The notes under the pieces: model-generated
The model's input: the letters and a program-made list of their open reading frames with translations, nothing else
Told to the model about the DNA's origin: nothing
Database searches by the model: none
Translations under genes and position numbers: made by a program
In this document: piece by piece, positions 1-64,000 of the stretch
Position numbering within the stretch: the stretch's first letter is position 1
Layout: each line of letters starts with the position of its first letter
Source of the DNA: Nitrosopumilus cobalaminigenes
GTDB taxonomy: Archaea; Thermoproteota; Nitrososphaeria; Nitrososphaerales; Nitrosopumilaceae
NCBI RefSeq assembly: GCF_013407145.1
Contig: NZ_CP026993.1
Span: forward strand, 1,014,590 to 1,078,589
Direction of reading: 5' to 3'
DNA length: 64,000 bases

Positions 1-212
1 TGATCTGCAAGATTCCATGAACAATCAATTCCAATTATAGAATGGATTTTAGATTTGTCTTTTGGAAGTAATGTTTTTTCAGAAAATGGATCTAATACTA
101 ACCCTTTAGAGCCAATTTTTTTGATGTTTTGTGCAAGACCGAATTTGACCATTTTAGCAGCTGTACATTTTTTTGGGTCATCTTGATAGAACATTAAAAC
201 TTGTAATTTCAT
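1..212 (-). CDS. tsr3: Tsr3-like rRNA aminocarboxypropyltransferase, N-terminal part
   Basis: Only the first 70 or so codons lie in the window; the gene runs off the left edge. The reading frame from the ATG at 210-212 gives a start of MKLQVLMFYQDDPKKCTAAK and later an IDCSWN motif. The DPKKCT and DCSW motifs match the Tsr3/DUF367 family, which transfers the aminocarboxypropyl group of S-adenosylmethionine to a modified uridine of small-subunit rRNA. Family assignment comes from recalled motifs; the catalytic C-terminal half is not visible. Confidence 0.7.
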   Translation of the reverse strand, partial: MKLQVLMFYQDDPKKCTAAKMVKFGLAQNIKKIGSKGLVLDPFSEKTLLPKDKSKIHSIIGIDCSWNLAD

Positions 213-246
213 TTCAATTAAGAGAAAGTTGGGAAGTATTTTGAAT

Positions 247-3200
247 TTACTCTAATGTCTTGTAGGTAACTTTATAATAAAATCTTGAAACTTGGTCGTC
301 TTTTATCACTTCAACATTCCAATTTGCATCAGGTAGAAATTCTATTGAAGATTCTGGCAATATACTGAATTTCTCAAGACGTACATCAGGACCACTATAT
401 CTCACATTTAGACTAAGTCCATCAACTTCTACAACATCATAAATTTGTCCTTGTTTTCGAGTAGATTCACTAACTAAGCAGTCAGCATCAGGTCCAATAA
501 TGCAAATTCCAGTCACAGTTGATACTTTAAGATTAACTGCAGATTCATCCCCACGGATTGGGGTTACTAATGAACCAGAAATTACTCTAGGAGCAAGTTC
601 CACATCATCAGTTTTTTTCTCTTCGGTGAATATCGGAATTACTTTTTCTGCGATTCTATTTTCTTTTTCAATTACAGTTTCTAATTTTGGAGTATATGGT
701 TTTTCAATTACATTGAATTTCACTGAACTAGTTTCAAAATCGGCATCAACAGTAACTTCATAGGATCCAATTGCAGTCAATTTATCAGGAATTACATATT
801 GATGTGTAAATGAACCAGAAGGACTAGGACGTATTGTTTTTACAGGTCCAGTGTTAGTTCCACAATAAAAAGAGCCACAAGTTATTTCAGTTTCTGCTTT
901 TTTAATTACACTTACCTCAAATTTTTCTAAATACACAAGCTTTGAGGGTTTTCCAGAGATTACTACAACATCGCCAGGATAATATTCAGATTTGTCAGTA
1001 CTCAATAGTAATGTCAAATCTATATCGCCGCCAAATGAAAAGTCATTGGCAACACTGAATCTAGATTCAGTTTGAGTATTCACATAATTGGCACGAATAA
1101 TGTATTCACCTTCTTTGAAAAGAGTTGCAGGTAATTCGAATAGACTAGAAAAATCCCCACCTTGTTTTGGGTACACTGAAGATTGATGAATTTGCTTGTA
1201 TGGCCAAGTACCATCAAGTACTTTGATGCTCACTCGTTCAGGTACAACTAATCCTTCATCACCTTGAATTCGTTTGATGACATTACCAACTACTTTGAGT
1301 TTTTCACCAGCCTTATACAGTGATTTTTCAGTAGTAACAAACAAAGGATTTGCAGATAGCGTATCATGTTCAGGATCTTTAGAAACCTTAAAGAAAAGAT
1401 CAACATTATTGGAAGCGATTGCAACTTTGATCTTGTAAATACCATAATTGGATAATCTTACATCTCTACCTTCATCTACCTTTAATTTTTGTGGTTTTTC
1501 ATAAATTGGCAATTTCCAATCCCATGAAAAACGTTGGTTTTCCACAGTAGCACCAGAGTCATATCTAGTGCCGCTAGGATTTGTTACTGTAATAGATACA
1601 GAATTATCACCAGTTGGGGGAAGTAATCCAGTTACATGTACAGTCTCACCTAGACCATACACTTCTTTATCAGTAGAAATTATTGCACTAGTTACATCAA
1701 GAGAATCCACAATAGTGAAAGTTTCAGTTTTCATATGAGAGCCATATTGTGATTTTACAACATAGTTTCCAGCAGTGAAAATATTTTTGCTTACATCCAC
1801 ATCCACAGAATATAATCCAGATGTTTCAGGAATAGCTGAAAAAGTATAACCAGTAACTACACCACCAGATGACAAACCACTATTTTTTCCTTGTGTAATA
1901 ATTTCTAATGGTTGTCCATTTTCATGAGAGATGGAGACTTTGACTCCAGCACCAGTACCATAGCTTGAATTAGAATAAGGGTCTTCTACAAAACCAGCAA
2001 TCCTGATAGTTTCTCCAAATTCATAAGTATCTTTGTCAGTTCTAACAGTCAGAGGTTCACTAACCTTGATGAAATTTTTAGGATCTTCTACGACAGGAAT
2101 GACAACCTTTGCTGTACCAACATCTTGAGATACAGTAATTTTGTAAGTACCTAATCTATTCTTATGATCAGGTATAGTGAAAGTGTATTTGAATGAACCA
2201 TCCCCTAAAATAGTAACACCATCAAGAATTTTAAAACCAGCATCACTGCCGGAGCCAGAAATAGTAGAAGTTTGTTTTGTTTGAAGAATTTCCAAGTTCA
2301 AATTACTAACAAAAACATGATTTAGTCTACCGTTGATAGTAACTTTATCGCCTAATCCATAAGCTTCTTTGTCAACCCATAGAGAAATTGGAACATCTTC
2401 TTTGAAATCCTCAACTACTTCAAATACAGTAATGGCAGATTTGTCAAAATACTCTGCAACAATTTCATATGTACCAAATTTAGGATCGACAGTTGTGAGA
2501 AAAACACTAGTGCTAAATTTACCATTTGTAGGATACAAGTTCCCATTAGAAATCAAATTGCCGCTAGAATCAGTTACAGTGAATTTCATTCCTTCAAATG
2601 GAATTATGTCTGTTGCAAATCCAGTTATCGATACAGTCTGTCCCGGTATGTATTGGGATCTATCAGTGATTACAGAAAATTCTTCATCTTGCATAATTGC
2701 TTGTTCAATTATTTCATATCCGACTGAAAAACTAGTACTAGTTGTTGTTCCAGCATAACTTACAGAAACATCATAAGTTCCTTCATTAATTCCAAGGACT
2801 TGATGTAAACTAAGAGTTGTTTTATAATTTAATTTAAGATCAGGATAAAGTGTTACAATTTTATCAAAATTGGGTCCATGAATCTCAACAACAATCTGTG
2901 CGGGTTGAAAGAAAGGTTTTTCAACAAATATTTTTTCAGAAACAGTTCCAGAAATTACAGCAACCTCACCAAACAAATATGCAGGTTTTTCAGATGAAAC
3001 AGTTACATCTATTGTTTTAGATTCTTGAGTCTCTACCAACTTACCATTTGAAGAGCCAGCTGTAGATGTTACAAATTTCCAATCATCTACATTGTCAAAG
3101 TCATATCCATCATAGAGTCTCTGCCATGAAGTAAAATCATTTTTGATATCAGAGATAATAGGAGTTTTATCAATTACAATATTATTTGCATCTCGTAGTT

Positions 3201-3522
3201 CAACTGATTCATTTGCATCAGTGAACCAAACATTTTGATATGAATATGTCATAAATTGTCCAGGTTTTATTACAGTACCAAGTGGAATAGTCATTGTTTT
3301 CTTTAGAACGGTAGTAGATGCTATCTTCCATCCACTCATATCAATATCAGAATCAGTTGGATTGTACAGTTCAACCCATTCAGAAATAGATGTTGAATCA
3401 TCTCCAGGAGGATTAATGTCGACTTCGTTAATTACAACATTGTCAGACGTCTGTGCATATGCAGGTATCAAAATTCCTGCAAATAGAAGTACAGAAAATA
3501 CTAGCAATATGTTACGATTCAT
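247..3522 (-). CDS. giant secreted protein: lamin-tail domain plus seven Ig-like repeats
   Basis: This 1091-residue protein has a signal peptide (residues 1-23, cleavage after AYA). Residues about 26-122 look like a lamin-tail (LTD) domain, with VVINEVDINPP and WVELYNP. Seven copies follow of a module opening with a T-D-K-x-x-Y-x-x-G-(E/D)-x-V-x-I-x-G pattern, first near residue 172 and last in the final quarter (for example STDKSEYYPGDVVVISG). Such modules resemble bacterial Ig/MG2-type folds of surface proteins. No C-terminal membrane anchor or sorting motif is visible, so it may be released or attached through partners. The function is probably adhesive or structural at the cell surface, which is inference. 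Confidence 0.8.
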   Translation of the reverse strand: MNRNILLVFSVLLFAGILIPAYAQTSDNVVINEVDINPPGDDSTSISEWVELYNPTDSDIDMSGWKIASTTVLKKTMTIPLGTVIKPGQFMTYSYQNVWFTDANESVELRDANNIVIDKTPIISDIKNDFTSWQRLYDGYDFDNVDDWKFVTSTAGSSNGKLVETQESKTIDVTVSSEKPAYLFGEVAVISGTVSEKIFVEKPFFQPAQIVVEIHGPNFDKIVTLYPDLKLNYKTTLSLHQVLGINEGTYDVSVSYAGTTTSTSFSVGYEIIEQAIMQDEEFSVITDRSQYIPGQTVSITGFATDIIPFEGMKFTVTDSSGNLISNGNLYPTNGKFSTSVFLTTVDPKFGTYEIVAEYFDKSAITVFEVVEDFKEDVPISLWVDKEAYGLGDKVTINGRLNHVFVSNLNLEILQTKQTSTISGSGSDAGFKILDGVTILGDGSFKYTFTIPDHKNRLGTYKITVSQDVGTAKVVIPVVEDPKNFIKVSEPLTVRTDKDTYEFGETIRIAGFVEDPYSNSSYGTGAGVKVSISHENGQPLEIITQGKNSGLSSGGVVTGYTFSAIPETSGLYSVDVDVSKNIFTAGNYVVKSQYGSHMKTETFTIVDSLDVTSAIISTDKEVYGLGETVHVTGLLPPTGDNSVSITVTNPSGTRYDSGATVENQRFSWDWKLPIYEKPQKLKVDEGRDVRLSNYGIYKIKVAIASNNVDLFFKVSKDPEHDTLSANPLFVTTEKSLYKAGEKLKVVGNVIKRIQGDEGLVVPERVSIKVLDGTWPYKQIHQSSVYPKQGGDFSSLFELPATLFKEGEYIIRANYVNTQTESRFSVANDFSFGGDIDLTLLLSTDKSEYYPGDVVVISGKPSKLVYLEKFEVSVIKKAETEITCGSFYCGTNTGPVKTIRPSPSGSFTHQYVIPDKLTAIGSYEVTVDADFETSSVKFNVIEKPYTPKLETVIEKENRIAEKVIPIFTEEKKTDDVELAPRVISGSLVTPIRGDESAVNLKVSTVTGICIIGPDADCLVSESTRKQGQIYDVVEVDGLSLNVRYSGPDVRLEKFSILPESSIEFLPDANWNVEVIKDDQVSRFYYKVTYKTLE

Positions 3523-3659
3523 CGTGATTCCTGATTTGATTGCCTAATAGACTCATTTTAGAATGGGATTGAGGAAAAGTTGAGCTAATTGTTAAAGTCA
3601 TATATCTTAAAACCATCAAAAGATATTACGACTTTTTAGTATTAAGGGGCACGAAGGAA

Positions 3660-3905
3660 TTATTCTTCCAAATAGTCACATTTTGGGCATTTTTTATCAG
3701 TAATTTTAGAACCACATTCAACACATATTCCTTCAGGGAGGGCATTTGTGATGGATTGACGTCTTTTTTCAACATACAATTTGACTCCAAAAAATAACAA
3801 CACCCCAATCAAAGCAGAATAATGAAACGGAACATACTGAGTAATTCCAAGCACAACTAGGAAAATACCTACAATTAAAACAATGTCACGTCTCTCAAAT
3901 TTCAT
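3660..3905 (-). CDS. small membrane protein with C-terminal zinc ribbon
   Basis: An 81-residue protein that I do not recognise. Residues about 8-45 form two closely spaced hydrophobic segments. The tail then carries a CVECG...CPKC pair typical of a zinc ribbon, ending in an acidic YLEE. The ATG at 3903-3905 is well placed. It stands alone between the giant secreted protein and the tRNA gene on the same strand. The zinc ribbon is probably cytoplasmic given the positive KRR stretch after the second helix. Confidence 0.7.
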   Translation of the reverse strand: MKFERRDIVLIVGIFLVVLGITQYVPFHYSALIGVLLFFGVKLYVEKRRQSITNALPEGICVECGSKITDKKCPKCDYLEE

Positions 3906-4047
3906 TAATCCCCAGCAGCCAAATTATTCATAAAAACATGCCGGAGCTCAGACTCAATTAGTTTACTTCATTTCAAAGTCATTACTCTAACTCTTCCTCA
4001 TTGCTCGGCAGTTAGATTATGCAATGATTTGTTAATAAGATAATGAA

Positions 4048-4124
4048 TGGTGGGATCGGCGAAATTTGAATTCGCGACCTCTGCGTCCCAAACGCAGAAT
4101 CATACCAAGCTAGACCACGATCCC
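4048..4124 (-). tRNA. tRNA-Pro (anticodon UGG) with encoded CCA
   Basis: The minus strand folds into a full cloverleaf. The acceptor stem is GGGATCG/CGATCCC and the anticodon stem CTGCG/CGCAG encloses loop TTTGGGA, giving anticodon TGG for proline. The T arm is GCGAA TTCAAAT TTCGC. Discriminator A (4051) is followed by CCA at 4048-4050, so the 3' end is encoded. No intron interrupts the anticodon loop. Confidence 0.95.
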
Positions 4125-4196
4125 AGTAAAACCAAAGAATTGCCCAATTTAAGCTTCACAGATAATCATTTTAAAGGCAAATTTAGGATCGAAATT

Positions 4197-5093
4197 GTGC
4201 AGACAGAACAATACATCAAAGCTGGAAAAATTGCAGCTGAAGTCAGAGAAATGGTCAGAGTCAAAGACTGGATTGGTAAAACAGTTTTTGAGATATGTGA
4301 AGAAGTAGAAGGCGAAATAAAAAAACGAGGGGCAAAATGTGCATTTCCAGTAAATGCAAGTATAAATGAAATTGCAGCTCACTACACTGCAGAACCAGAT
4401 GATCCTATCACGATTAAAGATACAGATTTAGTAAAAATTGATCTTGGTGCACAAATTGATGGGTACATTGCAGATACGGCAGTAACAGTATGTTATGATG
4501 CACAGTATGATGGACTAGTACAAGCTGCAGAAGAAGCATTAGGAAATGCAATGTCTATGATAAAGTCAGGGGTTAAAGCAAGTGACATTGGACGAACTAT
4601 TGAAACAACAATTAAAAAAATGGGATTCAAACCAATTGCAAATCTCAGTGGTCATTCTTTAGAACAATATACAATACATGCAGGAAAATCAATTCCAAAT
4701 ATTTGGTCAATTGGCGGATTTTCACTTTCGGAAAATTCAGCATATGCTTGTGAACCATTTGTAACTACAGAGCAAGGAGGCGGTTTTGTTAGAAATGGGC
4801 AAATCAAAAACATTTTTGCAATAAATTCACGAAAGAAAACAAAGAATGCCGAAGCTGACAAACTCTTAGACTTCATTTGGGAGAATTGTAACATGCTTCC
4901 ATTTGCATTAAGATGGCTTACAAAAGAATTGGAAGTAAAAGAAGCAAGAGAATTATTGGATTTTCTAGTAAAGAAAAAAGCAGTACAAGCATATCCAGTT
5001 CTAATAGAGGTAAACGAGCAAAGAGTTGCACAAGCAGAACACACGTTCATTCCAAATGAAACAGGTGTAACTGTCACAACAAAGGCCGAATGA
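4197..5093 (+). CDS. map: methionine aminopeptidase, type II
   Basis: Removes the initiator methionine from nascent proteins. From the GTG at 4197 it is 298 residues, the usual archaeal type II length. All five metal ligands are visible: D82 and D93 (DLGAQIDGYIAD), H153 (SGHSLE), E186 (CEPF) and E281 (AEHTF); H62 in AAHYTA is the substrate-binding histidine. The open frame continues upstream to 4047, but that extension runs antisense through tRNA-Pro and has no family similarity. Type II enzymes begin near EQYIKAGKIA, so I place the start at GTG 4197, shortly after an AGG. Confidence 0.92.
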   Translation: MQTEQYIKAGKIAAEVREMVRVKDWIGKTVFEICEEVEGEIKKRGAKCAFPVNASINEIAAHYTAEPDDPITIKDTDLVKIDLGAQIDGYIADTAVTVCYDAQYDGLVQAAEEALGNAMSMIKSGVKASDIGRTIETTIKKMGFKPIANLSGHSLEQYTIHAGKSIPNIWSIGGFSLSENSAYACEPFVTTEQGGGFVRNGQIKNIFAINSRKKTKNAEADKLLDFIWENCNMLPFALRWLTKELEVKEARELLDFLVKKKAVQAYPVLIEVNEQRVAQAEHTFIPNETGVTVTTKAE

Positions 5094-5115
5094 AAATTTT
5101 CAGGAATGGTAAAAT

Positions 5116-5229
5116 TTGAGTGAAGAAGTCAGTCCTTGCCCCAAATGCAAAGGATTCATGTTCAGAGAGCAAGGAGAAGCAGTATCATGGTTTTGTCCAA
5201 CCTGTAATGTGAAATACAAAACAGAGTAA
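5116..5229 (+). CDS. 37-residue zinc-ribbon microprotein
   Basis: A TTG at 5116 opens a 37-codon frame. It encodes MSEEVSPCPKCKGF, a short linker, then CPTCNVKYKTE and a stop. Two CPxC knuckles about 20 residues apart are the minimum for a single zinc ribbon. It follows map by 22 nt on the same strand, so it may be cotranscribed. It ends 2 bp before the converging zinc-ribbon gene at 5232. No function can be given, and the TTG start is inferred from the protein pattern. Confidence 0.6.
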   Translation: MSEEVSPCPKCKGFMFREQGEAVSWFCPTCNVKYKTE

Positions 5230-5231
5230 GA

Positions 5232-5414
5232 TTATTGTTCTATAGTTTCGCCAAAGATTTTTTCAATTCTTGTCAACCCATCACAGGAATTACACTTTGA
5301 ATTTTCTGCAAATAACACATCACCATCTTTGAATTTTCTCCTAGTCAGAGTACCACATTTAGTGCATTGCTCTACAGTATATTCAGTAGTAATTTTTTTC
5401 TTTGAAAATATCAT
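5232..5414 (-). CDS. 60-residue zinc-ribbon protein
   Basis: A small basic protein with CTKCG near residue 17 and CNSCDG near residue 41, a two-knuckle zinc ribbon. Its ATG overlaps the stop of the upstream DUF1512 gene by 4 bp (ATGA), which indicates translational coupling and cotranscription. Function unknown; a nucleic-acid or protein-binding role is only a guess from the fold. Confidence 0.75.
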   Translation of the reverse strand: MIFSKKKITTEYTVEQCTKCGTLTRRKFKDGDVLFAENSKCNSCDGLTRIEKIFGETIEQ

Positions 5415-6541
5415 TGTGGCACTCCTGATGTATTCCCTACTCCAATAATGACTACAGATTGACCTTCAGCGGTATTTTCACGAATCATTTCATGTACTTG
5501 TGAACGAACATCATCAGCAATGTCAGCAATTTCTTTAGTCATCAGTGTAATTGCCTCTTTAACAGATTGTTTAATGACAATAGAGAAAATTGGAATTTCT
5601 TTACTAGCAGCGATTGCTTCAATTTGGAATCGTTCTGTACCAATGCCACCTATTGCTGCACCAAATCCTTGAGCAATAGTTGCAGAATCCTCACCTTCCA
5701 TTTTCAATGCAGCATCAATCATAATTATTGCATCAATTTTGTTTTCTGTGATGATTTTTTCTAATCCATCTGCAGGTCTTCCTACAGTTGAGCCAGGACC
5801 TTCAGCTTTTAAAAGATGCAAATGTCTATTTTCAAACTCAGTTTTCGCCCAAGATGTTTCCAGTGCAACTGTTTCTTTATTACAATCCAACATCATTTTT
5901 CCAACAATCATTGGACCAATTCCATCACCCACAGGTTGACCTGCTTTAAATGCAGGAATTGCTTCTTTCATTGCTTCTGCCTGCTCCATTATAAAAGGCA
6001 GAATCATTTGTAAAGGTAAAATCAACGGATAGTTGTTTTGTTTTTTCGCAGTCAAGAACATGTGATTGATGATTTTGTAAATCATTTGTAGCGAGGATGC
6101 AATTTCAAGTAATGTTTGGACTTTGGTTAATTCTATATCAGACATTTCAGGAGATAATGACTTTACATGATTTCTAGTATAGTCTTCTCTAGACCTAACT
6201 GTATGTCGTACTTTGTCAACAATCCCATTAGGATCCATATCAACTGGCATGATTGTAAAATAATCTAAAAATTTATCAATTTTTTTTACAGGATCTTCTT
6301 TTGGATTTAAATTATTTTTAATGTAATTGATTAGTTCAGTTCTGGATTCTTCTCTAAAACTATCTAATTTTTTGAGTCCTTTTTTGATTTCTCGTGAAGT
6401 AACAAACAATTGAATTTGTTGTCCATAAAACACAAAGAGGATTATCGGAAGAATCCAAACTAACATCATAAGCGGATTTGAATCATCACTCATCGAAAAC
6501 AGCTGATCAAAATCAAAATTTGTAAAATTCACTAGAATCAA
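5411..6541 (-). CDS. DUF1512-type membrane-anchored archaeal protein
   Basis: A 376-residue protein with one N-terminal membrane helix at about residues 24-45, then a long soluble region rich in helices. It matches my memory of the archaeal DUF1512 family, which has no known activity. The C-terminal third has glycine-rich stretches (IAQGFGAAIGGIG, VVIIGVGNTSGVPQ) that could form a nucleotide-like pocket, which is speculation. The opening codon is TTG, and internal GTG or ATG starts a few residues later are possible. It is divergent from tbp and coupled to the downstream zinc-ribbon gene. Confidence 0.7.
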   Translation of the reverse strand: MILVNFTNFDFDQLFSMSDDSNPLMMLVWILPIILFVFYGQQIQLFVTSREIKKGLKKLDSFREESRTELINYIKNNLNPKEDPVKKIDKFLDYFTIMPVDMDPNGIVDKVRHTVRSREDYTRNHVKSLSPEMSDIELTKVQTLLEIASSLQMIYKIINHMFLTAKKQNNYPLILPLQMILPFIMEQAEAMKEAIPAFKAGQPVGDGIGPMIVGKMMLDCNKETVALETSWAKTEFENRHLHLLKAEGPGSTVGRPADGLEKIITENKIDAIIMIDAALKMEGEDSATIAQGFGAAIGGIGTERFQIEAIAASKEIPIFSIVIKQSVKEAITLMTKEIADIADDVRSQVHEMIRENTAEGQSVVIIGVGNTSGVPQ

Positions 6542-6642
6542 GATTTCTTAGAACCAAATTAAAGCATTCGTCCCAATTTTAGAGATCAGTGGACTAGTCA
6601 AAGTGTAGAAAATGTGTATTTGAGAGTGAATAATGGCGAGTG

Positions 6643-6653
6643 CTTTTATTATA
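6643..6653 (+). promoter_or_regulatory. TATA box of tbp
   Basis: CTTTTATTATA ends 24 nt before the ATG at 6678, so transcription should start at or just before that codon. This favours the 6678 start over the in-frame ATG at 6633, which lies upstream of the box. Confidence 0.55.
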
Positions 6654-6677
6654 GTTAAAATACAAAAAAAGCCGAAT

Positions 6678-7238
6678 ATGCCACAAACAAAACCTATCGT
6701 AAGTGTAGAAAATGTTGTAGCTTCAGCAGACGTAATGCAGAAGATGGATTTGAATGAAATTACTAGAACATTCCCAGATGTTGAATATCATCCGGATCAA
6801 TTTCCAGGTCTAGTTTTCAGATTAAAAACTCCAAAGACAGCAACTTTGATTTTCACATCTGGTAAAATGGTATGTACTGGTTCAAAATCTGAAGAAATGG
6901 CCAGAAAAGCAGTAAAAACTGTAGTCCAGAAACTTCGAAAAGGAGGGATTAAAGTCAAAAAAGACGCAGTAGTAACAATCCAAAATATTGTTGCATCAAT
7001 CAACCTAGGTGGAAAAATCCATTTAGAGCAAGCTGCAAGAACCCTACCAAGAAGTATGTATGAGCCAGAACAATTTCCAGGCCTCATTCACAGAATGCTA
7101 GATCCTAAGACAGTGATTTTGTTATTTTCATCAGGAAAACTTGTCTGTACGGGTGCTAAACAAGAACCAGATGTATATCGTTCTGTAAACAACTTACATG
7201 CATTACTAGAAGAGAAAGAATTAATGATTTATGACTAA
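6678..7238 (+). CDS. tbp: TATA-box-binding protein
   Basis: The general transcription factor that binds the TATA box and recruits TFB and RNA polymerase. The 186-residue product contains two imperfect direct repeats that form the saddle: VENVVASADV...FPGLVFRLKTPK...FTSGKMVCTGSKSE, then IQNIVASINL...FPGLIHRMLDPK...FSSGKLVCTGAKQE. The frame extends upstream to ATG 6633, but archaeal TBPs start just before the first repeat and a TATA box lies between the two ATGs, so I use 6678. The product ends in a short tail MIYD. Confidence 0.95.
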   Translation: MPQTKPIVSVENVVASADVMQKMDLNEITRTFPDVEYHPDQFPGLVFRLKTPKTATLIFTSGKMVCTGSKSEEMARKAVKTVVQKLRKGGIKVKKDAVVTIQNIVASINLGGKIHLEQAARTLPRSMYEPEQFPGLIHRMLDPKTVILLFSSGKLVCTGAKQEPDVYRSVNNLHALLEEKELMIYD

Positions 7239-7288
7239 ATCATAAATCTAAAATCTATTTCCATTAATTTTTAATTTTAAAAAACTAG

Positions 7289-7618
7289 TTATTTTATTGG
7301 ACTTCCCAATGGAATGTCTTCAGTTACAGTCAACCAAAAGGGTTTGTCATCAACATCAGCAGCTAACAGCATTGCATTTGATTCTACTCCAGCCATTTTT
7401 TTGGGTTCAAGATTTGCAAGTACAATAACTGTTTTTCCTACAATGTCTTCAGGTTGAAAATATTGTGCACCGCCAATAATTACTTCGCGCTGATCATCAT
7501 TTCCCAAATCAATTTTACCTTTGATGATTCGTGATTTTCCCTCAATTGGTTCAGTTGCAATAATTTTTGCAACTCGAATATCTAACTTTGCAAAGTCATC
7601 ATATGATACTGTAGACAT
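7289..7618 (-). CDS. EMAP-II/CsaA-type tRNA-binding OB-fold protein
   Basis: A 109-residue stand-alone tRNA-binding domain. It has the family hallmarks FAKLDIRVAKI near residue 9, a central GGAQYF, and VIVLANLEPKKMAGVESNAMLLAA. This is the domain found at the C-terminus of many methionyl-tRNA synthetases and in CsaA. A free version may act in trans with an aminoacyl-tRNA synthetase. Its gene converges with tbp across a 50-bp AT-rich gap. Confidence 0.85.
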   Translation of the reverse strand: MSTVSYDDFAKLDIRVAKIIATEPIEGKSRIIKGKIDLGNDDQREVIIGGAQYFQPEDIVGKTVIVLANLEPKKMAGVESNAMLLAADVDDKPFWLTVTEDIPLGSPIK

Positions 7619-7658
7619 GATTAATCGTAATTACTCCTGTTAAAATGAATTTCGAATG

Positions 7659-7874
7659 TCATTGTAAATCTTTTTTGTTTATCCCACTAGTTTCAATTTC
7701 ATATCTTAATGCAGCAGGAATCTCCATGTATTTTTTATTCACCATTTCAATAATTTGATCTTCAGGGACATTTACTTTTTTCAATAATTTTCCTCGTTGA
7801 TGCGCATATGCATTTTTCCAAAAACCAGCACCATCTAATGTTTCAATTTTTGGCATGTATTTTGTCGGTTTCAT
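7659..7874 (-). CDS. small conserved-looking hypothetical protein
   Basis: About 71 residues beginning MKPTKYMPKIETLDGAGFWK and ending in a lysine-rich tail. It lies 40 bp upstream of the tRNA-binding OB protein on the same strand, so the two are probably one transcript. The frame extends to an ATG at 7914-7916 (85 residues), but that extension is a run of basic residues with little character. I do not recognise the family. The region GFWKNAYAHQRGKLLKK suggests RNA contact, which is inference. Confidence 0.6.
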   Translation of the reverse strand: MKPTKYMPKIETLDGAGFWKNAYAHQRGKLLKKVNVPEDQIIEMVNKKYMEIPAALRYEIETSGINKKDLQ

Positions 7875-7996
7875 TTTCTTTTTAAATTTTAAGTGACTGT
7901 GACGGAAGAATGGCAAACGCCATTGGAACTGGAGTTAATGTTCCGGATTTTAGGCATGTTACCCATCACAGTCTATTTCAAATGTTGTTGGAATCT

Positions 7997-8006
7997 AATA
8001 TATTTA
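7997..8006 (+). promoter_or_regulatory. TATA box before the SRPBCC gene
   Basis: AATATATTTA lies 24-34 nt before the ATG at 8031, the spacing expected for a transcript with a very short leader. Confidence 0.5.
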
Positions 8007-8030
8007 ATGCGGACTAAATGATTCTAGAGC

Positions 8031-8447
8031 ATGGCTACAATCGAAGTAGAAGTTGAAATTGATGCAAGTATTGACAAAGTATGGGACGTTGTCTCAGATA
8101 TAGACAATGAACCAAAATTTTGGAAGGGAACTAAAGAAGTCAGAAATATTTCAAAAGAAGGAGACACAGTTAACAGAGAAGTTACAATTGCTTTTAGAGA
8201 TCAAAAATGTTTGCAACAAGTGAAAATCTTTCCTAAAGAGAAAATTCATGCAAAATTCACAAAAGGTATCATTGACGGTGAAAAAATAGTCTCATTGTCA
8301 GAGAAAAACGATAAAACTACACTTACCACGTTTTGGGACATTAGGTTAACTGGCATGATGGGGATGTTTACAGGCATGATTAAGAAGCATATCAAAAGTG
8401 GAACCGAGCAAGCCATGCAAAGCATCAAAGAAGAAATCGAGAGATAG
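8031..8447 (+). CDS. SRPBCC (START-like) ligand-binding protein
   Basis: A 138-residue protein that opens with VEVEIDASIDKVWDVVSDIDNEPKFW, the first strand and helices of the SRPBCC/polyketide-cyclase fold, and ends with an amphipathic helix (MIKKHIKSGTEQAMQSIKEE). The fold encloses a hydrophobic pocket for lipids or aromatic ligands. It lies 5 bp before the glycosyltransferase gene, so a shared role in lipid or cell-surface metabolism is plausible but unproven. Confidence 0.8.
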   Translation: MATIEVEVEIDASIDKVWDVVSDIDNEPKFWKGTKEVRNISKEGDTVNREVTIAFRDQKCLQQVKIFPKEKIHAKFTKGIIDGEKIVSLSEKNDKTTLTTFWDIRLTGMMGMFTGMIKKHIKSGTEQAMQSIKEEIER

Positions 8448-8452
8448 GTTTC

Positions 8453-9661
8453 ATGGATTTACTTGTAGACATTTTCAATTATTCATTAGCAGCAATTTTA
8501 ATTGGAATTTGTGGGGCTTGGATATTTCTTATCAAATCAATGGTTGATTCTTTTAGATTGACACCATATTTGGATAAATTTGAAAACACATCAAAAACAA
8601 ATCCCAAAGTCTCAATAATTCTTCCAGCAAGAAATGAAGAAGAATTTATCGGTAAATGCTTAGATTCTCTAACCAATCAAGATTATGAAAATTATGAAAT
8701 CATCGTAATTGATGATTCATCAGTAGATGACACATGGAAAATAATTTCTGAATATGCAAAAAAACATTCCAATGTAATTCCAGTTTCTGCAAGACCTAAA
8801 CCTGATGGATGGATGGGCAAAAACTGGGCATGCATGGAAGGTTACAATAAAGCAACGGGGGAATTGTTACTATTCACTGATGCAGATACCACTCATGCAA
8901 AAAATGTCATAACACTTGCTGTAACTCATTTGAACTCTTTTAATTTAGATGCATTGTCATCGATTCCAAAAATGCTAACATTTGATTTTTGGACAAACAT
9001 CACACTGCCAATGATTTCTACATTTTTGCATACAAGATTTTCTGCATTAAATGTAAACAATCCAGCAAAAAAGACAGGGTATTTTTTTGGAAGTTTCTTT
9101 ATTTTGAAAAAAACTACATATGAAGAAATTGGCATGCATGAAGGAGTAAAACACGAAATTATTGAAGATGGTGCATTAGGAAAAAAAGTCAAAGAGTCAG
9201 GATATAAAATGAAGATGGTTCGCGGTGAACACCTTATTGAGGCTATTTGGGCACGTGATAAGAGTACTTTGTGGAATGCGCTAAAGCGTCTAATGGTTCC
9301 ATTGTATCTGCAAAGTGGAAAAATTGCAATTGGGATATTTTTTGCAATAGTATTTTTGTTATTTGTCCCATTTCCAATATTTGCATTTTCTGCCTCACTA
9401 CCAATAGAATCTATTTCTGGAAAAGTAGTTTGTATCACATCAGCAATTGCATCAATTTTGATTTACATTGGTGCAATAATCGAAGTCAAAGTAGGACTAA
9501 AGTTAAAGTTGGCATATGCATTATTTGCACCACTAGGTAGTTTTGTAGTAGTATTGGGTTTTCTAAGTGGATTACTCCAAGCAAAGAGAACATCATCAGT
9601 CACTTGGAGAGGTAGAAGTTATTCCATGAAAGATCATTCTCAAAGTTCAATCAGTGTATAG
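8453..9661 (+). CDS. family 2 glycosyltransferase, HpnB-like, membrane bound
   Basis: A 402-residue integral membrane glycosyltransferase. An N-terminal helix (about residues 8-30) is followed by a GT-A domain with VSIILPARNEEEFIG, IIVIDDSS, a GWMGKNWACMEG loop and the metal-binding FTDADT. Three hydrophobic segments sit at the C-terminus (about 285-380). The GWxGKxWA pattern resembles hopanoid-associated HpnB and related carotenoid enzymes; the archaeal acceptor is likely a lipid but is not shown. It is cotranscribed with the SRPBCC gene. Confidence 0.82.
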   Translation: MDLLVDIFNYSLAAILIGICGAWIFLIKSMVDSFRLTPYLDKFENTSKTNPKVSIILPARNEEEFIGKCLDSLTNQDYENYEIIVIDDSSVDDTWKIISEYAKKHSNVIPVSARPKPDGWMGKNWACMEGYNKATGELLLFTDADTTHAKNVITLAVTHLNSFNLDALSSIPKMLTFDFWTNITLPMISTFLHTRFSALNVNNPAKKTGYFFGSFFILKKTTYEEIGMHEGVKHEIIEDGALGKKVKESGYKMKMVRGEHLIEAIWARDKSTLWNALKRLMVPLYLQSGKIAIGIFFAIVFLLFVPFPIFAFSASLPIESISGKVVCITSAIASILIYIGAIIEVKVGLKLKLAYALFAPLGSFVVVLGFLSGLLQAKRTSSVTWRGRSYSMKDHSQSSISV

Positions 9662-9699
9662 CAAGCCTTTTAGATAGAAAATAGCGAATAAAAAATCTC

Positions 9700-10842
9700 A
9701 TGGACAAATCAGGTGTGTTTGTAGGTGGGGTCATAGGAGCTGCCATAGTAATTGCCATTGTTGCAGTGTTGTTTATTCCTCCACCAGAATCACTAAAGCC
9801 AGAAATTTCTGTAACTAACGGACATTCGACTAACACAGTAGGGGAAGTAACTCCAATGTTTTCAAAGAGTTTGTCATTAATTGAAATTTTTGAAAAATCA
9901 GAGCCAGGTGTTGTCAGAGTGAATGTTCAAAGAGGCGAAACTGAAGACACATCAGGAGGAGTGGGTTCAGGATTTGTTTTTGATAAGAAAGGACACATAA
10001 TTACAAATGCACATGTTGTCAAAAATGCAAACAAAGTAGTAGTTACTTTTCTTGATGGCAGATCATACAATGCAGACATTATTGGTACTGACGAGTATAC
10101 AGATATTGCAGTAATCAAGGTTAACGCAGATTTAGTTTTACTTAATCCGTTATTAATCGGGGATTCTTCTAATCTCAAAGTGGGGGAAGGAATTGCAGCT
10201 ATTGGAAATCCATTTGGGTTATCAGGCTCTATGACTTCAGGTATTGTTAGTCAACTAGGGAGATTACTCCCTTCAGGTTCAGGTTATCAAATACCTGACG
10301 TAATTCAAACAGATGCTGCAATCAACCCAGGTAATTCAGGAGGACCACTACTAAACATGCGCGGAGAAATTGTAGGAATTAATACAGCAATACAATCAGC
10401 AACAGGGGAATTTACAGGTGTAGGGTTTGCAATTCCATCACAAACAGTTGCGAAAATTGTTCCGACATTAGTTGAAACAGGAGAATACAAACACCCATGG
10501 ATTGGAATTGCCGGCAGGGATATTGATCCAGACATGGCAAATGTCCTAAACCTAAAAGATGCAATTGGATTTCTAGTGATTACAGTTGTAGAGGACAGTC
10601 CAGCATTTAATGCAGGATTAATTGGTTCAAACAAAACAACTACAGTTGATGGAGTAAACTATCCAGTAGGAGGAGATGTGATTTTAGCAGTAGACGGCAA
10701 TGAAGTTAGAAAAATTGACGATATTTTGATTCATCTGCAAAGGGTAAAATCAGTAGGAGATGAAATGGTTTTGGAAATTCTAAGGGACGGTAGAACAACA
10801 AATGTCACAATCATACTTGATGAAAGACCAAATGGAAATTAA
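9700..10842 (+). CDS. HtrA/Deg-type serine protease with PDZ domain
   Basis: A 380-residue S1C protease anchored by an N-terminal helix (about residues 5-27), so the protease faces outside the cell. The catalytic triad is visible: His in TNAHVV, Asp in YTDIAVIKV and Ser in NPGNSGGPLL. A PDZ domain follows from about residue 270 (DAIGFLVITVVEDSPAFNAGL). The role is probably quality control of exported proteins, which fits a genome rich in large secreted proteins. The ATG lies 38 bp after the glycosyltransferase stop. Confidence 0.92.
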   Translation: MDKSGVFVGGVIGAAIVIAIVAVLFIPPPESLKPEISVTNGHSTNTVGEVTPMFSKSLSLIEIFEKSEPGVVRVNVQRGETEDTSGGVGSGFVFDKKGHIITNAHVVKNANKVVVTFLDGRSYNADIIGTDEYTDIAVIKVNADLVLLNPLLIGDSSNLKVGEGIAAIGNPFGLSGSMTSGIVSQLGRLLPSGSGYQIPDVIQTDAAINPGNSGGPLLNMRGEIVGINTAIQSATGEFTGVGFAIPSQTVAKIVPTLVETGEYKHPWIGIAGRDIDPDMANVLNLKDAIGFLVITVVEDSPAFNAGLIGSNKTTTVDGVNYPVGGDVILAVDGNEVRKIDDILIHLQRVKSVGDEMVLEILRDGRTTNVTIILDERPNGN

Positions 10843-10884
10843 TCCAATACAAGCATAAATACTTCTTATCTAGAAATCCTTCTG

Positions 10885-12054
10885 TTGAACAATCTTGTCT
10901 TTGACTCTGAGAGTTTAAACAACATTTTAGAGAACAAAGAAGTATCTCGCCAAGAAGTAACTGAGATTTATCAAAAAGCAATGAACAATCCAAATGATCT
11001 ATTTTCAGTCTCACAAAATTTAAGAAAAAAATTCAAAAAAGATTCAGTGACATTTTCTAAAAAAGCATTTTTCAATATTGTTAATTTATGTAAAGATACT
11101 TGTTCTTACTGTACTTACAAATCAGAGCCAGGAGAAGCAAAACTTTCTTTGATGTCAAAGCAGCAAATATCAGAATTATTACAACTTGCAAAGAAATACA
11201 GATGTACAGAAGCACTTTTTGTAACAGGAGAAGCACCTGAACAAAAATACCAAGAAGCAAGAGATTGGTTAAAAGAAAATGGATTCAAATCAACTGTAGA
11301 ATATCTAATTCATTCCTCAGAGTTGGCATTAGAGACAGGATTATTCCCACACACAAACGCAGGAAATCTAAATTATGACGAGATGAAGGAATTAAAAAAA
11401 ACCAATGTATCAATGGGAGTGATGCTTGAAAATGTTAGTGAAAGACTAACTGAAAAAGGAATGCCACATCATTTAGCAGCAAGTAAGAGACCAAAAGCAA
11501 GATTAGAAATTTTAGAAAACTCTGGGAAACTTGGAATTCCAATGACCACAGGCATTCTTGTAGGAATTGGAGAAACAATGGAGGAAATTATTGATTCATT
11601 ATTAGCAATTAAACAACTAAACGACAAACATGGAAATATTCAGGAAGTAATTTTGCAAAACTTTCAACCAAAACCAGATACAAAGATGAAAGATGAGCCA
11701 TCTGCAGATGAAAAATATTTCAAACTAGTTGTCGCATTATCTAGAATCATCATGCCACAAATGAATATTCAAATCCCTCCAAACCTATCACCAAAATCAT
11801 ATCAGAGTTTCTTAACTGTAGGAATTAATGACTGGGGAGGAATCTCCCCGTTAACACCTGATTTTGTAAATCCAGAATTTGCTTGGCCAGAAATTAAAAA
11901 AGTTGATGAATATTCCAAAAATGCAGGCTATGATTTAAAATGTAGATTCCCAGTATACCCAGAATACTTTTCTTTTATTAGCAAAGAGTTAAGAGATAAG
12001 ATATCAATCATTGAAGATGAGGAAGGATTCGTAAAAGAGGAATATTGGAGATGA
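10885..12054 (+). CDS. cofG: FO synthase subunit 1 (CofG), radical SAM
   Basis: With CofH it builds 7,8-didemethyl-8-hydroxy-5-deazariboflavin, the chromophore of coenzyme F420. The radical-SAM cluster motif is CKDTCSYC (CX3CX2C) near residue 70. Later motifs include EALFVTGEAPE and NLSPKSYQSFLTVGINDWGGISP, which are typical of CofG. At 389 residues it is longer than many CofG proteins because of an N-terminal helical extension. The start is TTG 10885. Its TGA overlaps the cofH ATG by 4 bp. Confidence 0.92.
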   Translation: MNNLVFDSESLNNILENKEVSRQEVTEIYQKAMNNPNDLFSVSQNLRKKFKKDSVTFSKKAFFNIVNLCKDTCSYCTYKSEPGEAKLSLMSKQQISELLQLAKKYRCTEALFVTGEAPEQKYQEARDWLKENGFKSTVEYLIHSSELALETGLFPHTNAGNLNYDEMKELKKTNVSMGVMLENVSERLTEKGMPHHLAASKRPKARLEILENSGKLGIPMTTGILVGIGETMEEIIDSLLAIKQLNDKHGNIQEVILQNFQPKPDTKMKDEPSADEKYFKLVVALSRIIMPQMNIQIPPNLSPKSYQSFLTVGINDWGGISPLTPDFVNPEFAWPEIKKVDEYSKNAGYDLKCRFPVYPEYFSFISKELRDKISIIEDEEGFVKEEYWR

Positions 12055-13307
12055 CAATCAACATAGATTCACTTTTCAAAAATGCCGATCCTGTAGTAGC
12101 AAATATTCTCAATAACGCATTATCTGAAAAAGAGATATCATCTGAGGAAGGATTAGAATTATTCAAAGTCAACGGAATTGATTTCCACCTAGTAGGTCTA
12201 GTTGCAGACGAACTAAGAAGAAGAAGGGTAGGAGACACAGTATCATATGTAGTTAATAGAAATATCAATTTCACAAATGTCTGCATCAAACAATGTGGTT
12301 TTTGTGCATTTAGTAGAGACTTTAGAGAAGAAGAAGGATATTTCCTACCTAATGAAGAGATTGTACGCAGAGCAAAAGAGGCGCATCAGTTAGGAGCAAC
12401 TGAAGTCTGCATTCAAGCAGGACTCCCACCAGACATGGAAGGAGATTTGTATGAGAAAATTTGCAGTGACATCAAAAAAGAGATTCCAGATATTCACATT
12501 CATGGATTTTCCCCTGAAGAAATTCTATATGGTGCCACTCGCTCCAATGTTTCAATTCCAGAATTTTTGAAAAGAATGAAAGAAGCAGGAGTCGATACAC
12601 TTCCAGGAACATCAGCTGAGATTCTAGATCAAAAATTAAGAGACAAGATTTCGCCAGGAAGGATTAGCGTAGAGGATTGGGAGACAGTTATCAAAAGTGC
12701 CCACAAAATGGGAATCAATACAACCTCAACTATGATGTTTGGACATTTAGAAACACTGGAAGATAGAGTAAAACACATTGCAAGACTAAGGGAAATTCAG
12801 AAAGAAACAGGAGGATTTACAGAATTTGTTCCGTTGAACTTCATCCATACTGAAGCACCAATGTACAAACATGAACTACATGAAGGAATAAGACAAGGTG
12901 GAAGTGGAAATGATGTTTTACTTACCCACGCAGTCTCTAGAATAATGCTGAACAATTCCATAGATAATTTACAAATGTCATGGGTTAAGGAAGGGCAAAA
13001 AATGTCACAGCTTTTGCTAATGTGGGGTGCAAATGACTTTGGAGGAACTCTAATCAACGAAAGCATCTCAACTTCTGCGGGTTCAGAATACGGTCAATTA
13101 CTAAAGCCTAAAGAAATTAGAAGAATGGTAAAAGAAATCGGAAGGGTACCAGCTGAGAGAAACACACACTATGAAATTCTAAAAAGATTTGATGGCGATG
13201 AAGAAGTCGAAGACAAGCTTGATACAGTTACAAATTCACAGTTTGGATCATATGTAGAATTGATAAAAATAAACAAATTCAATTATACAAATCCTAGGAA
13301 ACAATAA
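12051..13307 (+). CDS. cofH: FO synthase subunit 2 (CofH), radical SAM
   Basis: The partner of CofG, joining 4-hydroxybenzyl from tyrosine to the pyrimidine substrate. The cluster motif CIKQCGFC (CX3CX2C) lies near residue 76, followed by EVCIQAGLPPDMEGDLYEKIC and HGFSPEEILYG, both characteristic of CofH. The open frame begins at TTG 12045, but the ATG at 12051 forms an ATGA overlap with the cofG stop and is the likelier start. The next gene begins one base after its stop. Confidence 0.93.
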   Translation: MTINIDSLFKNADPVVANILNNALSEKEISSEEGLELFKVNGIDFHLVGLVADELRRRRVGDTVSYVVNRNINFTNVCIKQCGFCAFSRDFREEEGYFLPNEEIVRRAKEAHQLGATEVCIQAGLPPDMEGDLYEKICSDIKKEIPDIHIHGFSPEEILYGATRSNVSIPEFLKRMKEAGVDTLPGTSAEILDQKLRDKISPGRISVEDWETVIKSAHKMGINTTSTMMFGHLETLEDRVKHIARLREIQKETGGFTEFVPLNFIHTEAPMYKHELHEGIRQGGSGNDVLLTHAVSRIMLNNSIDNLQMSWVKEGQKMSQLLLMWGANDFGGTLINESISTSAGSEYGQLLKPKEIRRMVKEIGRVPAERNTHYEILKRFDGDEEVEDKLDTVTNSQFGSYVELIKINKFNYTNPRKQ

Positions 13308-13308
13308 T

Positions 13309-14667
13309 TTGTCAGCCTTAGAAAAGGCACTCAGTCATTCAAAGAAAATAGGAATAGATGAATGCGATATTGTTAATGTAAAGAAAAAAATCACAACTGT
13401 AAGAATAACAGATTCAGAAATTGCAGAAATTAAACAGAATTTTGATGAGAGTTTTGGAATTAGATTAATTCAAAATAAAAAAATCACATCATTGGAAACA
13501 ACAAACGAAGAAGAGATAGAGCAAACAATCGATAATGCGGCAAAGGCATTGATGAATCTTAAACCAAGAGAGTTTTGGGGAGGATTGCCACACAAAGTAG
13601 AACAAAAAACTCTAGAAGGCACGTTTGATGAGAAGCTAGATCAGATTTCAGGCTCCAAGAGTATGGATATCGCACAAAGTATGATTAATTCAGCCAATAA
13701 TGAAAAAATCAATACGATTACAGGATCGCTAAATATTGTATCAGAGAATTTTGAGTTGGTGAATTCAAATGGATTAAATTTCAATGATAAAGCCACATAC
13801 ATTTCAGGAATAATTAATGCAGAATCCGAACTAGGAGAAATCTCCGTATCAGGAATAGGACATGCAAGTGGACGAACATTGGCAAACTTTTCTTCAGAAC
13901 AAATAGGAATTGACGCTAAAACAATGTGTGTAGAATCAATAAACCCACAAAAAATAGATTCAGATACATATTCTATAATTTTTGAACCATATTCAGTTGG
14001 AGAATTATTGGCATTTGTAGTTGCTGCAAATTTCAATTTTAAAACATTTAGAGAAAAGAAAAGTTGCTTTTCAAATAATTTTGAAAAAAAGATTGCAGTA
14101 AATGAATTTAGTTTGGTTGATGACCCACATACTCCAGAAGGAATTGGAACAAAGTCAATAGATGACGAAGGAATTGAAACTAGGAAAAAGAGTCTAATAG
14201 AGAAAGGCGTTTTCAAAAATACGTATTCTAATCTCTTTGATAGTTACAAAGAAAGTGCAGAGTCAACAGGCAATGCATCACGACCAGGTTCACCAATGGG
14301 AAGAAGTGCAGAACCAATTCCAATGTCAGCCCCACACAATCTCAAAGTTATTCCAGGAGACCAATCTCAAGACGAGATGATAAAAAATACAAAACACGGA
14401 ATATTGGTGGGGAGATTATGGTATACGTATGCGGTAAATCCAATCAGAGGGGATTTTTCATGTACTGCAAGAAGTGGGATTAGAATTATCAAAAACGGAG
14501 AGATAATTGGTCCAGGCAAATCAGTTAGAATAATTCATAACTTGCCAACAATGATGAAAAATATTTCAGCCATTGGAAATAATCAAAGAAACGTCATCCA
14601 GTGGGCATCTCTGCCATCAATTACACCATCAATAAAGGCAGAAAATATTGCAGTAAATTCCATCTAA
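13309..14667 (+). CDS. TldD/PmbA-family protein (PmbA/TldE-like)
   Basis: A 452-residue protein of the TldD/PmbA family, whose bacterial members form a TldD-TldE metalloprotease complex. I see no HExxxH zinc motif, which marks the active TldD subunit, so this resembles the PmbA/TldE partner. C-terminal signatures include GNASRPG and GILVGRLWYTYAVNPIRGDFS. It starts at TTG, one base after cofH, so the three genes form one operon. Whether it acts in F420 biology or on a peptide is open. Confidence 0.82.
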   Translation: MSALEKALSHSKKIGIDECDIVNVKKKITTVRITDSEIAEIKQNFDESFGIRLIQNKKITSLETTNEEEIEQTIDNAAKALMNLKPREFWGGLPHKVEQKTLEGTFDEKLDQISGSKSMDIAQSMINSANNEKINTITGSLNIVSENFELVNSNGLNFNDKATYISGIINAESELGEISVSGIGHASGRTLANFSSEQIGIDAKTMCVESINPQKIDSDTYSIIFEPYSVGELLAFVVAANFNFKTFREKKSCFSNNFEKKIAVNEFSLVDDPHTPEGIGTKSIDDEGIETRKKSLIEKGVFKNTYSNLFDSYKESAESTGNASRPGSPMGRSAEPIPMSAPHNLKVIPGDQSQDEMIKNTKHGILVGRLWYTYAVNPIRGDFSCTARSGIRIIKNGEIIGPGKSVRIIHNLPTMMKNISAIGNNQRNVIQWASLPSITPSIKAENIAVNSI

Positions 14668-14687
14668 ACCTGGAATTCAGGCACAAA

Positions 14688-15635
14688 TTACTTGAAAAAC
14701 GTGACTATCAAGTATGAAACATAGCCTATCGTCAGAGCAATGCCCATGGCTCTGCCAATAATTCCAGTTTTCATCGCAATCAATAAGGATAGACTGAAAA
14801 CAATCATGATTGCATAATCTACATAGACATCAGCACCAACCATCACTCCACCTAGCGCCGCACCAACTCCCATGATCATCAAAATATTGTAAATGTTACT
14901 TCCAATAATATTTCCAACTCCAATATCTGCATGGCCTTTTCTAATTGCAATAATTGATGTAATTAATTCTGGAAGGGAGGTTCCAATTGCAATTACAGTT
15001 AAGCCAATTATTTTTTCTGACAATCCAAACTCTTTTGCTAAAACTACTGCATTGTCAACTGTAAGTATTGCACCAACATACAACAAAACAATACCAATTC
15101 CAATTAGTCCTGCAGATTTTAGATAGAGATTATTATTCCCTTGTTCAATTTCTACATTATTTTCTTTCTTGTTTTTGGCTCTTTGTTTCATTGCGTCCCT
15201 TAATGTATAATATGCAAATACACCCAAACCAGCAAGTAGTATTATGCCATCATATTGAGAAATTTCTCCATCAAGAGATAACAAAACCAGTAAAAATGAA
15301 ACGCCAAGCATAATTGGAATGTCTTTTCGTAATGTAGACTTGCTTACTGCAAGTGGAACCATAATTGCTGCAACGCCAATAACCATTCCAACATTTGCAA
15401 TGTTGCTTCCAATAATATTTCCAAGAATTATTGCACTATGCTCTCCAGCTGCTGCAACACTTGCTGCAAGTTCAGGAGTTGATGTACCATATGCTACAAT
15501 AGTCATTCCAATTACCAAGTTACTGATACGAAACTTTCTTGCAATTGCCACACCGCCGCTAACTAGCCAGTTACCACCAAAACACAACATAACTAATCCA
15601 ACTACAGTCAATACAGCACTTATTGCAATTTCCAC
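14688..15635 (-). CDS. Ca2+/Na+ antiporter (CaCA family)
   Basis: A 315-residue exchanger with about ten membrane helices. The two inverted alpha repeats are clear: GTSTPELAASVAA...GNIIGSNIANVG in the first half and GTSLPELITSIIA...GNIIGSNIYNI in the second. The conserved glutamates bind the cation. A hydrophilic linker rich in Lys/Asn near residue 155 joins the halves. The start codon is GTG. It converges with the TldD/PmbA-like gene, 20 bp apart. Confidence 0.92.
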   Translation of the reverse strand: MEIAISAVLTVVGLVMLCFGGNWLVSGGVAIARKFRISNLVIGMTIVAYGTSTPELAASVAAAGEHSAIILGNIIGSNIANVGMVIGVAAIMVPLAVSKSTLRKDIPIMLGVSFLLVLLSLDGEISQYDGIILLAGLGVFAYYTLRDAMKQRAKNKKENNVEIEQGNNNLYLKSAGLIGIGIVLLYVGAILTVDNAVVLAKEFGLSEKIIGLTVIAIGTSLPELITSIIAIRKGHADIGVGNIIGSNIYNILMIMGVGAALGGVMVGADVYVDYAIMIVFSLSLLIAMKTGIIGRAMGIALTIGYVSYLIVTFFK

Positions 15636-15800
15636 AAATTGAATTTGGATTTTGGTTGTTTAAATCAGGTGATATACTATAATTTCACAATTCAAACAAT
15701 TCAAGCTAATTTTGAAAATATCCGATCTAGGCACGATCAGGTGTAAAAAAATCAGCTGAGAAGATCAACAAATCTCATGTCAAACACTAATAAGGTAATG

Positions 15801-15817
15801 TACCGTACTATACGGTA
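15801..15817. promoter_or_regulatory. perfect palindrome overlapping the start codon
   Basis: TACCGTA-CTA-TACGGTA is a perfect 7-bp inverted repeat with a 3-bp centre. Its last base is the first base of the ATG at 15817. This size and symmetry fit a dimeric winged-helix operator, and the gene it abuts encodes a winged-helix protein, so autoregulation is the simplest reading. Confidence 0.6.
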
Positions 15818-16173
15818 TGATGCGAGCAAGACTAACATACGTACCACTAGAAGTGGCAGACCAATTCGATGATTTTATCATCCACAGAGATGAGCAAGTT
15901 CTCGATGCAGTAAAAGCAAGAACAAAAGATTACAGCACGTTATCTTTATTGAAATTACTATACCAATTGAGAGGCAACCCTATGACATTCTCTGATTTGT
16001 ATTCAAAGTCAAAGATTAGAATGAAAAAATCATTTCTAAACTATTTGCACTTGTGTGTGGATTACAAATTCATAGAAAAAGAAGCAAAGGGTTCAAACGT
16101 GATCTATACAATTACAGACAAGGGAAGAGTAATGCTGAATCTATTCATGCAAAAAAACGACTACATATGTTGA
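15817..16173 (+). CDS. winged-helix transcriptional regulator
   Basis: A 118-residue protein. Residues about 45-110 form a winged helix: LSLLKLLYQL, then FSDLYSKSKIRMKKSFLNYLHLC as the recognition region, then a wing ending in YTITDKGRVML. The ITDKGR motif is common in PadR/MarR-like archaeal regulators. Two adjacent ATGs (15817 and 15820) are possible starts, and a perfect palindrome ends at the first. It converges with the Usp gene, 5 bp apart. Target genes are unknown. Confidence 0.75.
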   Translation: MMRARLTYVPLEVADQFDDFIIHRDEQVLDAVKARTKDYSTLSLLKLLYQLRGNPMTFSDLYSKSKIRMKKSFLNYLHLCVDYKFIEKEAKGSNVIYTITDKGRVMLNLFMQKNDYIC

Positions 16174-16178
16174 TTTGA

Positions 16179-16619
16179 TCAAAGAGATTTTGTTGTTAAA
16201 AGATGACAGTGTGATTTGTGATGAATCACATTTATGATATCATCAAACAAAGTAATTTCTTCCATAGATAATTTTGGATAATCCACAATTAACAAGTCAA
16301 TCTTGTTATCTTTTACATAATCAATTACCCAATGTGAGATATTGTCAGTTAATGCCAATTTTGTTTTAATTGGAACTCCTTGTTTTTGGGCAAGATTCTT
16401 CCAAGTCTCCAATTCTGCTTTGAGTTTGGCCGTCTGATTTTGGGTAGTTTTTTTATCAGACTTTGTTTCAAAGAAATAAAATTTTGGGGGTGTCTTATAC
16501 ATACATTCTATAACAGTTAATTCAGAGTCAAATTTCTTAGCCATCTCAAGACCAAGGTCAAAAGAAGTCTTGGTATGTCTAGGAGTGATAATTGCGACAG
16601 CAACTTTACGAAAGGGCAT
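16179..16619 (-). CDS. universal stress protein (UspA-like)
   Basis: A 146-residue single-domain Usp. It begins VAVAIITPRHTKTSFDLGLEMAKKF, the first strand and helix of the fold, and has IDLLIVDYP in the third strand. The usual ATP-binding GxxGx9GS loop near the C-terminus is not evident, so nucleotide binding is doubtful. The role is stress-related in general terms only. Confidence 0.75.
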   Translation of the reverse strand: MPFRKVAVAIITPRHTKTSFDLGLEMAKKFDSELTVIECMYKTPPKFYFFETKSDKKTTQNQTAKLKAELETWKNLAQKQGVPIKTKLALTDNISHWVIDYVKDNKIDLLIVDYPKLSMEEITLFDDIINVIHHKSHCHLLTTKSL

Positions 16620-16707
16620 TTACTTCATCATATCATAGTAAATTACACTATTTAGATGAATCTGAAAAAGAAAAAGAGGAATTTTAAATTATTATTGAAA
16701 TAGAGGG

Positions 16708-16845
16708 TCAAAATGGCTCTAAGCCTTGTTTTTTTCTCCATTCTTTTTCAAAATTTTCTTTACATGAAACATGACATCTTTTGTTATCAAATTCTGTCAG
16801 CCCTTCAGACAAATGCATTTCTTTTTTACAAATAGAGCAAATCAT
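16708..16845 (-). CDS. 45-residue zinc-finger microprotein
   Basis: The minus strand from ATG 16843-16845 encodes 45 residues beginning MICSICKKEMHLSEG and containing CHVSC near residue 24. The CxxC...CHxxC arrangement predicts one bound zinc. The tail KEWRKKQGLEPF is basic. It fills most of the gap between the Usp and PAC2 genes. I do not recognise a family. Confidence 0.55.
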   Translation of the reverse strand: MICSICKKEMHLSEGLTEFDNKRCHVSCKENFEKEWRKKQGLEPF

Positions 16846-16966
16846 CAGGAATGTTTATTTTAAAAAATATTTAAAAAAACTAGTACATCTATCGAACAAA
16901 TATCCAATATTTCAAAAAATCATAAATTAAACAAAAGTAATTAATCAGAACAAATCGACGTAAGCA

Positions 16967-17692
16967 GTGCAAAAAGAATTTCCCGAAGCTGAAGTCTTTG
17001 AAATTAAAAAGACAGAATTAAAGAGTCCGATAATATTTGCAGGATTTGTAGGAGCAGGATTGGTCGGACCAGTTTCAATCAATCATATTATTTCAGAATT
17101 AGAGATGGGAGAAATTGCAGTCATGAGATCAAAATATCTTCCACCGTCAACTGTTTTCATGAGAGGCAGATTACGACATCCTTTCCGATTTTATGCAAAC
17201 AAGGAAGGAACAGTTTGCGCAATTATTTGTGAGATAACATTGAGAATGGAGGGACTGTACTCATTGGTATCTTCCATTTTAGACTGGGCAGCACAAAAGG
17301 GCTCTAAAGAAATTGTGATTTTAGATGGAGTTGCAAGTACTGAACATGATGACAAAGCATACTGTGCAGCTGAAGAAGACCTAGTTAGAACAATGGCGGA
17401 CAAAGACATCAGCATGATTCCCCAGGGATTCATCACAGGTATTCCTGGAGGCATACTAAATGAATGCCTGGTTAGAGAAATTCAAGGATTAACACTGTTG
17501 GCCAAAGCAAACAAAGAAGCTCCAGATTCGGCAGCTGCTGCCACATTGATTGAGGCATTAAATCGATTTTATGACATGAAGATAGACACAACTGAACTCA
17601 AAAAAGAAAGTGATAGGATTCATTCGGAATTCAGTGAATTATCTCAGAAATATGCAGAGCATAGAGAAGAGATAACTGGCATGTACATGTGA
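16967..17692 (+). CDS. PAC2-family protein (proteasome-assembly-chaperone-like)
   Basis: A 241-residue protein with the PAC2 pattern: PIIFAGFVGAGLVGPVSINHII near the N-terminus, a central IVILDGVAS, and ITGIPGGILNECL. The C-terminus is a coiled coil (about 205-235). Archaeal PAC2 proteins resemble eukaryotic proteasome assembly chaperones, but their activity is not settled. The start is GTG 16967. purM follows after 49 bp on the same strand. Confidence 0.85.
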   Translation: MQKEFPEAEVFEIKKTELKSPIIFAGFVGAGLVGPVSINHIISELEMGEIAVMRSKYLPPSTVFMRGRLRHPFRFYANKEGTVCAIICEITLRMEGLYSLVSSILDWAAQKGSKEIVILDGVASTEHDDKAYCAAEEDLVRTMADKDISMIPQGFITGIPGGILNECLVREIQGLTLLAKANKEAPDSAAAATLIEALNRFYDMKIDTTELKKESDRIHSEFSELSQKYAEHREEITGMYM

Positions 17693-17741
17693 TCGAAAAA
17701 CAGGGCAAATTCTTTTATTCACATCAGATGAGCAACAAACT

Positions 17742-18764
17742 ATGGCCTTAACCTACAAAAAAGCAGGTGTAGACATTTCTAAAATTAAACAAAGTCAAAA
17801 AGCAATTGGAAAATTAATTTCATCAACTCACAAGCTGCAAAAGAAAGCCAAGATGACACATGGATTTGGTCATTATGCAGGAATTGTAGAAATCCCAGGA
17901 GGAAAACTTTTAGCTACACACACTGATGGTGTTGGAACCAAAGTTGTGATTGCAAATATGATGAAAAAATACAACACAATAGGAATTGATTGTGTTGCAA
18001 TGAATGTTAATGATATAATCTGTATTGGTGCAACACCAATTTCATTTGTAGATTACATTGCTGCAAACAAAAATGATGTGTTGATTTTCAAAAAAATTGT
18101 GGAAGGTTTGGTAACAGGTGCAAAAAAATCAGCAATGCCAATTGTTGGCGGGGAAACTGCCATCATGCCAGATGTAATTGAAGGTAAAGGATTTGCATTT
18201 GATTTGGCAGGAATGGTTGTAGGGATGTTAGAGAAAAAAGAAATGGTTTTAGGAAATAAAATCAAAGCAGGTGATATAATCATTGGAGTAAACAGTTCAG
18301 GAATCCATTCAAACGGATATTCTCTTGCAAGAAAGGCATTATTAACAAAATATTCTGTCAAAGACAAAGTCAAAGGTGTAGGAGTAATAGGCGACGCATT
18401 ACTCAAACCAACTGAAATTTATACAAAACCAGTTCTAGAGATTAATCAAAAATGTAAGATCAACGGATTTGCCCACATTACAGGGGGAGCATTTACCAAA
18501 TTATTACGCCTGAAAAACATAGGATACGATATTGATTCACTTCCAAAAATCCCACCAATCATGGGACTAGTAGAGGAACAAGGAGTAAAGCCTGAAGAAA
18601 TGTACAAGACGTTTAACATGGGTGTAGGATTCTGCGTGGTTGCACCTAAAGATCAAGCAACAAGAATCAAATCAATTTTCAAAAAGCACAAGATCTCAAG
18701 TCAGGAAATAGGACAGATCATTTCCAAGAAAGGAGTTTTTGTAAATTCTACAAAAATTGCTTAA
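17742..18764 (+). CDS. purM: phosphoribosylformylglycinamidine cyclo-ligase (AIR synthetase)
   Basis: Closes the imidazole ring in purine synthesis, converting FGAM and ATP to AIR. At 340 residues it is the normal length. Motifs are THTDGVGTK (ATP/metal binding, about residue 66), MNVNDIICIGATP, GGETAIMPD, GVNSSGIHSNGYSLAR and HITGGAF. Other purine genes in the window (purN, purD) lie far away, so the pathway is scattered. Confidence 0.95.
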   Translation: MALTYKKAGVDISKIKQSQKAIGKLISSTHKLQKKAKMTHGFGHYAGIVEIPGGKLLATHTDGVGTKVVIANMMKKYNTIGIDCVAMNVNDIICIGATPISFVDYIAANKNDVLIFKKIVEGLVTGAKKSAMPIVGGETAIMPDVIEGKGFAFDLAGMVVGMLEKKEMVLGNKIKAGDIIIGVNSSGIHSNGYSLARKALLTKYSVKDKVKGVGVIGDALLKPTEIYTKPVLEINQKCKINGFAHITGGAFTKLLRLKNIGYDIDSLPKIPPIMGLVEEQGVKPEEMYKTFNMGVGFCVVAPKDQATRIKSIFKKHKISSQEIGQIISKKGVFVNSTKIA

Positions 18765-18838
18765 ATTAACAATAGCAAAATTATTTTCGACTCGATATCA
18801 CCTTATATGACAGAATTTTTAGGAGTAAACAGGAAAAG

Positions 18839-20098
18839 ATGGCAGCAGAAGCACATTTCATTGAAACAATCATAGGAGTAGGCATTCTTCTATTTGCAGC
18901 AAAGCTGATGGCAGAGCTTTTCCTTAGATTAAAACTTCCAATTGTTTTAGGAGAATTATTAGCTGGAATGATTGTAGGTCCATTTGCATTAGGACAATTT
19001 TTCATACTAGATGGGAAACAGCTTTTACACATTAACGATGAAATTAAAATTTTAGGAGAGATGGGTGCAATTGTCATTTTGTTTATGGCAGGGTTAGAAA
19101 TGACACCAAAGGAATTTCTCAGAGGAGGTAAAGCGTCATTTACTGTTGGAGCGTTAGGAGTAATAGTTCCATTCTTTGCAGGTCTTGTAGTATTCCAAAT
19201 GTTTGGATTTGATGCATTACAATCGATGTTAATTGCGACAGCACTTACTGCAACAAGTATTGCAATTTCAATTCAAGTGTTAAGTGAATTTGGTAAAATC
19301 AAAACACCAGAAGCTAGACTCATCATTGGAGCAGCAGTGGTAGATGATATTTTAGCAATTGCAGTATTATCAGTCGTATCATCAATTGCAGGTTCAGATG
19401 GAGGGGTTGACAATATCGACATTACAGAAGTCACAATCACAATTTTGAAAGTATTAGGATTCTTTGCAATAATGCTAGTTGTTGCAGTAGTGGTAATTCC
19501 AAAAATCATTACACCAAGACTATGGAAGGCAAAGGGAAGTGTGGAAGGAATAGCGACTGCGTCGTTCTTTGGCGCGGCAGCACTAGCAGGCTTAATTGGA
19601 CTATCACCGATTGTAGGAGCGTTTGCGGTAGGAATGGCATTATCAACTACCAAAGTATTTGAAAAAATTGAAAACTATATTGGAAAAATAGGATTAATTT
19701 TTGCACCATTGTTCTTTGCAATCATAGGTGCACAAGTAGACCTAAGAGCAGTTAACTTTGAAATATTAATGATAAGTGCCGTAGTTATCTTAGTTGCAGT
19801 TGTAACAAAATTAGGCGGTTGTGGATTACCAGCAATGTTCTTTTTGAAAAGTAAGGCACAAGGAATGAGAGTAGGTATTGGAATGATTTCAAGAGGTGAA
19901 GTAGGATTGATTGTTGCAGGAGTTGGAGTGACAGCAGGAATTCTAACATCAGAAGTATACTCTACGATTGTAATCATGGTTGCAGTTACTACAATCATTA
20001 CACCAATCTGGCTTAAAATGGAATATAGAAAAGAGCAAAGAAAAGGAAATGGGGATGATATAGCATCTGGAAAAAGCATAGAGCAAAAACCAGAATAA
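18839..20098 (+). CDS. Kef/CPA2-type cation:proton antiporter
   Basis: A 419-residue transporter with about 12 membrane helices. It contains LPIVLGELLAGMIVGP in the second helix, GAAVVDDILAIAVLSVV with the paired aspartates expected in the ion site of electrogenic CPA exchangers, and ISRGEVGLIVAGVGV near the end. No RCK/TrkA-N nucleotide domain is attached; a 30-residue hydrophilic tail ends the protein. It is likely a monovalent cation/proton antiporter; the ion is not determined. Confidence 0.88.
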   Translation: MAAEAHFIETIIGVGILLFAAKLMAELFLRLKLPIVLGELLAGMIVGPFALGQFFILDGKQLLHINDEIKILGEMGAIVILFMAGLEMTPKEFLRGGKASFTVGALGVIVPFFAGLVVFQMFGFDALQSMLIATALTATSIAISIQVLSEFGKIKTPEARLIIGAAVVDDILAIAVLSVVSSIAGSDGGVDNIDITEVTITILKVLGFFAIMLVVAVVVIPKIITPRLWKAKGSVEGIATASFFGAAALAGLIGLSPIVGAFAVGMALSTTKVFEKIENYIGKIGLIFAPLFFAIIGAQVDLRAVNFEILMISAVVILVAVVTKLGGCGLPAMFFLKSKAQGMRVGIGMISRGEVGLIVAGVGVTAGILTSEVYSTIVIMVAVTTIITPIWLKMEYRKEQRKGNGDDIASGKSIEQKPE

Positions 20099-20145
20099 AT
20101 CATCAACAAGTCTTAAATTACATAGAAAATTCTTCAGGTCAACTC

Positions 20146-20544
20146 ATGTCAGAGGCAAACAACGATTCATTTAGATCAGAAATAATTGCGGAAATTAAAA
20201 GAATGCAATCAGAATTAAACCAACTAAAAGATATCAAAAAAAGTATTGTAAAAAAAGCAAAGAGAAAACCAGCTAGAAAGACTGCAGCAAAGAAAAAGGT
20301 TGCAAAGAGAAAACCAGCTAGAAAGACTGCAGCAAAGAAAAAGGTTGCAAAGAGAAAACCAGCTAGAAAGACTGCAGCAAAGAAAAAGGTTGCAAAGAGA
20401 AAACCAGCTAGAAAGACTGCAGCAAAGAAAAAGGTTGCAAAGAGAAAACCAGCTAGAAAGACTGCAGCAAAGAAAAAGGTTGCAAAAAGAAAACCAGCTA
20501 GAAAGGTTTCCAAGCCTAAAAGAAAGACAACTAGGCGTAGATAG
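20146..20544 (+). CDS. histone-H1-like lysine-rich repeat protein
   Basis: A 132-residue protein. Residues 1-37 form a short helix with heptad character (IIAEIKRMQSELNQL). From residue 38 to the end it is a tail of five exact 15-residue repeats (AKRKPARKTAAKKKV), a sixth partial unit and a KRKTTRRR finish. The pattern (PAKK/AAKK) matches histone H1 C-terminal tails and bacterial Hc1/AlgP-like proteins, so DNA binding and compaction is the likely role. A TATA-like TCTTAAATTA about 30 nt upstream suggests a leaderless message. The long opposite-strand frame is a shadow. Confidence 0.8.
   Translation: MSEANNDSFRSEIIAEIKRMQSELNQLKDIKKSIVKKAKRKPARKTAAKKKVAKRKPARKTAAKKKVAKRKPARKTAAKKKVAKRKPARKTAAKKKVAKRKPARKTAAKKKVAKRKPARKVSKPKRKTTRRR
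20257..20507 (+). repeat. 45-bp tandem repeat in the H1-like gene
   Basis: Five 45-bp units run from 20257 to 20481 and read the same at every base I compared. A sixth partial unit follows to about 20507; it differs by an AAG to AAA-type change early on, then diverges. Each unit encodes 15 residues in frame. Copy number probably varies between strains. Confidence 0.9.
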
Positions 20545-20600
20545 ACGTCAAGTATCCCAAATTATTTAACGAATTTATGTCCAGATCAGTGTGAATATTC

Positions 20601-22187
20601 ATGAATAAGTTAGATCCTGTCTTATCCAAAGCATGTAATGAGATTACTCAGAATTTGCTAACAATTCAAGAACCAAGTAAAAAACAGGTTAAAGAAGAAA
20701 TTATAAAAATTTGTACAAAATATGCATTAGAGAGAATTCCAAGAAATTATGAGATTCTATCTATGGCTAAAGAATCAGATTTTGATAAATTAAAAAAAGT
20801 ATTACTTAGAAAACCTGCAAAGACTGCATCAGGAGTATCAGTAGTTGCATTGATGCCAAAACCATATGCATGCCCACATGGTCGTTGTACATATTGTCCA
20901 GGAGGAATTGAATTTAATTCTCCAAATAGTTACACAGGTAAAGAACCATCATCTCTTAACGCAATTGAAAATGAATTTGATCCTAAATTACAAATTACAT
21001 CAAAGATTGAAAAATTAATTGCATTTGGGCATGACCCATCAAAAATGGAAATCGTCATTGTCGGTGGAACATTTTTGTTCATGCCAAAAGACTATCAAAA
21101 AGATTTCATCAAATCATGTTATGATGCCCTAAACGATACAGATTCAAAAGATTTGGAAGAAGCAAAATCAAACAATGAACATGCAGCAATAAGAAATGTA
21201 GGATTTACAATTGAAACAAAACCAGATTATTGTAAACAAGAACATGTTGATTTAATGTTAAGTTATGGAATAACAAGAATTGAAATCGGAGTTCAGTCAT
21301 TACAAGAGAGAGTTTACAAAATAGTAAACAGAGGACACAACTATAATGACGTAGTAGAATCATTTCAGATTTCAAAAGATGCAGGATACAAAATTGTTGC
21401 ACATATGATGCCAGGGCTACCCACAATGACGCCAGAAGGAGACATTGCAGATTTTAAGAAATTATTTTCAGATCCCCAATTACGTCCAGACATGTTGAAA
21501 ATTTATCCTTCATTAGTAATTGAAAATACTCCACTGTATGAAGAACACAAACAAGGAAAATACATACCATATTCAGATGAAGATATGATCAAAGTTCTAA
21601 CTGAAGCTAAAAAGGACATTCCAAAATGGGTCAGAATCATGAGAGTTCAGAGAGAGATTTCGCCAAAAGAAATCATTGCAGGCCCAAAATCAGGGAATTT
21701 GAGACAAATCGTGCACCAAAATCTTGCAAAACAGGGACTATCTTGCAAATGTATCAGATGTAGAGAGGCAGGGCTTTCAAACAAGAAAACAGACGGAGGA
21801 GACGTAAAATTAAACAGAATTAATTATGATTCCTCAGGAGGAAAGGAAGTTTTCTTGTCATATGAGGACAAAAACGAATCAATTTATGGATTTTTGAGAT
21901 TAAGGAAACCAAGCATTGATGCACACAGAGATGAAATTGATCAAGACACATGTATTGTTAGGGAAATTCACGTGTATGGAAAATCATTAAAGCTTGGAGA
22001 GAAAGGTGGAGATGAAATACAGCATTCAGGATTAGGAAAGAATTTGATGAAAGAAGCTGAAAAAATATCCAGAGAAGAATTTGATGCAAAGAAAATTTTA
22101 GTAATCAGTGCAGTTGGCACAAGAGAGTATTATCAAAAATTAGGGTATTCGTTATATGGGCCATACATGTCCAAGACATTGAACTAG
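20601..22187 (+). CDS. elp3: Elp3-type tRNA uridine-34 modification enzyme
   Basis: A 528-residue archaeal Elp3. A radical-SAM domain with the cysteines of CPHGRCTYCPGG (about residue 94) is followed by VIVGGTFLFMP and VGFTIETKPDYC. The C-terminal third is a GNAT acetyltransferase domain (VREIHVYGKSLKLG, then HSGLGKNLMKEAE for acetyl-CoA binding). It adds a carboxymethyl-type group to wobble uridine. lysS follows after 9 bp, so two translation genes share a transcript. Confidence 0.93.
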   Translation: MNKLDPVLSKACNEITQNLLTIQEPSKKQVKEEIIKICTKYALERIPRNYEILSMAKESDFDKLKKVLLRKPAKTASGVSVVALMPKPYACPHGRCTYCPGGIEFNSPNSYTGKEPSSLNAIENEFDPKLQITSKIEKLIAFGHDPSKMEIVIVGGTFLFMPKDYQKDFIKSCYDALNDTDSKDLEEAKSNNEHAAIRNVGFTIETKPDYCKQEHVDLMLSYGITRIEIGVQSLQERVYKIVNRGHNYNDVVESFQISKDAGYKIVAHMMPGLPTMTPEGDIADFKKLFSDPQLRPDMLKIYPSLVIENTPLYEEHKQGKYIPYSDEDMIKVLTEAKKDIPKWVRIMRVQREISPKEIIAGPKSGNLRQIVHQNLAKQGLSCKCIRCREAGLSNKKTDGGDVKLNRINYDSSGGKEVFLSYEDKNESIYGFLRLRKPSIDAHRDEIDQDTCIVREIHVYGKSLKLGEKGGDEIQHSGLGKNLMKEAEKISREEFDAKKILVISAVGTREYYQKLGYSLYGPYMSKTLN

Positions 22188-22196
22188 TGAAAAGAA

Positions 22197-23786
22197 ATGG
22201 TAGAGCAAGAAACAATCGGCAAAGGAACTTGGATTGATAAATTAGCATCAGAGTTACTTGAACGTGAAAAAGCACTTGGAAGAAATACTGATCTTCTAAG
22301 AGTTGAAAGCGGTCTTGGAGCATCAGGAATTCCACATATTGGTAGTTTGGGGGATGCAGTCAGGGCATACGGTGTAAAATTAGCATTAGAGAATTTAGGA
22401 TACAAATCAGAATTAATCGCTTATTCAGATGATCTTGATGGATTGAGAAAAATTCCAGAAGGCATGCAAAAGTTTGGTTTAGAAGAACACATTGCAAAAC
22501 CTGTTTCACTCATTCCAGATCCTTACGGATGTCACGACTCTTATGGAATGCACATGAGTAGTATTCTTTTAGAAGGATTAGACAAAGTTGGAATAAAATA
22601 CGAATTCAGAAGGGCAGTTGATACTTACAAACAAGGATTACTAAAAGATCAAATCCACACAATATTACAAAACAGTACCAAAATTGGAGATAAAATTTCA
22701 GAACTAGTAGGTCAGGAAAAATATCAAAAATATCTACCATATTTCCCCGTATGTGCAAATTGTAATCGTCTCTATACAGCAGAAGCTACTGAATACATTG
22801 CAGATGAAAGGAAAGTAAAGTACACTTGTCATGATGCGGAAATAGGTGGAAAAATGGTCAAAGGATGTGGCCACATAGGAGAAGCAGATATTGGAAAGGA
22901 TCTTGGAAAATTAGCCTGGAAAGTAGAATTTGCAGCAAGATGGACTGCTTTTGACATTAGATTTGAAGCATATGGAAAAGACATTATGGATTCAGTCAAA
23001 GTCAATGATTGGGTAGCAGATGAAATTTTAGGATTTCCACATCCTCATCATGTAAAATATGAAATGTTCCTAGACAAGGGAGGAAAAAAGATTTCAAAAT
23101 CATTAGGCAATGTAATCACTGCACAAAAATGGTTAGAATTTGGTTCTCCAAAATCAATTCTATTATTACTATACAAAAGAATTACAGGTGCAAGAGAGTT
23201 AGGATTTGATGACATTCCAGGGTTAATGGCAGAATATAATGAATTAGAAGATATTTACTTTGGTAGAATCAAAGTAGACAACCAAGCAAAATTAACAAAA
23301 TCAAAAGGATTGTTTGAATATGTGAATCTCCTAAACCCTCCAAAACAATCAAGCACACATGTAAACTATAGGCTAGTTATTGAATTGGCAAAAATTTTCA
23401 AAGAAAACAGAGCAGAGAGAGTAATGAAAAAATTATTAGATTATGGTGTAATCAAAAATCCAGAACCAGAAATAGAAAAACTCATTGAACTTGCTGGAAA
23501 TTATTCTGATGAGTTCGATGAACAAGAAAAAACAGAAGTGGAATTAGATGATACTGCAAAAAAGGCATTAAAATTACTAGTTGATGAATTAGGAGGAGAT
23601 AAAGAACTAGAGGATATTCAAAATACAATATACCAAATTGCAAAATCAAATGATGTACAACCTAAAGATTTCTTTAAAATATTATATCAAATAATTCTTG
23701 GAACTTCAAGAGGTCCAAAGATAGGGCCATTCATTTCAGACATTGGAAGAAAACAAGTAGCAAAAACACTTTCAGAGTATACATAA
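22197..23786 (+). CDS. lysS: lysyl-tRNA synthetase, class I
   Basis: Charges tRNA-Lys. At 529 residues it is the archaeal class I (Rossmann) enzyme. It carries SGIPHIGSLG (HIGH motif, about residue 43) and KKISKSLGN (KMSKS motif, about residue 300). A zinc-binding insertion CANCNRLY...CHDAEIGGKMVKGCGH lies at about 183-225. It is downstream of elp3 and 2 bp upstream of a small membrane protein gene. Confidence 0.96.
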   Translation: MVEQETIGKGTWIDKLASELLEREKALGRNTDLLRVESGLGASGIPHIGSLGDAVRAYGVKLALENLGYKSELIAYSDDLDGLRKIPEGMQKFGLEEHIAKPVSLIPDPYGCHDSYGMHMSSILLEGLDKVGIKYEFRRAVDTYKQGLLKDQIHTILQNSTKIGDKISELVGQEKYQKYLPYFPVCANCNRLYTAEATEYIADERKVKYTCHDAEIGGKMVKGCGHIGEADIGKDLGKLAWKVEFAARWTAFDIRFEAYGKDIMDSVKVNDWVADEILGFPHPHHVKYEMFLDKGGKKISKSLGNVITAQKWLEFGSPKSILLLLYKRITGARELGFDDIPGLMAEYNELEDIYFGRIKVDNQAKLTKSKGLFEYVNLLNPPKQSSTHVNYRLVIELAKIFKENRAERVMKKLLDYGVIKNPEPEIEKLIELAGNYSDEFDEQEKTEVELDDTAKKALKLLVDELGGDKELEDIQNTIYQIAKSNDVQPKDFFKILYQIILGTSRGPKIGPFISDIGRKQVAKTLSEYT

Positions 23787-23788
23787 TC

Positions 23789-23986
23789 ATGGTTCACGGA
23801 GAACATAATAGATCAAAAAATAGTGGAGGATTTGCACTAATCATTCTAGGAGCATTATTGCTGTTTCTTGCCCCTCAGGAGGTCACCACAGCCACAGGAT
23901 TAGGTCCAATTGCATGGATTGCAGGAATTGTTATTGGAAGTGTAGGATTTTATCTGAAATTCTTCAGATGGCGAAAGAAAGGATAA
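23789..23986 (+). CDS. small membrane protein, two helices
   Basis: A 65-residue protein with two hydrophobic segments (about 14-29 and 38-57) bracketed by polar, positively charged ends (HNRSKNSGG and RWRKKG). The ATG lies 2 bp after the lysS stop, so it belongs to the elp3-lysS transcript. No family recognised. Confidence 0.7.
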   Translation: MVHGEHNRSKNSGGFALIILGALLLFLAPQEVTTATGLGPIAWIAGIVIGSVGFYLKFFRWRKKG

Positions 23987-24022
23987 GAAAGGTTCATCTT
24001 TTGGAGAAAGACGACTAGAGAT

Positions 24023-24805
24023 ATGGGATTTTTCGGTAAGAAAAAGGTAGAAGAAGAAACCATAGAGGATAACGAAGAAGCAGTTCTAAAAACAGAACTT
24101 GAATCAGAAGTTGAAAAATTACAAAATAATTTCAGAGAAAAACAGGAGGAATTAGACCAAATTACTCAGAGAATCACCACTGTAAAAGAAGAATATGATT
24201 CAACAGTTGGCAGTTTGATGTTAGTAAAGAAAGAACTTAATCAGAAAAAAATGGAATTAGACATCATTAAACGAGAATACAGAGAAACAAGAGAGAGAAG
24301 TAAAAAATCAGAATTAATTAAAGATACAGAGTCAATTGACAAATTCAAGAAAACCCAAGGAGACCATTCAAAAATTAAAGAAGAATTAGTTGAGGTTACA
24401 AAAAAACATGAAGAAATTAAAGAGCAAATTGCAAAAGAAGAGAAAAAACTGCACAACATTAGAAAACAACAAGTCGAAGTGGGTAAAGAACTAGAAGAGG
24501 CAAATTCAAGACTATACAATGCAAAACAAGAATTAGATAAAAAAGACACGTTTGAGGATACCAGCATCCTAACACCATCTGAAAAAGAGCAAATTGGAAT
24601 TTCGGGTGAAAATCCAAAAAGTTCTGAAGGAATTATAGAGGCTGCAAGTGCAGTTGTAGGCTCGTTAAAATCAAAACTCAACACTACACAAAAAGAACTT
24701 GATGCAATGCAAACACTTTTGGAAAAAGAAAGAGAAGAGCATGAAAGTACCAAAAAAGAATTAGAAAAACTAAAGCAAATTACAAATCAACCAGACGAAT
24801 CATAA
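24023..24805 (+). CDS. long coiled-coil protein
   Basis: A 260-residue, highly charged protein. It starts MGFFGKKK, a short amphipathic membrane-touching type of N-terminus. Residues 20-175 are an almost unbroken coiled coil; a short loop (TSILTPSEKEQIGISG) and a second coil (about 205-252) follow. No catalytic motif is seen. A scaffold or chromosome/division-related role is possible but unsupported. Its stop overlaps the converging PPOX gene by 6 bp. Confidence 0.75.
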   Translation: MGFFGKKKVEEETIEDNEEAVLKTELESEVEKLQNNFREKQEELDQITQRITTVKEEYDSTVGSLMLVKKELNQKKMELDIIKREYRETRERSKKSELIKDTESIDKFKKTQGDHSKIKEELVEVTKKHEEIKEQIAKEEKKLHNIRKQQVEVGKELEEANSRLYNAKQELDKKDTFEDTSILTPSEKEQIGISGENPKSSEGIIEAASAVVGSLKSKLNTTQKELDAMQTLLEKEREEHESTKKELEKLKQITNQPDES

Positions 24806-25240
24806 ATCTGTAAAATGTTTTTTCCATTTTGATTTTATTTCTTCTTCAGAAATTCCCAGGTCATACAGCGGAGAAGTTACAAGGGAAACACTTGATACAT
24901 CAATTAATACGATAGAATCAATTGGACTTTTTATTCCACTTGTCCTATAATGATTTATAATTTCATCATATAGAATTCCTTCATGAAGAATTCTTGCCTT
25001 TCCTTGAAACAAGTATCCTTTTCTAAGTAGAGGATCAATTACATTGATTTCAACAAAGGGATTACCATTAAGATTTTTCATAGTATCAGGAGAGCGAATA
25101 TCTGCAAAAGCCAACGTCTCGTCATTCCAACCAATTACAGTACCTTTTGGAGAAATGTTTGGTTTCCCATCAGATGTCACAGTTGCGACATAAGCAAGTT
25201 TTTGTAAATTTAGAAAGTTTTTGATTTCCTCAGTAATCAT
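24800..25240 (-). CDS. pyridoxamine-5'-phosphate-oxidase-like flavin protein
   Basis: A 146-residue split-barrel protein. It opens IKNFLNLQKLAYVATVTSDGKPNISPKG, the classic first strands of the PPOX family, then has LAFADIRSPDTMKNLNGNP and VEINVIDPLLRKGYLFQGKARI. Members bind FMN, F420 or heme; the cofactor is not decided by sequence here. It is one of three split-barrel proteins in the window. Confidence 0.82.
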   Translation of the reverse strand: MITEEIKNFLNLQKLAYVATVTSDGKPNISPKGTVIGWNDETLAFADIRSPDTMKNLNGNPFVEINVIDPLLRKGYLFQGKARILHEGILYDEIINHYRTSGIKSPIDSIVLIDVSSVSLVTSPLYDLGISEEEIKSKWKKHFTDL

Positions 25241-25279
25241 AATGATAATTTTAGAATAGAATGTATTTAGTTTTCACAG

Positions 25280-25378
25280 TTAACGCATGAATTCAGCCAT
25301 CTCAATAGAGAAGAAGAAAAACCCTATTCCACCACCAATAATTGCTATCCAGGCAGCAATTTGTTTAATTTTAGACAT
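25280..25378 (-). CDS. 32-residue single-helix membrane microprotein
   Basis: From ATG 25376-25378 the minus strand encodes MSKIKQIAAWIAIIGGGIGF, then FFFSIEMAEFMR and a stop. It is one hydrophobic helix with positive residues at the N-terminus, which predicts the N-terminus inside. It is divergent from the membrane microprotein gene at 25462. No homologue recalled; the short length keeps confidence moderate. Confidence 0.45.
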   Translation of the reverse strand: MSKIKQIAAWIAIIGGGIGFFFFSIEMAEFMR

Positions 25379-25461
25379 CTAATTGGAAATTCTCAAACTC
25401 ATTATTGAATCTAATTGCTTATCTTAGGCAATTATAATTAGACAGTAGGAGAGAAAACGGT

Positions 25462-25611
25462 GTGTCTAGTATCAAAGATGTCGGGAAATTATTTTTATTT
25501 GTAATTACAGGATTGGTAGCCATAATTGTAGGCTCATTTATGGTCAGGGGTACAATGCACATGTGGGATAATCCAGGCGATAACAAAAAAGACAAAAAGA
25601 AAAAGGACTAA
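25462..25611 (+). CDS. 49-residue membrane microprotein with lysine tail
   Basis: A GTG at 25462 opens a frame encoding a helix (KLFLFVITGLVAIIVGSF), a short MRGTMHMWDNPGD-like stretch with methionine and histidine, and a KKDKKKKD tail. It predicts one membrane helix with a strongly charged cytoplasmic tail. It ends 11 bp before the start of the 25623 gene. An alternative GTG two bases earlier is out of frame. Confidence 0.5.
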   Translation: MSSIKDVGKLFLFVITGLVAIIVGSFMVRGTMHMWDNPGDNKKDKKKKD

Positions 25612-25622
25612 AATGCAAGGGA

Positions 25623-25940
25623 TTGCAATTTACACTTGAGTTGCTACAAGATTCTACAATTAGAAAATCATTAGATCAATACATTCAAAGAAGAATTTTA
25701 GAAATCCCAACAGAAATTAAACAAACATTTCCAGCAATAAAACAAATTTGGAAATGTGAAAACGAAATAGATTTTCTATATGGATATTATGTAGGGAAAA
25801 TCGAAGAAGGATCTTTGCATTACTTGCTTAAAGCAACAAGAGCATCAGCTGGAGGTTATGTGGACACTTTTGAAATCAGAGGAATCATTGAAACACAAAA
25901 GCAAGATTTGCAAAAGGCAATAAAATCAGCAATCAATTAG
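25623..25940 (+). CDS. hypothetical 105-residue protein
   Basis: Opens at TTG 25623 just after an AAGGGA that could serve as ribosome binding site. Helical N-terminus (LELLQDSTIRKSLDQYIQRR), then a central region with IDFLYGYYVGKI and ATRASAGGYVDTFEIRG. I do not recognise it. It lies between two microproteins on the same strand and may share their transcript. Confidence 0.6.
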   Translation: MQFTLELLQDSTIRKSLDQYIQRRILEIPTEIKQTFPAIKQIWKCENEIDFLYGYYVGKIEEGSLHYLLKATRASAGGYVDTFEIRGIIETQKQDLQKAIKSAIN

Positions 25941-25974
25941 TGAAGTAGAAATAGAACCTCAATGCAGTAAATAC

Positions 25975-26148
25975 ATGGTAGGACCACAAGATGGGGGTTT
26001 TGGATTTGATCAATCTAAAAAATACACCAGCGTAGAGAACATTGAAGAAATTTGTGTTCAATGCCAAGCAGGTCAACACAAAAAATGTCTAAAGAAATCA
26101 AAAGAGCAAGAAGTTTGTGAATGCGAACACTGTATGATTTATGGTTAA
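25975..26148 (+). CDS. 57-residue cysteine-rich microprotein
   Basis: From ATG 25975. The N-terminal half is glycine-rich (MVGPQDGGFGFDQSKKYTSV). The C-terminal half holds CVQC, HKKC and CECEHC, seven cysteines/histidines that could bind one or two zinc ions or a cluster. It ends 2 bp before the stop of the converging gene at 26151. No family recognised. Confidence 0.55.
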   Translation: MVGPQDGGFGFDQSKKYTSVENIEEICVQCQAGQHKKCLKKSKEQEVCECEHCMIYG

Positions 26149-26150
26149 AA

Positions 26151-26483
26151 TTAAAGGGCAGATAATTTATTTTCTAATTCTTGAATTTCTTTCTGATATG
26201 AATCAGAAACATGTTGTGCAAATTCCTTATGTGCCGATATAATAGCAATCAATGCTTCCTTGTATTCTGAATGACCTTTCTTTAACACATCACAGGATTC
26301 AAGTTCAGTAATATGTCCAGTGACAGTCGCTATTGCATTTTTTTGATTGAATTTTACAATTCCCCCAAAGGCCTCAATGAGCATGTATGCAGATTCGGCC
26401 TTACACTTGTAAGTAACTCTACCAGTTTCAGTGTTAAATAATTGAGTAACACCACCTGGTTTTCTAGTTACAGTAACGGTCAT
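26151..26483 (-). CDS. hypothetical 110-residue protein
   Basis: Starts MTVTVTRKPGGVTQLFNTE, a strand-rich N-terminal half containing VTYKCKAESAYMLIEAFGG, then a helical C-terminus (KEIQELENKLSAL). ATG at 26481-26483. It lies 42 bp downstream of the ferritin gene on the same strand and so may be cotranscribed with it. Function unknown. Confidence 0.65.
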   Translation of the reverse strand: MTVTVTRKPGGVTQLFNTETGRVTYKCKAESAYMLIEAFGGIVKFNQKNAIATVTGHITELESCDVLKKGHSEYKEALIAIISAHKEFAQHVSDSYQKEIQELENKLSAL

Positions 26484-26525
26484 AGTATGCCTGAAAATTA
26501 TGAGGTATTAATTATTTTAGAAAAA

Positions 26526-27041
26526 TTATGCTACAGGATCTGCAGGTGCAGTAGCCTCTGTAGCAAGAAACTTGTCAATCTCATTAATGCCCAGTTTATC
26601 TCTACCAAGAAGATCAAACTTTTGTAAAATTGTTTCAAACTTTGTTTCTTCTTGTACTTGTTCGTTTACAAACCATTCTAGGAAAACATATGTTGAATGA
26701 TCTTTTTCTTTTTGAGCAATCTCAACCATATGATGAATTGCTTTTGTTACAGCTTGTTCATTTTTCAAAGCAGTTTTGATTAACAGTTCAAGAGACTTGT
26801 AAGAGCCAGACGGAGCTTTTGTTGCAGGAATTGTTGCAATGCTTCCAAGTGAATTAAGATAACGAACTATTTTTAGCATATGTGTTCGCTCCTCATCGGA
26901 CTGGGCATAGAAATAATCTGCAGCCCCCTGATATCCAGTAACTTCACACCAAGATGCCATTGCCAGATAGCTATTTGCAGCAGAGGCTTCAAGAGTCACT
27001 TGATCATTTAGGGCTTTTTTCATTTTAGTAGATAGTTTCAT
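26526..27041 (-). CDS. ferritin (non-heme iron storage)
   Basis: A 171-residue ferritin that oxidises and stores iron in a 24-mer shell. Four-helix-bundle motifs with ferroxidase residues are visible: LEASAANSYLAM (first Glu), DEERTHMLK (Glu and His), KNEQAVTKAIHHM and VNEQVQEET. The C-terminal tail ATAPADPVA is short. Start ATG at 27039-27041. Confidence 0.93.
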   Translation of the reverse strand: MKLSTKMKKALNDQVTLEASAANSYLAMASWCEVTGYQGAADYFYAQSDEERTHMLKIVRYLNSLGSIATIPATKAPSGSYKSLELLIKTALKNEQAVTKAIHHMVEIAQKEKDHSTYVFLEWFVNEQVQEETKFETILQKFDLLGRDKLGINEIDKFLATEATAPADPVA

Positions 27042-27093
27042 GACTTCTCATTAACGTAGATTCGTTCTATTAAAAAAACTTACTAAATAGAAC

Positions 27094-27783
27094 TCAAGGG
27101 GTTTCTAAAGAAACACCAGTACATGAGAAATTTGTTCTATCTCTGATTTCAGTGTCCTGAATTCCAGAATATGAATAAATGAAAGTAGTGTCATGAAGAT
27201 AAGTTCCATAGCCGGTTATCTCACATTTCGTAAAGGCCCAGGTTTGAATAACAATTCCATAGCCATCAATAACCTCAACATCAATATCAAATTCATTAAG
27301 GGAGGCACCTTTATCCATCCAATCTGAAATAAAATTATAATAATTTATTTTGCCACTACTTGGAAGAGATTCTAAATAAAATTGAGGGTTAGAATCACGA
27401 AAATCATATACTCTTCCACGGGGATCGTTTGGATCTGCTGAATCAGCACTAGCAAATGCAAATTTTTCAAAAAAATGAACAGAGAAAGGTTCTACAATAT
27501 TTGAAATCACAATTCTAAAAGACTGAGCGTTTTCTTCGTTAGGATACATTGTTTGTGCAGCAGTAACTTCAGTGAGTGGAGATGGAATTTCAATTATTTT
27601 ATTTTCTATCAAATATTCTAATGATGAAATATAATCAGTTTCTGAAATTGAACCTTCTGACCACCATTTTGCATTATTTTTTACCCAATCAGGGATACTC
27701 GAATCAGAAGCTGAAACAGTTAATGATAAACCAAGAATGGAAATAATAGAAATTGTAAAAATTATTGTCAATCTAAAATTCAT
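27094..27783 (-). CDS. secreted protein with thaumarchaeal IPxWVKNNA module
   Basis: A 229-residue protein with a signal peptide (residues 1-25). Next comes SIPDWVKNNAKWWSEGSIS...LEYLIENKIIEIP, a module of about 40 residues that I recall as frequent in exported thaumarchaeal proteins. The remaining 150 residues form a domain with paired cysteines near the end (TKCEITG and FSCTGV), perhaps a disulphide. The function of the main domain is unknown. It is transcribed alone. Confidence 0.7.
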   Translation of the reverse strand: MNFRLTIIFTISIISILGLSLTVSASDSSIPDWVKNNAKWWSEGSISETDYISSLEYLIENKIIEIPSPLTEVTAAQTMYPNEENAQSFRIVISNIVEPFSVHFFEKFAFASADSADPNDPRGRVYDFRDSNPQFYLESLPSSGKINYYNFISDWMDKGASLNEFDIDVEVIDGYGIVIQTWAFTKCEITGYGTYLHDTTFIYSYSGIQDTEIRDRTNFSCTGVSLETP

Positions 27784-27816
27784 AAAAAATGTTGAAGAGT
27801 GTAGAATTTAAATGAT

Positions 27817-29088
27817 TTAGAAGATAGGTCCAAATTTCAAGAATGCAAATATGACTGCAAATCCAATCAAGAAAATAATTCCAGACACACTTATTATTTT
27901 TAATCCAAGTGAAGGCTGATGTTCTTTATCAAGGAATTTTCCTGTAACTAGTCTAAAATTAAAAATTGCAATTATTGGTGCAATAACAAATGACAAAACA
28001 GTTGCAAAGTCAACTAGTTCTTTGAGGTTGTTTCCAAACTGAAATACAACTACAAGAGACCCAGTGGAAATAACAAGTAAGAAAATCACATAAAAAGTGC
28101 GGAATTTTGTGCGTATTTTTTCCTCTTTTTTAGTAAAAATGAGTTCAATAGTTCGTTGCAATGATCTAGAATAACCATCTAAAACTGCAATGATTGTACC
28201 AAACATCACAGTAAAAGCAGAAGCTGCAATGATGATATAGCTCCAATCACCAATAGTATGTGTGTATAGTTGAACTATTTCATTTGCAAATTGAGAATTA
28301 CTATTTGGTAATTCTTCTCCAGAACCATGAAAAATAAAGGCACCAAGTGTAACAAACATTATTGCAAGAATTCCAGTGATAAGATAAGATAGTCGAAATT
28401 CAAACAGAGTTTCTTTAAGTGTTGGTTTGTATTTTGTTTGTTTTATTCTCTCCAATGTCCACAAGCTATTCCAGCTTGAAAGATCAACTGCGGTTGGCAT
28501 CCATCCCATCAATGCAAGTAAGAAAAAGATTCCAGAGATATCCCATAGATCTTTTGGTTCAAAACCTGCAACAGGTTCTAGTGGACCGTTATACAATGTA
28601 AGCAAGAATGCAGAAACTGTAGATACGACTAGAACAATTGCAATAATTTTGATAAGACTATCAAGTACATTGTATTTTCCAATAGCCAAAACAGATACAC
28701 AAACTGCAAATAAAATGATTACAGTCCATTCTCCAAGATAATCAATTCCAAACAAGTTTTCAAAAAAACCTGCAGTGACAAATCCTACTGCACCTGTAAC
28801 AAAAAACATTGAACTAATCGTTAATAGAAAATACAACCACAGGGCAGGCTTGCCAAGTGTTTTGTAACCATCAATAATACTTGTTTGTGTAGAATTTGCA
28901 TATCGCGAACCATATTCAAAGAAAGGGTACTTTAGTAGAGTTACCAATATCACAAACCCCACAATGAATAAACCATAATCCGCTCCAGCCCGAGTAGACT
29001 GTACAAGATGAGATACACCAATTGCAGTACATGCAAACAATATTCCAGGTCCGGCAGTCTTTGAGAAACGAGATAGATTCAGATTCAT
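27817..29088 (-). CDS. Nramp-related membrane transporter
   Basis: About 423 residues and 11 membrane helices, starting MNLNLSRFSKTAGPGILFAC. The order of helices and the GPGILF opening fit the Nramp fold. The metal-binding DPGN motif of helix 1 is absent, replaced by AIGVSHLV, and helix 6 lacks the usual MPH (MGWMPTAVDLS instead). The substrate may therefore not be Mn2+/Fe2+; Mg2+ or another ion is possible. The frame extends two codons to a TTG at 29094; ATG 29088 is preferred. Confidence 0.75.
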   Translation of the reverse strand: MNLNLSRFSKTAGPGILFACTAIGVSHLVQSTRAGADYGLFIVGFVILVTLLKYPFFEYGSRYANSTQTSIIDGYKTLGKPALWLYFLLTISSMFFVTGAVGFVTAGFFENLFGIDYLGEWTVIILFAVCVSVLAIGKYNVLDSLIKIIAIVLVVSTVSAFLLTLYNGPLEPVAGFEPKDLWDISGIFFLLALMGWMPTAVDLSSWNSLWTLERIKQTKYKPTLKETLFEFRLSYLITGILAIMFVTLGAFIFHGSGEELPNSNSQFANEIVQLYTHTIGDWSYIIIAASAFTVMFGTIIAVLDGYSRSLQRTIELIFTKKEEKIRTKFRTFYVIFLLVISTGSLVVVFQFGNNLKELVDFATVLSFVIAPIIAIFNFRLVTGKFLDKEHQPSLGLKIISVSGIIFLIGFAVIFAFLKFGPIF

Positions 29089-29179
29089 GCTCAAAAAATT
29101 ATGAAAAATCCTGCATATAACCTAAAATTCTTTGAATTTCAACCAGAAGCACAATTCTAATTTTCCATAGCCTAGAAAA

Positions 29180-29545
29180 CTAGACAGGGTTAACATTCCA
29201 AGAACCATCTACCCAAACACCAATTACTTTGGCATTCAAATTCCATGATGAAATAACTTCAACTGCATTTTTTATTTGAGATATGTGTTCCTCATCAGAT
29301 ACAGGATTTGCTGCACAGTCATAGTGTCCAGATACAACAACTAGTTCAGATTTGTGCGCATTTATGGAGATTCCAACTTTGGTTTTAACTGATTCAGCAA
29401 CATCAGTGATTTTTTTGTCAACACCAGGTTCAGTTATAGTATCAACAAAATCTGCAGAATAGTTTTCTTTAATCCATTTGTTCAGGTGGATTTGAATTCG
29501 TCCATCCATACAAGATACAGATGTTGCAAATTTTCCTTCAGCCAT
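29180..29545 (-). CDS. miniature beta-carbonic-anhydrase-like protein
   Basis: A 121-residue protein with the zinc-site motifs of beta carbonic anhydrases: SCMDGRIQ (Cys, Asp, Arg) near residue 11 and GHYDCA (His-x2-Cys) near residue 73. Normal family members exceed 165 residues, so this is a reduced version missing the usual flanking helices. Activity cannot be asserted; carbonate chemistry would suit an autotroph using bicarbonate. Start ATG 29543-29545. Confidence 0.6.
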   Translation of the reverse strand: MAEGKFATSVSCMDGRIQIHLNKWIKENYSADFVDTITEPGVDKKITDVAESVKTKVGISINAHKSELVVVSGHYDCAANPVSDEEHISQIKNAVEVISSWNLNAKVIGVWVDGSWNVNPV

Positions 29546-29574
29546 ACCAAAATGAAAACAAACTTCCTTAAAAA

Positions 29575-30129
29575 TTATTTTTTATACATAAAGCAATCAG
29601 ATGTATGATCATTTACCATTCCTACTGCCTGCATCAAGGCATAACAAATTGTAGGACCTATGAAATTAAAGCCACGTTTTTTTAGATCTTTGCTCAATTT
29701 TTCTGAAATATCGCTGGTTGCAGGTAAATCAGATTGTTTTTTGAATTTATTTTTGATTGGCTTGTAATTTACAAAACCCCAAAGATATTTGTCAAATGAG
29801 CCAAATTCATCCTGAACTTTTAAGAATAATTTTGCATTATTTATTGCAGAATTAATTTTCAGTTTATTTCGGATAATTGATTCATCTTGGAGTAGTCTTT
29901 CTACGTGTTTTTGAGTGTATTTTGAGACTTTTTTAACATCGAAATTAGAAAATGCCTTCCGATATCCTTCCCTACGATTAAGTATTGTAGTCCAAGATAG
30001 TCCAGCTTGCGCGCCCTCCAATATCAAAAATTCAAATAATTTTTCATCATCATGTTGCGGCGTTCCCCATTCATTATCATGGTATGTGGTGTTGGGTTCA
30101 TCTTTTGCCCACAAACATCTCTTTTTCAC
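29575..30129 (-). CDS. tag: DNA-3-methyladenine glycosylase I
   Basis: Excises 3-methyladenine from alkylated DNA. 184 residues, as in bacterial Tag. It begins KKRCLWA with YHDNEWG next (zinc Cys and His), carries LEGAQAGLSWTTILNRR for base recognition and GFNFIGPTICYALMQAVGMVNDH, and supplies the last zinc ligands in DHTSDC. The start is GTG. The gene is more typical of bacteria and was probably acquired. Confidence 0.93.
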   Translation of the reverse strand: MKKRCLWAKDEPNTTYHDNEWGTPQHDDEKLFEFLILEGAQAGLSWTTILNRREGYRKAFSNFDVKKVSKYTQKHVERLLQDESIIRNKLKINSAINNAKLFLKVQDEFGSFDKYLWGFVNYKPIKNKFKKQSDLPATSDISEKLSKDLKKRGFNFIGPTICYALMQAVGMVNDHTSDCFMYKK

Positions 30130-30177
30130 AGTTTAGTTTATGAAATGATTCAAAATAACAGTTACCAAAGAATAACC

Positions 30178-30603
30178 ATGAAATTAAATCCACAACTATT
30201 ACAAATCAATAGGAATTTTCTCATATGCTTTATCATTTCAGCCTCATTATCTGCAGTTGCCGCTCAACTATTAGGGGATCAAGAAAATTATATTAATACA
30301 ACAATTACAATAATTATCGGATACATTATTTATTTTGGAATATTTTCCATTCTGTTTTATTTTGATAACAAAGATAGATACAAATCTATGAAATCAAAAT
30401 TAATCAAAAAAGAATTACTAGCTTTGATTTCATCATTTGGAGTAGGGGAGATTATTTATCTTGGAATAAGATGGCCCACACTCTACTATTTTCTTGAAAT
30501 TGGAATTGAACCATACTTGGCATCATTAATTTCAGAAGTAATTGCTACAGGATGCTATATGGCATCAGTAACAGTTTTTCTTAGAAAAACAAAAACGTTC
30601 TAG
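30178..30603 (+). CDS. membrane protein, four helices
   Basis: About 141 residues from ATG 30178. Hydrophobic segments lie near residues 13-32, 42-62, 83-100 and 112-135. The open frame begins far upstream at 30052, but that part is antisense to the coding sequence of tag and is rejected; an ATG at 30145 is the other option. No family recognised. It abuts the converging CBS gene with no spacer. Confidence 0.6.
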   Translation: MKLNPQLLQINRNFLICFIISASLSAVAAQLLGDQENYINTTITIIIGYIIYFGIFSILFYFDNKDRYKSMKSKLIKKELLALISSFGVGEIIYLGIRWPTLYYFLEIGIEPYLASLISEVIATGCYMASVTVFLRKTKTF

Positions 30604-31002
30604 TTATTTTGCTAATTGTGTAACTAAATCAGTAGAAGTTATTATTCCAACTATTTTTCCATTTTCAGTAACAGCTAATTTCCTAATCTTTTTTGTAGTC
30701 ATTCTTTCAGCAGCAGCTGAAATTGGTTCATTGTGATTTATTGTGATTAATGGAGAAGACATTATATTTTCTACAGCAGTGTTAAGGGGAAGATCATTTG
30801 CTGCAATCCGTGTTGCATAGTCTCTATCAGTTACAATACCTACAGGATTATTATTATCTTGAACCAATATTGCACCAATTCCACCTTGTTCCATCATTTT
30901 TGCTACTTGTAGAGCAGTAGTAGAACGATTAACAGTAATTAATGCTCTAGTCATTATGTCTTGAATCAAGATAGAAGAAGAATTGAAATCCTCACGACCC
31001 AT
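30604..31002 (-). CDS. CBS-domain pair protein
   Basis: A 132-residue protein made of two CBS domains: IQDIMTRALITVNRSTTALQVAKMM...GIVTDRDYATRI and VENIMSSPLITINHNEPISAAAERM...GIITSTDLVTQL. Such stand-alone pairs bind adenosine nucleotides and act as energy sensors. Start ATG 31000-31002. The partner is unknown. Confidence 0.9.
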   Translation of the reverse strand: MGREDFNSSSILIQDIMTRALITVNRSTTALQVAKMMEQGGIGAILVQDNNNPVGIVTDRDYATRIAANDLPLNTAVENIMSSPLITINHNEPISAAAERMTTKKIRKLAVTENGKIVGIITSTDLVTQLAK

Positions 31003-31101
31003 TACTTGCGTGAGGAATTGTAATATTTAAGATCTTCATAATTAAATATTTTAAAACATGCTTGAGATTACCATCAAAACGAATCCAAAACATATCAAAT
31101 G

Positions 31102-31111
31102 TTTTTATATT
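31102..31111 (+). promoter_or_regulatory. TATA box of the DUF5654 pair
   Basis: TTTTTATATT lies 22-32 nt before ATG 31134, so the message should begin almost at that codon. This rejects the longer frame opening at 31062. Confidence 0.55.
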
Positions 31112-31133
31112 AACTTTGAAAAATCAATTTACA

Positions 31134-31385
31134 ATGGGTGACGAAGACAAATCAGCACCTCTAAAACAAGAAATTCTAGATAAAATAGCAGCACTAGTTA
31201 CTGCAGCCTTTGGTTTAGTTGCAGCTCTTGCATGGAATGATACAATCAAGGCAGTCTTCAAAGAAATTTTTGGTACTGCGGATGCAATTGGTCCGATGTT
31301 GATTTATGCCATCATGGTTACAATTATCGCAGTGATTCTAACAATTATTGTAGCACGTGCAGCATCAAGGGCAAAAAGTTCGTGA
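31134..31385 (+). CDS. DUF5654 membrane protein, copy 1
   Basis: 83 residues from ATG 31134 (MGDEDKSAPLKQEILDKIAA). Two hydrophobic helices, ALVTAAFGLVAALAW and MLIYAIMVTIIAVILTIIVA, are linked by NDTIKAVFKEIFGTADAIG. This matches the archaeal DUF5654 family of unknown function. Its TGA overlaps the GTG start of copy 2. The central 198 bp are nearly identical to those of copy 2. Confidence 0.8.
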   Translation: MGDEDKSAPLKQEILDKIAALVTAAFGLVAALAWNDTIKAVFKEIFGTADAIGPMLIYAIMVTIIAVILTIIVARAASRAKSS

Positions 31386-31627
31386 GTGCGTTGAGTACAG
31401 AAAAGTCATCATTATACAAAGAGATTTTAGATAAAATAGCAGCACTAGTTACTGCAGCCTTTGGTTTAGTTGCAGCTCTTGCATGGAATGATGCAATCAA
31501 GGCAGTCTTCAAAGAAATTTTCGGTACTGCGGATGCAATTGGTCCGATGTTGATTTATGCCATCATGGTTACAATTATCGCAGTGATTCTAACAATTATT
31601 GTAGCACGTGCAGCATCAAGGGCAAAA
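31179..31627 (+). repeat. tandem 198-bp duplication
   Basis: Bases 31179-31376 and 31430-31627 align without gaps. I count two substitutions over 198 bp, one of them silent. The unit spans the body of both DUF5654 genes. Confidence 0.9.
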
Positions 31628-31753
31628 TCAATGATGAGACAAGAAATTTTTCAATGCAAGTTGTGTGAATTTACAACAAAGATTGAATCTGAATTCATAG
31701 AACACACTATGAAAGAGCATGCTGCAAGTCAAGACAAATTCTTATCAAAATAG
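31382..31753 (+). CDS. DUF5654 membrane protein with C2H2 zinc finger, copy 2
   Basis: 123 residues from GTG 31382, translationally coupled to copy 1 (GTGA overlap). The first 83 residues repeat copy 1, with one residue changed in the core (Thr to Ala after WND). The added C-terminus holds a classical finger, CKLC-x12-H-x4-H (FQCKLCEFTTKIES...). A membrane hairpin fused to a DNA- or protein-binding finger is unusual. It ends one base before a converging small membrane protein gene. Confidence 0.78.
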   Translation: MSALSTEKSSLYKEILDKIAALVTAAFGLVAALAWNDAIKAVFKEIFGTADAIGPMLIYAIMVTIIAVILTIIVARAASRAKSMMRQEIFQCKLCEFTTKIESEFIEHTMKEHAASQDKFLSK

Positions 31754-31754
31754 A

Positions 31755-31940
31755 TTAGACCAGTGATGGTCTGTCATAAAAAAAGATAAAAATTACACCG
31801 CCTAAAATTACAAAGGAGGCCATAAAGTAGATTAACACATGTAAAATCCCTAAAATTTTACTATAGTAACTTCCGACAAAAATTATTACAACACCTATCA
31901 ATACAAGAAAAATTCCAATGCCCAGATTTACAAAATCCAC
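31755..31940 (-). CDS. small membrane protein, two helices
   Basis: 61 residues with two hydrophobic stretches, LGIGIFLVLIGVVIIFVGSYY and ILHVLIYFMASFVILGGVIF, and a polar tail YDRPSLV. The start is GTG 31938-31940. It converges on the DUF5654 pair with a 1-bp gap. No family recognised. Confidence 0.6.
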   Translation of the reverse strand: MDFVNLGIGIFLVLIGVVIIFVGSYYSKILGILHVLIYFMASFVILGGVIFIFFYDRPSLV

Positions 31941-32201
31941 AAGTAAAAGAAAACCAAGTAAGGATAAGTAGATTTCATTTTTCTAAAAATATGAACAATC
32001 CAAAAAATGCATGGCATTGCAGTCTCATTTCTTAAATAAATTTACAAATAATTTTGAATATATCACAAGGGGAAGTTGAATATGACCAATTTCTATGAGC
32101 AACAGCACAGAAAATCATAAACACAGATGTCAATATGCTAGTCAAAGTAATGTTTTTGGAAAGATAACTTCTAGATGTACACTAATCTACACAACAGAAT
32201 T
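31941..32201. other. intergenic stretch without a supported gene
   Basis: AT-rich sequence between the small membrane protein and the micro-ORF pair. A 48-codon frame (32095-32241, plus strand) exists but overlaps the 3' end of the minus-strand ORF and has no convincing features. No repeat, RNA fold or tRNA is visible. Confidence 0.4.
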
Positions 32202-32339
32202 TCATGAGAATTTTTTCTTAGTTTCCTTATACGCAATATAGGAAAGAAAATCAGAGACGGTTTGAAAAGGAGTATTTCCACTCAGGTTTTTCTCAATATA
32301 TGCAGAAACTTTTTTAGCTAATTTTTGACTATCAGTCAT
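32202..32339 (-). CDS. 45-residue helical microprotein
   Basis: From ATG 32337-32339 it encodes MTDSQKLAKKVSAYIEKNLS, a short loop, then VSDFLSYIAYKETKKKFS. Two amphipathic basic helices. Its start overlaps the end of the upstream 35-residue ORF by 8 bp, suggesting coupled translation. Unrecognised. Confidence 0.5.
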   Translation of the reverse strand: MTDSQKLAKKVSAYIEKNLSGNTPFQTVSDFLSYIAYKETKKKFS

Positions 32340-32439
32340 TTTGATACTCCTTTTGAAGTAATTCAATAGTTTCAGGAGTTAATTTGGCAAAACATTTGTT
32401 TAATTCATCTTCATCAAGTTCTTCATCATGAAATAGCAT
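32332..32439 (-). CDS. 35-residue acidic microprotein
   Basis: From ATG 32437-32439: MLFHDEELDEDELNKCFAKL, then TPETIELLQKEYQND. It is acidic at the N-terminus, while the downstream ORF product is basic, and the frames overlap by 8 bp. Both open and close cleanly, but they are short enough that chance cannot be excluded. Confidence 0.45.
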   Translation of the reverse strand: MLFHDEELDEDELNKCFAKLTPETIELLQKEYQND

Positions 32440-32598
32440 GCTGAATTAAAATTGGAATTCAATATTCATTACATTAGTTAGTAAGAAACATGTACAAAAT
32501 ACTCAAAAATATAGCAGTTTTTAACTAAATGATATATCAATTTAGAATATACGTGCGTGACTCACCACCAATAAATAATTCCTAGTTAAAGGCTGATC

Positions 32599-33204
32599 AT
32601 GCAAACTATTTCAATAAATTATATTTTAGAATCCATGAATGACGGAAAAAATTATTTTGGCGACATGTGGGAAACTTGCTTAAACAATAACAAAAGATTC
32701 AACAGAACTAAATTAAAAGAAATCTTGAAAAAAATGGAAGAGTTAGGACACATCAAAAAACACGGATACAAAAATGATGCATATTATGAAAAACATTATC
32801 ACTATTCTCTTGAAGAAAACATAGGATTCGTTAATAATTTGATTTTCACATATGAATCTAAAATAAATTCAGCATTAAGAAAATTAGAAAGTAAGAAAAT
32901 ATTTTTAGACATATCAAAAAATTTGACTTCCTATAAATTCAGCAAATATACAAAAACAGATTATGAGTCATTGTTAATTGCCATGACAAGTATGTTTGAA
33001 TTAGCATCATCTATTTTATGGACAAAAGAAAATAGTGAAGATGCAGAGCTAAAAAAAGAATTGAAAAATTGCTTTAAGCAAATTAATGATTTCATGGATG
33101 AAACAAATCAAAAATTGTTAGAAGGAAGAAAAACTCAAGAAAGAATTTTACTACAAAAAGACTTTAGCAGTAAAATTCCAAAAGCAGGATATCTCAAAAT
33201 TTAG
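32599..33204 (+). CDS. probable winged-helix regulator
   Basis: 201 residues. The N-terminus (about 1-75) has the order of a winged helix: ISINYILESM, FNRTKLKEILKKMEELGHIKKHG, then an aromatic, histidine-rich wing (YYEKHYHYSLE). The rest is helical (TDYESLLIAMTSMFELASSIL) and may dimerise or sense a ligand. The family is not recognised. It stands alone after a long upstream region. Confidence 0.6.
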   Translation: MQTISINYILESMNDGKNYFGDMWETCLNNNKRFNRTKLKEILKKMEELGHIKKHGYKNDAYYEKHYHYSLEENIGFVNNLIFTYESKINSALRKLESKKIFLDISKNLTSYKFSKYTKTDYESLLIAMTSMFELASSILWTKENSEDAELKKELKNCFKQINDFMDETNQKLLEGRKTQERILLQKDFSSKIPKAGYLKI

Positions 33205-33375
33205 AATAAGATTGACAAATGTCACTAGAGACACTTACTAGATCCTCATCATAGTGCCCCTAGCAACAGATTATTTCAAATTCTGTGATATATACAATAA
33301 TCCACTATAAGTTTAGATTTCAAAATAAATTATAGAGTAAAAACTAAAATCACAGAAAAATTTAGCAACATAGTC

Positions 33376-33831
33376 ATGATTGAAGAAAAACTTGAATCGA
33401 TGGGAATTAAACTTCCAAATCCACCTACACCTGCAGGATCATATGTACCTGCAATAAAAACAGGAAATCTGTTGTTTATTTCGGGACAAATTCCAATGGA
33501 AGATGGCAAAGTGTTATTCACAGGCAAAGTGACTGACGATAATTTAGAGACTGCACAAAAATCAGCAAGAATGTGTGCAATTAACCTTCTAGCTCAAATG
33601 AAGAGAGAATTAGGAAATCTAGATAAAGTAACACGAATTGTAAAGGTTTCAGGATTTGTAAACTCAGATTCAGAATTTTACCAACACCCAAAAGTCATCA
33701 ATCCAGCATCAGATTTGTTCTTTGAAGTGTTTGGAGAAAAAGGAAAACATGCCAGAATTGCATTAGGTGCTGCTTGTTTGCCACTTAATTCAATGACAGA
33801 AATTGATGCAATTGTAGAATTTTCAAATTAA
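33376..33831 (+). CDS. RidA/YjgF-family protein
   Basis: 151 residues. Hallmarks are PAGSYVPAIKTGNLLFISGQIP near the start, NLLAQMKRELGNLDKVTRIVKVSGFV in the middle, and ARIALGAACLPLNSMTEIDAIVEF at the end, where the arginine is the catalytic one of RidA enamine/imine deaminases. It belongs to the slightly longer branch of the family. It probably removes reactive enamines from PLP enzymes. Confidence 0.9.
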   Translation: MIEEKLESMGIKLPNPPTPAGSYVPAIKTGNLLFISGQIPMEDGKVLFTGKVTDDNLETAQKSARMCAINLLAQMKRELGNLDKVTRIVKVSGFVNSDSEFYQHPKVINPASDLFFEVFGEKGKHARIALGAACLPLNSMTEIDAIVEFSN

Positions 33832-33876
33832 TCAATTTGGAAATTTTCTTAAATAGATTTTTTCATTTATTCAGTC

Positions 33877-34074
33877 ATGGTACAAATGTGTCGAGGTTTA
33901 TGTGAACGCCTAAAATCAACTTCGTTTACAAATAATTTACGATACAAAATTGGACAAAAGTGGTGTTCATTGTGTGCATTGTTTTTCTTCACTGAAGAAA
34001 ATACATGTCCATGTTGTAAAACAAGATTACGAACAAAAGCTAGGAGTAAAAAACATGAATTGCCCCGAATGTAA
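33877..34074 (+). CDS. zinc-ribbon protein MCRGLCE type
   Basis: 65 residues from ATG 33877: MVQMCRGLCERLKS, then YKIGQKWCSLCALFF, TEENTCPCCKTRLRTKA. The WCSLC and CPCC pairs form a zinc ribbon, and similar MCRGLCE...CPCC proteins are common in this lineage as I recall. TTAAATA about 20-30 nt upstream marks a promoter with almost no leader. It overlaps the next gene by 20 nt. Confidence 0.72.
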   Translation: MVQMCRGLCERLKSTSFTNNLRYKIGQKWCSLCALFFFTEENTCPCCKTRLRTKARSKKHELPRM

Positions 34075-34219
34075 ACATGAAAAAGGCAAATGCGAATGTC
34101 TATGTTGTTGCTCAATTTCACAAATTGGTTGTGTTTATTGCATATTGCCAGTACTAGGATTAAGGCAAATTAAGAAATTCCTAAGAAAAAGAAAATCAAA
34201 TAAAAAAATCCAAAGTTAA
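34055..34219 (+). CDS. 54-residue cysteine-rich protein
   Basis: From ATG 34055, preceded by a good Shine-Dalgarno (TAGGAGT, 8 nt upstream) inside the previous gene. The start MNCPECKHEKGKCECLCCCS contains seven cysteines, followed by a hydrophobic stretch (IGCVYCILPVLGL) and a basic tail. It looks like a metal-binding domain next to a membrane-associating segment. The frame opens earlier at 33950, but the strong ribosome site selects 34055. Confidence 0.65.
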   Translation: MNCPECKHEKGKCECLCCCSISQIGCVYCILPVLGLRQIKKFLRKRKSNKKIQS

Positions 34220-34276
34220 GAAGATTACTATACATAAAGAGAAACAATTCATATACCGTAATGATTCAGTGAAAAA

Positions 34277-35095
34277 ATGCTAAAAATTTCATTGTTTATG
34301 TTAATGGCAGTTTCAATGTTTTCGACTTTGGCTTTTGCAGAATCAACTTTAGAATTAGAAGTATCTTCAGATGAAATTAAGGCTCTTGATTCAATATGGA
34401 TTTCAGGGGAAATTACAGACGTATCTCAATTCAAACCAGTAAAACTCAAAATAATTGGTCCAGACGGAGCCCTAGTATTTGCTCCTCAGGTTGCAATTGA
34501 AGACAATGGTGAATTTAAAAAATTACTAAATCCACCAATTCCAAGTTTCAAAGCAGGAACATACCTAGTTACTGCAAGTCATGATGATTCAGAAGTTACG
34601 GCTTCAGTAGAATTTACGGTCATAGCCCAAGAAATTCCTAGAAATCCAGATGCAGTTCTAATTCAAGAAGAAATAATTGAAAAAGAAATTCCAGTACCTG
34701 TAAGCAGTATTGCAATGTCAGCAGATGCCATTAATGGCTCAGATGTCATCACCATAACAGGCAATACCAGTTTTAGAGGAACAGATATCACATTAATTGT
34801 CAATTCTCCTGTTGGTAATTTAGTAACAATTGCACAAGTAACGCCTGGAATTTATGGAGACTTTGAAATAGAAATCAAAACAGGAGGCCCAATGTGGAAA
34901 GAAGATGGAATGTATACCATTACTGCAAACCAAGGGGCTTCATCTGAGCATAAAGAATCAATTCAAGTTGAAATAAAAGATGGAGTAGTTGTGCCGGAGT
35001 TTGGAGTTATTGCATCACTAGTATTAGCCATATCAATAATTTCAATCATAGCTGTTTCAGCAAAATCAAAACTTGCCATACTACCTAGATATTAA
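34277..35095 (+). CDS. surface protein with PEFG-type C-terminal sorting signal
   Basis: 272 residues. A signal peptide (1-21, ending AFA) is followed by two Ig-like domains with DSIWISGEITD and NGSDVITITGNTSF; these resemble the modules in the giant protein at 247. The C-terminus reads VVVPEFGVIASLVLAISIIS then a basic end, the VPEFG-helix-basic tripartite signal known in thaumarchaea (PEFG-CTERM), thought to be handled by an archaeosortase. No sortase gene is visible here. Confidence 0.8.
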   Translation: MLKISLFMLMAVSMFSTLAFAESTLELEVSSDEIKALDSIWISGEITDVSQFKPVKLKIIGPDGALVFAPQVAIEDNGEFKKLLNPPIPSFKAGTYLVTASHDDSEVTASVEFTVIAQEIPRNPDAVLIQEEIIEKEIPVPVSSIAMSADAINGSDVITITGNTSFRGTDITLIVNSPVGNLVTIAQVTPGIYGDFEIEIKTGGPMWKEDGMYTITANQGASSEHKESIQVEIKDGVVVPEFGVIASLVLAISIISIIAVSAKSKLAILPRY

Positions 35096-35118
35096 TTCTA
35101 GAGTAACATAACGATATC

Positions 35119-35487
35119 ATGTTTAATCCAAATGAGATTAAATCAGAAAAATGCATCTCACTTGAAACATATAGGAAAAACAATAATTCTGTGAAAACTC
35201 CAGTGTGGTTTATAGTTAAAAATAATTTGATTTATGTTGTCACACGAAGTAAAACAGGGAAAGTAAAACGATTACAAAATAATTTAAAAGTAAAATTTGC
35301 AACATGTACAGCTAGAGGGAAAATAACAGGTAAGTGGATTTCAGGTACTGCTAAAATTATCACAGATGATCAGACCAAAGAAATTGTCAAATTGCGAGAT
35401 AAGAAATATGGATTCATGGCAAAGATTGCAAAATTTTTTAGCAAAAGCAAAGGAGAATTTTTTGGATTCTCAATTAAAATAGATTAA
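35119..35487 (+). CDS. PPOX-class split-barrel protein, F420-type likely
   Basis: 122 residues: VWFIVKNNLIYVVTRSKTGKVKRLQNNLKVKFATCTARGKITGKWISGTA in segments typical of short F420-binding PPOX proteins (for example TRSKTGKVKRL near residue 42). A reductase role with F420H2 is suggested by the family, and F420 synthesis genes are present at 10.9 kb. Its stop shares a TTAA with the converging gene. Confidence 0.75.
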   Translation: MFNPNEIKSEKCISLETYRKNNNSVKTPVWFIVKNNLIYVVTRSKTGKVKRLQNNLKVKFATCTARGKITGKWISGTAKIITDDQTKEIVKLRDKKYGFMAKIAKFFSKSKGEFFGFSIKID

Positions 35488-35963
35488 ACAGTATTAGATA
35501 ATTTCATTTCTTTTTTTAGTTTGTATGCAGTTAATCCTGCAAATCCAAAAATTATTGCCAAACCCAAATAAGCTAAAACTTGACTATATTCAATTAATAC
35601 AGCAGATACTCCGGTCCCAACTATTCCAGGAAGTAATGATAATGCATAGAGCCACCAACCACAGCAACCTAGAGGCACCAAAGAGAAAAACGAAAAAAAT
35701 GAGGTCGTAGCAACACTCCCAGAATTACCTCCAAATGCTTTTTTCTTTATAGATAATCTACATCCAAGCAATTTGCTTTTCTCAGAAAGAAAAACTTGTA
35801 ATCCAATTCCAACCCCCATTCCAATAATTACTATAGAGTTTAGTTGAAATGCAGCGCTAATTGCATCAAGAGGATCAAGAGCAGGAGTGGTAATTACAAC
35901 AACTACAAGATAAAGAACTATAGTAACTATTCCAATTAGTATTGCTTTTTGAAGAGGTTTCAT
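35484..35963 (-). CDS. four-helix membrane protein with GCCGWW motif
   Basis: 159 residues. Helices lie near 7-29, 42-60, 93-117 and 128-149. A PLGCCGWWLYALSLLPG segment in helix 3 contains adjacent cysteines. Its ATG overlaps the stop of the DUF3179 gene (TAATG), so the two are translated together. Unknown function; a thiol or metal role is inferred only from the cysteines. Confidence 0.65.
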   Translation of the reverse strand: MKPLQKAILIGIVTIVLYLVVVVITTPALDPLDAISAAFQLNSIVIIGMGVGIGLQVFLSEKSKLLGCRLSIKKKAFGGNSGSVATTSFFSFFSLVPLGCCGWWLYALSLLPGIVGTGVSAVLIEYSQVLAYLGLAIIFGFAGLTAYKLKKEMKLSNTV

Positions 35964-37081
35964 TATTCATCACCATAGACTAAAGTTTGAGGATGAAATG
36001 CAACCCATTCAAACCAAAATCCAGGCTCAATAGGCAATCTTTCTAATTGGATTCCATCATAATTCCCAGATATAGACAATCCATCATAATTCCATTCAGA
36101 TAAGGTTTGAGAATCAAAAATTTTAGCATCACGATATACAAAATCCAAAGTTTCATTATCAACAATTCTCAAAAATGCACGAGAATTTTCTGGAAATAAA
36201 GACACTAGCATTAGTGGAACATCCCCAATTGAATCATTGATTAAAATTTCTTTTTCAATGTCATTCTGTTTGTAGGCTTTATAGACACCATCATGATTAA
36301 ATCCAATGATGATTTCTTTTGGATGTAATCTTTCATCATTATGTTCTACAGGGAACATTATTCTTGGTTCAGTGTAATAATTTCCATATGGATCTGTTGC
36401 GTAGGATCTAATGTGTCCTGTATCGGTAGTTAGAACTTTGGTTTCAGGATGAAGTTGTTTCCAATCACCCCAAGTAATTACATCAAATGGGATTAAATTC
36501 AATTCATATCCTGTCAATTCTCCTTTGACTGCAATTCCAAGAGCCTGACTCCAATAGGATTCAGTGTATCTATCATACATCAACAAATTACTGTTGTATA
36601 ATTTCCCCGAAGTTCCAAACTCCACTTCTTGTCCATCAATTACTCTCTCAAAGACTTGATTAGTATAACAAAGAGGGCAATATGTTACAGATACAGGAGT
36701 ACCACCCACATTATCATTTACAATTTCATGCCAAACTAAAATAAAAATAGGATATGCTCTAGCATCACCATTAATTTCTAATCCAATAACAGTATCAGAA
36801 TCAGACATAAAACGAGAATCATCAACATTAGTAAATTTGGGATTGTCAATTGAAGGGATTCCATCTTTAGGAGGTCCTCCACCTTTGATTTTATCAAGAG
36901 GTATGCTGTGTTTGACGCCATCGGTTTCCATGACAGTCATTAAAGTAGGCTCAAAAACATCATTTGGTGAATTTGAAAATGCAGAATCATTTGAAAAGGC
37001 AGAATCGGTTTGTACAGAAATAGTGAAAAACGCAATTATAGCACCAACGACAATAATTGGTACAACTACCTTAGAATTCAA
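35963..37081 (-). CDS. DUF3179 secreted/anchored protein
   Basis: 372 residues with an N-terminal membrane helix (about 4-22), so the body is outside the cell. Family hallmarks are ARAYPIFILVWHEIVND, VTYCPLCYTN and FGTSGKLYNSNLLMYDR. The CPLC pair might bind metal or form a disulphide. DUF3179 has no established activity. The start is TTG. It is followed by the overlapping Cys-rich membrane gene and is divergent from DoxX. Confidence 0.82.
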   Translation of the reverse strand: MNSKVVVPIIVVGAIIAFFTISVQTDSAFSNDSAFSNSPNDVFEPTLMTVMETDGVKHSIPLDKIKGGGPPKDGIPSIDNPKFTNVDDSRFMSDSDTVIGLEINGDARAYPIFILVWHEIVNDNVGGTPVSVTYCPLCYTNQVFERVIDGQEVEFGTSGKLYNSNLLMYDRYTESYWSQALGIAVKGELTGYELNLIPFDVITWGDWKQLHPETKVLTTDTGHIRSYATDPYGNYYTEPRIMFPVEHNDERLHPKEIIIGFNHDGVYKAYKQNDIEKEILINDSIGDVPLMLVSLFPENSRAFLRIVDNETLDFVYRDAKIFDSQTLSEWNYDGLSISGNYDGIQLERLPIEPGFWFEWVAFHPQTLVYGDE

Positions 37082-37178
37082 TTTTGAATAATTTTAGTCA
37101 TTAAATTATTAAAAAATTGTTCCAACTTTGATTCGGATTTGGACAAATCCTTTTAATAAATTTCTAAAGCGTTAATCC

Positions 37179-37601
37179 ATGAATACAGAAGCAAGCCTAA
37201 AGGAAAATGTATTACATGACATCACACATTGGGGCATTAGTGCATCAATAGGAGTCATATTCATTGTACATAGTTTGAAAAAATTTGATCCCAGCTGGCA
37301 AGAATGGCTAATCAGCATAGGTATTCCACCAGAATTACAACTCCCAATAGCGTTAGCAGAATTCATTGGAGGTATTTTCTTAGTTACAGGAGTACTTACT
37401 AGAATTACAAGTTCAGTATTTGCAGGGATTTTACTTGGTGCTATATTTCACATTAGATGGGAAAATGGATTTTTTGTTTCCAAAGGAGGATGGGAATGGG
37501 ATCTTGTAATGCTAGCTGCAGTTCTTGCAATTATAGTTGCAGGGCCAGGAAGAATTTCAATTGCTCACGTAGTGAAAAAAATTCCCAGATTCTTACAATA
37601 A
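37179..37601 (+). CDS. DoxX-family membrane protein
   Basis: 140 residues and four helices. It has the DoxX pattern: ISASIGVIFIVHSLKKF at the first helix, PIALAEFIGGIFLVTGVLTRI at the second, then WENGFFVSKGGWEWDL before the third. A TATA-like TTTTAATAAA lies about 30 nt upstream. The family includes subunits of quinone-linked enzymes, but most members are uncharacterised. It abuts the converging DHH gene. Confidence 0.85.
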   Translation: MNTEASLKENVLHDITHWGISASIGVIFIVHSLKKFDPSWQEWLISIGIPPELQLPIALAEFIGGIFLVTGVLTRITSSVFAGILLGAIFHIRWENGFFVSKGGWEWDLVMLAAVLAIIVAGPGRISIAHVVKKIPRFLQ

Positions 37602-38750
37602 TTATTTAATTTGTTTATTTAATTCTGTAAGGAATTTTTTTATTTTTGGTTTTGGAACAACTGCACCGCATGCTTTATCATGTCCACCACCAGAACCACC
37701 AAGACTTGTTGCTAAAAGATTGACAATTTTCCCCAAGTGAACTTTACAATTTTTAGAACCCCTCACAGATACAGCATAAATTCCATGGTCCACTCTTTCT
37801 TTGTATGCAACACCTACATCCTTACCAGATAAACCCATAACAAAATTCACTGCACCACTTGCTCCAGCATCTAAAATTTCCATATGACCCAGATTTTTCA
37901 TAGTTTTCATACCTTTCTTTACTTTAGCAATCATTTGAGATAGTTTTTCTACTTGAATCTGTGCAAATTCAAAAGTATTTGGGATATCATGAGGGAATTT
38001 AGATTCAGCTAATTCTTCAACTAAGTATTGTAGATAATCTGGTTCTTTTTGGTGTCCTACAATATTGTAAGTCATTACAGTGGCACTGATCAATGCAAAT
38101 TGTCTATCATAGATTTGTAATAATTTGGAACCAATCGGTCTGTCTTCCATGTAATCGGTAATAGCAGCACAAGTTGCAACAAAGGATGCATGATCATTAA
38201 GTTTTGAAGTATAAGCATTGTAAACTTGAACAGTAGTACATTCATTGATATCATGAATAACTTTAACTTTGATCTTTTCTAGTGCCTTTACAACATTAGG
38301 ATCAATATCGTGATGATCAATGTAGGTGACTGAAACTTTGTTTTTTCTCAAAGTTGTTAAAATGTCAATAAATTCATCTTGTGTTTTTTTACTTAATCCT
38401 AAATCACAAATAAATAATGACTTTAACTTTTCATCTGAAACTACTTGGTTTAATGCTTCCATTTGTCCAGGGTAATCAACTAAGATTGCATCTCCACCAA
38501 ATGCTTGACGGATAAGAGCTGCAGAGCTAATACCATCACAGTCTTCTTTATGTGAAATGCAGATAACTTTAGTTCGTTTTGATTTTACTGCTTTTTTAGT
38601 TGGTTTTTTGGTTGTAATTTTTCTAGTTACTTTTTTTATGGTTGTTTTTTTAGTTGGTTTTTTGGCAGCTGTTTTTTTAGTTACTTTTTTTCCAGTTGTT
38701 TTTTTAGTTGCTTTTTTTGCAGTTGTTTTTTTAGTTTTAGTGGCTGCCAA
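37602..38750 (-). CDS. DHH/DHHA1 phosphoesterase with H1-like lysine-rich N-terminus
   Basis: About 382 residues. The first 60 (MAATKTKKTTAKK onward) are almost only Lys, Thr, Ala and Val, like an H1 tail. The enzyme follows: HKEDCDGISSAAL, a second Asp in FICDLGLS, DHH in TYIDHHDID, and the DHHA1 glycine loop GSGGGHDKACGA near the end. Relatives hydrolyse short RNA, DNA or cyclic dinucleotides. I choose TTG 38750 because a TATTTAAATG-like box (38776-38785) puts transcription start near 38754; the frame opens at TTG 38771. Confidence 0.82.
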   Translation of the reverse strand: MAATKTKKTTAKKATKKTTGKKVTKKTAAKKPTKKTTIKKVTRKITTKKPTKKAVKSKRTKVICISHKEDCDGISSAALIRQAFGGDAILVDYPGQMEALNQVVSDEKLKSLFICDLGLSKKTQDEFIDILTTLRKNKVSVTYIDHHDIDPNVVKALEKIKVKVIHDINECTTVQVYNAYTSKLNDHASFVATCAAITDYMEDRPIGSKLLQIYDRQFALISATVMTYNIVGHQKEPDYLQYLVEELAESKFPHDIPNTFEFAQIQVEKLSQMIAKVKKGMKTMKNLGHMEILDAGASGAVNFVMGLSGKDVGVAYKERVDHGIYAVSVRGSKNCKVHLGKIVNLLATSLGGSGGGHDKACGAVVPKPKIKKFLTELNKQIK

Positions 38751-38775
38751 TACAAATTGAAAAATCACCAACCCT

Positions 38776-38785
38776 CATTTAAATG
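38776..38785 (-). promoter_or_regulatory. TATA box of the DHH gene
   Basis: CATTTAAATG, read leftward, lies about 26-35 nt before the TTG at 38750, consistent with a leaderless message and deciding the start codon. Confidence 0.45.
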
Positions 38786-38797
38786 AAGAAAGTAAAA

Positions 38798-39013
38798 CTA
38801 GGATTTCTTTGAAGGTTTTTTGATGCTTTGATTTACCAATGAACTTGAATCAAGATAAACGTCATAAAATGACAAACCATCCATCTGAGTTTGATGATCA
38901 ATTTCTTGAATTTTCTTCAACTCTTCAGATGATGCGTTTAAGACCATATCATCTAATTTTTTCAAATGTTCTCGCTCTTTAGGAGTCACTAAATTTTGAT
39001 TAAAAATTCTCAT
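38798..39013 (-). CDS. small helical protein with GLSFYD motif
   Basis: 71 residues, charged and helical, with DHQTQMDGLSFYDVYLD near residue 40. The pattern DxQxQxxG(L/I)(S/T)FYD recurs in the protein at 40274. It is divergent from citrate synthase (start 39108). ATG at 39011-39013. No family recognised. Confidence 0.6.
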   Translation of the reverse strand: MRIFNQNLVTPKEREHLKKLDDMVLNASSEELKKIQEIDHQTQMDGLSFYDVYLDSSSLVNQSIKKPSKKS

Positions 39014-39073
39014 TTATGACCAAAAGTTGCCATATTAGACTAATTACTAAACTTCATAGACATAATTTTAGCG

Positions 39074-39084
39074 AAAATATAATA
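39074..39084 (+). promoter_or_regulatory. TATA box of citrate synthase
   Basis: AAAATATAATA ends 24 nt before ATG 39108, the distance of a leaderless archaeal promoter. Confidence 0.55.
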
Positions 39085-39107
39085 GAAGATTTCCTTGTAG
39101 GCTCATT

Positions 39108-40271
39108 ATGGAGACAAAAAACATAGGTCTGCGAGGAATTGAAGTTGCAGATACCAGAATTTCCAACATTGATGGGGAAAAAGGCAAACTAATCTATCGA
39201 GGATTCGATATTTTAGATCTTACTAAAAATTCAACATTCGAGGAAACAGCATATCTCTTACTATATGATCAATTACCAAACAAACTACAATTAGATGAAT
39301 TTAATTCAAAATTAGTCGATGCCAGATACATTCCAAAACAGATGCAAAAGAATATGGGAAATTGGAGAAAAGACGCAGACCCAATGGACATGCTTCAAGC
39401 TTTTGTGTCTGCTCTTGCAGGATACTATGATGAAGAATTTTCAAATAAAGATGCAAGTTATGATAAAGCTATCAATCTAATTGCCAAAGTTCCAACAATT
39501 GTTGCAAGCTGGCAAAGAATAAGAAATGGGTTAGAGCCAGTGGAACCTGATTCATCACTTGGTCATGCTGCAAATTTCCTATACATGATGTTTGGAGAAA
39601 AACCAGACCCCGAAGTTGAAAGAATATTCGATGTTTGTTTAATTCTTCATGCAGACCATACTTTCAATGCATCAACTTTTACAGCTAGGCAAGTTGCATC
39701 TACAAGAGCACACATGTATTCAGCAGCTAGTGCTGCAATAGGTGCACTTAGTGGAGAATTACATGGAGGAGCAAATACAGAAGTCATGAAAATGCTCTTA
39801 GAAATTGGAGATATAAACAAAGTAGAACCCTGGATTAAAGAAAAAATGTCGGAAGGAGATAGAATTATGGGGATGGGTCATGCAGTTTACAAAACATATG
39901 ATCCTAGAGCACAAGTACTAAAAGAATTATCATGTAAACTTGCCGAAAAAACTAAAGAGCCATGGTTTGACATTACAGAAAAAGTGGAAACTACAACAAT
40001 TTCTGAAATGAAATCACAAAAAGACAGAGACATTTATCCAAACGTAGACTTGTACAGTGCATCATTATATTACATGTTAAAAATTCCAATGGACCTCAAT
40101 ACTCCAATCTTTGCAATTTCAAGAGTAGTAGGATGGGCAGCTCACATTATCGAAGAAAAGTTTGCAGAAGCTGCACCTAAACCAGCACTATACAGACCAA
40201 AGGCAACATATGTCGGAAAATACTGTGGACCCGAAGGTTGTGAATATCAAACACTAGACTTGAGAAAATAG
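39108..40271 (+). CDS. gltA: citrate synthase
   Basis: Condenses acetyl-CoA and oxaloacetate. At 387 residues it is the short archaeal/Gram-positive type. It carries the catalytic histidines in GELHGGAN and GMGHAVYKTYDPRA, plus ILHADHTFNASTF and, near the end, VVGWAAHIIEE. In an ammonia oxidiser fixing carbon by the 3-hydroxypropionate/4-hydroxybutyrate cycle, it feeds the oxidative branch toward glutamate (inference). Confidence 0.95.
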   Translation: METKNIGLRGIEVADTRISNIDGEKGKLIYRGFDILDLTKNSTFEETAYLLLYDQLPNKLQLDEFNSKLVDARYIPKQMQKNMGNWRKDADPMDMLQAFVSALAGYYDEEFSNKDASYDKAINLIAKVPTIVASWQRIRNGLEPVEPDSSLGHAANFLYMMFGEKPDPEVERIFDVCLILHADHTFNASTFTARQVASTRAHMYSAASAAIGALSGELHGGANTEVMKMLLEIGDINKVEPWIKEKMSEGDRIMGMGHAVYKTYDPRAQVLKELSCKLAEKTKEPWFDITEKVETTTISEMKSQKDRDIYPNVDLYSASLYYMLKIPMDLNTPIFAISRVVGWAAHIIEEKFAEAAPKPALYRPKATYVGKYCGPEGCEYQTLDLRK

Positions 40272-40273
40272 AT

Positions 40274-40495
40274 TTAGTTTCTTGTACTTAGCCAATCTTT
40301 AGCTTTTGAGTTTACATCGTGTTTGTACAACACTTCAAAAACCATATCATAAAATGTGATACCTTTTTTCTGAGCCTGATCATCAAGCCACTTGATTCCG
40401 TCAGCTAATTCTGGATCATATTCTGAAAATTCCACTAATTCATCTACCATTTTTGAGAAGAATGCGTGAGATTCAAGCATGAATACATCTTTCAA
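40274..40495 (-). CDS. small helical protein with GITFYD motif
   Basis: 73 residues containing DDQAQKKGITFYDMVFEVLY, the same motif as the protein at 38798; the two bracket citrate synthase. The start is TTG 40495, with ATG 40480 as an alternative. A TATA-like CTATATAATT at 40521-40530 is centred between it and the divergent gene at 40557, so the box may serve both. Confidence 0.6.
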   Translation of the reverse strand: MKDVFMLESHAFFSKMVDELVEFSEYDPELADGIKWLDDQAQKKGITFYDMVFEVLYKHDVNSKAKDWLSTRN

Positions 40496-40520
40496 ACTAT
40501 GATCATAAGTAAGGTATTCA

Positions 40521-40530
40521 AATTATATAG
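40521..40530. promoter_or_regulatory. bidirectional TATA-like box
   Basis: AATTATATAG can be read as a TATA box on both strands. It lies about 26 nt before TTG 40557 on the plus strand and before TTG 40495 on the minus strand. Confidence 0.4.
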
Positions 40531-40556
40531 ACAAAAGACCCCTTTTTGGTTGACAA

Positions 40557-40967
40557 TTGCACCATGTTTTCTACCTAGATGGAAATGCAAGGAAAACTTC
40601 ATGGGTTATTCAGACAAACGAATCAATTTCTGAACAAAGCCGTGAACATATAGAAATGTATAAAGATAAAATTTCAAATTTACAATCAAAATATGTTGCA
40701 TTACACATTGGCTTGTTTTGGGGGATTGGAGTATTCATAATAAAAAATGATGATCATGTCAAGGTAAAATTAGATGATGAAAAACTGTTTGAACAACTTA
40801 CAGTAAATCAAAATATCAATAATGAGTTCATTGTAAAGAGAATTAAATTTATCAATCAATTAATCGCTCAAAGGAAATTAAAGGTAGAATATGAGTTAAT
40901 TCAACAAGAAAACAACCTAGCAAAAAAAACACTTGATGCAAAAGAGCTTAAGACCAAAAACGATTAG
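40557..40967 (+). CDS. hypothetical 136-residue protein
   Basis: Opens at TTG: MHHVFYLDGNARKTSWVIQT. The middle holds YVALHIGLFWGIGVFIIKNDDHVKVKLDD, and the C-terminal 50 residues form a coiled coil (VKRIKFINQLIAQRKLKVEYEL in part). The YLDGNAR opening is faintly like the first strand of RNase H, but the catalytic pattern is not complete. Unrecognised. Confidence 0.55.
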   Translation: MHHVFYLDGNARKTSWVIQTNESISEQSREHIEMYKDKISNLQSKYVALHIGLFWGIGVFIIKNDDHVKVKLDDEKLFEQLTVNQNINNEFIVKRIKFINQLIAQRKLKVEYELIQQENNLAKKTLDAKELKTKND

Positions 40968-41201
40968 TTACTTGGTGAGAGCTCATTTGCAGTTTGTAAT
41001 CATATTTAGTACTAGATTGATAAAAGAAATATCTGTTCATTAACATTGACAACACTTTGTCTTCAATTAGAGCGATCTTATGAGATTTTCAAAGGATTGA
41101 TAAGAATGCTGTAAATATTTCATAGAATTAAAGAAGATTAAGAATAGAGTCAGATTTTGACGATTAGATTTATTTAGATCTTAGCAAGTCATGGATCAAT
41201 T

Positions 41202-41828
41202 ATGGCAGGTATAGACAAAGCAGCTGTAGTATTCTCAATTGCAATAGCCCTAGCAGGTGTAGGAATTGCAGTTGCAGGAGACGCTGCACAGAACAATCCA
41301 ACATATTCTGCTCCTGTAGAGGCAACTCCAAAAGTTTCAACTGAAACTTCAAAGTCAGAACCTCAAGCAGATCCATTTGCAGGAATTGCTGAAAAAGTAA
41401 AATCAGGAGATAGTATGAAGGAAGAAAAAGCTGTAAAACTGGAAGAAAAAGTCATCATGAAAGATCCTAAGGTTGAAAAACCAATGGTGAAAGAAGAGAA
41501 ACCAATGGTGAAAGAACCAACAGGACCAACAACTCACACAGTTGATATCCCAGTAGGTACTTCAGTTCCAGGATGTGAAGAAAGTAATGCATGTTACTTA
41601 CCAGCAGACATCACAATCAATGCTGGCGATACAGTAGAATGGATTAATGTCGACACAGCAGCACACACAGTAACTGGCGGAAGTCCAGCCGATGGACCAT
41701 CTGGCGTATTTGATAGTAGCCTAGTCATGGCAGATGCAGTTTATGCATTTACATTTGATGACGCAGGTAGCTACGATTACTTCTGTATGGTACATCCATG
41801 GATGGTCGGCAGTGTCACAGTGAACTAA
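41202..41828 (+). CDS. plastocyanin-like cupredoxin, membrane anchored
   Basis: 208 residues. An N-terminal hydrophobic segment (about 8-27) is a signal anchor. A 70-residue linker rich in Lys, Glu and Pro repeats KPMVKEE. The type I copper domain (about 110-208) has all four ligands: His in TAAHTV, and Cys, His and Met in YFCMVHPWM. A CEES...CYLP pair could be a disulphide. Thaumarchaea use such blue copper proteins as electron carriers in ammonia oxidation in place of cytochrome c. Confidence 0.92.
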   Translation: MAGIDKAAVVFSIAIALAGVGIAVAGDAAQNNPTYSAPVEATPKVSTETSKSEPQADPFAGIAEKVKSGDSMKEEKAVKLEEKVIMKDPKVEKPMVKEEKPMVKEPTGPTTHTVDIPVGTSVPGCEESNACYLPADITINAGDTVEWINVDTAAHTVTGGSPADGPSGVFDSSLVMADAVYAFTFDDAGSYDYFCMVHPWMVGSVTVN

Positions 41829-41830
41829 CC

Positions 41831-41852
41831 AAGAAAAAATTCTTTTTTTCTT
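41831..41852. terminator. A/T hairpin between convergent genes
   Basis: AAGAAAAAA and TTTTTTTCTT flank a short TTC-type loop, 3 bp after the cupredoxin stop. The T-run on the plus strand could end cupredoxin transcripts. On the other strand it overlaps the uvrC stop, so it may act both ways. Confidence 0.5.
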
Positions 41853-43437
41853 ATTTTATTTGATTCTTCCTTATTGTTCTGTTGTATGCCACACCAAATC
41901 TGTGAGTTTCATCACGAGCATATTGTAAAATTTTCAAAGATGATTTGTATTTTGGAATAATTATTGGATTTTTGTTTTTAGGTACATAGACTTCTTCATT
42001 TTCTTTTGCCAATGAAATACAAGATAAATCTAATCCGAGGGATTTTAGAGAATTTATTGCAGCACTGAGTTGACCTTTACCGCCATCAATTACAATCAAA
42101 TCAGGTAATTCTGAATTTTCTTCAAGCAATCTATAATATCTTCGTTTAATTATTTCACCAATCATTGCAAAATCATCTCTGCCAGAAACAGTTTTAATTT
42201 TGAATTTTCTGTATCCAGATTTATTTGGGATGCCACCAACAAATCTAGCCATTGACCCTACAGCAAAGTCTTCACCATGGTTAGAAATATCAAAACATTC
42301 AATGATGTTAGGAATTACAGACAGATTCAAAATTTCTTTTAGTTCAACCAATCCAGGATCCCCACCCTTAGAATGAACTAACTTGATATTTTTTAAAATT
42401 AAATTAATAATATCTTTTTTCTTGCCTTTTGTAGGAATAGAAATTTTTACATTTAATCCAGATTGTTCAGAAAGTAGAGATTCTAGCAATTTTTTATTTT
42501 CTGGAAGTTCACTTACAAGAACGAGTTTTGGAATTTTATGTGTGGAATAATATTGAAACAAAAAATTTGAAAAGGAATTATCACCAACTAAATCAAAAAA
42601 GAATTTGTCACTATCTCGAATAACGCCATTAATCATTCTAAAATTCATCACGATTGCAGATTGTTCTTGAATTCCAATCCCAAAATATTCCTCATCAGAG
42701 TTTTCAACATATTCCATTTTTTGTTTAGTTTGAAGACTTCCAAGCCTAATCAGAGTGTCACGGATGTCTTTTGCACGCTCAAATTGTTGTAATTTTGCAG
42801 CCTGTTGCATTTCTTCTTCTAATTTTTTAGTGAAAATTTTGGTTTGATTTTTACCTTTTAGAACATCTTGTAAAGCTGCAACATGTTTTGGATATCGTTC
42901 CTGAGCATCTTTAAATTCACAGGGCCCCTCACAATTTCCTAAATGATATTCCAAACAGACTTTTTTTGGAAGTGTTTTACAAATTCTAATTTGGAATGCT
43001 TTTCGCAATGCACCTATAGTAAGTAATTTTGAACTACCTTGAGTGAAAGGTCCAAAAGTTTTTCCCTTACCTAAAAATTTACCATCCCTAGTTCTTCTAG
43101 AAACTAATAGTCGAGGATATTTTTCATCTGAAATTCTTAGGTAGGTGTATCTTTGTTGATCTTTTAATTCAATGTTGAATCGTGGGCGATATTTTTTGAT
43201 CATGTTTGATTCTAAAAGAAAAGCTTCACTTTCATTATCAGTTAAAACAAATTCAATTTCAGAAATATTTTCAACTAGTTTTTGAGTTTTGTAATTTTGA
43301 TTTTTGTTAAAATATGATCTTACTCTGTTTTTCAAATTTTTGGCTTTACCAATATAGATAATTTTTCCATCAATATCCTTCATCAAATAGATTCCAGGAT
43401 CGGTAGGAATCGTGATTTTAGATATATCAAAAGTCAT
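41851..43437 (-). CDS. uvrC: UvrC excinuclease subunit, lacking the C-terminal HhH domain
   Basis: Makes both incisions in UvrABC nucleotide excision repair. 528 residues. The GIY-YIG nuclease is N-terminal (DPGIYLMKDIDGKIIYIGKAKN in part), a cysteine cluster follows (CKTLPKKVCLEYHLGNCEGPC in part), the UVR motif lies near 205, and the RNase H-like second nuclease ends with DETHRFGVAYNRTIRKNQIK. Bacterial UvrC continues with a tandem helix-hairpin-helix region of about 70 residues, absent here. Its start overlaps the uvrA stop by 4 bp. Confidence 0.93.
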   Translation of the reverse strand: MTFDISKITIPTDPGIYLMKDIDGKIIYIGKAKNLKNRVRSYFNKNQNYKTQKLVENISEIEFVLTDNESEAFLLESNMIKKYRPRFNIELKDQQRYTYLRISDEKYPRLLVSRRTRDGKFLGKGKTFGPFTQGSSKLLTIGALRKAFQIRICKTLPKKVCLEYHLGNCEGPCEFKDAQERYPKHVAALQDVLKGKNQTKIFTKKLEEEMQQAAKLQQFERAKDIRDTLIRLGSLQTKQKMEYVENSDEEYFGIGIQEQSAIVMNFRMINGVIRDSDKFFFDLVGDNSFSNFLFQYYSTHKIPKLVLVSELPENKKLLESLLSEQSGLNVKISIPTKGKKKDIINLILKNIKLVHSKGGDPGLVELKEILNLSVIPNIIECFDISNHGEDFAVGSMARFVGGIPNKSGYRKFKIKTVSGRDDFAMIGEIIKRRYYRLLEENSELPDLIVIDGGKGQLSAAINSLKSLGLDLSCISLAKENEEVYVPKNKNPIIIPKYKSSLKILQYARDETHRFGVAYNRTIRKNQIK

Positions 43438-46253
43438 TTTTTTAGTAATTTCTTAAGATACTTTCCAGTATAACTTCCAGGAGCTTTTGAAATTTCTTTA
43501 GGAGTACCAGTGGCTACAACTTTGCCACCTTCATCCCCACCTTCTGGACCTAAATCAATTAGCCAATCAGAATTTTTGATAACATCCATGTTATGCTCAA
43601 TAACAACTACAGAATTTCCCAAGTTTACCAAGCGGTTAAGAACATCTAATAATTTTTGAACATCTGCAAAATGCAAACCTGTTGTAGGCTCATCTAAGAT
43701 GTAAAGGGTTTTTCCAGTTCCTCTTTTTGATAATTCAGATGCAAGTTTTACTCTTTGAGCTTCTCCCCCAGATAATGTTGTAGAAGATTGTCCAAGTTTG
43801 ATATAACCTAATCCAACATCATATACTGTTTGTAATTTACGTTTTATTGCAGGGATATTTTCAAAGAAATTTAATGCTTCATAAACAGTCATGCTCAATA
43901 CATCTGAAATATTTTTGCCCTTGTACAATACAGACAAAGTTTCAGTGTTGTATCTTTTGCCTTTACATTCATCGCATTTAACATAAACATCAGATAAGAA
44001 TTGCATTTCAATTTGTTTTACACCATCACCATCACATGCAAAACACCTACCATCAGCTACATTGAAAGAAAATTGTCCAGGTGCATATCCACGTTCTTTT
44101 GATAATGCAGTATTTGCATATAGTTCTCGTATTGGAGTAAACGCACCAATGTAGGTTGCAGGATTTGAACGTGGAGTTCTTCCAATAGGGGATTGATCAA
44201 TGGCAATGACTTTATCAATATTTTCCAAACCAGATATTTCTTTATGTGCACCAGACCTGACATTAGATTTGTAAAAGTGATTTTCTAATGATTTTAATAA
44301 AATATCATTTATCAGAGTTGATTTTCCAGAACCAGATACGCCAGTAACTGAGACAAATAATCCAAGAGGTATTTCTACATCAATATCTTTTAAATTATTT
44401 TCAGAAGCTTTCTTTATTATAATAGAACCTGATGGATTACGAATTTTCTCATCTAAATTTATCAAAGAATTGTCTTTCAAATATGAGCCGGTAACAGATT
44501 TCGTATCTTTTAGAATTTGATTAACCGTACCTTCAAAGACAACATTTCCCCCATGAACTCCCGCTCCCGGACCCAAATCCACCATCCAGTCTGAATTTCG
44601 TATAACTTCTTCGTCATGCTCTACAACAATAACAGTATTTCCCAGATTTCGTAGCTTATTTAGCGTTTTAATGAGTCGAGTATTATCTCTTTGATGTAAA
44701 CCAATAGTAGGTTCATCTAGTACATACAAGACACCAGTCAAATTAGAACCAATTTGAGTAGCAAGTCTAATTCGTTGTGATTCACCACCAGATAATGTTG
44801 AACTTAGTCGGTTCAAGGTTAAATAATTTAATCCAACGTTCATCAAAAATTCAAGGCGTTCCTTAATTTCTTTTAGGACATCTCGTGCAATGTATTGCTC
44901 ATTTGCAGTTAGTTTCAATGAAGAAAAGAAATCATAGCAATGATCAATTGACATATCACAAACATCCATTATACCCTTTTCATTTATTTTCACAGCAAGT
45001 GATTCTGGTTTAAGTTTTTTACCATCACAAGTATTACATGGAGTGTCTCTCATGAATTGTTTCAACCACTCTCTTTTTGATTCAGAATCAGTTTCCATAA
45101 ATGTACGTTGAAGATTTGATAATACACCCTCAAACGTATTTGTTGATTGCCAAGACGAATCGCCAGATTTTGAACGATATGTAAAATCAATTAATGCATC
45201 CGTGCCATGCAATATAATTTGTAGATGTTTGGGTTTTATTTTATCAAAAGGAGTCATCAAGTCAAACCCAAATTTTTTACCAACTGCTCTTAGTGCTTGT
45301 CGTCGGAATGCAGAGAATCTTCCACTCCAAGGAACTATAGCCCCATCTAAAATGGATTTTGATTTATCTGGAACAACCAAATCAGCATCAAACTCCATTT
45401 TTACACCCAACCCATTACATGTTTTACACATTCCAAATGGAGAATTAAATGAAAAAGATCTTGGTTCTAACTCACCTACAGTTAATCCACAATATGGGCA
45501 TGCATTATTTTGTGAGAAAATTTTTTCTGATTTATCAGTGGCAATCATCACATCACCTTTGGATGCTTTGATAGCAGTTTGCATTGCTTCAAAAAGTCGT
45601 GATCTTTCAGATTTGTCAGTAGTTATTCTATCAACTACAATCTCAATATTGTGCCACTTTTGCCTGTCAAGGGGTGGAATATCATCATCTAGGCTCAAAA
45701 TTTCACCATTTAGGCGTATTCTAGAATATCCATCTTTTTTGATCTGCTCAAATAATTTTTCATATGTGCCTTTTTTCCTCTGCACAATAGGGGCCAAAAT
45801 TAGAATTTTTTTCCCTGCAAAATCTTTCAATACAGAATCACATATTCTTTCTACTGATTGAGTTGAAACTTTCCGACCACAATTTGTACAATAAGGAATT
45901 CCAATTCTAGCAAACAATAATCTCATGTAATCATAGATTTCAGTTGTAGTACCAACTGTAGAACGTGGATTTTTACTAGTTGTTTTTTGTTGTATTGAAA
46001 TTGCAGGAGATAAACCTTCAATTGAATCCACATCAGGTTTATCCATCATTTCTAAAAATTGACGTGCATAAGCTGAAAGGGATTCAACATACCTTCTCTG
46101 ACCTTCAGCATAAATTGTGTCAAATGCCAAAGTAGATTTTCCTGAACCAGATAATCCACTAATTACTACAAGTTTGTTTTTTGGAATATCAATATCTAAA
46201 TTTTTTAAATTATGATGACGAGCACCACGAATTTTTAATTTATTTTCGGTCAT
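43434..46253 (-). CDS. uvrA: UvrA excinuclease ATPase subunit
   Basis: Damage sensor of excision repair. 939 residues with two ABC modules: Walker A GLSGSGKST and GVSGSGKST, signatures LSGGESQR and LSGGEAQR, and both zinc modules (CPYCG...CKTCNG and CFACDG...CDECKG). The open frame begins at TTG 46265, but ATG 46253 (MTENKLKIRG) inside the end of uvrB is the likely start, giving a 14-bp coupling overlap. Confidence 0.96.
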   Translation of the reverse strand: MTENKLKIRGARHHNLKNLDIDIPKNKLVVISGLSGSGKSTLAFDTIYAEGQRRYVESLSAYARQFLEMMDKPDVDSIEGLSPAISIQQKTTSKNPRSTVGTTTEIYDYMRLLFARIGIPYCTNCGRKVSTQSVERICDSVLKDFAGKKILILAPIVQRKKGTYEKLFEQIKKDGYSRIRLNGEILSLDDDIPPLDRQKWHNIEIVVDRITTDKSERSRLFEAMQTAIKASKGDVMIATDKSEKIFSQNNACPYCGLTVGELEPRSFSFNSPFGMCKTCNGLGVKMEFDADLVVPDKSKSILDGAIVPWSGRFSAFRRQALRAVGKKFGFDLMTPFDKIKPKHLQIILHGTDALIDFTYRSKSGDSSWQSTNTFEGVLSNLQRTFMETDSESKREWLKQFMRDTPCNTCDGKKLKPESLAVKINEKGIMDVCDMSIDHCYDFFSSLKLTANEQYIARDVLKEIKERLEFLMNVGLNYLTLNRLSSTLSGGESQRIRLATQIGSNLTGVLYVLDEPTIGLHQRDNTRLIKTLNKLRNLGNTVIVVEHDEEVIRNSDWMVDLGPGAGVHGGNVVFEGTVNQILKDTKSVTGSYLKDNSLINLDEKIRNPSGSIIIKKASENNLKDIDVEIPLGLFVSVTGVSGSGKSTLINDILLKSLENHFYKSNVRSGAHKEISGLENIDKVIAIDQSPIGRTPRSNPATYIGAFTPIRELYANTALSKERGYAPGQFSFNVADGRCFACDGDGVKQIEMQFLSDVYVKCDECKGKRYNTETLSVLYKGKNISDVLSMTVYEALNFFENIPAIKRKLQTVYDVGLGYIKLGQSSTTLSGGEAQRVKLASELSKRGTGKTLYILDEPTTGLHFADVQKLLDVLNRLVNLGNSVVVIEHNMDVIKNSDWLIDLGPEGGDEGGKVVATGTPKEISKAPGSYTGKYLKKLLKK

Positions 46254-48192
46254 TTTTAAATTCAATCTCCTTTTCTAGTCTTTTTATTCTATCTCTGCAT
46301 TCAATTGCACGCTCAAAATCTAATTCTTCAGAATATTTTTTCATTTGTGCATCTAGATCAATAACTTCTGTTGCAAGATCATGTACAGATTTTAGTTTTG
46401 AATCATCTAGTGATACTTCTTGTTCAGGTACAGATTTGATAATTGTTTTAGGAATAATGTTATTTTCTTTATTGTATTGCATTTGTTTTTCTCTACGACG
46501 TTTAGTTTCATTCACTGCATTTTTCATTGATTGGGTAGTGTTATCAGCATACATTATGACGGTTCCATTAGAATTTCTTGCAGCACGCCCACAAGTTTGA
46601 ATCAAGCTAGTAAAATTTCTCAAAAATCCTTCCTTGTCAGCATCCAAAATAGCAACTAAAGACACTTCAGGGATGTCAAGGCCTTCTCTGAGAAGATTAA
46701 TTCCCACTAGAACATCAAATTCACCTAGACGTAATTGCCTAATTATCTCAGTTCTCTGTAATCCTTCAATTTCAGAATGCATGTATCTTACTCTAACCTG
46801 TTTTTTGGAAAGATATTCAGCCAAATCTTCAGCCATTCGTTTGGTCAAAGTAGTAACTAAAACACGTTCAGAATTAGCAACTCTTTTGTTAATTTCGTGA
46901 ATTAAATCATCCATCTGGTCTTTGCTAGGCCTAATCTCAACTTGAGGGTCTAACAATCCAGTGGGTCGTACCAGTTGTTCAGCAATATGAGATGAAATTT
47001 TTTTCTCATAATCTGAAGGAGTTGCTGAAACAAAGATGGTATTTTGAATATATTTTTCAAATTCTTCAAACTTTAATGGACGATTATCAAATGCACTTGG
47101 CAATCGAAATCCATATGTTATTAGTTCATTTTTTCTTGAATGATCACCCTTGTACATCCCATGCAATTGAGGCAACGTAACATGAGATTCATCAATAACT
47201 AAAAGATAATCATCTCCAAAGAAATCCATTAAACAAAATGCTTGTTCACCTGCTTTTCTCCCATCAAAATGTCTTGAATAATTTTCAATTCCAGAACAAT
47301 ATCCCAATTCTTCAATCATTTCTAAATCATATTTTGTTCTCATCTCCAATCTTTGTTTTTCTAATTCATTTAATTCAGGTAAACGATGTTTCAATTCGTC
47401 TCTAATTGACTTGACAGCTTTTTTTCTAACATCTTTTGCAATAAGATAGTGTTTTGCAGGATAAATTTTCATTTGACTGATTTTCTTTTTTTCTTTTAGA
47501 GACACATGATCTAAAAGGGCAATTTTTTCTACCTCATCTCCAAACATGGAGATACGTACTAAGTCTTCAGAATATGCAGGTGTGATGTCAATGGTATCAC
47601 CCTTTACTCTAAAATTTCCAGGTGCAACCTCAGTGTCATTTCTTTCATATCTAGCATCTACAAATCGATGAATTAGATCACTTCTTTTAATTTCATCTCC
47701 AGAGTTTATTGTAATTGCCAAGTCCTCCCAATCCTGAGGATTACCAAGAGAGTAGATACACGAAACGGTAGATACAATAATTGTCGGTTCTCCTGAGAGC
47801 AACATTGCAGTAGCTTCTAATCTTAATTTTTCAATTTTTTCATTAACTTGAGTATCTTTTTCTATATACGTATCAGTTTGTGGAAGATAGCTTTCAGGTT
47901 GATAATAATCATAATAAGAAACAAAATACCCAACATTGTTTTTTGGAAAAAATTGTTTTAATTCAGAATAGAGTTGTGCTGCCAAAGTTTTGTTGTGAGA
48001 TATAACAAGTGTGTTTTTTCCAGTTCTTGCGATGACATTTGCAACAGAAAATGTCTTTCCACTTCCAGTTACCCCAAGTAGAGTTTGAACAGATCCTTTC
48101 TTTACACCTTTTACTAGTGCATCAATAGCTTGAGGTTGATCTCCTGTAGGAGTATAATCAGATGCCAATTCAAATTTAGAGACTTGTTCCAA
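46240..48192 (-). CDS. uvrB: UvrB excinuclease helicase subunit
   Basis: Verifies damage and recruits UvrC. 650 residues from TTG 48192 (MEQVSKFELASDY). Walker A is GVTGSGKTF, followed by the YYDYYQPE beta-hairpin region, DESH, and the C-terminal UVR motif (YSEELDFERAIECRDR). The frame extends to TTG 48255, but a TATA box at 48215-48225 predicts transcription start near 48194. First gene of a uvrB-uvrA-uvrC operon, a bacterial set present in some archaea by transfer. Confidence 0.95.
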   Translation of the reverse strand: MEQVSKFELASDYTPTGDQPQAIDALVKGVKKGSVQTLLGVTGSGKTFSVANVIARTGKNTLVISHNKTLAAQLYSELKQFFPKNNVGYFVSYYDYYQPESYLPQTDTYIEKDTQVNEKIEKLRLEATAMLLSGEPTIIVSTVSCIYSLGNPQDWEDLAITINSGDEIKRSDLIHRFVDARYERNDTEVAPGNFRVKGDTIDITPAYSEDLVRISMFGDEVEKIALLDHVSLKEKKKISQMKIYPAKHYLIAKDVRKKAVKSIRDELKHRLPELNELEKQRLEMRTKYDLEMIEELGYCSGIENYSRHFDGRKAGEQAFCLMDFFGDDYLLVIDESHVTLPQLHGMYKGDHSRKNELITYGFRLPSAFDNRPLKFEEFEKYIQNTIFVSATPSDYEKKISSHIAEQLVRPTGLLDPQVEIRPSKDQMDDLIHEINKRVANSERVLVTTLTKRMAEDLAEYLSKKQVRVRYMHSEIEGLQRTEIIRQLRLGEFDVLVGINLLREGLDIPEVSLVAILDADKEGFLRNFTSLIQTCGRAARNSNGTVIMYADNTTQSMKNAVNETKRRREKQMQYNKENNIIPKTIIKSVPEQEVSLDDSKLKSVHDLATEVIDLDAQMKKYSEELDFERAIECRDRIKRLEKEIEFKNDRK

Positions 48193-48214
48193 CAGAGACA
48201 ATACTTGAAAACTG

Positions 48215-48225
48215 AACTTATAGCT
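48215..48225 (-). promoter_or_regulatory. TATA box of the uvrBAC operon
   Basis: AGCTATAAGTT on the minus strand lies 23-33 nt before TTG 48192 and supports that codon as a leaderless start. Confidence 0.5.
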
Positions 48226-48326
48226 AACGTTTACACAATAAGAACAACAAGTCAATAAAGTACTAAATTTGGGAAATTTGATGAAATTTTAAATGTAAAT
48301 ATTTCAGAATCGAAATAGTGCTCTAA

Positions 48327-48464
48327 ATGGAAAAGGATTCAAAAAAAGAGCTAAAAGACACTCAGCAAGAAGTCATGATAGAATTAAAGATCAAGACAAG
48401 CGAATTTCTTAAAAAATTAAAAGAATCTCAAGAAAAGAGTAGAGTTAAAATGGACAATATCTAA
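48327..48464 (+). CDS. 45-residue charged helical microprotein
   Basis: From ATG 48327: MEKDSKKELKDTQQEVMIEL, then a lysine/glutamate-rich helix ending KMDNI. It is divergent from uvrB, with a TTTTAAATG-like box 30-40 nt upstream. A single charged helix with no hydrophobic core; it may need a partner. It was found by reading the gap and lacks a known family. Confidence 0.5.
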   Translation: MEKDSKKELKDTQQEVMIELKIKTSEFLKKLKESQEKSRVKMDNI

Positions 48465-48476
48465 ATTAATCAAAAA

Positions 48477-49109
48477 TTACCATATAGGCTCATCAACCAT
48501 TTTCAAACCAGAATCAGTTATCTCAAACCCCATAATTTTTAGCGTTTCAATAGCAGAGGGAGAATTTTTCTTTAGAATTTTTTGAGCCAAAACCATTCTA
48601 TCATCAGGCCTCATGTGTTGACCAATTTTGTATTTACCGTGAAGGGTTTGTGGAGTTACTTTGATAACACTAACAGCATCTAAAACACGCATATCAGATT
48701 GTATAGGATCATACTGTCCTTCTGGTTGATATTTTTTCATTAGACCATTTAGTGCAAGTGTTTTTTCTTCTCTATCAGATACAAAAGTTCCCACACCTTT
48801 GATTACAATACTGATGTACAAGGTATCAGCAAGAGAGGCATTATGAGGATCCTCAAAATACGATGGTAAAAATTCTAATTCCCTGTCAGCTTCAAACCCT
48901 ACTTTATCATTTCTAGAAATATTTTCTAATTTTTCACCCTTTACATGAGAATGCATGTAAACTGCATCATTTAAAAAAACAAAATTCATAGGAATTATTT
49001 GTGGAAATCCATTCTCATCAATACTTGCTACACGACCAACATGTTCTTCATTTAGAAATTCTTTAACTTTTTCATAAGAGCGGATTTGGAGTATTCCAGT
49101 TAATTGCAT
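48477..49109 (-). CDS. FMN-type PPOX split-barrel protein
   Basis: 210 residues: VKEFLNEEHVGRVASIDENGFPQIIPMNF in part, a beta-barrel core with YMHSHVKGEKLENI (flavin contact) and VGFEADRELEFLP. The C-terminal 60 residues (after GKYKIGQHMRPDD) extend beyond NimA-like members. Probably an FMN-binding oxidoreductase or nucleotide protein; the substrate is unknown. Confidence 0.8.
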   Translation of the reverse strand: MQLTGILQIRSYEKVKEFLNEEHVGRVASIDENGFPQIIPMNFVFLNDAVYMHSHVKGEKLENISRNDKVGFEADRELEFLPSYFEDPHNASLADTLYISIVIKGVGTFVSDREEKTLALNGLMKKYQPEGQYDPIQSDMRVLDAVSVIKVTPQTLHGKYKIGQHMRPDDRMVLAQKILKKNSPSAIETLKIMGFEITDSGLKMVDEPIW

Positions 49110-49185
49110 AAATTAATTTGGTAAAATAATATTATAAATCCAGATCATAGATACCACTAAAATACATGACAAATGAAAAATTATC

Positions 49186-49410
49186 ATGGATGATCCGTAT
49201 CTAAATGAATTACGAGATGACTTTAAAGGATATTCCAATCAACTAAAAAAATTAAAAAAGAAATTATTAAAAACAAATTCTCCAGAAATGCAAGCCAAAA
49301 TCATAAAGCATATTGATTCGATAGCTAACAAGATGGAAAATAATCAAAAACAATCAGTAAAGGTGACAAAATCAAGAATCAGGGAAAGAAAAGCAAAAGC
49401 AAAGAAATAG
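49186..49410 (+). CDS. small basic helical protein
   Basis: 74 residues with a strongly basic coiled-coil composition: YSNQLKKLKKKLLK, then AKIIKHIDSIANKME, and a tail RIRERKAKAKK. Nucleic-acid binding is plausible from charge. ATG 49186, divergent from the PPOX gene. No family recognised. Confidence 0.6.
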   Translation: MDDPYLNELRDDFKGYSNQLKKLKKKLLKTNSPEMQAKIIKHIDSIANKMENNQKQSVKVTKSRIRERKAKAKK

Positions 49411-49412
49411 AA

Positions 49413-49505
49413 TTATTCTTCTTCATCCATTTCTTTAGCCATTGCTTTAATTTCTAAAATTCTACATTCTAATTTGTTACATTCAGTTTTAAATTCTGTG
49501 TCCAT
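49413..49505 (-). CDS. 30-residue acidic microprotein candidate
   Basis: From ATG 49503-49505: MDTEFKTECNKLECRILEIK, then AMAKEMDEEE. One helix with two cysteines and an acidic end. It stops 2 bp from the converging basic protein gene, the tight spacing seen at real convergent pairs here. Shortness keeps this tentative. Confidence 0.35.
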   Translation of the reverse strand: MDTEFKTECNKLECRILEIKAMAKEMDEEE

Positions 49506-49620
49506 AGGACAGAATTACAAAAATAATCAAAAACAAACAACATTCTAAAACTTGACTTTTTTCATCCAAATTCTTCATTAATGTAAATTGCTAAATTTAG
49601 GACCAATGTAACACAAGAAA

Positions 49621-50031
49621 ATGAGTGAAATTGATGAAGAACGTGAAGAAGCCACTAAGATTGTTTTGAAACTTTTAGAAGAATGGGGGTCAGATTCAAG
49701 GTTCATCTGGTTTAGAGAAGTGCATAGAATTACGGATATTGACAAAGGTTTGCTTAGAAATATTCTAAATGATTTGAAAAAATCAAAGGAAGTTAAAGAA
49801 ATGCATGGCACAAACAATAGAATATTTTTTTGTCTAAGAAGATATTACATTAAATGCAGAGATGTGGAATTTCGATTCAAAGGTAAAGAGATAATGCTAA
49901 GAGACGGAAGTAAAACGAAAATCATTCAAGGTGAAACAAAAGCAACTGAGCGCACAAGGAAAAGATTAGAGAAACAAAGAAACAAGCGCAAAGCTAAATC
50001 ACTTACAAAAACAAAGACCAGCAGACATTAA
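49621..50031 (+). CDS. winged-helix-like basic protein
   Basis: 136 residues. Residues 8-70 resemble a winged helix (EATKIVLKLLEEWG, HRITDIDKGLLRNILNDLKKSKEVKEM). A region with CLRRYYIKC follows. The C-terminal 35 residues are very basic (TERTRKRLEKQRNKRKAKSL), likely to bind nucleic acid. Function unknown. Converges with the next gene, 1 bp apart. Confidence 0.62.
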   Translation: MSEIDEEREEATKIVLKLLEEWGSDSRFIWFREVHRITDIDKGLLRNILNDLKKSKEVKEMHGTNNRIFFCLRRYYIKCRDVEFRFKGKEIMLRDGSKTKIIQGETKATERTRKRLEKQRNKRKAKSLTKTKTSRH

Positions 50032-50032
50032 A

Positions 50033-50263
50033 TTATAAAGAATCTTCTGCTTGTCTTCGTGTAAAATTAGATTCTGCACGTTTTAGTTTTGCAGATTCTG
50101 CAACATCTTCAGTCATATCATACAAGTTGTGTAATTCCATGTCATGGGTAAGTTCATCTTCCTTTTCCTCATCTAAATCAAATTCCAGGTTTGCCAAAAT
50201 TTCTACATTTTCTTCTAGAATATCTAGACATTTTTTTACAGATTCAGGAAGATCTTCATCCAT
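50033..50263 (-). CDS. small acidic helical protein
   Basis: 76 residues, very acidic in the middle (FDLDEEKEDELTHDMEL), helical at both ends. It is the opposite in charge to its convergent neighbour. No family recognised. ATG at 50261-50263. Confidence 0.6.
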   Translation of the reverse strand: MDEDLPESVKKCLDILEENVEILANLEFDLDEEKEDELTHDMELHNLYDMTEDVAESAKLKRAESNFTRRQAEDSL

Positions 50264-50322
50264 TACATATAGAATAAGACGCTTAACTAAATGATTTGCT
50301 GTATGTTATTGTAAAGAACGTC

Positions 50323-51423
50323 TTATTGTTGTGCTTTTTTACGTAATGCAGGCATTACATGGCTTGCAAATTTATCAATTGAACCAAAGTAGTTCTTACC
50401 CCAGAATCTTATGACAAAGTGATTTACACCAGCTTCCATAAATCTCTCAAATACTGGAATCATATCTTCAGGAGTTCCAACTGCAGTTGATGAACGTGCA
50501 ACAGCGTCAGGGATTTTTGTTGCAGCTTCTCTCATCTTTACAATCCAACTCTGATCAGACATTGAATATTCTGTAAAGTATTTTACGAAATCAAATCCTT
50601 CAATTTCTTTTAATCCGTGAACTCTCAAAATCTCAGGCTTGAATAAACTAACTTTTACTGCTTCCTTCATTTTAGCCCAAGAAGCTTCAGCATCATCAGA
50701 AAAGTAAACATCAATATCCAAAGCCATTTGGAAATTGTCTTTTTCTTCTTGGGTTCTGTTGTTTGTATCCATTGAAACTTCAATTTGCTTTCTGTGATCT
50801 TCAAACAATTCTGGAGTATAACCAATTGGTAACCAACCATCTCCAAGTTTTCCAGTTAATGCTAATGTTCGTTTACCACCAGATGCCATGTATGTTGGTG
50901 GACGTGGTTTTCTAATTGGAGGAGCTTGCAAACATGCGCCTTCAAGTTGATAATATTTTCCCTTGTAATCTACAGTGTTATCAGGAGTTGAAGTGTATAA
51001 TTTATGAATAGTTTCAATTTGTTCTTCCCATTTTGAAACAGGTTTTTCAAATGGAATACAAAATTCTTTTAGATTTTGTGCTTCACCTGCACCAATACCC
51101 AAAATTGCTCTACCTTTTGAAACTCTATCAAGAGTAATTGCAGCTAGTGCAATGTTGGAAGGATGTCTTCGGATAGCATCAGTTACACATGTTCCTAGTT
51201 CAACATTACTTGTTACTGCTGCAATTGCAGATAACATTACCCAAGGATCAAGAACTGTTGCATTTTTCCATTGAGGGACATTTGTGTGGTCCATATAGAA
51301 AATAGAATCATATCCAGTTTTGTCAGCAAGTATACATGCTGTTAAAATTTGGTCTTCAGTATAACCAGCTCTTGCTACATTTAGTCCATTTTGAATACCA
51401 AATTTGAGTTCTTTTGAAGCCAA
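50323..51423 (-). CDS. LLM-class flavin/F420-dependent oxidoreductase (Mer-like)
   Basis: About 366 residues from TTG 51423 (MASKELKFGIQNG). Luciferase-like barrel with FYMDHTNVP near 45, ELGTCVTDAIRRHPSNIALAAITLD (cis-peptide region) and GIGAGEAQN, motifs shared with methylene-tetrahydromethanopterin reductase and F420-dependent dehydrogenases. Thaumarchaea use folate, so the substrate is not predicted to be methanopterin. The frame also opens two codons earlier at TTG 51429. Confidence 0.85.
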   Translation of the reverse strand: MASKELKFGIQNGLNVARAGYTEDQILTACILADKTGYDSIFYMDHTNVPQWKNATVLDPWVMLSAIAAVTSNVELGTCVTDAIRRHPSNIALAAITLDRVSKGRAILGIGAGEAQNLKEFCIPFEKPVSKWEEQIETIHKLYTSTPDNTVDYKGKYYQLEGACLQAPPIRKPRPPTYMASGGKRTLALTGKLGDGWLPIGYTPELFEDHRKQIEVSMDTNNRTQEEKDNFQMALDIDVYFSDDAEASWAKMKEAVKVSLFKPEILRVHGLKEIEGFDFVKYFTEYSMSDQSWIVKMREAATKIPDAVARSSTAVGTPEDMIPVFERFMEAGVNHFVIRFWGKNYFGSIDKFASHVMPALRKKAQQ

Positions 51424-51503
51424 GTACAATTACGTTAAATTATTAGAATAAAAAGTTTCATCAAGCTGCCAATTTCGCAGTTTATCAATAAAATAGAAAA
51501 AAA

Positions 51504-51526
51504 GTAAAAAATATTGAATTTTTTAC
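51504..51526 (-). terminator. hairpin terminator after the iron-type reductase gene
   Basis: GTAAAAAAT and ATTTTTTAC form a perfect 9-bp stem with an ATTGA loop. It starts at the stop codon of the gene at 51523 and is followed, in the direction of transcription, by CTTTTTTTCTATTTTATT. Confidence 0.55.
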
Positions 51527-52467
51527 AAATTACCTGCTTTGATATCTTCAAGACATTTTACAACATCGTCTTTGACTATTGGTATTGGATTTGGATCCAA
51601 ATGTCCTTTATCAGTCATTACGGTGTCAGCGGCTTCTGAAACATCAGCTTTGAGTTCTAGTTTATCAAAACCGAGTTTATCCATTGCCTCTTTGAATCTA
51701 TCATAGAAGATTGACTTGTTATGCTTGTGTGCAACGGTGGTACATGAGGATAATGAATATCCGTGTGGTACACCCTCATTTGAAAACACATAGGACAATG
51801 CATGTCCTAAAGTTGTAGAACAATTACCAAATCCCATTCCAGACAACATTGATCCGTAAGGATAGTTTTCTGGTTTGTCATTCATAATTGCATCATACAG
51901 AATATCAAATGCTTGTTTGCATAGAGTTCTTGTCAAGTCGTTACCGAGTTTGCTATCATAGCCTTCGGTTGCTTGAGCACATGCATCACAGACAGAATTT
52001 TTCAAGACTTGTTCTGGAGTGCCATCCATAAAGTATGAATCCACTACAGCCATGTCAGCTAAAAATTTGTCTTCGCGTAACAATTTCTTTTTACCGTCAA
52101 ATTTCAGAACACAATAAGTTGTCATTTCAGCTCCAGTTCCAAATGTTGTTGGAATTAAGATTTTCTCTTTTTTCATCTCAGGTGCAGCATATTTTACTAC
52201 ATCCATTGAACTTCCACCACCAAGTCCGATTAGACATGATGGATCTTTGTCCTTGAATTGTGAAATAACAGTATTGACATCTTCAATTGATGGTTCAGGT
52301 TTTACTTGATCATACAACATGTAATCCTGGATACCCATTTTTGCTAACCATTTGTCAGATAGTGCTGGCGGAACGGTTGTGACAACTAGGGCATTTTTTG
52401 GATACTCTGTTTCACCAAGTGCATTTTCTCCAAAGTTGATAACTTTTGGAATGCGTACTGTTTGCAT
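51523..52467 (-). CDS. iron-containing alcohol dehydrogenase, probable semialdehyde reductase
   Basis: 314 residues. The NAD(P) loop is LIGLGGGSSMDVVKYA and the catalytic domain has PTTFGTGAEMTTY. Metal ligands are in DACAQATEGYD and the histidines of TLGHALSY and VPHGYS. In Nitrosopumilus an enzyme of this type reduces succinic and malonic semialdehyde in the carbon-fixation cycle, and this is the likeliest role (family knowledge, not shown here). Divergent from glycerate kinase; ends in a clear hairpin. Confidence 0.85.
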   Translation of the reverse strand: MQTVRIPKVINFGENALGETEYPKNALVVTTVPPALSDKWLAKMGIQDYMLYDQVKPEPSIEDVNTVISQFKDKDPSCLIGLGGGSSMDVVKYAAPEMKKEKILIPTTFGTGAEMTTYCVLKFDGKKKLLREDKFLADMAVVDSYFMDGTPEQVLKNSVCDACAQATEGYDSKLGNDLTRTLCKQAFDILYDAIMNDKPENYPYGSMLSGMGFGNCSTTLGHALSYVFSNEGVPHGYSLSSCTTVAHKHNKSIFYDRFKEAMDKLGFDKLELKADVSEAADTVMTDKGHLDPNPIPIVKDDVVKCLEDIKAGNL

Positions 52468-52489
52468 AAATCTGAGGCATCATTGATTA

Positions 52490-52499
52490 TTATTATATC
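52490..52499 (+). promoter_or_regulatory. TATA box of glycerate kinase
   Basis: TTATTATATC lies 20-30 nt before ATG 52520 and favours that codon over the upstream TTGs at 52505 and 52508. Confidence 0.5.
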
Positions 52500-52519
52500 T
52501 TGCATTGTTGAGTGACAGT

Positions 52520-53794
52520 ATGATTATTCAGAATTTTGATGATTTAGCAACTACTACTAAGAAAAAAGAATGTTTAGAAATTCTAGAGACAGGACTACAA
52601 GCAGCAAATCCTGAAAACATCATTCAAAATTTTGTCAGACCAAATGAAATCAAAATAGATGGAAAAACTATCAATCTTGAGAAATATTCCAACATATACT
52701 CAGTTGCTTTTGGAAAAGCAGGAGATTCCATGACTAGGGCACTAAATGCCATTATTCCAATCAAAAGTGGAATTATCGTCATCCCCAAAGGCTCAAAATC
52801 AATAATCAAGGGTAAAAAATTTCAAATTTTCAATGCCAGACATCCTAAACCAGACCAAACAAGTGTAAAAGCAGCAAAAGAAGTCATGAAATTTGTTCAA
52901 AACAAGCGCAGTGATGAACTGATAATTTTTCTAGTTTCTGGAGGAGGTTCATCATTACTTGCAATGCCAGACGATATTACTTTGGAAGATAAGGTCCACG
53001 TGACAAATGTATTGCTCAAATCAGGAGCTACAATTCAAGAGTTTAACTGCATACGAAAGCATCTCTCCAAAATCAAAGGAGGAAAACTAGTAGAAAACAT
53101 GAAGTGTGAAGGAGTTAGTTTAGTAATGTCAGATGTGGAAGGAGATGATCTTTCATCCATTGCTTCGGGAACTACATACATGGATGACACCACATATGCA
53201 AATGCCTTAGAAATTATTGACAAATACAAAATCCGTTGGAAAATGCCACAGGAAGTTTTAGATCTTTTAGAAAAAAGAAAAAATGAAAATATAGAAACTC
53301 CAAAAAAAGCTAAAATTGAAAATTTTGTTATTGCAAGTAATAAGGATTGTTTACAAGCAATGAAAGAAAAAGCTCAAGAAAAAGGTTACAAAGTTTGTAT
53401 GATGCAACTTTTTGGAGACATTAAAGAAGCAGTAACAAAAACCCTAGAAAAAATTTCAGTAGAGGAAAAAACATGTATAATTTTTGGAGGCGAAACCACA
53501 GTCAAAGTTTTAGGAAAAGGAATGGGAGGACGAAATCAAGAATTAGTTTTAAGATTATTAAAAAATACTCAAAAACTAGAAAAAATGGTTATTGCATCAA
53601 TTGGTACTGATGGAATAGATGGTAATTCAGTTTTTGCAGGGGCAATTACAGAAAATGTCAAAATAGATTTGGATGTAATGAAAGAATTTCTAAAAAATAG
53701 CGATTCAGGACGATTCTTTCAAAAACAAAAAGGCAATGTAATTACCAATGCCACTCACACAAATTTGATGGATATAGGCATGATTTTAAGATAA
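52520..53794 (+). CDS. glycerate 2-kinase (MOFRL family)
   Basis: Phosphorylates D-glycerate to 2-phosphoglycerate. 424 residues from ATG 52520 (MIIQNFDDLATTTKKK). Signatures are FGKAGDSM near the start, ARHPKPDQTS, LVSGGGSSLLAMP, NCIRKHLSKIKGGKL, SDVEGDDLSSIASG and, near the C-terminus, FGGETTVKV and GGRNQELVL with SIGTDGIDG. This is the archaeal type II kinase. Confidence 0.92.
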   Translation: MIIQNFDDLATTTKKKECLEILETGLQAANPENIIQNFVRPNEIKIDGKTINLEKYSNIYSVAFGKAGDSMTRALNAIIPIKSGIIVIPKGSKSIIKGKKFQIFNARHPKPDQTSVKAAKEVMKFVQNKRSDELIIFLVSGGGSSLLAMPDDITLEDKVHVTNVLLKSGATIQEFNCIRKHLSKIKGGKLVENMKCEGVSLVMSDVEGDDLSSIASGTTYMDDTTYANALEIIDKYKIRWKMPQEVLDLLEKRKNENIETPKKAKIENFVIASNKDCLQAMKEKAQEKGYKVCMMQLFGDIKEAVTKTLEKISVEEKTCIIFGGETTVKVLGKGMGGRNQELVLRLLKNTQKLEKMVIASIGTDGIDGNSVFAGAITENVKIDLDVMKEFLKNSDSGRFFQKQKGNVITNATHTNLMDIGMILR

Positions 53795-53914
53795 TTTTTT
53801 GAAATAATCTAAAAAATATCAAATTTTAGAATGCAAATTAAACAAATGCCAACTCAAAAAGAAGAGTCCTTCAAATATCATAAATGCCCAATTATAATAT
53901 GTTAGAAAATAATC

Positions 53915-54037
53915 ATGGGTTTTGCAACGATGAATTCTGTAAATGTGACTGCCATGAGGGATCAAGTTTTAGAAGAGGGAACAGGAAGAGACAATATTGT
54001 TAGAAAAACAATTCAACCCAGAGAAGATTTACAATAG
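53915..54037 (+). CDS. 40-residue candidate ORF
   Basis: ATG 53915 lies about 20 nt after a TATA-like ATTATAATAT. Product: MGFATMNSVNVTAMRDQVLE, then EGTGRDNIVRKTIQPREDLQ. Its last 41 nt overlap the start of the Cys-rich gene at 53997 in another frame. It could be a real microprotein or a leader ORF controlling the next gene. Confidence 0.35.
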   Translation: MGFATMNSVNVTAMRDQVLEEGTGRDNIVRKTIQPREDLQ

Positions 54038-54233
54038 AGTAGTTCATTTCTATATTGATAAAAAAGGATACACGAAAGACAAAGCAAATGAAATTGCCCA
54101 ATCAATAGTACAAAAAGAAGCTCAAAGAAGAATATGTAAAAATGAAGATTGCAAACATTTCTCACATGATCATATCAGAAATTCAGAAACTTGTCTAGTA
54201 GAAGATTGTAAATGTAATGAATTTACTAAGTAA
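53997..54233 (+). CDS. 78-residue metal-binding-like protein
   Basis: Opens at TTG 53997 after an AGGAAGAG ribosome site 7 nt upstream. N-terminal helices (KIYNRVVHFYIDKKGYTKDKA in part), then ICKNEDCKHFSHDH and CLVEDCKCNEF: a Cys/His-rich C-terminus fit for zinc. It overlaps the converging MBL gene by 8 bp. No family recognised. Confidence 0.65.
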   Translation: MLEKQFNPEKIYNRVVHFYIDKKGYTKDKANEIAQSIVQKEAQRRICKNEDCKHFSHDHIRNSETCLVEDCKCNEFTK

Positions 54234-55206
54234 AGTCATCTAGTGAATTTTCCAATAAAGGCTGTGCACTAATTCCTCTCTTTCTCAAATCCTCTGCAAA
54301 TTCATCAACAAATCCATGTATAGTGTAAACTTGTTCTGCTCCAGACTGTATCACCATATCAATTAGTTCATTGTAATCACAGTGATCACTCATTGGAATA
54401 GAATAATCTGTTCGTCGTCCAAAAGAGAATTTTGTAGATTGTGCCCATCCACTAAATCCAATTGTTACAGCACCATATTTTGATTTCATATCTTGAACAA
54501 ATTTATTTTTGCTAGATAACATAGGGGCAACCATAATCCACGGCTTTTTATCAAGTAGACCATTTTGCTCTGCTTCAGTATGTCCAATTCCATCAGTTAA
54601 TGGAACCCCAAATTTTTGATGAAGTGAATTCATATCTTTTACAGAGTCATGAAGGTATAGCGGACCCCAATGCCCAAAGAATTGAGTGATAGTTTGGGCT
54701 TTGCCCAATTGATATCCCATCAAAATTACAGGAATTCCTTTTCCATAAAGTTCAGAAATTAATTCATTTACTTGTTTGAGAGTATCCTCAAGTTTAGGAA
54801 AAACAAATTCAGGCAAACCAAATGTACATTCAGTAATCAGAGTTTTGCATTTTGGAACTTTTGCACCTTTAAGAAATCCGCGGTCTCTTGTGCAAATATC
54901 TCCAGTATAGAAAATATCATCAAAGAGCAATCCTTTGGCACCTAAAATATGACCACTATCAATTAAAGAGAAATTATCTAGTGAATCAATGTGATTTTCC
55001 ATCTTGAATCCTCTTAGATTGGCTATCTCGTTTGTCTCAATAGATGAGAGAATAGTTCCACCATTTTTTGAAGGAAGATGATCAGAATGAGCGTGAGATA
55101 CAAAATTGATTCCCATAGAATCGCTATTTTTTGGATCCAAACAAACTCGTTTGTCAGCAACTTCACACAGGATTCCATTTTTTGTCATCCTGACTTTTCT
55201 AGGCAA
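54226..55206 (-). CDS. MBL-fold nuclease, mRNA 3'-end-processing exonuclease-like
   Basis: 326 residues. The zinc motif HxHxDH is in FVSHAHSDHLP (about residue 37), with DSGHILGAKGL, FYTGDICTRDRG and the C-terminal IPMSDHCDYNEL and YTIHGF histidines. It resembles archaeal beta-CASP-related exonucleases, in the shorter group sometimes linked to DNA ligase. The substrate (RNA or DNA) is undecided. The start is TTG; purN is divergent 58 bp away. Confidence 0.85.
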   Translation of the reverse strand: MPRKVRMTKNGILCEVADKRVCLDPKNSDSMGINFVSHAHSDHLPSKNGGTILSSIETNEIANLRGFKMENHIDSLDNFSLIDSGHILGAKGLLFDDIFYTGDICTRDRGFLKGAKVPKCKTLITECTFGLPEFVFPKLEDTLKQVNELISELYGKGIPVILMGYQLGKAQTITQFFGHWGPLYLHDSVKDMNSLHQKFGVPLTDGIGHTEAEQNGLLDKKPWIMVAPMLSSKNKFVQDMKSKYGAVTIGFSGWAQSTKFSFGRRTDYSIPMSDHCDYNELIDMVIQSGAEQVYTIHGFVDEFAEDLRKRGISAQPLLENSLDDFT

Positions 55207-55264
55207 TGAGAATGATGCTTGTTGGATTTGATATAAATTGCAGGTTTGATCTACTATTGACTAG

Positions 55265-55882
55265 TTGCTAAATCTAGGAATTCTAATCTCAGGACGCGGG
55301 AGCAACATGGAATCCATCTTAAAGGCAATTAAGAAAAAAAAGATCCCAATCAATCCAGCAGTAGTTATTTCTAACAAACAAGATGCAAAGGGACTAAAAA
55401 TTGCACAGAAACTAGGAGTACCTGTAGAAGTAATTGAAAGTAATGGATTCAAAGGTACAAGGGCAGAATATGATAAAAAAATTATTTCAATTTTAACAAA
55501 ATACAGAGTCACACAAAAAAATGGCCTAGTATGTCTTGCAGGATTTATGAGAATAATTAGCCCAGAATTTGTAAAAAAATACAAGAATAGAATCATCAAT
55601 ATTCATCCAGCATTACTTCCTGCATTTCCAGGATTAAATTCTCAAAAACAGGCATTAGATTATGGTGCCAAAGTATCAGGATGCTCAGTACATTTTGTTG
55701 ATGCTGGAATGGATACAGGACCAGTAATTATTCAAGCAGTTGTCAAAGTAAATGAGAAAGATACAGAAGAATCACTATCAAAAAAAATACTAAAAGAAGA
55801 ACATAGGATTTATCCTGAAGCTGTTAATCTTTTTGCAAGAAAGAAAATCAAAGTTTCAGGTAGACGAACAATAATCAGTTAA
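55265..55882 (+). CDS. purN: phosphoribosylglycinamide formyltransferase (folate type)
   Basis: Transfers formyl from 10-formyl-THF to GAR in purine synthesis. 205 residues from TTG. It has LISGRGSNMESI for the phosphate, catalytic Asn and His in INIHPALLPAFPG, and Asp in VDAGMDTGPVI. Together with folD and the cyclo-ligase 1-2 kb away, it shows that this archaeon uses tetrahydrofolate for one-carbon transfer. Confidence 0.95.
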   Translation: MLNLGILISGRGSNMESILKAIKKKKIPINPAVVISNKQDAKGLKIAQKLGVPVEVIESNGFKGTRAEYDKKIISILTKYRVTQKNGLVCLAGFMRIISPEFVKKYKNRIINIHPALLPAFPGLNSQKQALDYGAKVSGCSVHFVDAGMDTGPVIIQAVVKVNEKDTEESLSKKILKEEHRIYPEAVNLFARKKIKVSGRRTIIS

Positions 55883-56199
55883 GAATCAGGACCGCCAAAA
55901 AAATACAAGACTTTTAGTTCCTTTGTATTTCCATGGAAATAATGCTCCACATCTTTTGCTACAAAAAATAGTTTGTCTTTAGATAATTTGTAATCTTTAT
56001 CTTTAATTTTCAGATATCCGTTGCCAGAAATAACACAATACACTTCATCACTATCATGAGGTGTTTGAGTATCTTCTTCTCCAGGTTTTAAGACTAAAAC
56101 ACCAACAGCTAAACTGTCTTTATTGATAAAAGTATGAAAGTAAGAGTCGCTGTTTTTGATTTTTCCAAGGTATGCATCTAAATCATACTCTAGTTTCAA
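55879..56199 (-). CDS. cupin-domain protein
   Basis: 106 residues forming a single cupin barrel: VGVLVLKPGEEDTQTPHDSDEVYCVISGNGYLKI in segments, then LFFVAKDVEHYFHGNTKEL. A His-x-Asp-x-Asp-Glu pattern in the first motif and a His in the second could bind a metal. It shares a TTAA stop with purN and follows the monooxygenase-like gene by 2 bp. Confidence 0.82.
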   Translation of the reverse strand: MKLEYDLDAYLGKIKNSDSYFHTFINKDSLAVGVLVLKPGEEDTQTPHDSDEVYCVISGNGYLKIKDKDYKLSKDKLFFVAKDVEHYFHGNTKELKVLYFFGGPDS

Positions 56200-56201
56200 T
56201 T

Positions 56202-56489
56202 TTATTCAGCAGCTACTGTGTATGTTTTTCTTTGAGGATCAGCACTCATGAAAGAATGTCCAGTAGGGTGAACTTTTTCATGTTCAGGACTTTGATGCAT
56301 TTTGATAAATGTCTCTTTGCTCTCATGTTCTACGAGAATCCTATAGCTTCCATCAGAAGATTTTAAGAATTTTCTTGAGATAAATCCTGGAAAATTACAC
56401 AATACCTTGTTTGATTCTGCAAACCAGTTTTTGAAATCCTCTTCTGCGCCATCTTTGAGTTGAATATCTGCAATCATCACAAACATGAT
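56202..56489 (-). CDS. antibiotic-biosynthesis-monooxygenase-like (ABM) protein
   Basis: About 95 residues from ATG 56489 (MFVMIADIQLKDG). The small alpha+beta barrel is suggested by EEDFKNWFAESNKVL, FPGFISRKFLKS and YRILVEHESKETFIKMHQS. Homologues act as cofactor-free oxygenases or heme-degrading enzymes. The frame opens up to ATG 56534, but the added residues look unconserved. It is in one unit with the cupin gene. Confidence 0.78.
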   Translation of the reverse strand: MMFVMIADIQLKDGAEEDFKNWFAESNKVLCNFPGFISRKFLKSSDGSYRILVEHESKETFIKMHQSPEHEKVHPTGHSFMSADPQRKTYTVAAE

Positions 56490-56549
56490 ATGACTAGGAA
56501 AATAACCATTTAATTTCTTTTCTAAGATTTCCATCAAAGAATTCCAAGA

Positions 56550-56559
56550 ATTAAATATC
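56550..56559 (+). promoter_or_regulatory. TATA box of folD
   Basis: ATTAAATATC lies 20-29 nt before ATG 56579, so folD mRNA is probably leaderless. Confidence 0.5.
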
Positions 56560-56578
56560 TACAAATCAAAAACAGAGC

Positions 56579-57442
56579 ATGGTAGGAGTAAAAATTGATG
56601 GTAAAATTATCGCTCAATCAGTTAAAGACAGGGTCAAAAAAGCAGCTGCAGAGTTGAAAAATCAAGGAATTTCACCTTGTTTAGCCACGGTTTTGATTGG
56701 AGATAATCCAGCATCTGCAACATATGTGAGAAATAAGCACAAGGCATGTGAGGAGGTTGGAATTACAACTAAAGACCACAAACTAGATGCAAATATCACA
56801 CAGATAGAATTGACAAAAATTATCGATGAGTTAAATTCAGATAATTCAGTTCATGGAATTCTAGTTCAACTTCCATTGCCAAAACAATTAGACGAATTTG
56901 CAACTACATCAAGAATATCACCAATAAAAGATGTGGATGGTCTAACACCACATAATGCAGGACTACTTGCAATGAAAAAAGCAGCCCTTGTTGCTTGCAC
57001 ACCTTCGGGAGTAATGGAAATGTTTGATTACCATGGAATTCATTTGGAAGGCAAAAATATCGTATTAATTAATCGAAGTAATTTGGTTGGAAAGCCACTG
57101 TATCATTTACTCTTAGAAAAAAATGCCACGGTACTAACATGTCATTCTAAAACCAAAAACTTGACAGAACTGTGTCAAGCAGCTGATATTGTAATTACCG
57201 CAGTTGGAGACAGGACCAAATTCAAATTAACATCAGATATGATCAAAGAAGGAGCAATAGTTATCGATGTTGCAATTTCAAGATTTGAAGAAAAACTAGT
57301 AGGTGATTCAGATTACGACGATATTATACAAAAAGCATCTTTTGCAACACCAGTTCCAGGAGGAGTCGGACCCATGACAGTTGCCATGCTATTAAAAAAT
57401 ACAATCACAGCCGCATCATTGAGCAGTCAAATTGGAAAATAA
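56579..57442 (+). CDS. folD: methylene-THF dehydrogenase / methenyl-THF cyclohydrolase
   Basis: Interconverts methylene-, methenyl- and 10-formyl-THF. 287 residues. It has PCLATVLIGDNPAS, the catalytic lysine in SATYVRNKHKACEEVG, GILVQLPLPKQ, KDVDGLTPHN, NLVGKPLYHLL for NADP and TPVPGGVGPMTVAML at the end. The next gene starts inside its last codons. Confidence 0.96.
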   Translation: MVGVKIDGKIIAQSVKDRVKKAAAELKNQGISPCLATVLIGDNPASATYVRNKHKACEEVGITTKDHKLDANITQIELTKIIDELNSDNSVHGILVQLPLPKQLDEFATTSRISPIKDVDGLTPHNAGLLAMKKAALVACTPSGVMEMFDYHGIHLEGKNIVLINRSNLVGKPLYHLLLEKNATVLTCHSKTKNLTELCQAADIVITAVGDRTKFKLTSDMIKEGAIVIDVAISRFEEKLVGDSDYDDIIQKASFATPVPGGVGPMTVAMLLKNTITAASLSSQIGK

Positions 57443-57995
57443 TCCCGAAAAAGAATCACTTCGAAATCGTCTATTAGAGCAAAGAGATAACACATCGTTT
57501 GATTTAATGAAGATCATAAGTGGAAAAATTCAAAAGAAATTAAAGAAAATTTTTGCCTTCAAAAACGCTCAAAAAATTGGAGTGTATTATCCAATAGGAA
57601 GTGAAGTATTCACCCAAGATATTATCCAAGAATTAATCAGTCAAGGAAAAGATGTATTTCTCCCCAAAGTCATTGGTGAAAAAATGGAATTTAGAAAAAT
57701 TGTTGATTTTTCGAGCCTAGAGCAAGGAAGTTTTGACATCATGGAACCAAAAGACGACTGTCCAGTAGATAACAACCTGGATGTTATTTTGGTTCCAACT
57801 GTAGGAATATCCCCATCAGGAATTCGACTCGGATATGGTCATGGATTTTATGATAAATTTTTAGCAGAAAATAAAACTACGACAATTTCTCTCACATATG
57901 AAAAACAAATAATTAAAAATATTCCAAAATCAGATCACGATATCCCAATAGATTGGATTGTAACTGAAGATAGTACTATACAAACTCAGAGATAA
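57432..57995 (+). CDS. 5-formyltetrahydrofolate cyclo-ligase
   Basis: Recycles 5-formyl-THF to methenyl-THF with ATP. 187 residues from TTG 57432, overlapping folD by 11 bp. Motifs: ESLRNRLLEQRD with the N-terminal Arg, IGVYYPIGSEV, VFLPKV, and the ATP/phosphate loop LGYGHGFYDKFL. It overlaps the converging purD by 10 bp. Confidence 0.92.
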   Translation: MENNPEKESLRNRLLEQRDNTSFDLMKIISGKIQKKLKKIFAFKNAQKIGVYYPIGSEVFTQDIIQELISQGKDVFLPKVIGEKMEFRKIVDFSSLEQGSFDIMEPKDDCPVDNNLDVILVPTVGISPSGIRLGYGHGFYDKFLAENKTTTISLTYEKQIIKNIPKSDHDIPIDWIVTEDSTIQTQR

Positions 57996-59251
57996 GCAAG
58001 TCCTTTTTTACCAATGTCTTTTCGATTGAACTTTTGGGACCATGAAATTTTCTCAGTTGCAGCATAAGCATTTTTGATTGCAGAATTCAATGTATCACCC
58101 AATGCAGTAACCCCCAGTACTCTGCCACCATTAGAAAGAATTTTTCCATCAGATTTTTTCGTACCAGCATGAAAAACAAATGCACCTTCTGGAACAGAAT
58201 CAAATCCAGAAATTTCATCATTTTTAGAATAAGATTCAGGATATCCTTTTGATGCCAAGACAACACATACGGCAGATTGGGATTTCCATGAAGCTTTGGG
58301 CATGGAAGATAATGTTCCATCTATACTTGCAACAAAATAATCATACAAATCAAAATCCATTCTCATAGTTATTGGCTGACATTCTGGATCACCCATTCGG
58401 ACATTATATTCTAAAACATAGGGTTTGCCATCACGTATCATTATTCCAGCATACAAAAATCCCTTGAAGGTTATTCCTTCATTTTTCATAGCATGAATCG
58501 TTTTCTCAATAATTTCTTCTTGGATGATTTTTGCTAAAGCATCATCTATTATCGGCGTAGGAGAATATGCACCCATTCCTCCGGTGTTTGGACCCTCATC
58601 ATTATCAAAAATTCGTTTATGATCCTGGCTAGTGGCCATAGGAATTGCAACATCGCCATCGGAAAGTGCAATGTAAGAGGCTTCAATCCCATCAATTCTC
58701 TCCTCAATAATTATTCGATTTCCAGCATCGCCAAATGTCTTTTTTACCAAAATTGTTTGAATTGCAGAAATTGCCTCATCGTTTCCATTACAAACAATAA
58801 CTCCTTTTCCAGCTGCCAATCCATCTGCTTTTACAACTACATTGTAATCAAGGGATTTTACATAATCTTGAGCTTGCTGAACATCATCAAATATTTCAAA
58901 ACGAGCAGTTGGAATATTATTTCTCTTCATAAAGTCTTTAGCCCATATCTTACTTGATTCAAGCTGAGCAGCTTTCTGAGAAGGTCCAAATACTTTGAGA
59001 TTTAATTTGTTAAATTTATCAACAATTCCTGCTGCAAGGGGATCTTCAGGTCCAACTACAGTAAAGCAATTATTTTTTTGAGCAAATTCAGCTAGGGCAT
59101 CCAAATCAAATATATCTATTGGGACGTTGTTTAGAGTTCCGCCATTTCCAGGAGCTGTAAAAACAATTTCTACTTTACTGCTTTGAGATAATTTCCAAGA
59201 TAGTGCATGTTCTCGCCCACCTGAACCAATCACTAATACATTTACCAACAA
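57986..59251 (-). CDS. purD: phosphoribosylamine-glycine ligase (GAR synthetase)
   Basis: Second step of purine synthesis. 421 residues: NVLVIGSGGREHALSW at the N-terminus, GPEDPLAAG, then the ATP-grasp domain with VVKADGLAAGKGVIVC, GPNTGGMGAYSP and YNVRMGDPECQ. Two adjacent TTGs (59251, 59248) can start it. Divergent from ileS. Confidence 0.95.
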   Translation of the reverse strand: MLVNVLVIGSGGREHALSWKLSQSSKVEIVFTAPGNGGTLNNVPIDIFDLDALAEFAQKNNCFTVVGPEDPLAAGIVDKFNKLNLKVFGPSQKAAQLESSKIWAKDFMKRNNIPTARFEIFDDVQQAQDYVKSLDYNVVVKADGLAAGKGVIVCNGNDEAISAIQTILVKKTFGDAGNRIIIEERIDGIEASYIALSDGDVAIPMATSQDHKRIFDNDEGPNTGGMGAYSPTPIIDDALAKIIQEEIIEKTIHAMKNEGITFKGFLYAGIMIRDGKPYVLEYNVRMGDPECQPITMRMDFDLYDYFVASIDGTLSSMPKASWKSQSAVCVVLASKGYPESYSKNDEISGFDSVPEGAFVFHAGTKKSDGKILSNGGRVLGVTALGDTLNSAIKNAYAATEKISWSQKFNRKDIGKKGLAYL

Positions 59252-59334
59252 AAATTATCTTTCACCCAATTATATAATCCAAGTCTCAGAAAATCAATTT
59301 AGCTTTATAATGCCACAAACATACCAAAATCCAG

Positions 59335-62300
59335 ATGGAACTTTCCACTAAATTTGACGCAAAAGCAATAGAATCTCAAGTTAAAGAATACATCAAATCC
59401 ATTGATTTAGAAAAACAAATTTTTGCATCAGACAAACCTGAGAAAATTAGATTTATCGAGGGGCCACCGACCATGAACGGTATTCCTCACGCAGGTCATC
59501 TTAGAGGCCGAGTCATCAAAGATTTGTGGTACAGATTCAATACATTGCAAGGTAAAAAAATTGAATTTAACGGAGGATGGGATACACAGGGACTTCCAGT
59601 GGAATTACAGGTTGAAAAAGAGCTTGGGGTTTCAGGAGGAAAAACTGAAGCAATCAAAGAGTTTGGAGTAGAGAGAATTGTTGCAGAATGTAAAAAAGTT
59701 GTAGAGAAATTCAACAAGACATGGGTAGAAGTTGATGATTTACTTGGAATGTCATTTAATCATGAAAAAGCATATTGGACTTTTAGAGATGAATTTATTG
59801 AAAGAGAATGGCAAGTTCTCAAAAAAGCATATGAAAATAAAATTTTAGAAGAAGACTTTACAGTTATTGCATATTGTCCTAGTTGCCAAACATCACTTAG
59901 TCATGCAGAAGTAAATCAAGGATATGAAGAAGTCAAAGACCCATCATTATACTATAAAGTAAAACTAGTAGATGAAGATGCATTTTTGATAGTTTGGACT
60001 ACGATGCCATTTACACTGGTTACAGATGCAATGGTAGGACTACAACCAGAAGAAGAATATGCATATGTCAAAGTTGAAAGTGAAACATGGGTAATTGGAA
60101 AAACAAGATTAGAAGAATTGATGATAGAACTAAAAATTGAAGAATACCAAATTGAGAAAACTGCAAAAGGCTCAGAATTTGAAGGGAAAAAATACATCCA
60201 CCCACTATTAGATTTGATTCCAGAATTAAATGAAATTTCAAAATTAGAGAATTATCACGTTGCAGTATCTGAAACTTTTGTAGATGCAAGCACAGGTAGT
60301 GGACTAGTACATCTTTCACCAGCAAACGGTGAGGAAGATATCAAAATTGCAAACAAAAGAAAAGTCAAAATTTTTAGTCCAATTAACGACGAGGTGAAAT
60401 TTACAGATAAGGCAGGTAAATACCAAGGAATGTTTGTCAGAGATGCAGACAGACCAATTGTAGAGGATCTCAAAGAGCACAATGCTCTGGTAAAAATAGG
60501 TAAAATCAAACACAAATATCCACTATGCTGGAGATCACACCATCCAATCGTATGGCTTGCTAGAAGAGGTTGGTTTTACAAATTAGATAGACTAGAAAAC
60601 AAAGCAATTGATGCTGCTGAAAGTGTAGAATACTTTTTTGAGCAACCAAAGAATAGATTTCTCGGAATTATCAAAGAAAGGCATCCATGGTGTATTTCGC
60701 GTGAAAGAATTTGGGGATGTCCATTACCTGTTTGGAATTGTGGAGATTGTGGTGAGAAGAGCTGGTTCTTTACAAGAAAAGACATTGTAGAGTCAGCAGA
60801 CAAGTTACCTGATGGCCCAGACTTTGAATTGCACAGACCATGGATTGACAACATTACAGTAAAATGCAAAAAATGTAATGGAGTCAATACAAAAAGAGAA
60901 GAATATGTTTTAGATACATGGCACAACAGTGGTTCTGCACCATATTCATCATTAACAGATGAAGAATATTCTAATGAAATTCCAGCTCCTTTCTTTACAG
61001 AAGGGATTGATCAAACTAGAGGATGGGCATATACTCTATTAATTGAAAATGTGATTTTAAACAACTCTGCAATCCCTCCCTACAAAGCATTCTTGTTTCA
61101 AGGACATGTACTTGATGAAAAAGGAGGCAAAATGAGTAAGAGTAAAGGAAATGTTTTGGAAGGAGCAGAATTATTACAAAAATATCCAGCAGATTTGATT
61201 AGATTCTATTTCATGTGGAAAGCAAGTCCAATTGAACCCCTTAGTTTCAGCACAGATGAATTAATGTCAAGACCATACCAAGTGATAAACACATTATTCA
61301 ATTTACACCTGTACTTTCAACAAAATAGTCAATACGATAATTTTGATAATACAAACACAATTGAATGGGCAAAACAAAACGATTTGCTCACATCACCAGA
61401 CATTTGGCTATTATCAAAACTTCAAAAACTAATTCAAATCTTGACTGAAAAGAATGAGACATGCAAGTTCCACGAAGGAGCAAAGGCAATGGATGATTTT
61501 ATAATTAACAATCTTAGTCAGATATACATTCCAATTACAAGAGGAGAGTTGTGGGATGAGGATGAAGAAAAGAAAAACAGAAGGCTTTCAATTTATGCAG
61601 TACTAAGTGAGGTGCTCAAAACACTAGATATTTTGATTCATCCATTTTGCCCATTTACTAGTGAACATCTGTATCAATCAGTGTTTTCAGGAAAACAAAG
61701 CATACTGCTTGACAAATGGCCAACATATCAAGAGTCACTAGTCAATGAAGAAATTGAAGAATCATTTGACATTATGAAAGATGTGGTATCTATCTCATCA
61801 GCTGCCAGGATGAAAGGAAAATTAAAGAGAAGATGGCCATTAAATGAAGCACAAATTTGTGTTCAGAAAGGTCAAAAGGTAAAACTTGAATCATTATCTG
61901 AATTATTACAATCACAGCTCAACGTGGAAAAATTTACCATTACTGAAACAGAAAAAGAATCAGGTCTTGAACAAATTTTAGAATTAAAGCAGTTAGGATT
62001 ACCAGTAAAAGGAATTGTAGAATTAGAAAGAAAAAGAATTGGACCAAAAGCAAAACAACACATGGGAAAATTGGTTTCAACATTTAATGAAACAGATCCT
62101 GAAGAAATTATTTCATCGCTACAAAAAGAATCAAAATATGATTTTGATATTGATGGTGAAAAAATATCATTAGACAATGAAGATTTTATCATAGACTTTG
62201 ATGCAAGTGAGAATTTTGCAGTTGCAAAAAGAGACAATTACACTGTACTAATTTCAACATCAAGAAACAGAGAGATGATGGCAAGAGGATTAGTCAAAGA

Positions 62301-62532
62301 CATTGCTCGAAGACTGCAAACTCTAAGAAAAGAAAGAGGATACACACCAACGGATGTTTTAGAGGTAGCATCAATTTTGGAATTAGATGAAGAATCACTT
62401 GAGATGATGAAAGAAAAAGCAAAAGAATTGGCATTTTTGGTCAGAGTAAAACAAGTCAACTTTACAGAGTCTTGTAAAGAATACAAAGAAGATGACATTG
62501 ATGGTCAAAAAATCAAGATTTCTGTAGAATAG
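59335..62532 (+). CDS. ileS: isoleucyl-tRNA synthetase
   Basis: 1065 residues, class I. The HIGH-type motif is GIPHAGHLRG (about 51) and the KMSKS motif is GGKMSKSKGN (about 600). The editing domain lies between, with TWxTMPFTL-like VWTTMPFTL. Cysteine pairs (CPSC, CGDCGE and CKKCNG) bind zinc. The long C-terminal part after residue 830 contacts the tRNA anticodon. Length and motifs match archaeal/eukaryotic-type IleRS. Confidence 0.96.
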   Translation: MELSTKFDAKAIESQVKEYIKSIDLEKQIFASDKPEKIRFIEGPPTMNGIPHAGHLRGRVIKDLWYRFNTLQGKKIEFNGGWDTQGLPVELQVEKELGVSGGKTEAIKEFGVERIVAECKKVVEKFNKTWVEVDDLLGMSFNHEKAYWTFRDEFIEREWQVLKKAYENKILEEDFTVIAYCPSCQTSLSHAEVNQGYEEVKDPSLYYKVKLVDEDAFLIVWTTMPFTLVTDAMVGLQPEEEYAYVKVESETWVIGKTRLEELMIELKIEEYQIEKTAKGSEFEGKKYIHPLLDLIPELNEISKLENYHVAVSETFVDASTGSGLVHLSPANGEEDIKIANKRKVKIFSPINDEVKFTDKAGKYQGMFVRDADRPIVEDLKEHNALVKIGKIKHKYPLCWRSHHPIVWLARRGWFYKLDRLENKAIDAAESVEYFFEQPKNRFLGIIKERHPWCISRERIWGCPLPVWNCGDCGEKSWFFTRKDIVESADKLPDGPDFELHRPWIDNITVKCKKCNGVNTKREEYVLDTWHNSGSAPYSSLTDEEYSNEIPAPFFTEGIDQTRGWAYTLLIENVILNNSAIPPYKAFLFQGHVLDEKGGKMSKSKGNVLEGAELLQKYPADLIRFYFMWKASPIEPLSFSTDELMSRPYQVINTLFNLHLYFQQNSQYDNFDNTNTIEWAKQNDLLTSPDIWLLSKLQKLIQILTEKNETCKFHEGAKAMDDFIINNLSQIYIPITRGELWDEDEEKKNRRLSIYAVLSEVLKTLDILIHPFCPFTSEHLYQSVFSGKQSILLDKWPTYQESLVNEEIEESFDIMKDVVSISSAARMKGKLKRRWPLNEAQICVQKGQKVKLESLSELLQSQLNVEKFTITETEKESGLEQILELKQLGLPVKGIVELERKRIGPKAKQHMGKLVSTFNETDPEEIISSLQKESKYDFDIDGEKISLDNEDFIIDFDASENFAVAKRDNYTVLISTSRNREMMARGLVKDIARRLQTLRKERGYTPTDVLEVASILELDEESLEMMKEKAKELAFLVRVKQVNFTESCKEYKEDDIDGQKIKISVE

Positions 62533-62584
62533 ATTTTGATTGCTGATGCAATATTTTTATTAGAATCAAAAAGTCCATAAGCAA

Positions 62585-63169
62585 ATGTCCGAATCAAATC
62601 CAAATGTTGTTGGAATTAACGTTCTAAAACAAAATGGCCTAGATGTTGATGAATTGGTTAAAGAACTAATCAAAAATGCAGCAGTTGAATTTACTGCATA
62701 CTATTACTTTACCAATCTCAGAGCACATTGTACAGGCATAGAAGGTGAAGGATTGAAAGGAATTATCGAAGATGCAAGACTAGAAGATCTTAGTCACTTT
62801 GAATCATGCCTTGAGAGAATCTACCAATTAGGTGGAGCACTCCCAAATGACGCAACTGAATTTATCAAAATTTCAGGTTGTGGATTCTTACAACTTCCAG
62901 AAAATCCAACAGATCATAATGCGATTCTAGAAAAATGTCTCAAAGCAGAACAAGGAGCAATTGTCAACTGGAATAAAATTTGTCAGATGACATTAGGAAA
63001 AGATCCTGCCACATATGATATTGCAAAAGATATCTTGGCTGAAGAGATTGAACATGAGTCTTGGTTCCTAGAGCTAATCTATGGAAGACCATCAGGACAC
63101 ATGAGAAGAAAGTATGCAGGTGAAAGACCACATACAAGAAAACATTCTAGAGCATTAGATATGGCCTAA
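62585..63169 (+). CDS. Dps-like (DPSL) ferritin-family protein
   Basis: 194 residues. A ferritin four-helix bundle with metal ligands in AAVEFTAYYYF (Glu), RLEDLSHFESC (Glu, His) and AEEIEHESWF (Glu, Glu, His). A pair of cysteines (SGCGFLQLP and LEKCLKAEQG) fits the thioferritin subgroup of Dps-like proteins, which guard against peroxide while storing iron. The basic C-terminus (HMRRKYAGERPHTRKH) could bind DNA or the cage surface. Confidence 0.85.
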   Translation: MSESNPNVVGINVLKQNGLDVDELVKELIKNAAVEFTAYYYFTNLRAHCTGIEGEGLKGIIEDARLEDLSHFESCLERIYQLGGALPNDATEFIKISGCGFLQLPENPTDHNAILEKCLKAEQGAIVNWNKICQMTLGKDPATYDIAKDILAEEIEHESWFLELIYGRPSGHMRRKYAGERPHTRKHSRALDMA

Positions 63170-63281
63170 GTGCCAAATCATTTTCTTTTTAAAATTCACA
63201 CTCAAGGTGACTTTAATGACGACAAATTGTGAAGATGCGTTGTTTTATCACGGTTAAATAGAAAAATCACGTAATCATATC

Positions 63282-63611
63282 ATGGTAAAACAGATTAGTC
63301 TAGATGCATGGCAAATTCAGCATTTATCAGATCTGTTAGAAAAAGGCTCAAACATTGTTGCAAAAACAAACAGGCCAATTGTCCTGTATAGACAAACTCT
63401 AGAAGAAGAAGAAGAATCCTATGAAGAGATTGTATGTACACTTACCAAAGGATATGTAATTGAGCAGATGGTGACATCAGGAGGAATTCTAGTTCCAAGT
63501 TTCCACCAACAGTTTGTATTTACAATTGAAGAATATCCTCAAGAGTTATTGAGAAAAAGCAAAGATCGCTTTTTAGAAATGATTGATTTTCTTGATGAGC
63601 AATTAAAATAG
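63282..63611 (+). CDS. hypothetical 109-residue protein
   Basis: 109 residues with ISLDAWQIQHLSDLLEKGSNI, an acidic loop (TLEEEEESYEE), and YVIEQMVTSGGILVPSFHQQ. Helix-strand pattern; no motif recognised. ATG 63282. It lies 40 bp before sucC on the same strand, so cotranscription is possible. Confidence 0.65.
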   Translation: MVKQISLDAWQIQHLSDLLEKGSNIVAKTNRPIVLYRQTLEEEEESYEEIVCTLTKGYVIEQMVTSGGILVPSFHQQFVFTIEEYPQELLRKSKDRFLEMIDFLDEQLK

Positions 63612-63651
63612 TATCATAGTTAATAAAGACCGTAAAATTCATGATTCTTGC

Positions 63652-64000
63652 ATGCAATTACTAGAATTTCAGGCTAAGGAACTATTCCGAGAGTATGGAA
63701 TTAATCTTCTTCATAGTATCTCATCTACCAATATTGAAGAGGGCAGAAAACATGCAAAAGAATTAGGATATCCATTTGTAATTAAAATTCAAGTTCCAGT
63801 AGGTGGCAGAGGCAAAGCAGGCGGCATTCAAAAATGCCAAAATGATGACGAATTTGAGCTAAAATACCCCCAAGTCATGGACTTGACAATTAAAGGTGAA
63901 AAAGCAAGAGCAATCTTACTTGAAAAAATGGCAGATATCAAAAAGGAATTATATCTTTCAATATTTTTGAATCGTTCAAAAAGATGTTACACTATTATCG
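63652..64000 (+). CDS. sucC: succinyl-CoA synthetase beta subunit, N-terminal part
   Basis: The gene begins at ATG 63652 and leaves the window after 116 codons. MQLLEFQAKELFREYGI is the standard N-terminus of ATP-grasp SucC, followed by FVIKIQVPVGGRGKAGGIQ (ATP lysine and glycine loop). SucC with SucD interconverts succinate and succinyl-CoA. Other ADP-forming acyl-CoA synthetases share this domain, so the exact substrate is not certain from the visible part. Confidence 0.85.
   Translation, partial: MQLLEFQAKELFREYGINLLHSISSTNIEEGRKHAKELGYPFVIKIQVPVGGRGKAGGIQKCQNDDEFELKYPQVMDLTIKGEKARAILLEKMADIKKELYLSIFLNRSKRCYTII

Follow-up and report, generated by a model that had tools for sequence, protein, structure and literature searches.

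Two overlapping archaeal genes share a nearly identical core, and one of them ends in a C2H2 zinc finger: How did the cores come to be so similar while the ends differ, and what might a finger do beside a membrane? We address these questions for genes A and B of the window, by which we mean the whole 64,000-nucleotide stretch of Nitrosopumilus cobalaminigenes DNA that was analysed. Concerted evolution and C2H2 fingers are both already known; what this pair offers is a small, clear case of the former in an archaeon that is not a methanogen, together with a relative in which an expanded intermediate can be seen.

The gene pair and its shared core

Gene A (31134–31385, + strand) encodes an 83-residue DUF5654 protein, a predicted membrane hairpin without a finger, and gene B (31382–31753, + strand), which starts at GTG, encodes 123 residues comprising a DUF5654 hairpin and a C-terminal C2H2 finger. 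In a Pfam profile search, both proteins match nearly the full 71-position model (PF18898), with 74.8 bits for A and 74.4 bits for B, far over the curated cut-off of 23.8 bits. The stop of A and the start of B, read directly in the sequence, overlap by four bases, GTGA (31382–31385, + strand). The shared core is an ungapped repeat at an offset of 251 (31168–31376 in A and 31419–31627 in B, both + strand) with 98% identity, extending slightly beyond the 198 bp first noted from the sequence alone. Within those 198 bp exactly two sites differ: 31242 (A/G, changing Thr to Ala) and 31271 (T/C, silent). The sequence-only reading had described overlapping, near-identical tandem DUF5654 genes, and this description is borne out. 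As to its further statement that the ends had diverged fully, the leaders do differ, but the finger tail of B is an extra part absent from A rather than a diverged end.

To describe the protein encoded by B, we compared its hydropathy with an AlphaFold2 model. The model contains two long helices, residues 8–47 and 53–85, with pLDDT of 81–94 by blocks, and each encloses one of two hydrophobic peaks, at about residues 18–36 (31433–31489, + strand) and about residues 53–76 (31538–31609, + strand), fitting a predicted two-helix membrane hairpin. Arg/Lys residues follow the second helix (ARAASRAKSMMR), and by the positive-inside rule the C-terminus of B should therefore be cytoplasmic.

A TATA-like element, GTTTTTATATT (31101–31111, + strand), can be read 23–33 nt before the start codon of A, and it is also found before A at a similar distance in two related species, G038 and G075. 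Its position suggests a putative near-leaderless promoter for the pair, and the GTGA overlap points to possible translational coupling on a presumed single transcript. Upstream and divergent lies a gene for a CBS-domain protein (PF00571; 30604–31002, − strand), identified by Pfam and synteny, which marks the conserved locus. Convergent with B is a gene for a 61-residue protein of no known family (31755–31940, − strand), homologues of which also stand beside DUF5654 genes in G042, G045, G071 and G076; we regard it as a conserved neighbour and claim no part for it in the mechanism proposed below.

Age of the pair and homogenisation of the cores

The near-identity of the cores had been attributed either to a very recent duplication or to gene conversion. 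A very recent tandem duplication, confined to the window's lineage and leaving the finger tail on one copy only, would account for the mere two differences per 198 bp, and an exact recent tandem duplication does occur at the same locus in G038. This origin is nevertheless very improbable and is largely refuted by homologous junctions: G038 and G075 each have homologues of both leaders, of the finger tail and of the GTGA overlap of the window, in the same A-B order. The A leader is 83–86% identical to its counterparts in these species over 36 nt, and the junction alignments of both to the window are better than all 1000 shuffles. It also stands against a recent origin that the leaders and the tail show species-level divergence, likeness within the genome being confined to the core, and that a diverged A-B tandem is present in another genus (G145). 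In two further genomes, G076 and G136, A and B are on separate contigs.

We therefore return to an old pair with homogenised cores, the alternative of the two that survives this comparison. The synonymous divergence (dS) between A and B inside the window is 0.06 over a 207-bp core, while the same measure between the window and G038 or G075 is 0.82–0.94; a within-genome dS this far below the value of about 0.8–0.9 between species indicates that the cores have been homogenised. The core DNA tree gives a consistent picture, placing A and B of the window as sisters (support 100/97) apart from a clade of ten finger-bearing cores. A single clade of all finger-bearing cores is rejected by this tree (AU p 0.005), and constraining only B of the window and B of G038 together gives an AU p of 0.045; with the core protein tree, which has 69 columns, a single finger clade is not itself rejected (AU p 0.25). 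Alignment across relatives had been proposed in the sequence-only reading as a way to recognise within-genome co-evolution, and in that alignment the cores do cluster by genome, in support of homogenisation. Thus copies within a genome are closer to each other than to their orthologues, and the duplication predates the species split, as is characteristic of concertedly evolving tandem paralogues. Taken together, the comparisons support the view that the tandem pair is old and that its cores have been homogenised by gene conversion or unequal crossing-over.

The related species illustrate the possible routes. G038, whose array is known from one short metagenomic contig, has three copies in the order A1-A2-B, and the middle copy, A2, consists of the 5' part of B joined to the 3' part of A. 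Within the array, 325 bp recur exactly 254 bp further on, so that a 254-bp duplication makes the intermediate hybrid copy, as would be expected from unequal crossing-over. If a second crossover then took place closer to the 3' end, the outcome would be the arrangement of the window, in which two copies share a core but not a leader and only one has the tail; direct gene conversion would lead to it as well. The 5' core of A in G075 matches that of the next copy at 99.2% over 129 nt, while B has diverged in its 3' part (78% identity), indicating homogenisation of the 5' part only; this assembly has a break within the repeat. The homogenisation may be a neutral consequence of the copies lying in tandem.

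The closest published parallel for this process is the mtrA pair of methanogens, a different gene in a different lineage: these tandem duplicates show long-lasting concerted evolution with recurrent conversion, and one copy has undergone gene fusion or domain shuffling (PMC6053082). The archaeal cases of concerted evolution in that survey are from methanogens only, with none in ammonia-oxidising archaea (PMC6053082).

The finger tail and its possible partners

The tail of B comprises 40 residues (31631–31750, + strand), with the finger C92-K-L-C95-x12-H108-x4-H113 followed by a conserved end, HAASQDKFLSK. The placement of this motif at the C-terminus, beyond two hydrophobic helices, agrees with what had been read from the sequence; the claim that the finger is new does not. 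A profile of the tail run against 400 genomes of the class gave strong matches in 18, of which 14 are within the genus and four belong to two other Nitrosopumilaceae genera. The finger-bearing relatives of B are therefore in 17 genomes besides the window's; a genus-wide search had also shown relatives of B in many genomes. Loss of ligands in close relatives had been named as evidence against the finger, but all four ligands are kept, none varying across 12 full proteins and 14 tails. Among the window genome (G000), G038 and G075, the tail has a dN of 0.025–0.03 against a dS of 0.54–1.2, and on these rates the finger is under purifying selection.

How closely does this tail resemble known fingers? 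It has the classical C2H2 features (PF00096 and relatives), namely the spacing C-x2-C-x12-H-x4-H, an aromatic residue before the first Cys and a hydrophobic residue three before the first His, and its profile matches solved C2H2 fingers among PDB chains, including BCL11A (E 5.5e-5) and ZHX1 (1.1e-4). It differs from the classical type in that the single sequence of B gives only a sub-threshold C2H2 match, below the curated Pfam cut-off, that its contact residues are not DNA-like, and that it is joined to a membrane hairpin. No zinc-finger fold came out of AlphaFold2, either for the tail in the full protein (pLDDT about 57) or for the tail alone (pTM 0.29, low confidence); we infer the fold from motif and profile.

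The finger is not always attached to a hairpin. A stop precedes the decayed tail in G009, G071 has a decayed finger frame after A, and in G108 a free-standing 44-codon finger frame related to the tail of B lies directly upstream of a finger-less DUF5654 gene. From these three states it follows that the finger module can be joined, separate or lost. The remnants beside finger-less DUF5654 genes in G009 and G071 are at L115:5913-6128 (− strand) and L124:6205-6330, and the free-standing frame of G108 is at L126:6293-6424 (− strand). A finger-bearing gene in G074 is split by a frameshift (L146:5115-5527), through either true decay or an assembly error. One match on a Woesearchaeota contig, L091, seemed to reach the finger; it was rejected, as the matching segment is actually a neighbouring rubrerythrin-like frame. 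The rubrerythrin-like gene of this contig (L091:6244 onward) lies directly downstream of DUF5654.

According to the sequence-only reading, the finger could bind DNA and so tie it to the membrane by way of the hairpin. This proposal has some grounds: the C2H2 module is genuine by motif and profile, it is closest to fingers from eukaryotic DNA-binders, BCL11A among them, and the charge rule places it in the cytoplasm. DNA-binding fingers, however, carry polar or basic residues at helix positions −1, 2, 3 and 6 and a basic surface, while the finger of B has I/V, S/A, mostly E (E/K/T) and an invariant E at these positions, and 13 fused tails have net charges of −4 to +1. Moreover, it is a lone finger without basic flanks, and the same genome has several other small fingers that are basic and carry R/K at positions 3 and 6. 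We therefore consider the DNA tether unsupported and improbable; the contact residues and the net charge favour a protein-docking or structural role, and by its sequence the finger is probably protein-binding rather than DNA-binding.

A structural role would mean that the finger is purely a cap, stabilising an oligomer of hairpins with no outside partner. The finger begins within about 10 residues of helix 2, its conserved DKFLSK end suggests a fixed contact, and an unrelated membrane protein of the class also has C-terminal C2H2 fingers, all of which are consistent with such a cap. On the other side, many genomes conserve a finger-less relative of A on its own, so that the hairpin evidently can do without the finger, and the free-standing frame in G108 suggests a module that works by itself. 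We regard the cap as a possible but doubtful explanation, clearly ahead of the DNA tether, and we prefer a finger that docks a protein.

The window genome contains about 16 C2H2-like fingers in small frames of roughly 48–133 codons (e.g., L167-L176), and several of these are basic, resembling nucleic-acid binders.

A proposed mechanism and related proteins

The best reading of the locus, to which we give a probability of roughly 0.55, is an old, homogenised pair that supplies a hairpin with and without a cytoplasmic, protein-docking finger for mixed assembly. B would have gained its cytoplasmic C2H2 finger, or A would have lost one, before the genera separated. As the comparisons show, recombination between the tandem copies repeatedly makes the membrane cores alike in each genome, by conversion or by rounds of unequal crossing-over in which a unit of 251–254 bp is gained and lost, while the unique leaders and the finger tail stay orthologous between species. 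One promoter would serve both genes, with translation of B coupled to that of A by way of the GTGA overlap. Each product is predicted to be a membrane hairpin of two helices whose ends both lie in the cytoplasm, and A and B may co-assemble, in which case only some subunits would present a finger at the membrane surface. There the finger would bind zinc and dock a cytoplasmic protein, not DNA.

Co-assembly and protein docking are our best guess at the mechanism. B is present without A in many finger-bearing genomes, so a mixed oligomer is not obligatory. If the mixed-oligomer idea is true, DUF5654, a widespread archaeal family without known function, gains a testable role. A wider generalisation, that ammonia-oxidising archaea use membrane-held C2H2 fingers for docking proteins in the cytoplasm and that in the DUF5654 pair recombination keeps the subunits with and without a finger interchangeable, giving mixed membrane oligomers with a tunable number of fingers, is speculative and, as we see it, unlikely.

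It is instructive to place the pair among other DUF5654 proteins. The distribution is patchy, with 40 of 250 genomes of the family above the cut-off, and it extends to DPANN archaea, methanogens and Thermoplasmata, whose members share with A and B the two-helix hairpin and the AAFGLVAALAWN motif. The DUF5654 relatives examined outside Nitrosopumilaceae all lack a C2H2 tail. No recurrent gene came out when the neighbours at 72 DUF5654 loci outside the family were clustered, save for scattered ABC transporters and a synteny block in genomes of Methanomethylophilaceae type, and no recurrent neighbour there suggests a function. A holin reading was tried and rejected: it rested on weak, sub-threshold Pfam matches, and Foldseek returned nothing notable (no PDB hit; best viral E 1.3). 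The DUF5654 profile gave chance-level matches only against PDB sequences. In the literature searched we found no paper naming DUF5654 and none on C2H2 fingers of Nitrosopumilus, and the DUF5654-C2H2 fusion appears to be undescribed there.

The layout of B does have a counterpart elsewhere in the class. Two contigs from other Nitrososphaeria families encode a multi-helix membrane protein with two C-terminal C2H2 fingers (L185:232-921 and L186:280-909); the arrangement is the same as in B, but the membrane domain is unrelated and there are two fingers instead of one, marking an independent instance. Relatives of this membrane domain without fingers also exist. Because these proteins are unrelated to B, the membrane-plus-finger layout arose at least twice; in archaea where tiny C2H2 proteins abound, fusion of such fingers to a membrane protein has thus taken place on at least two occasions. 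A 619-codon frame in another genome of the class, G279 (L183:1-1320), also ends in a similar C2H2 finger.
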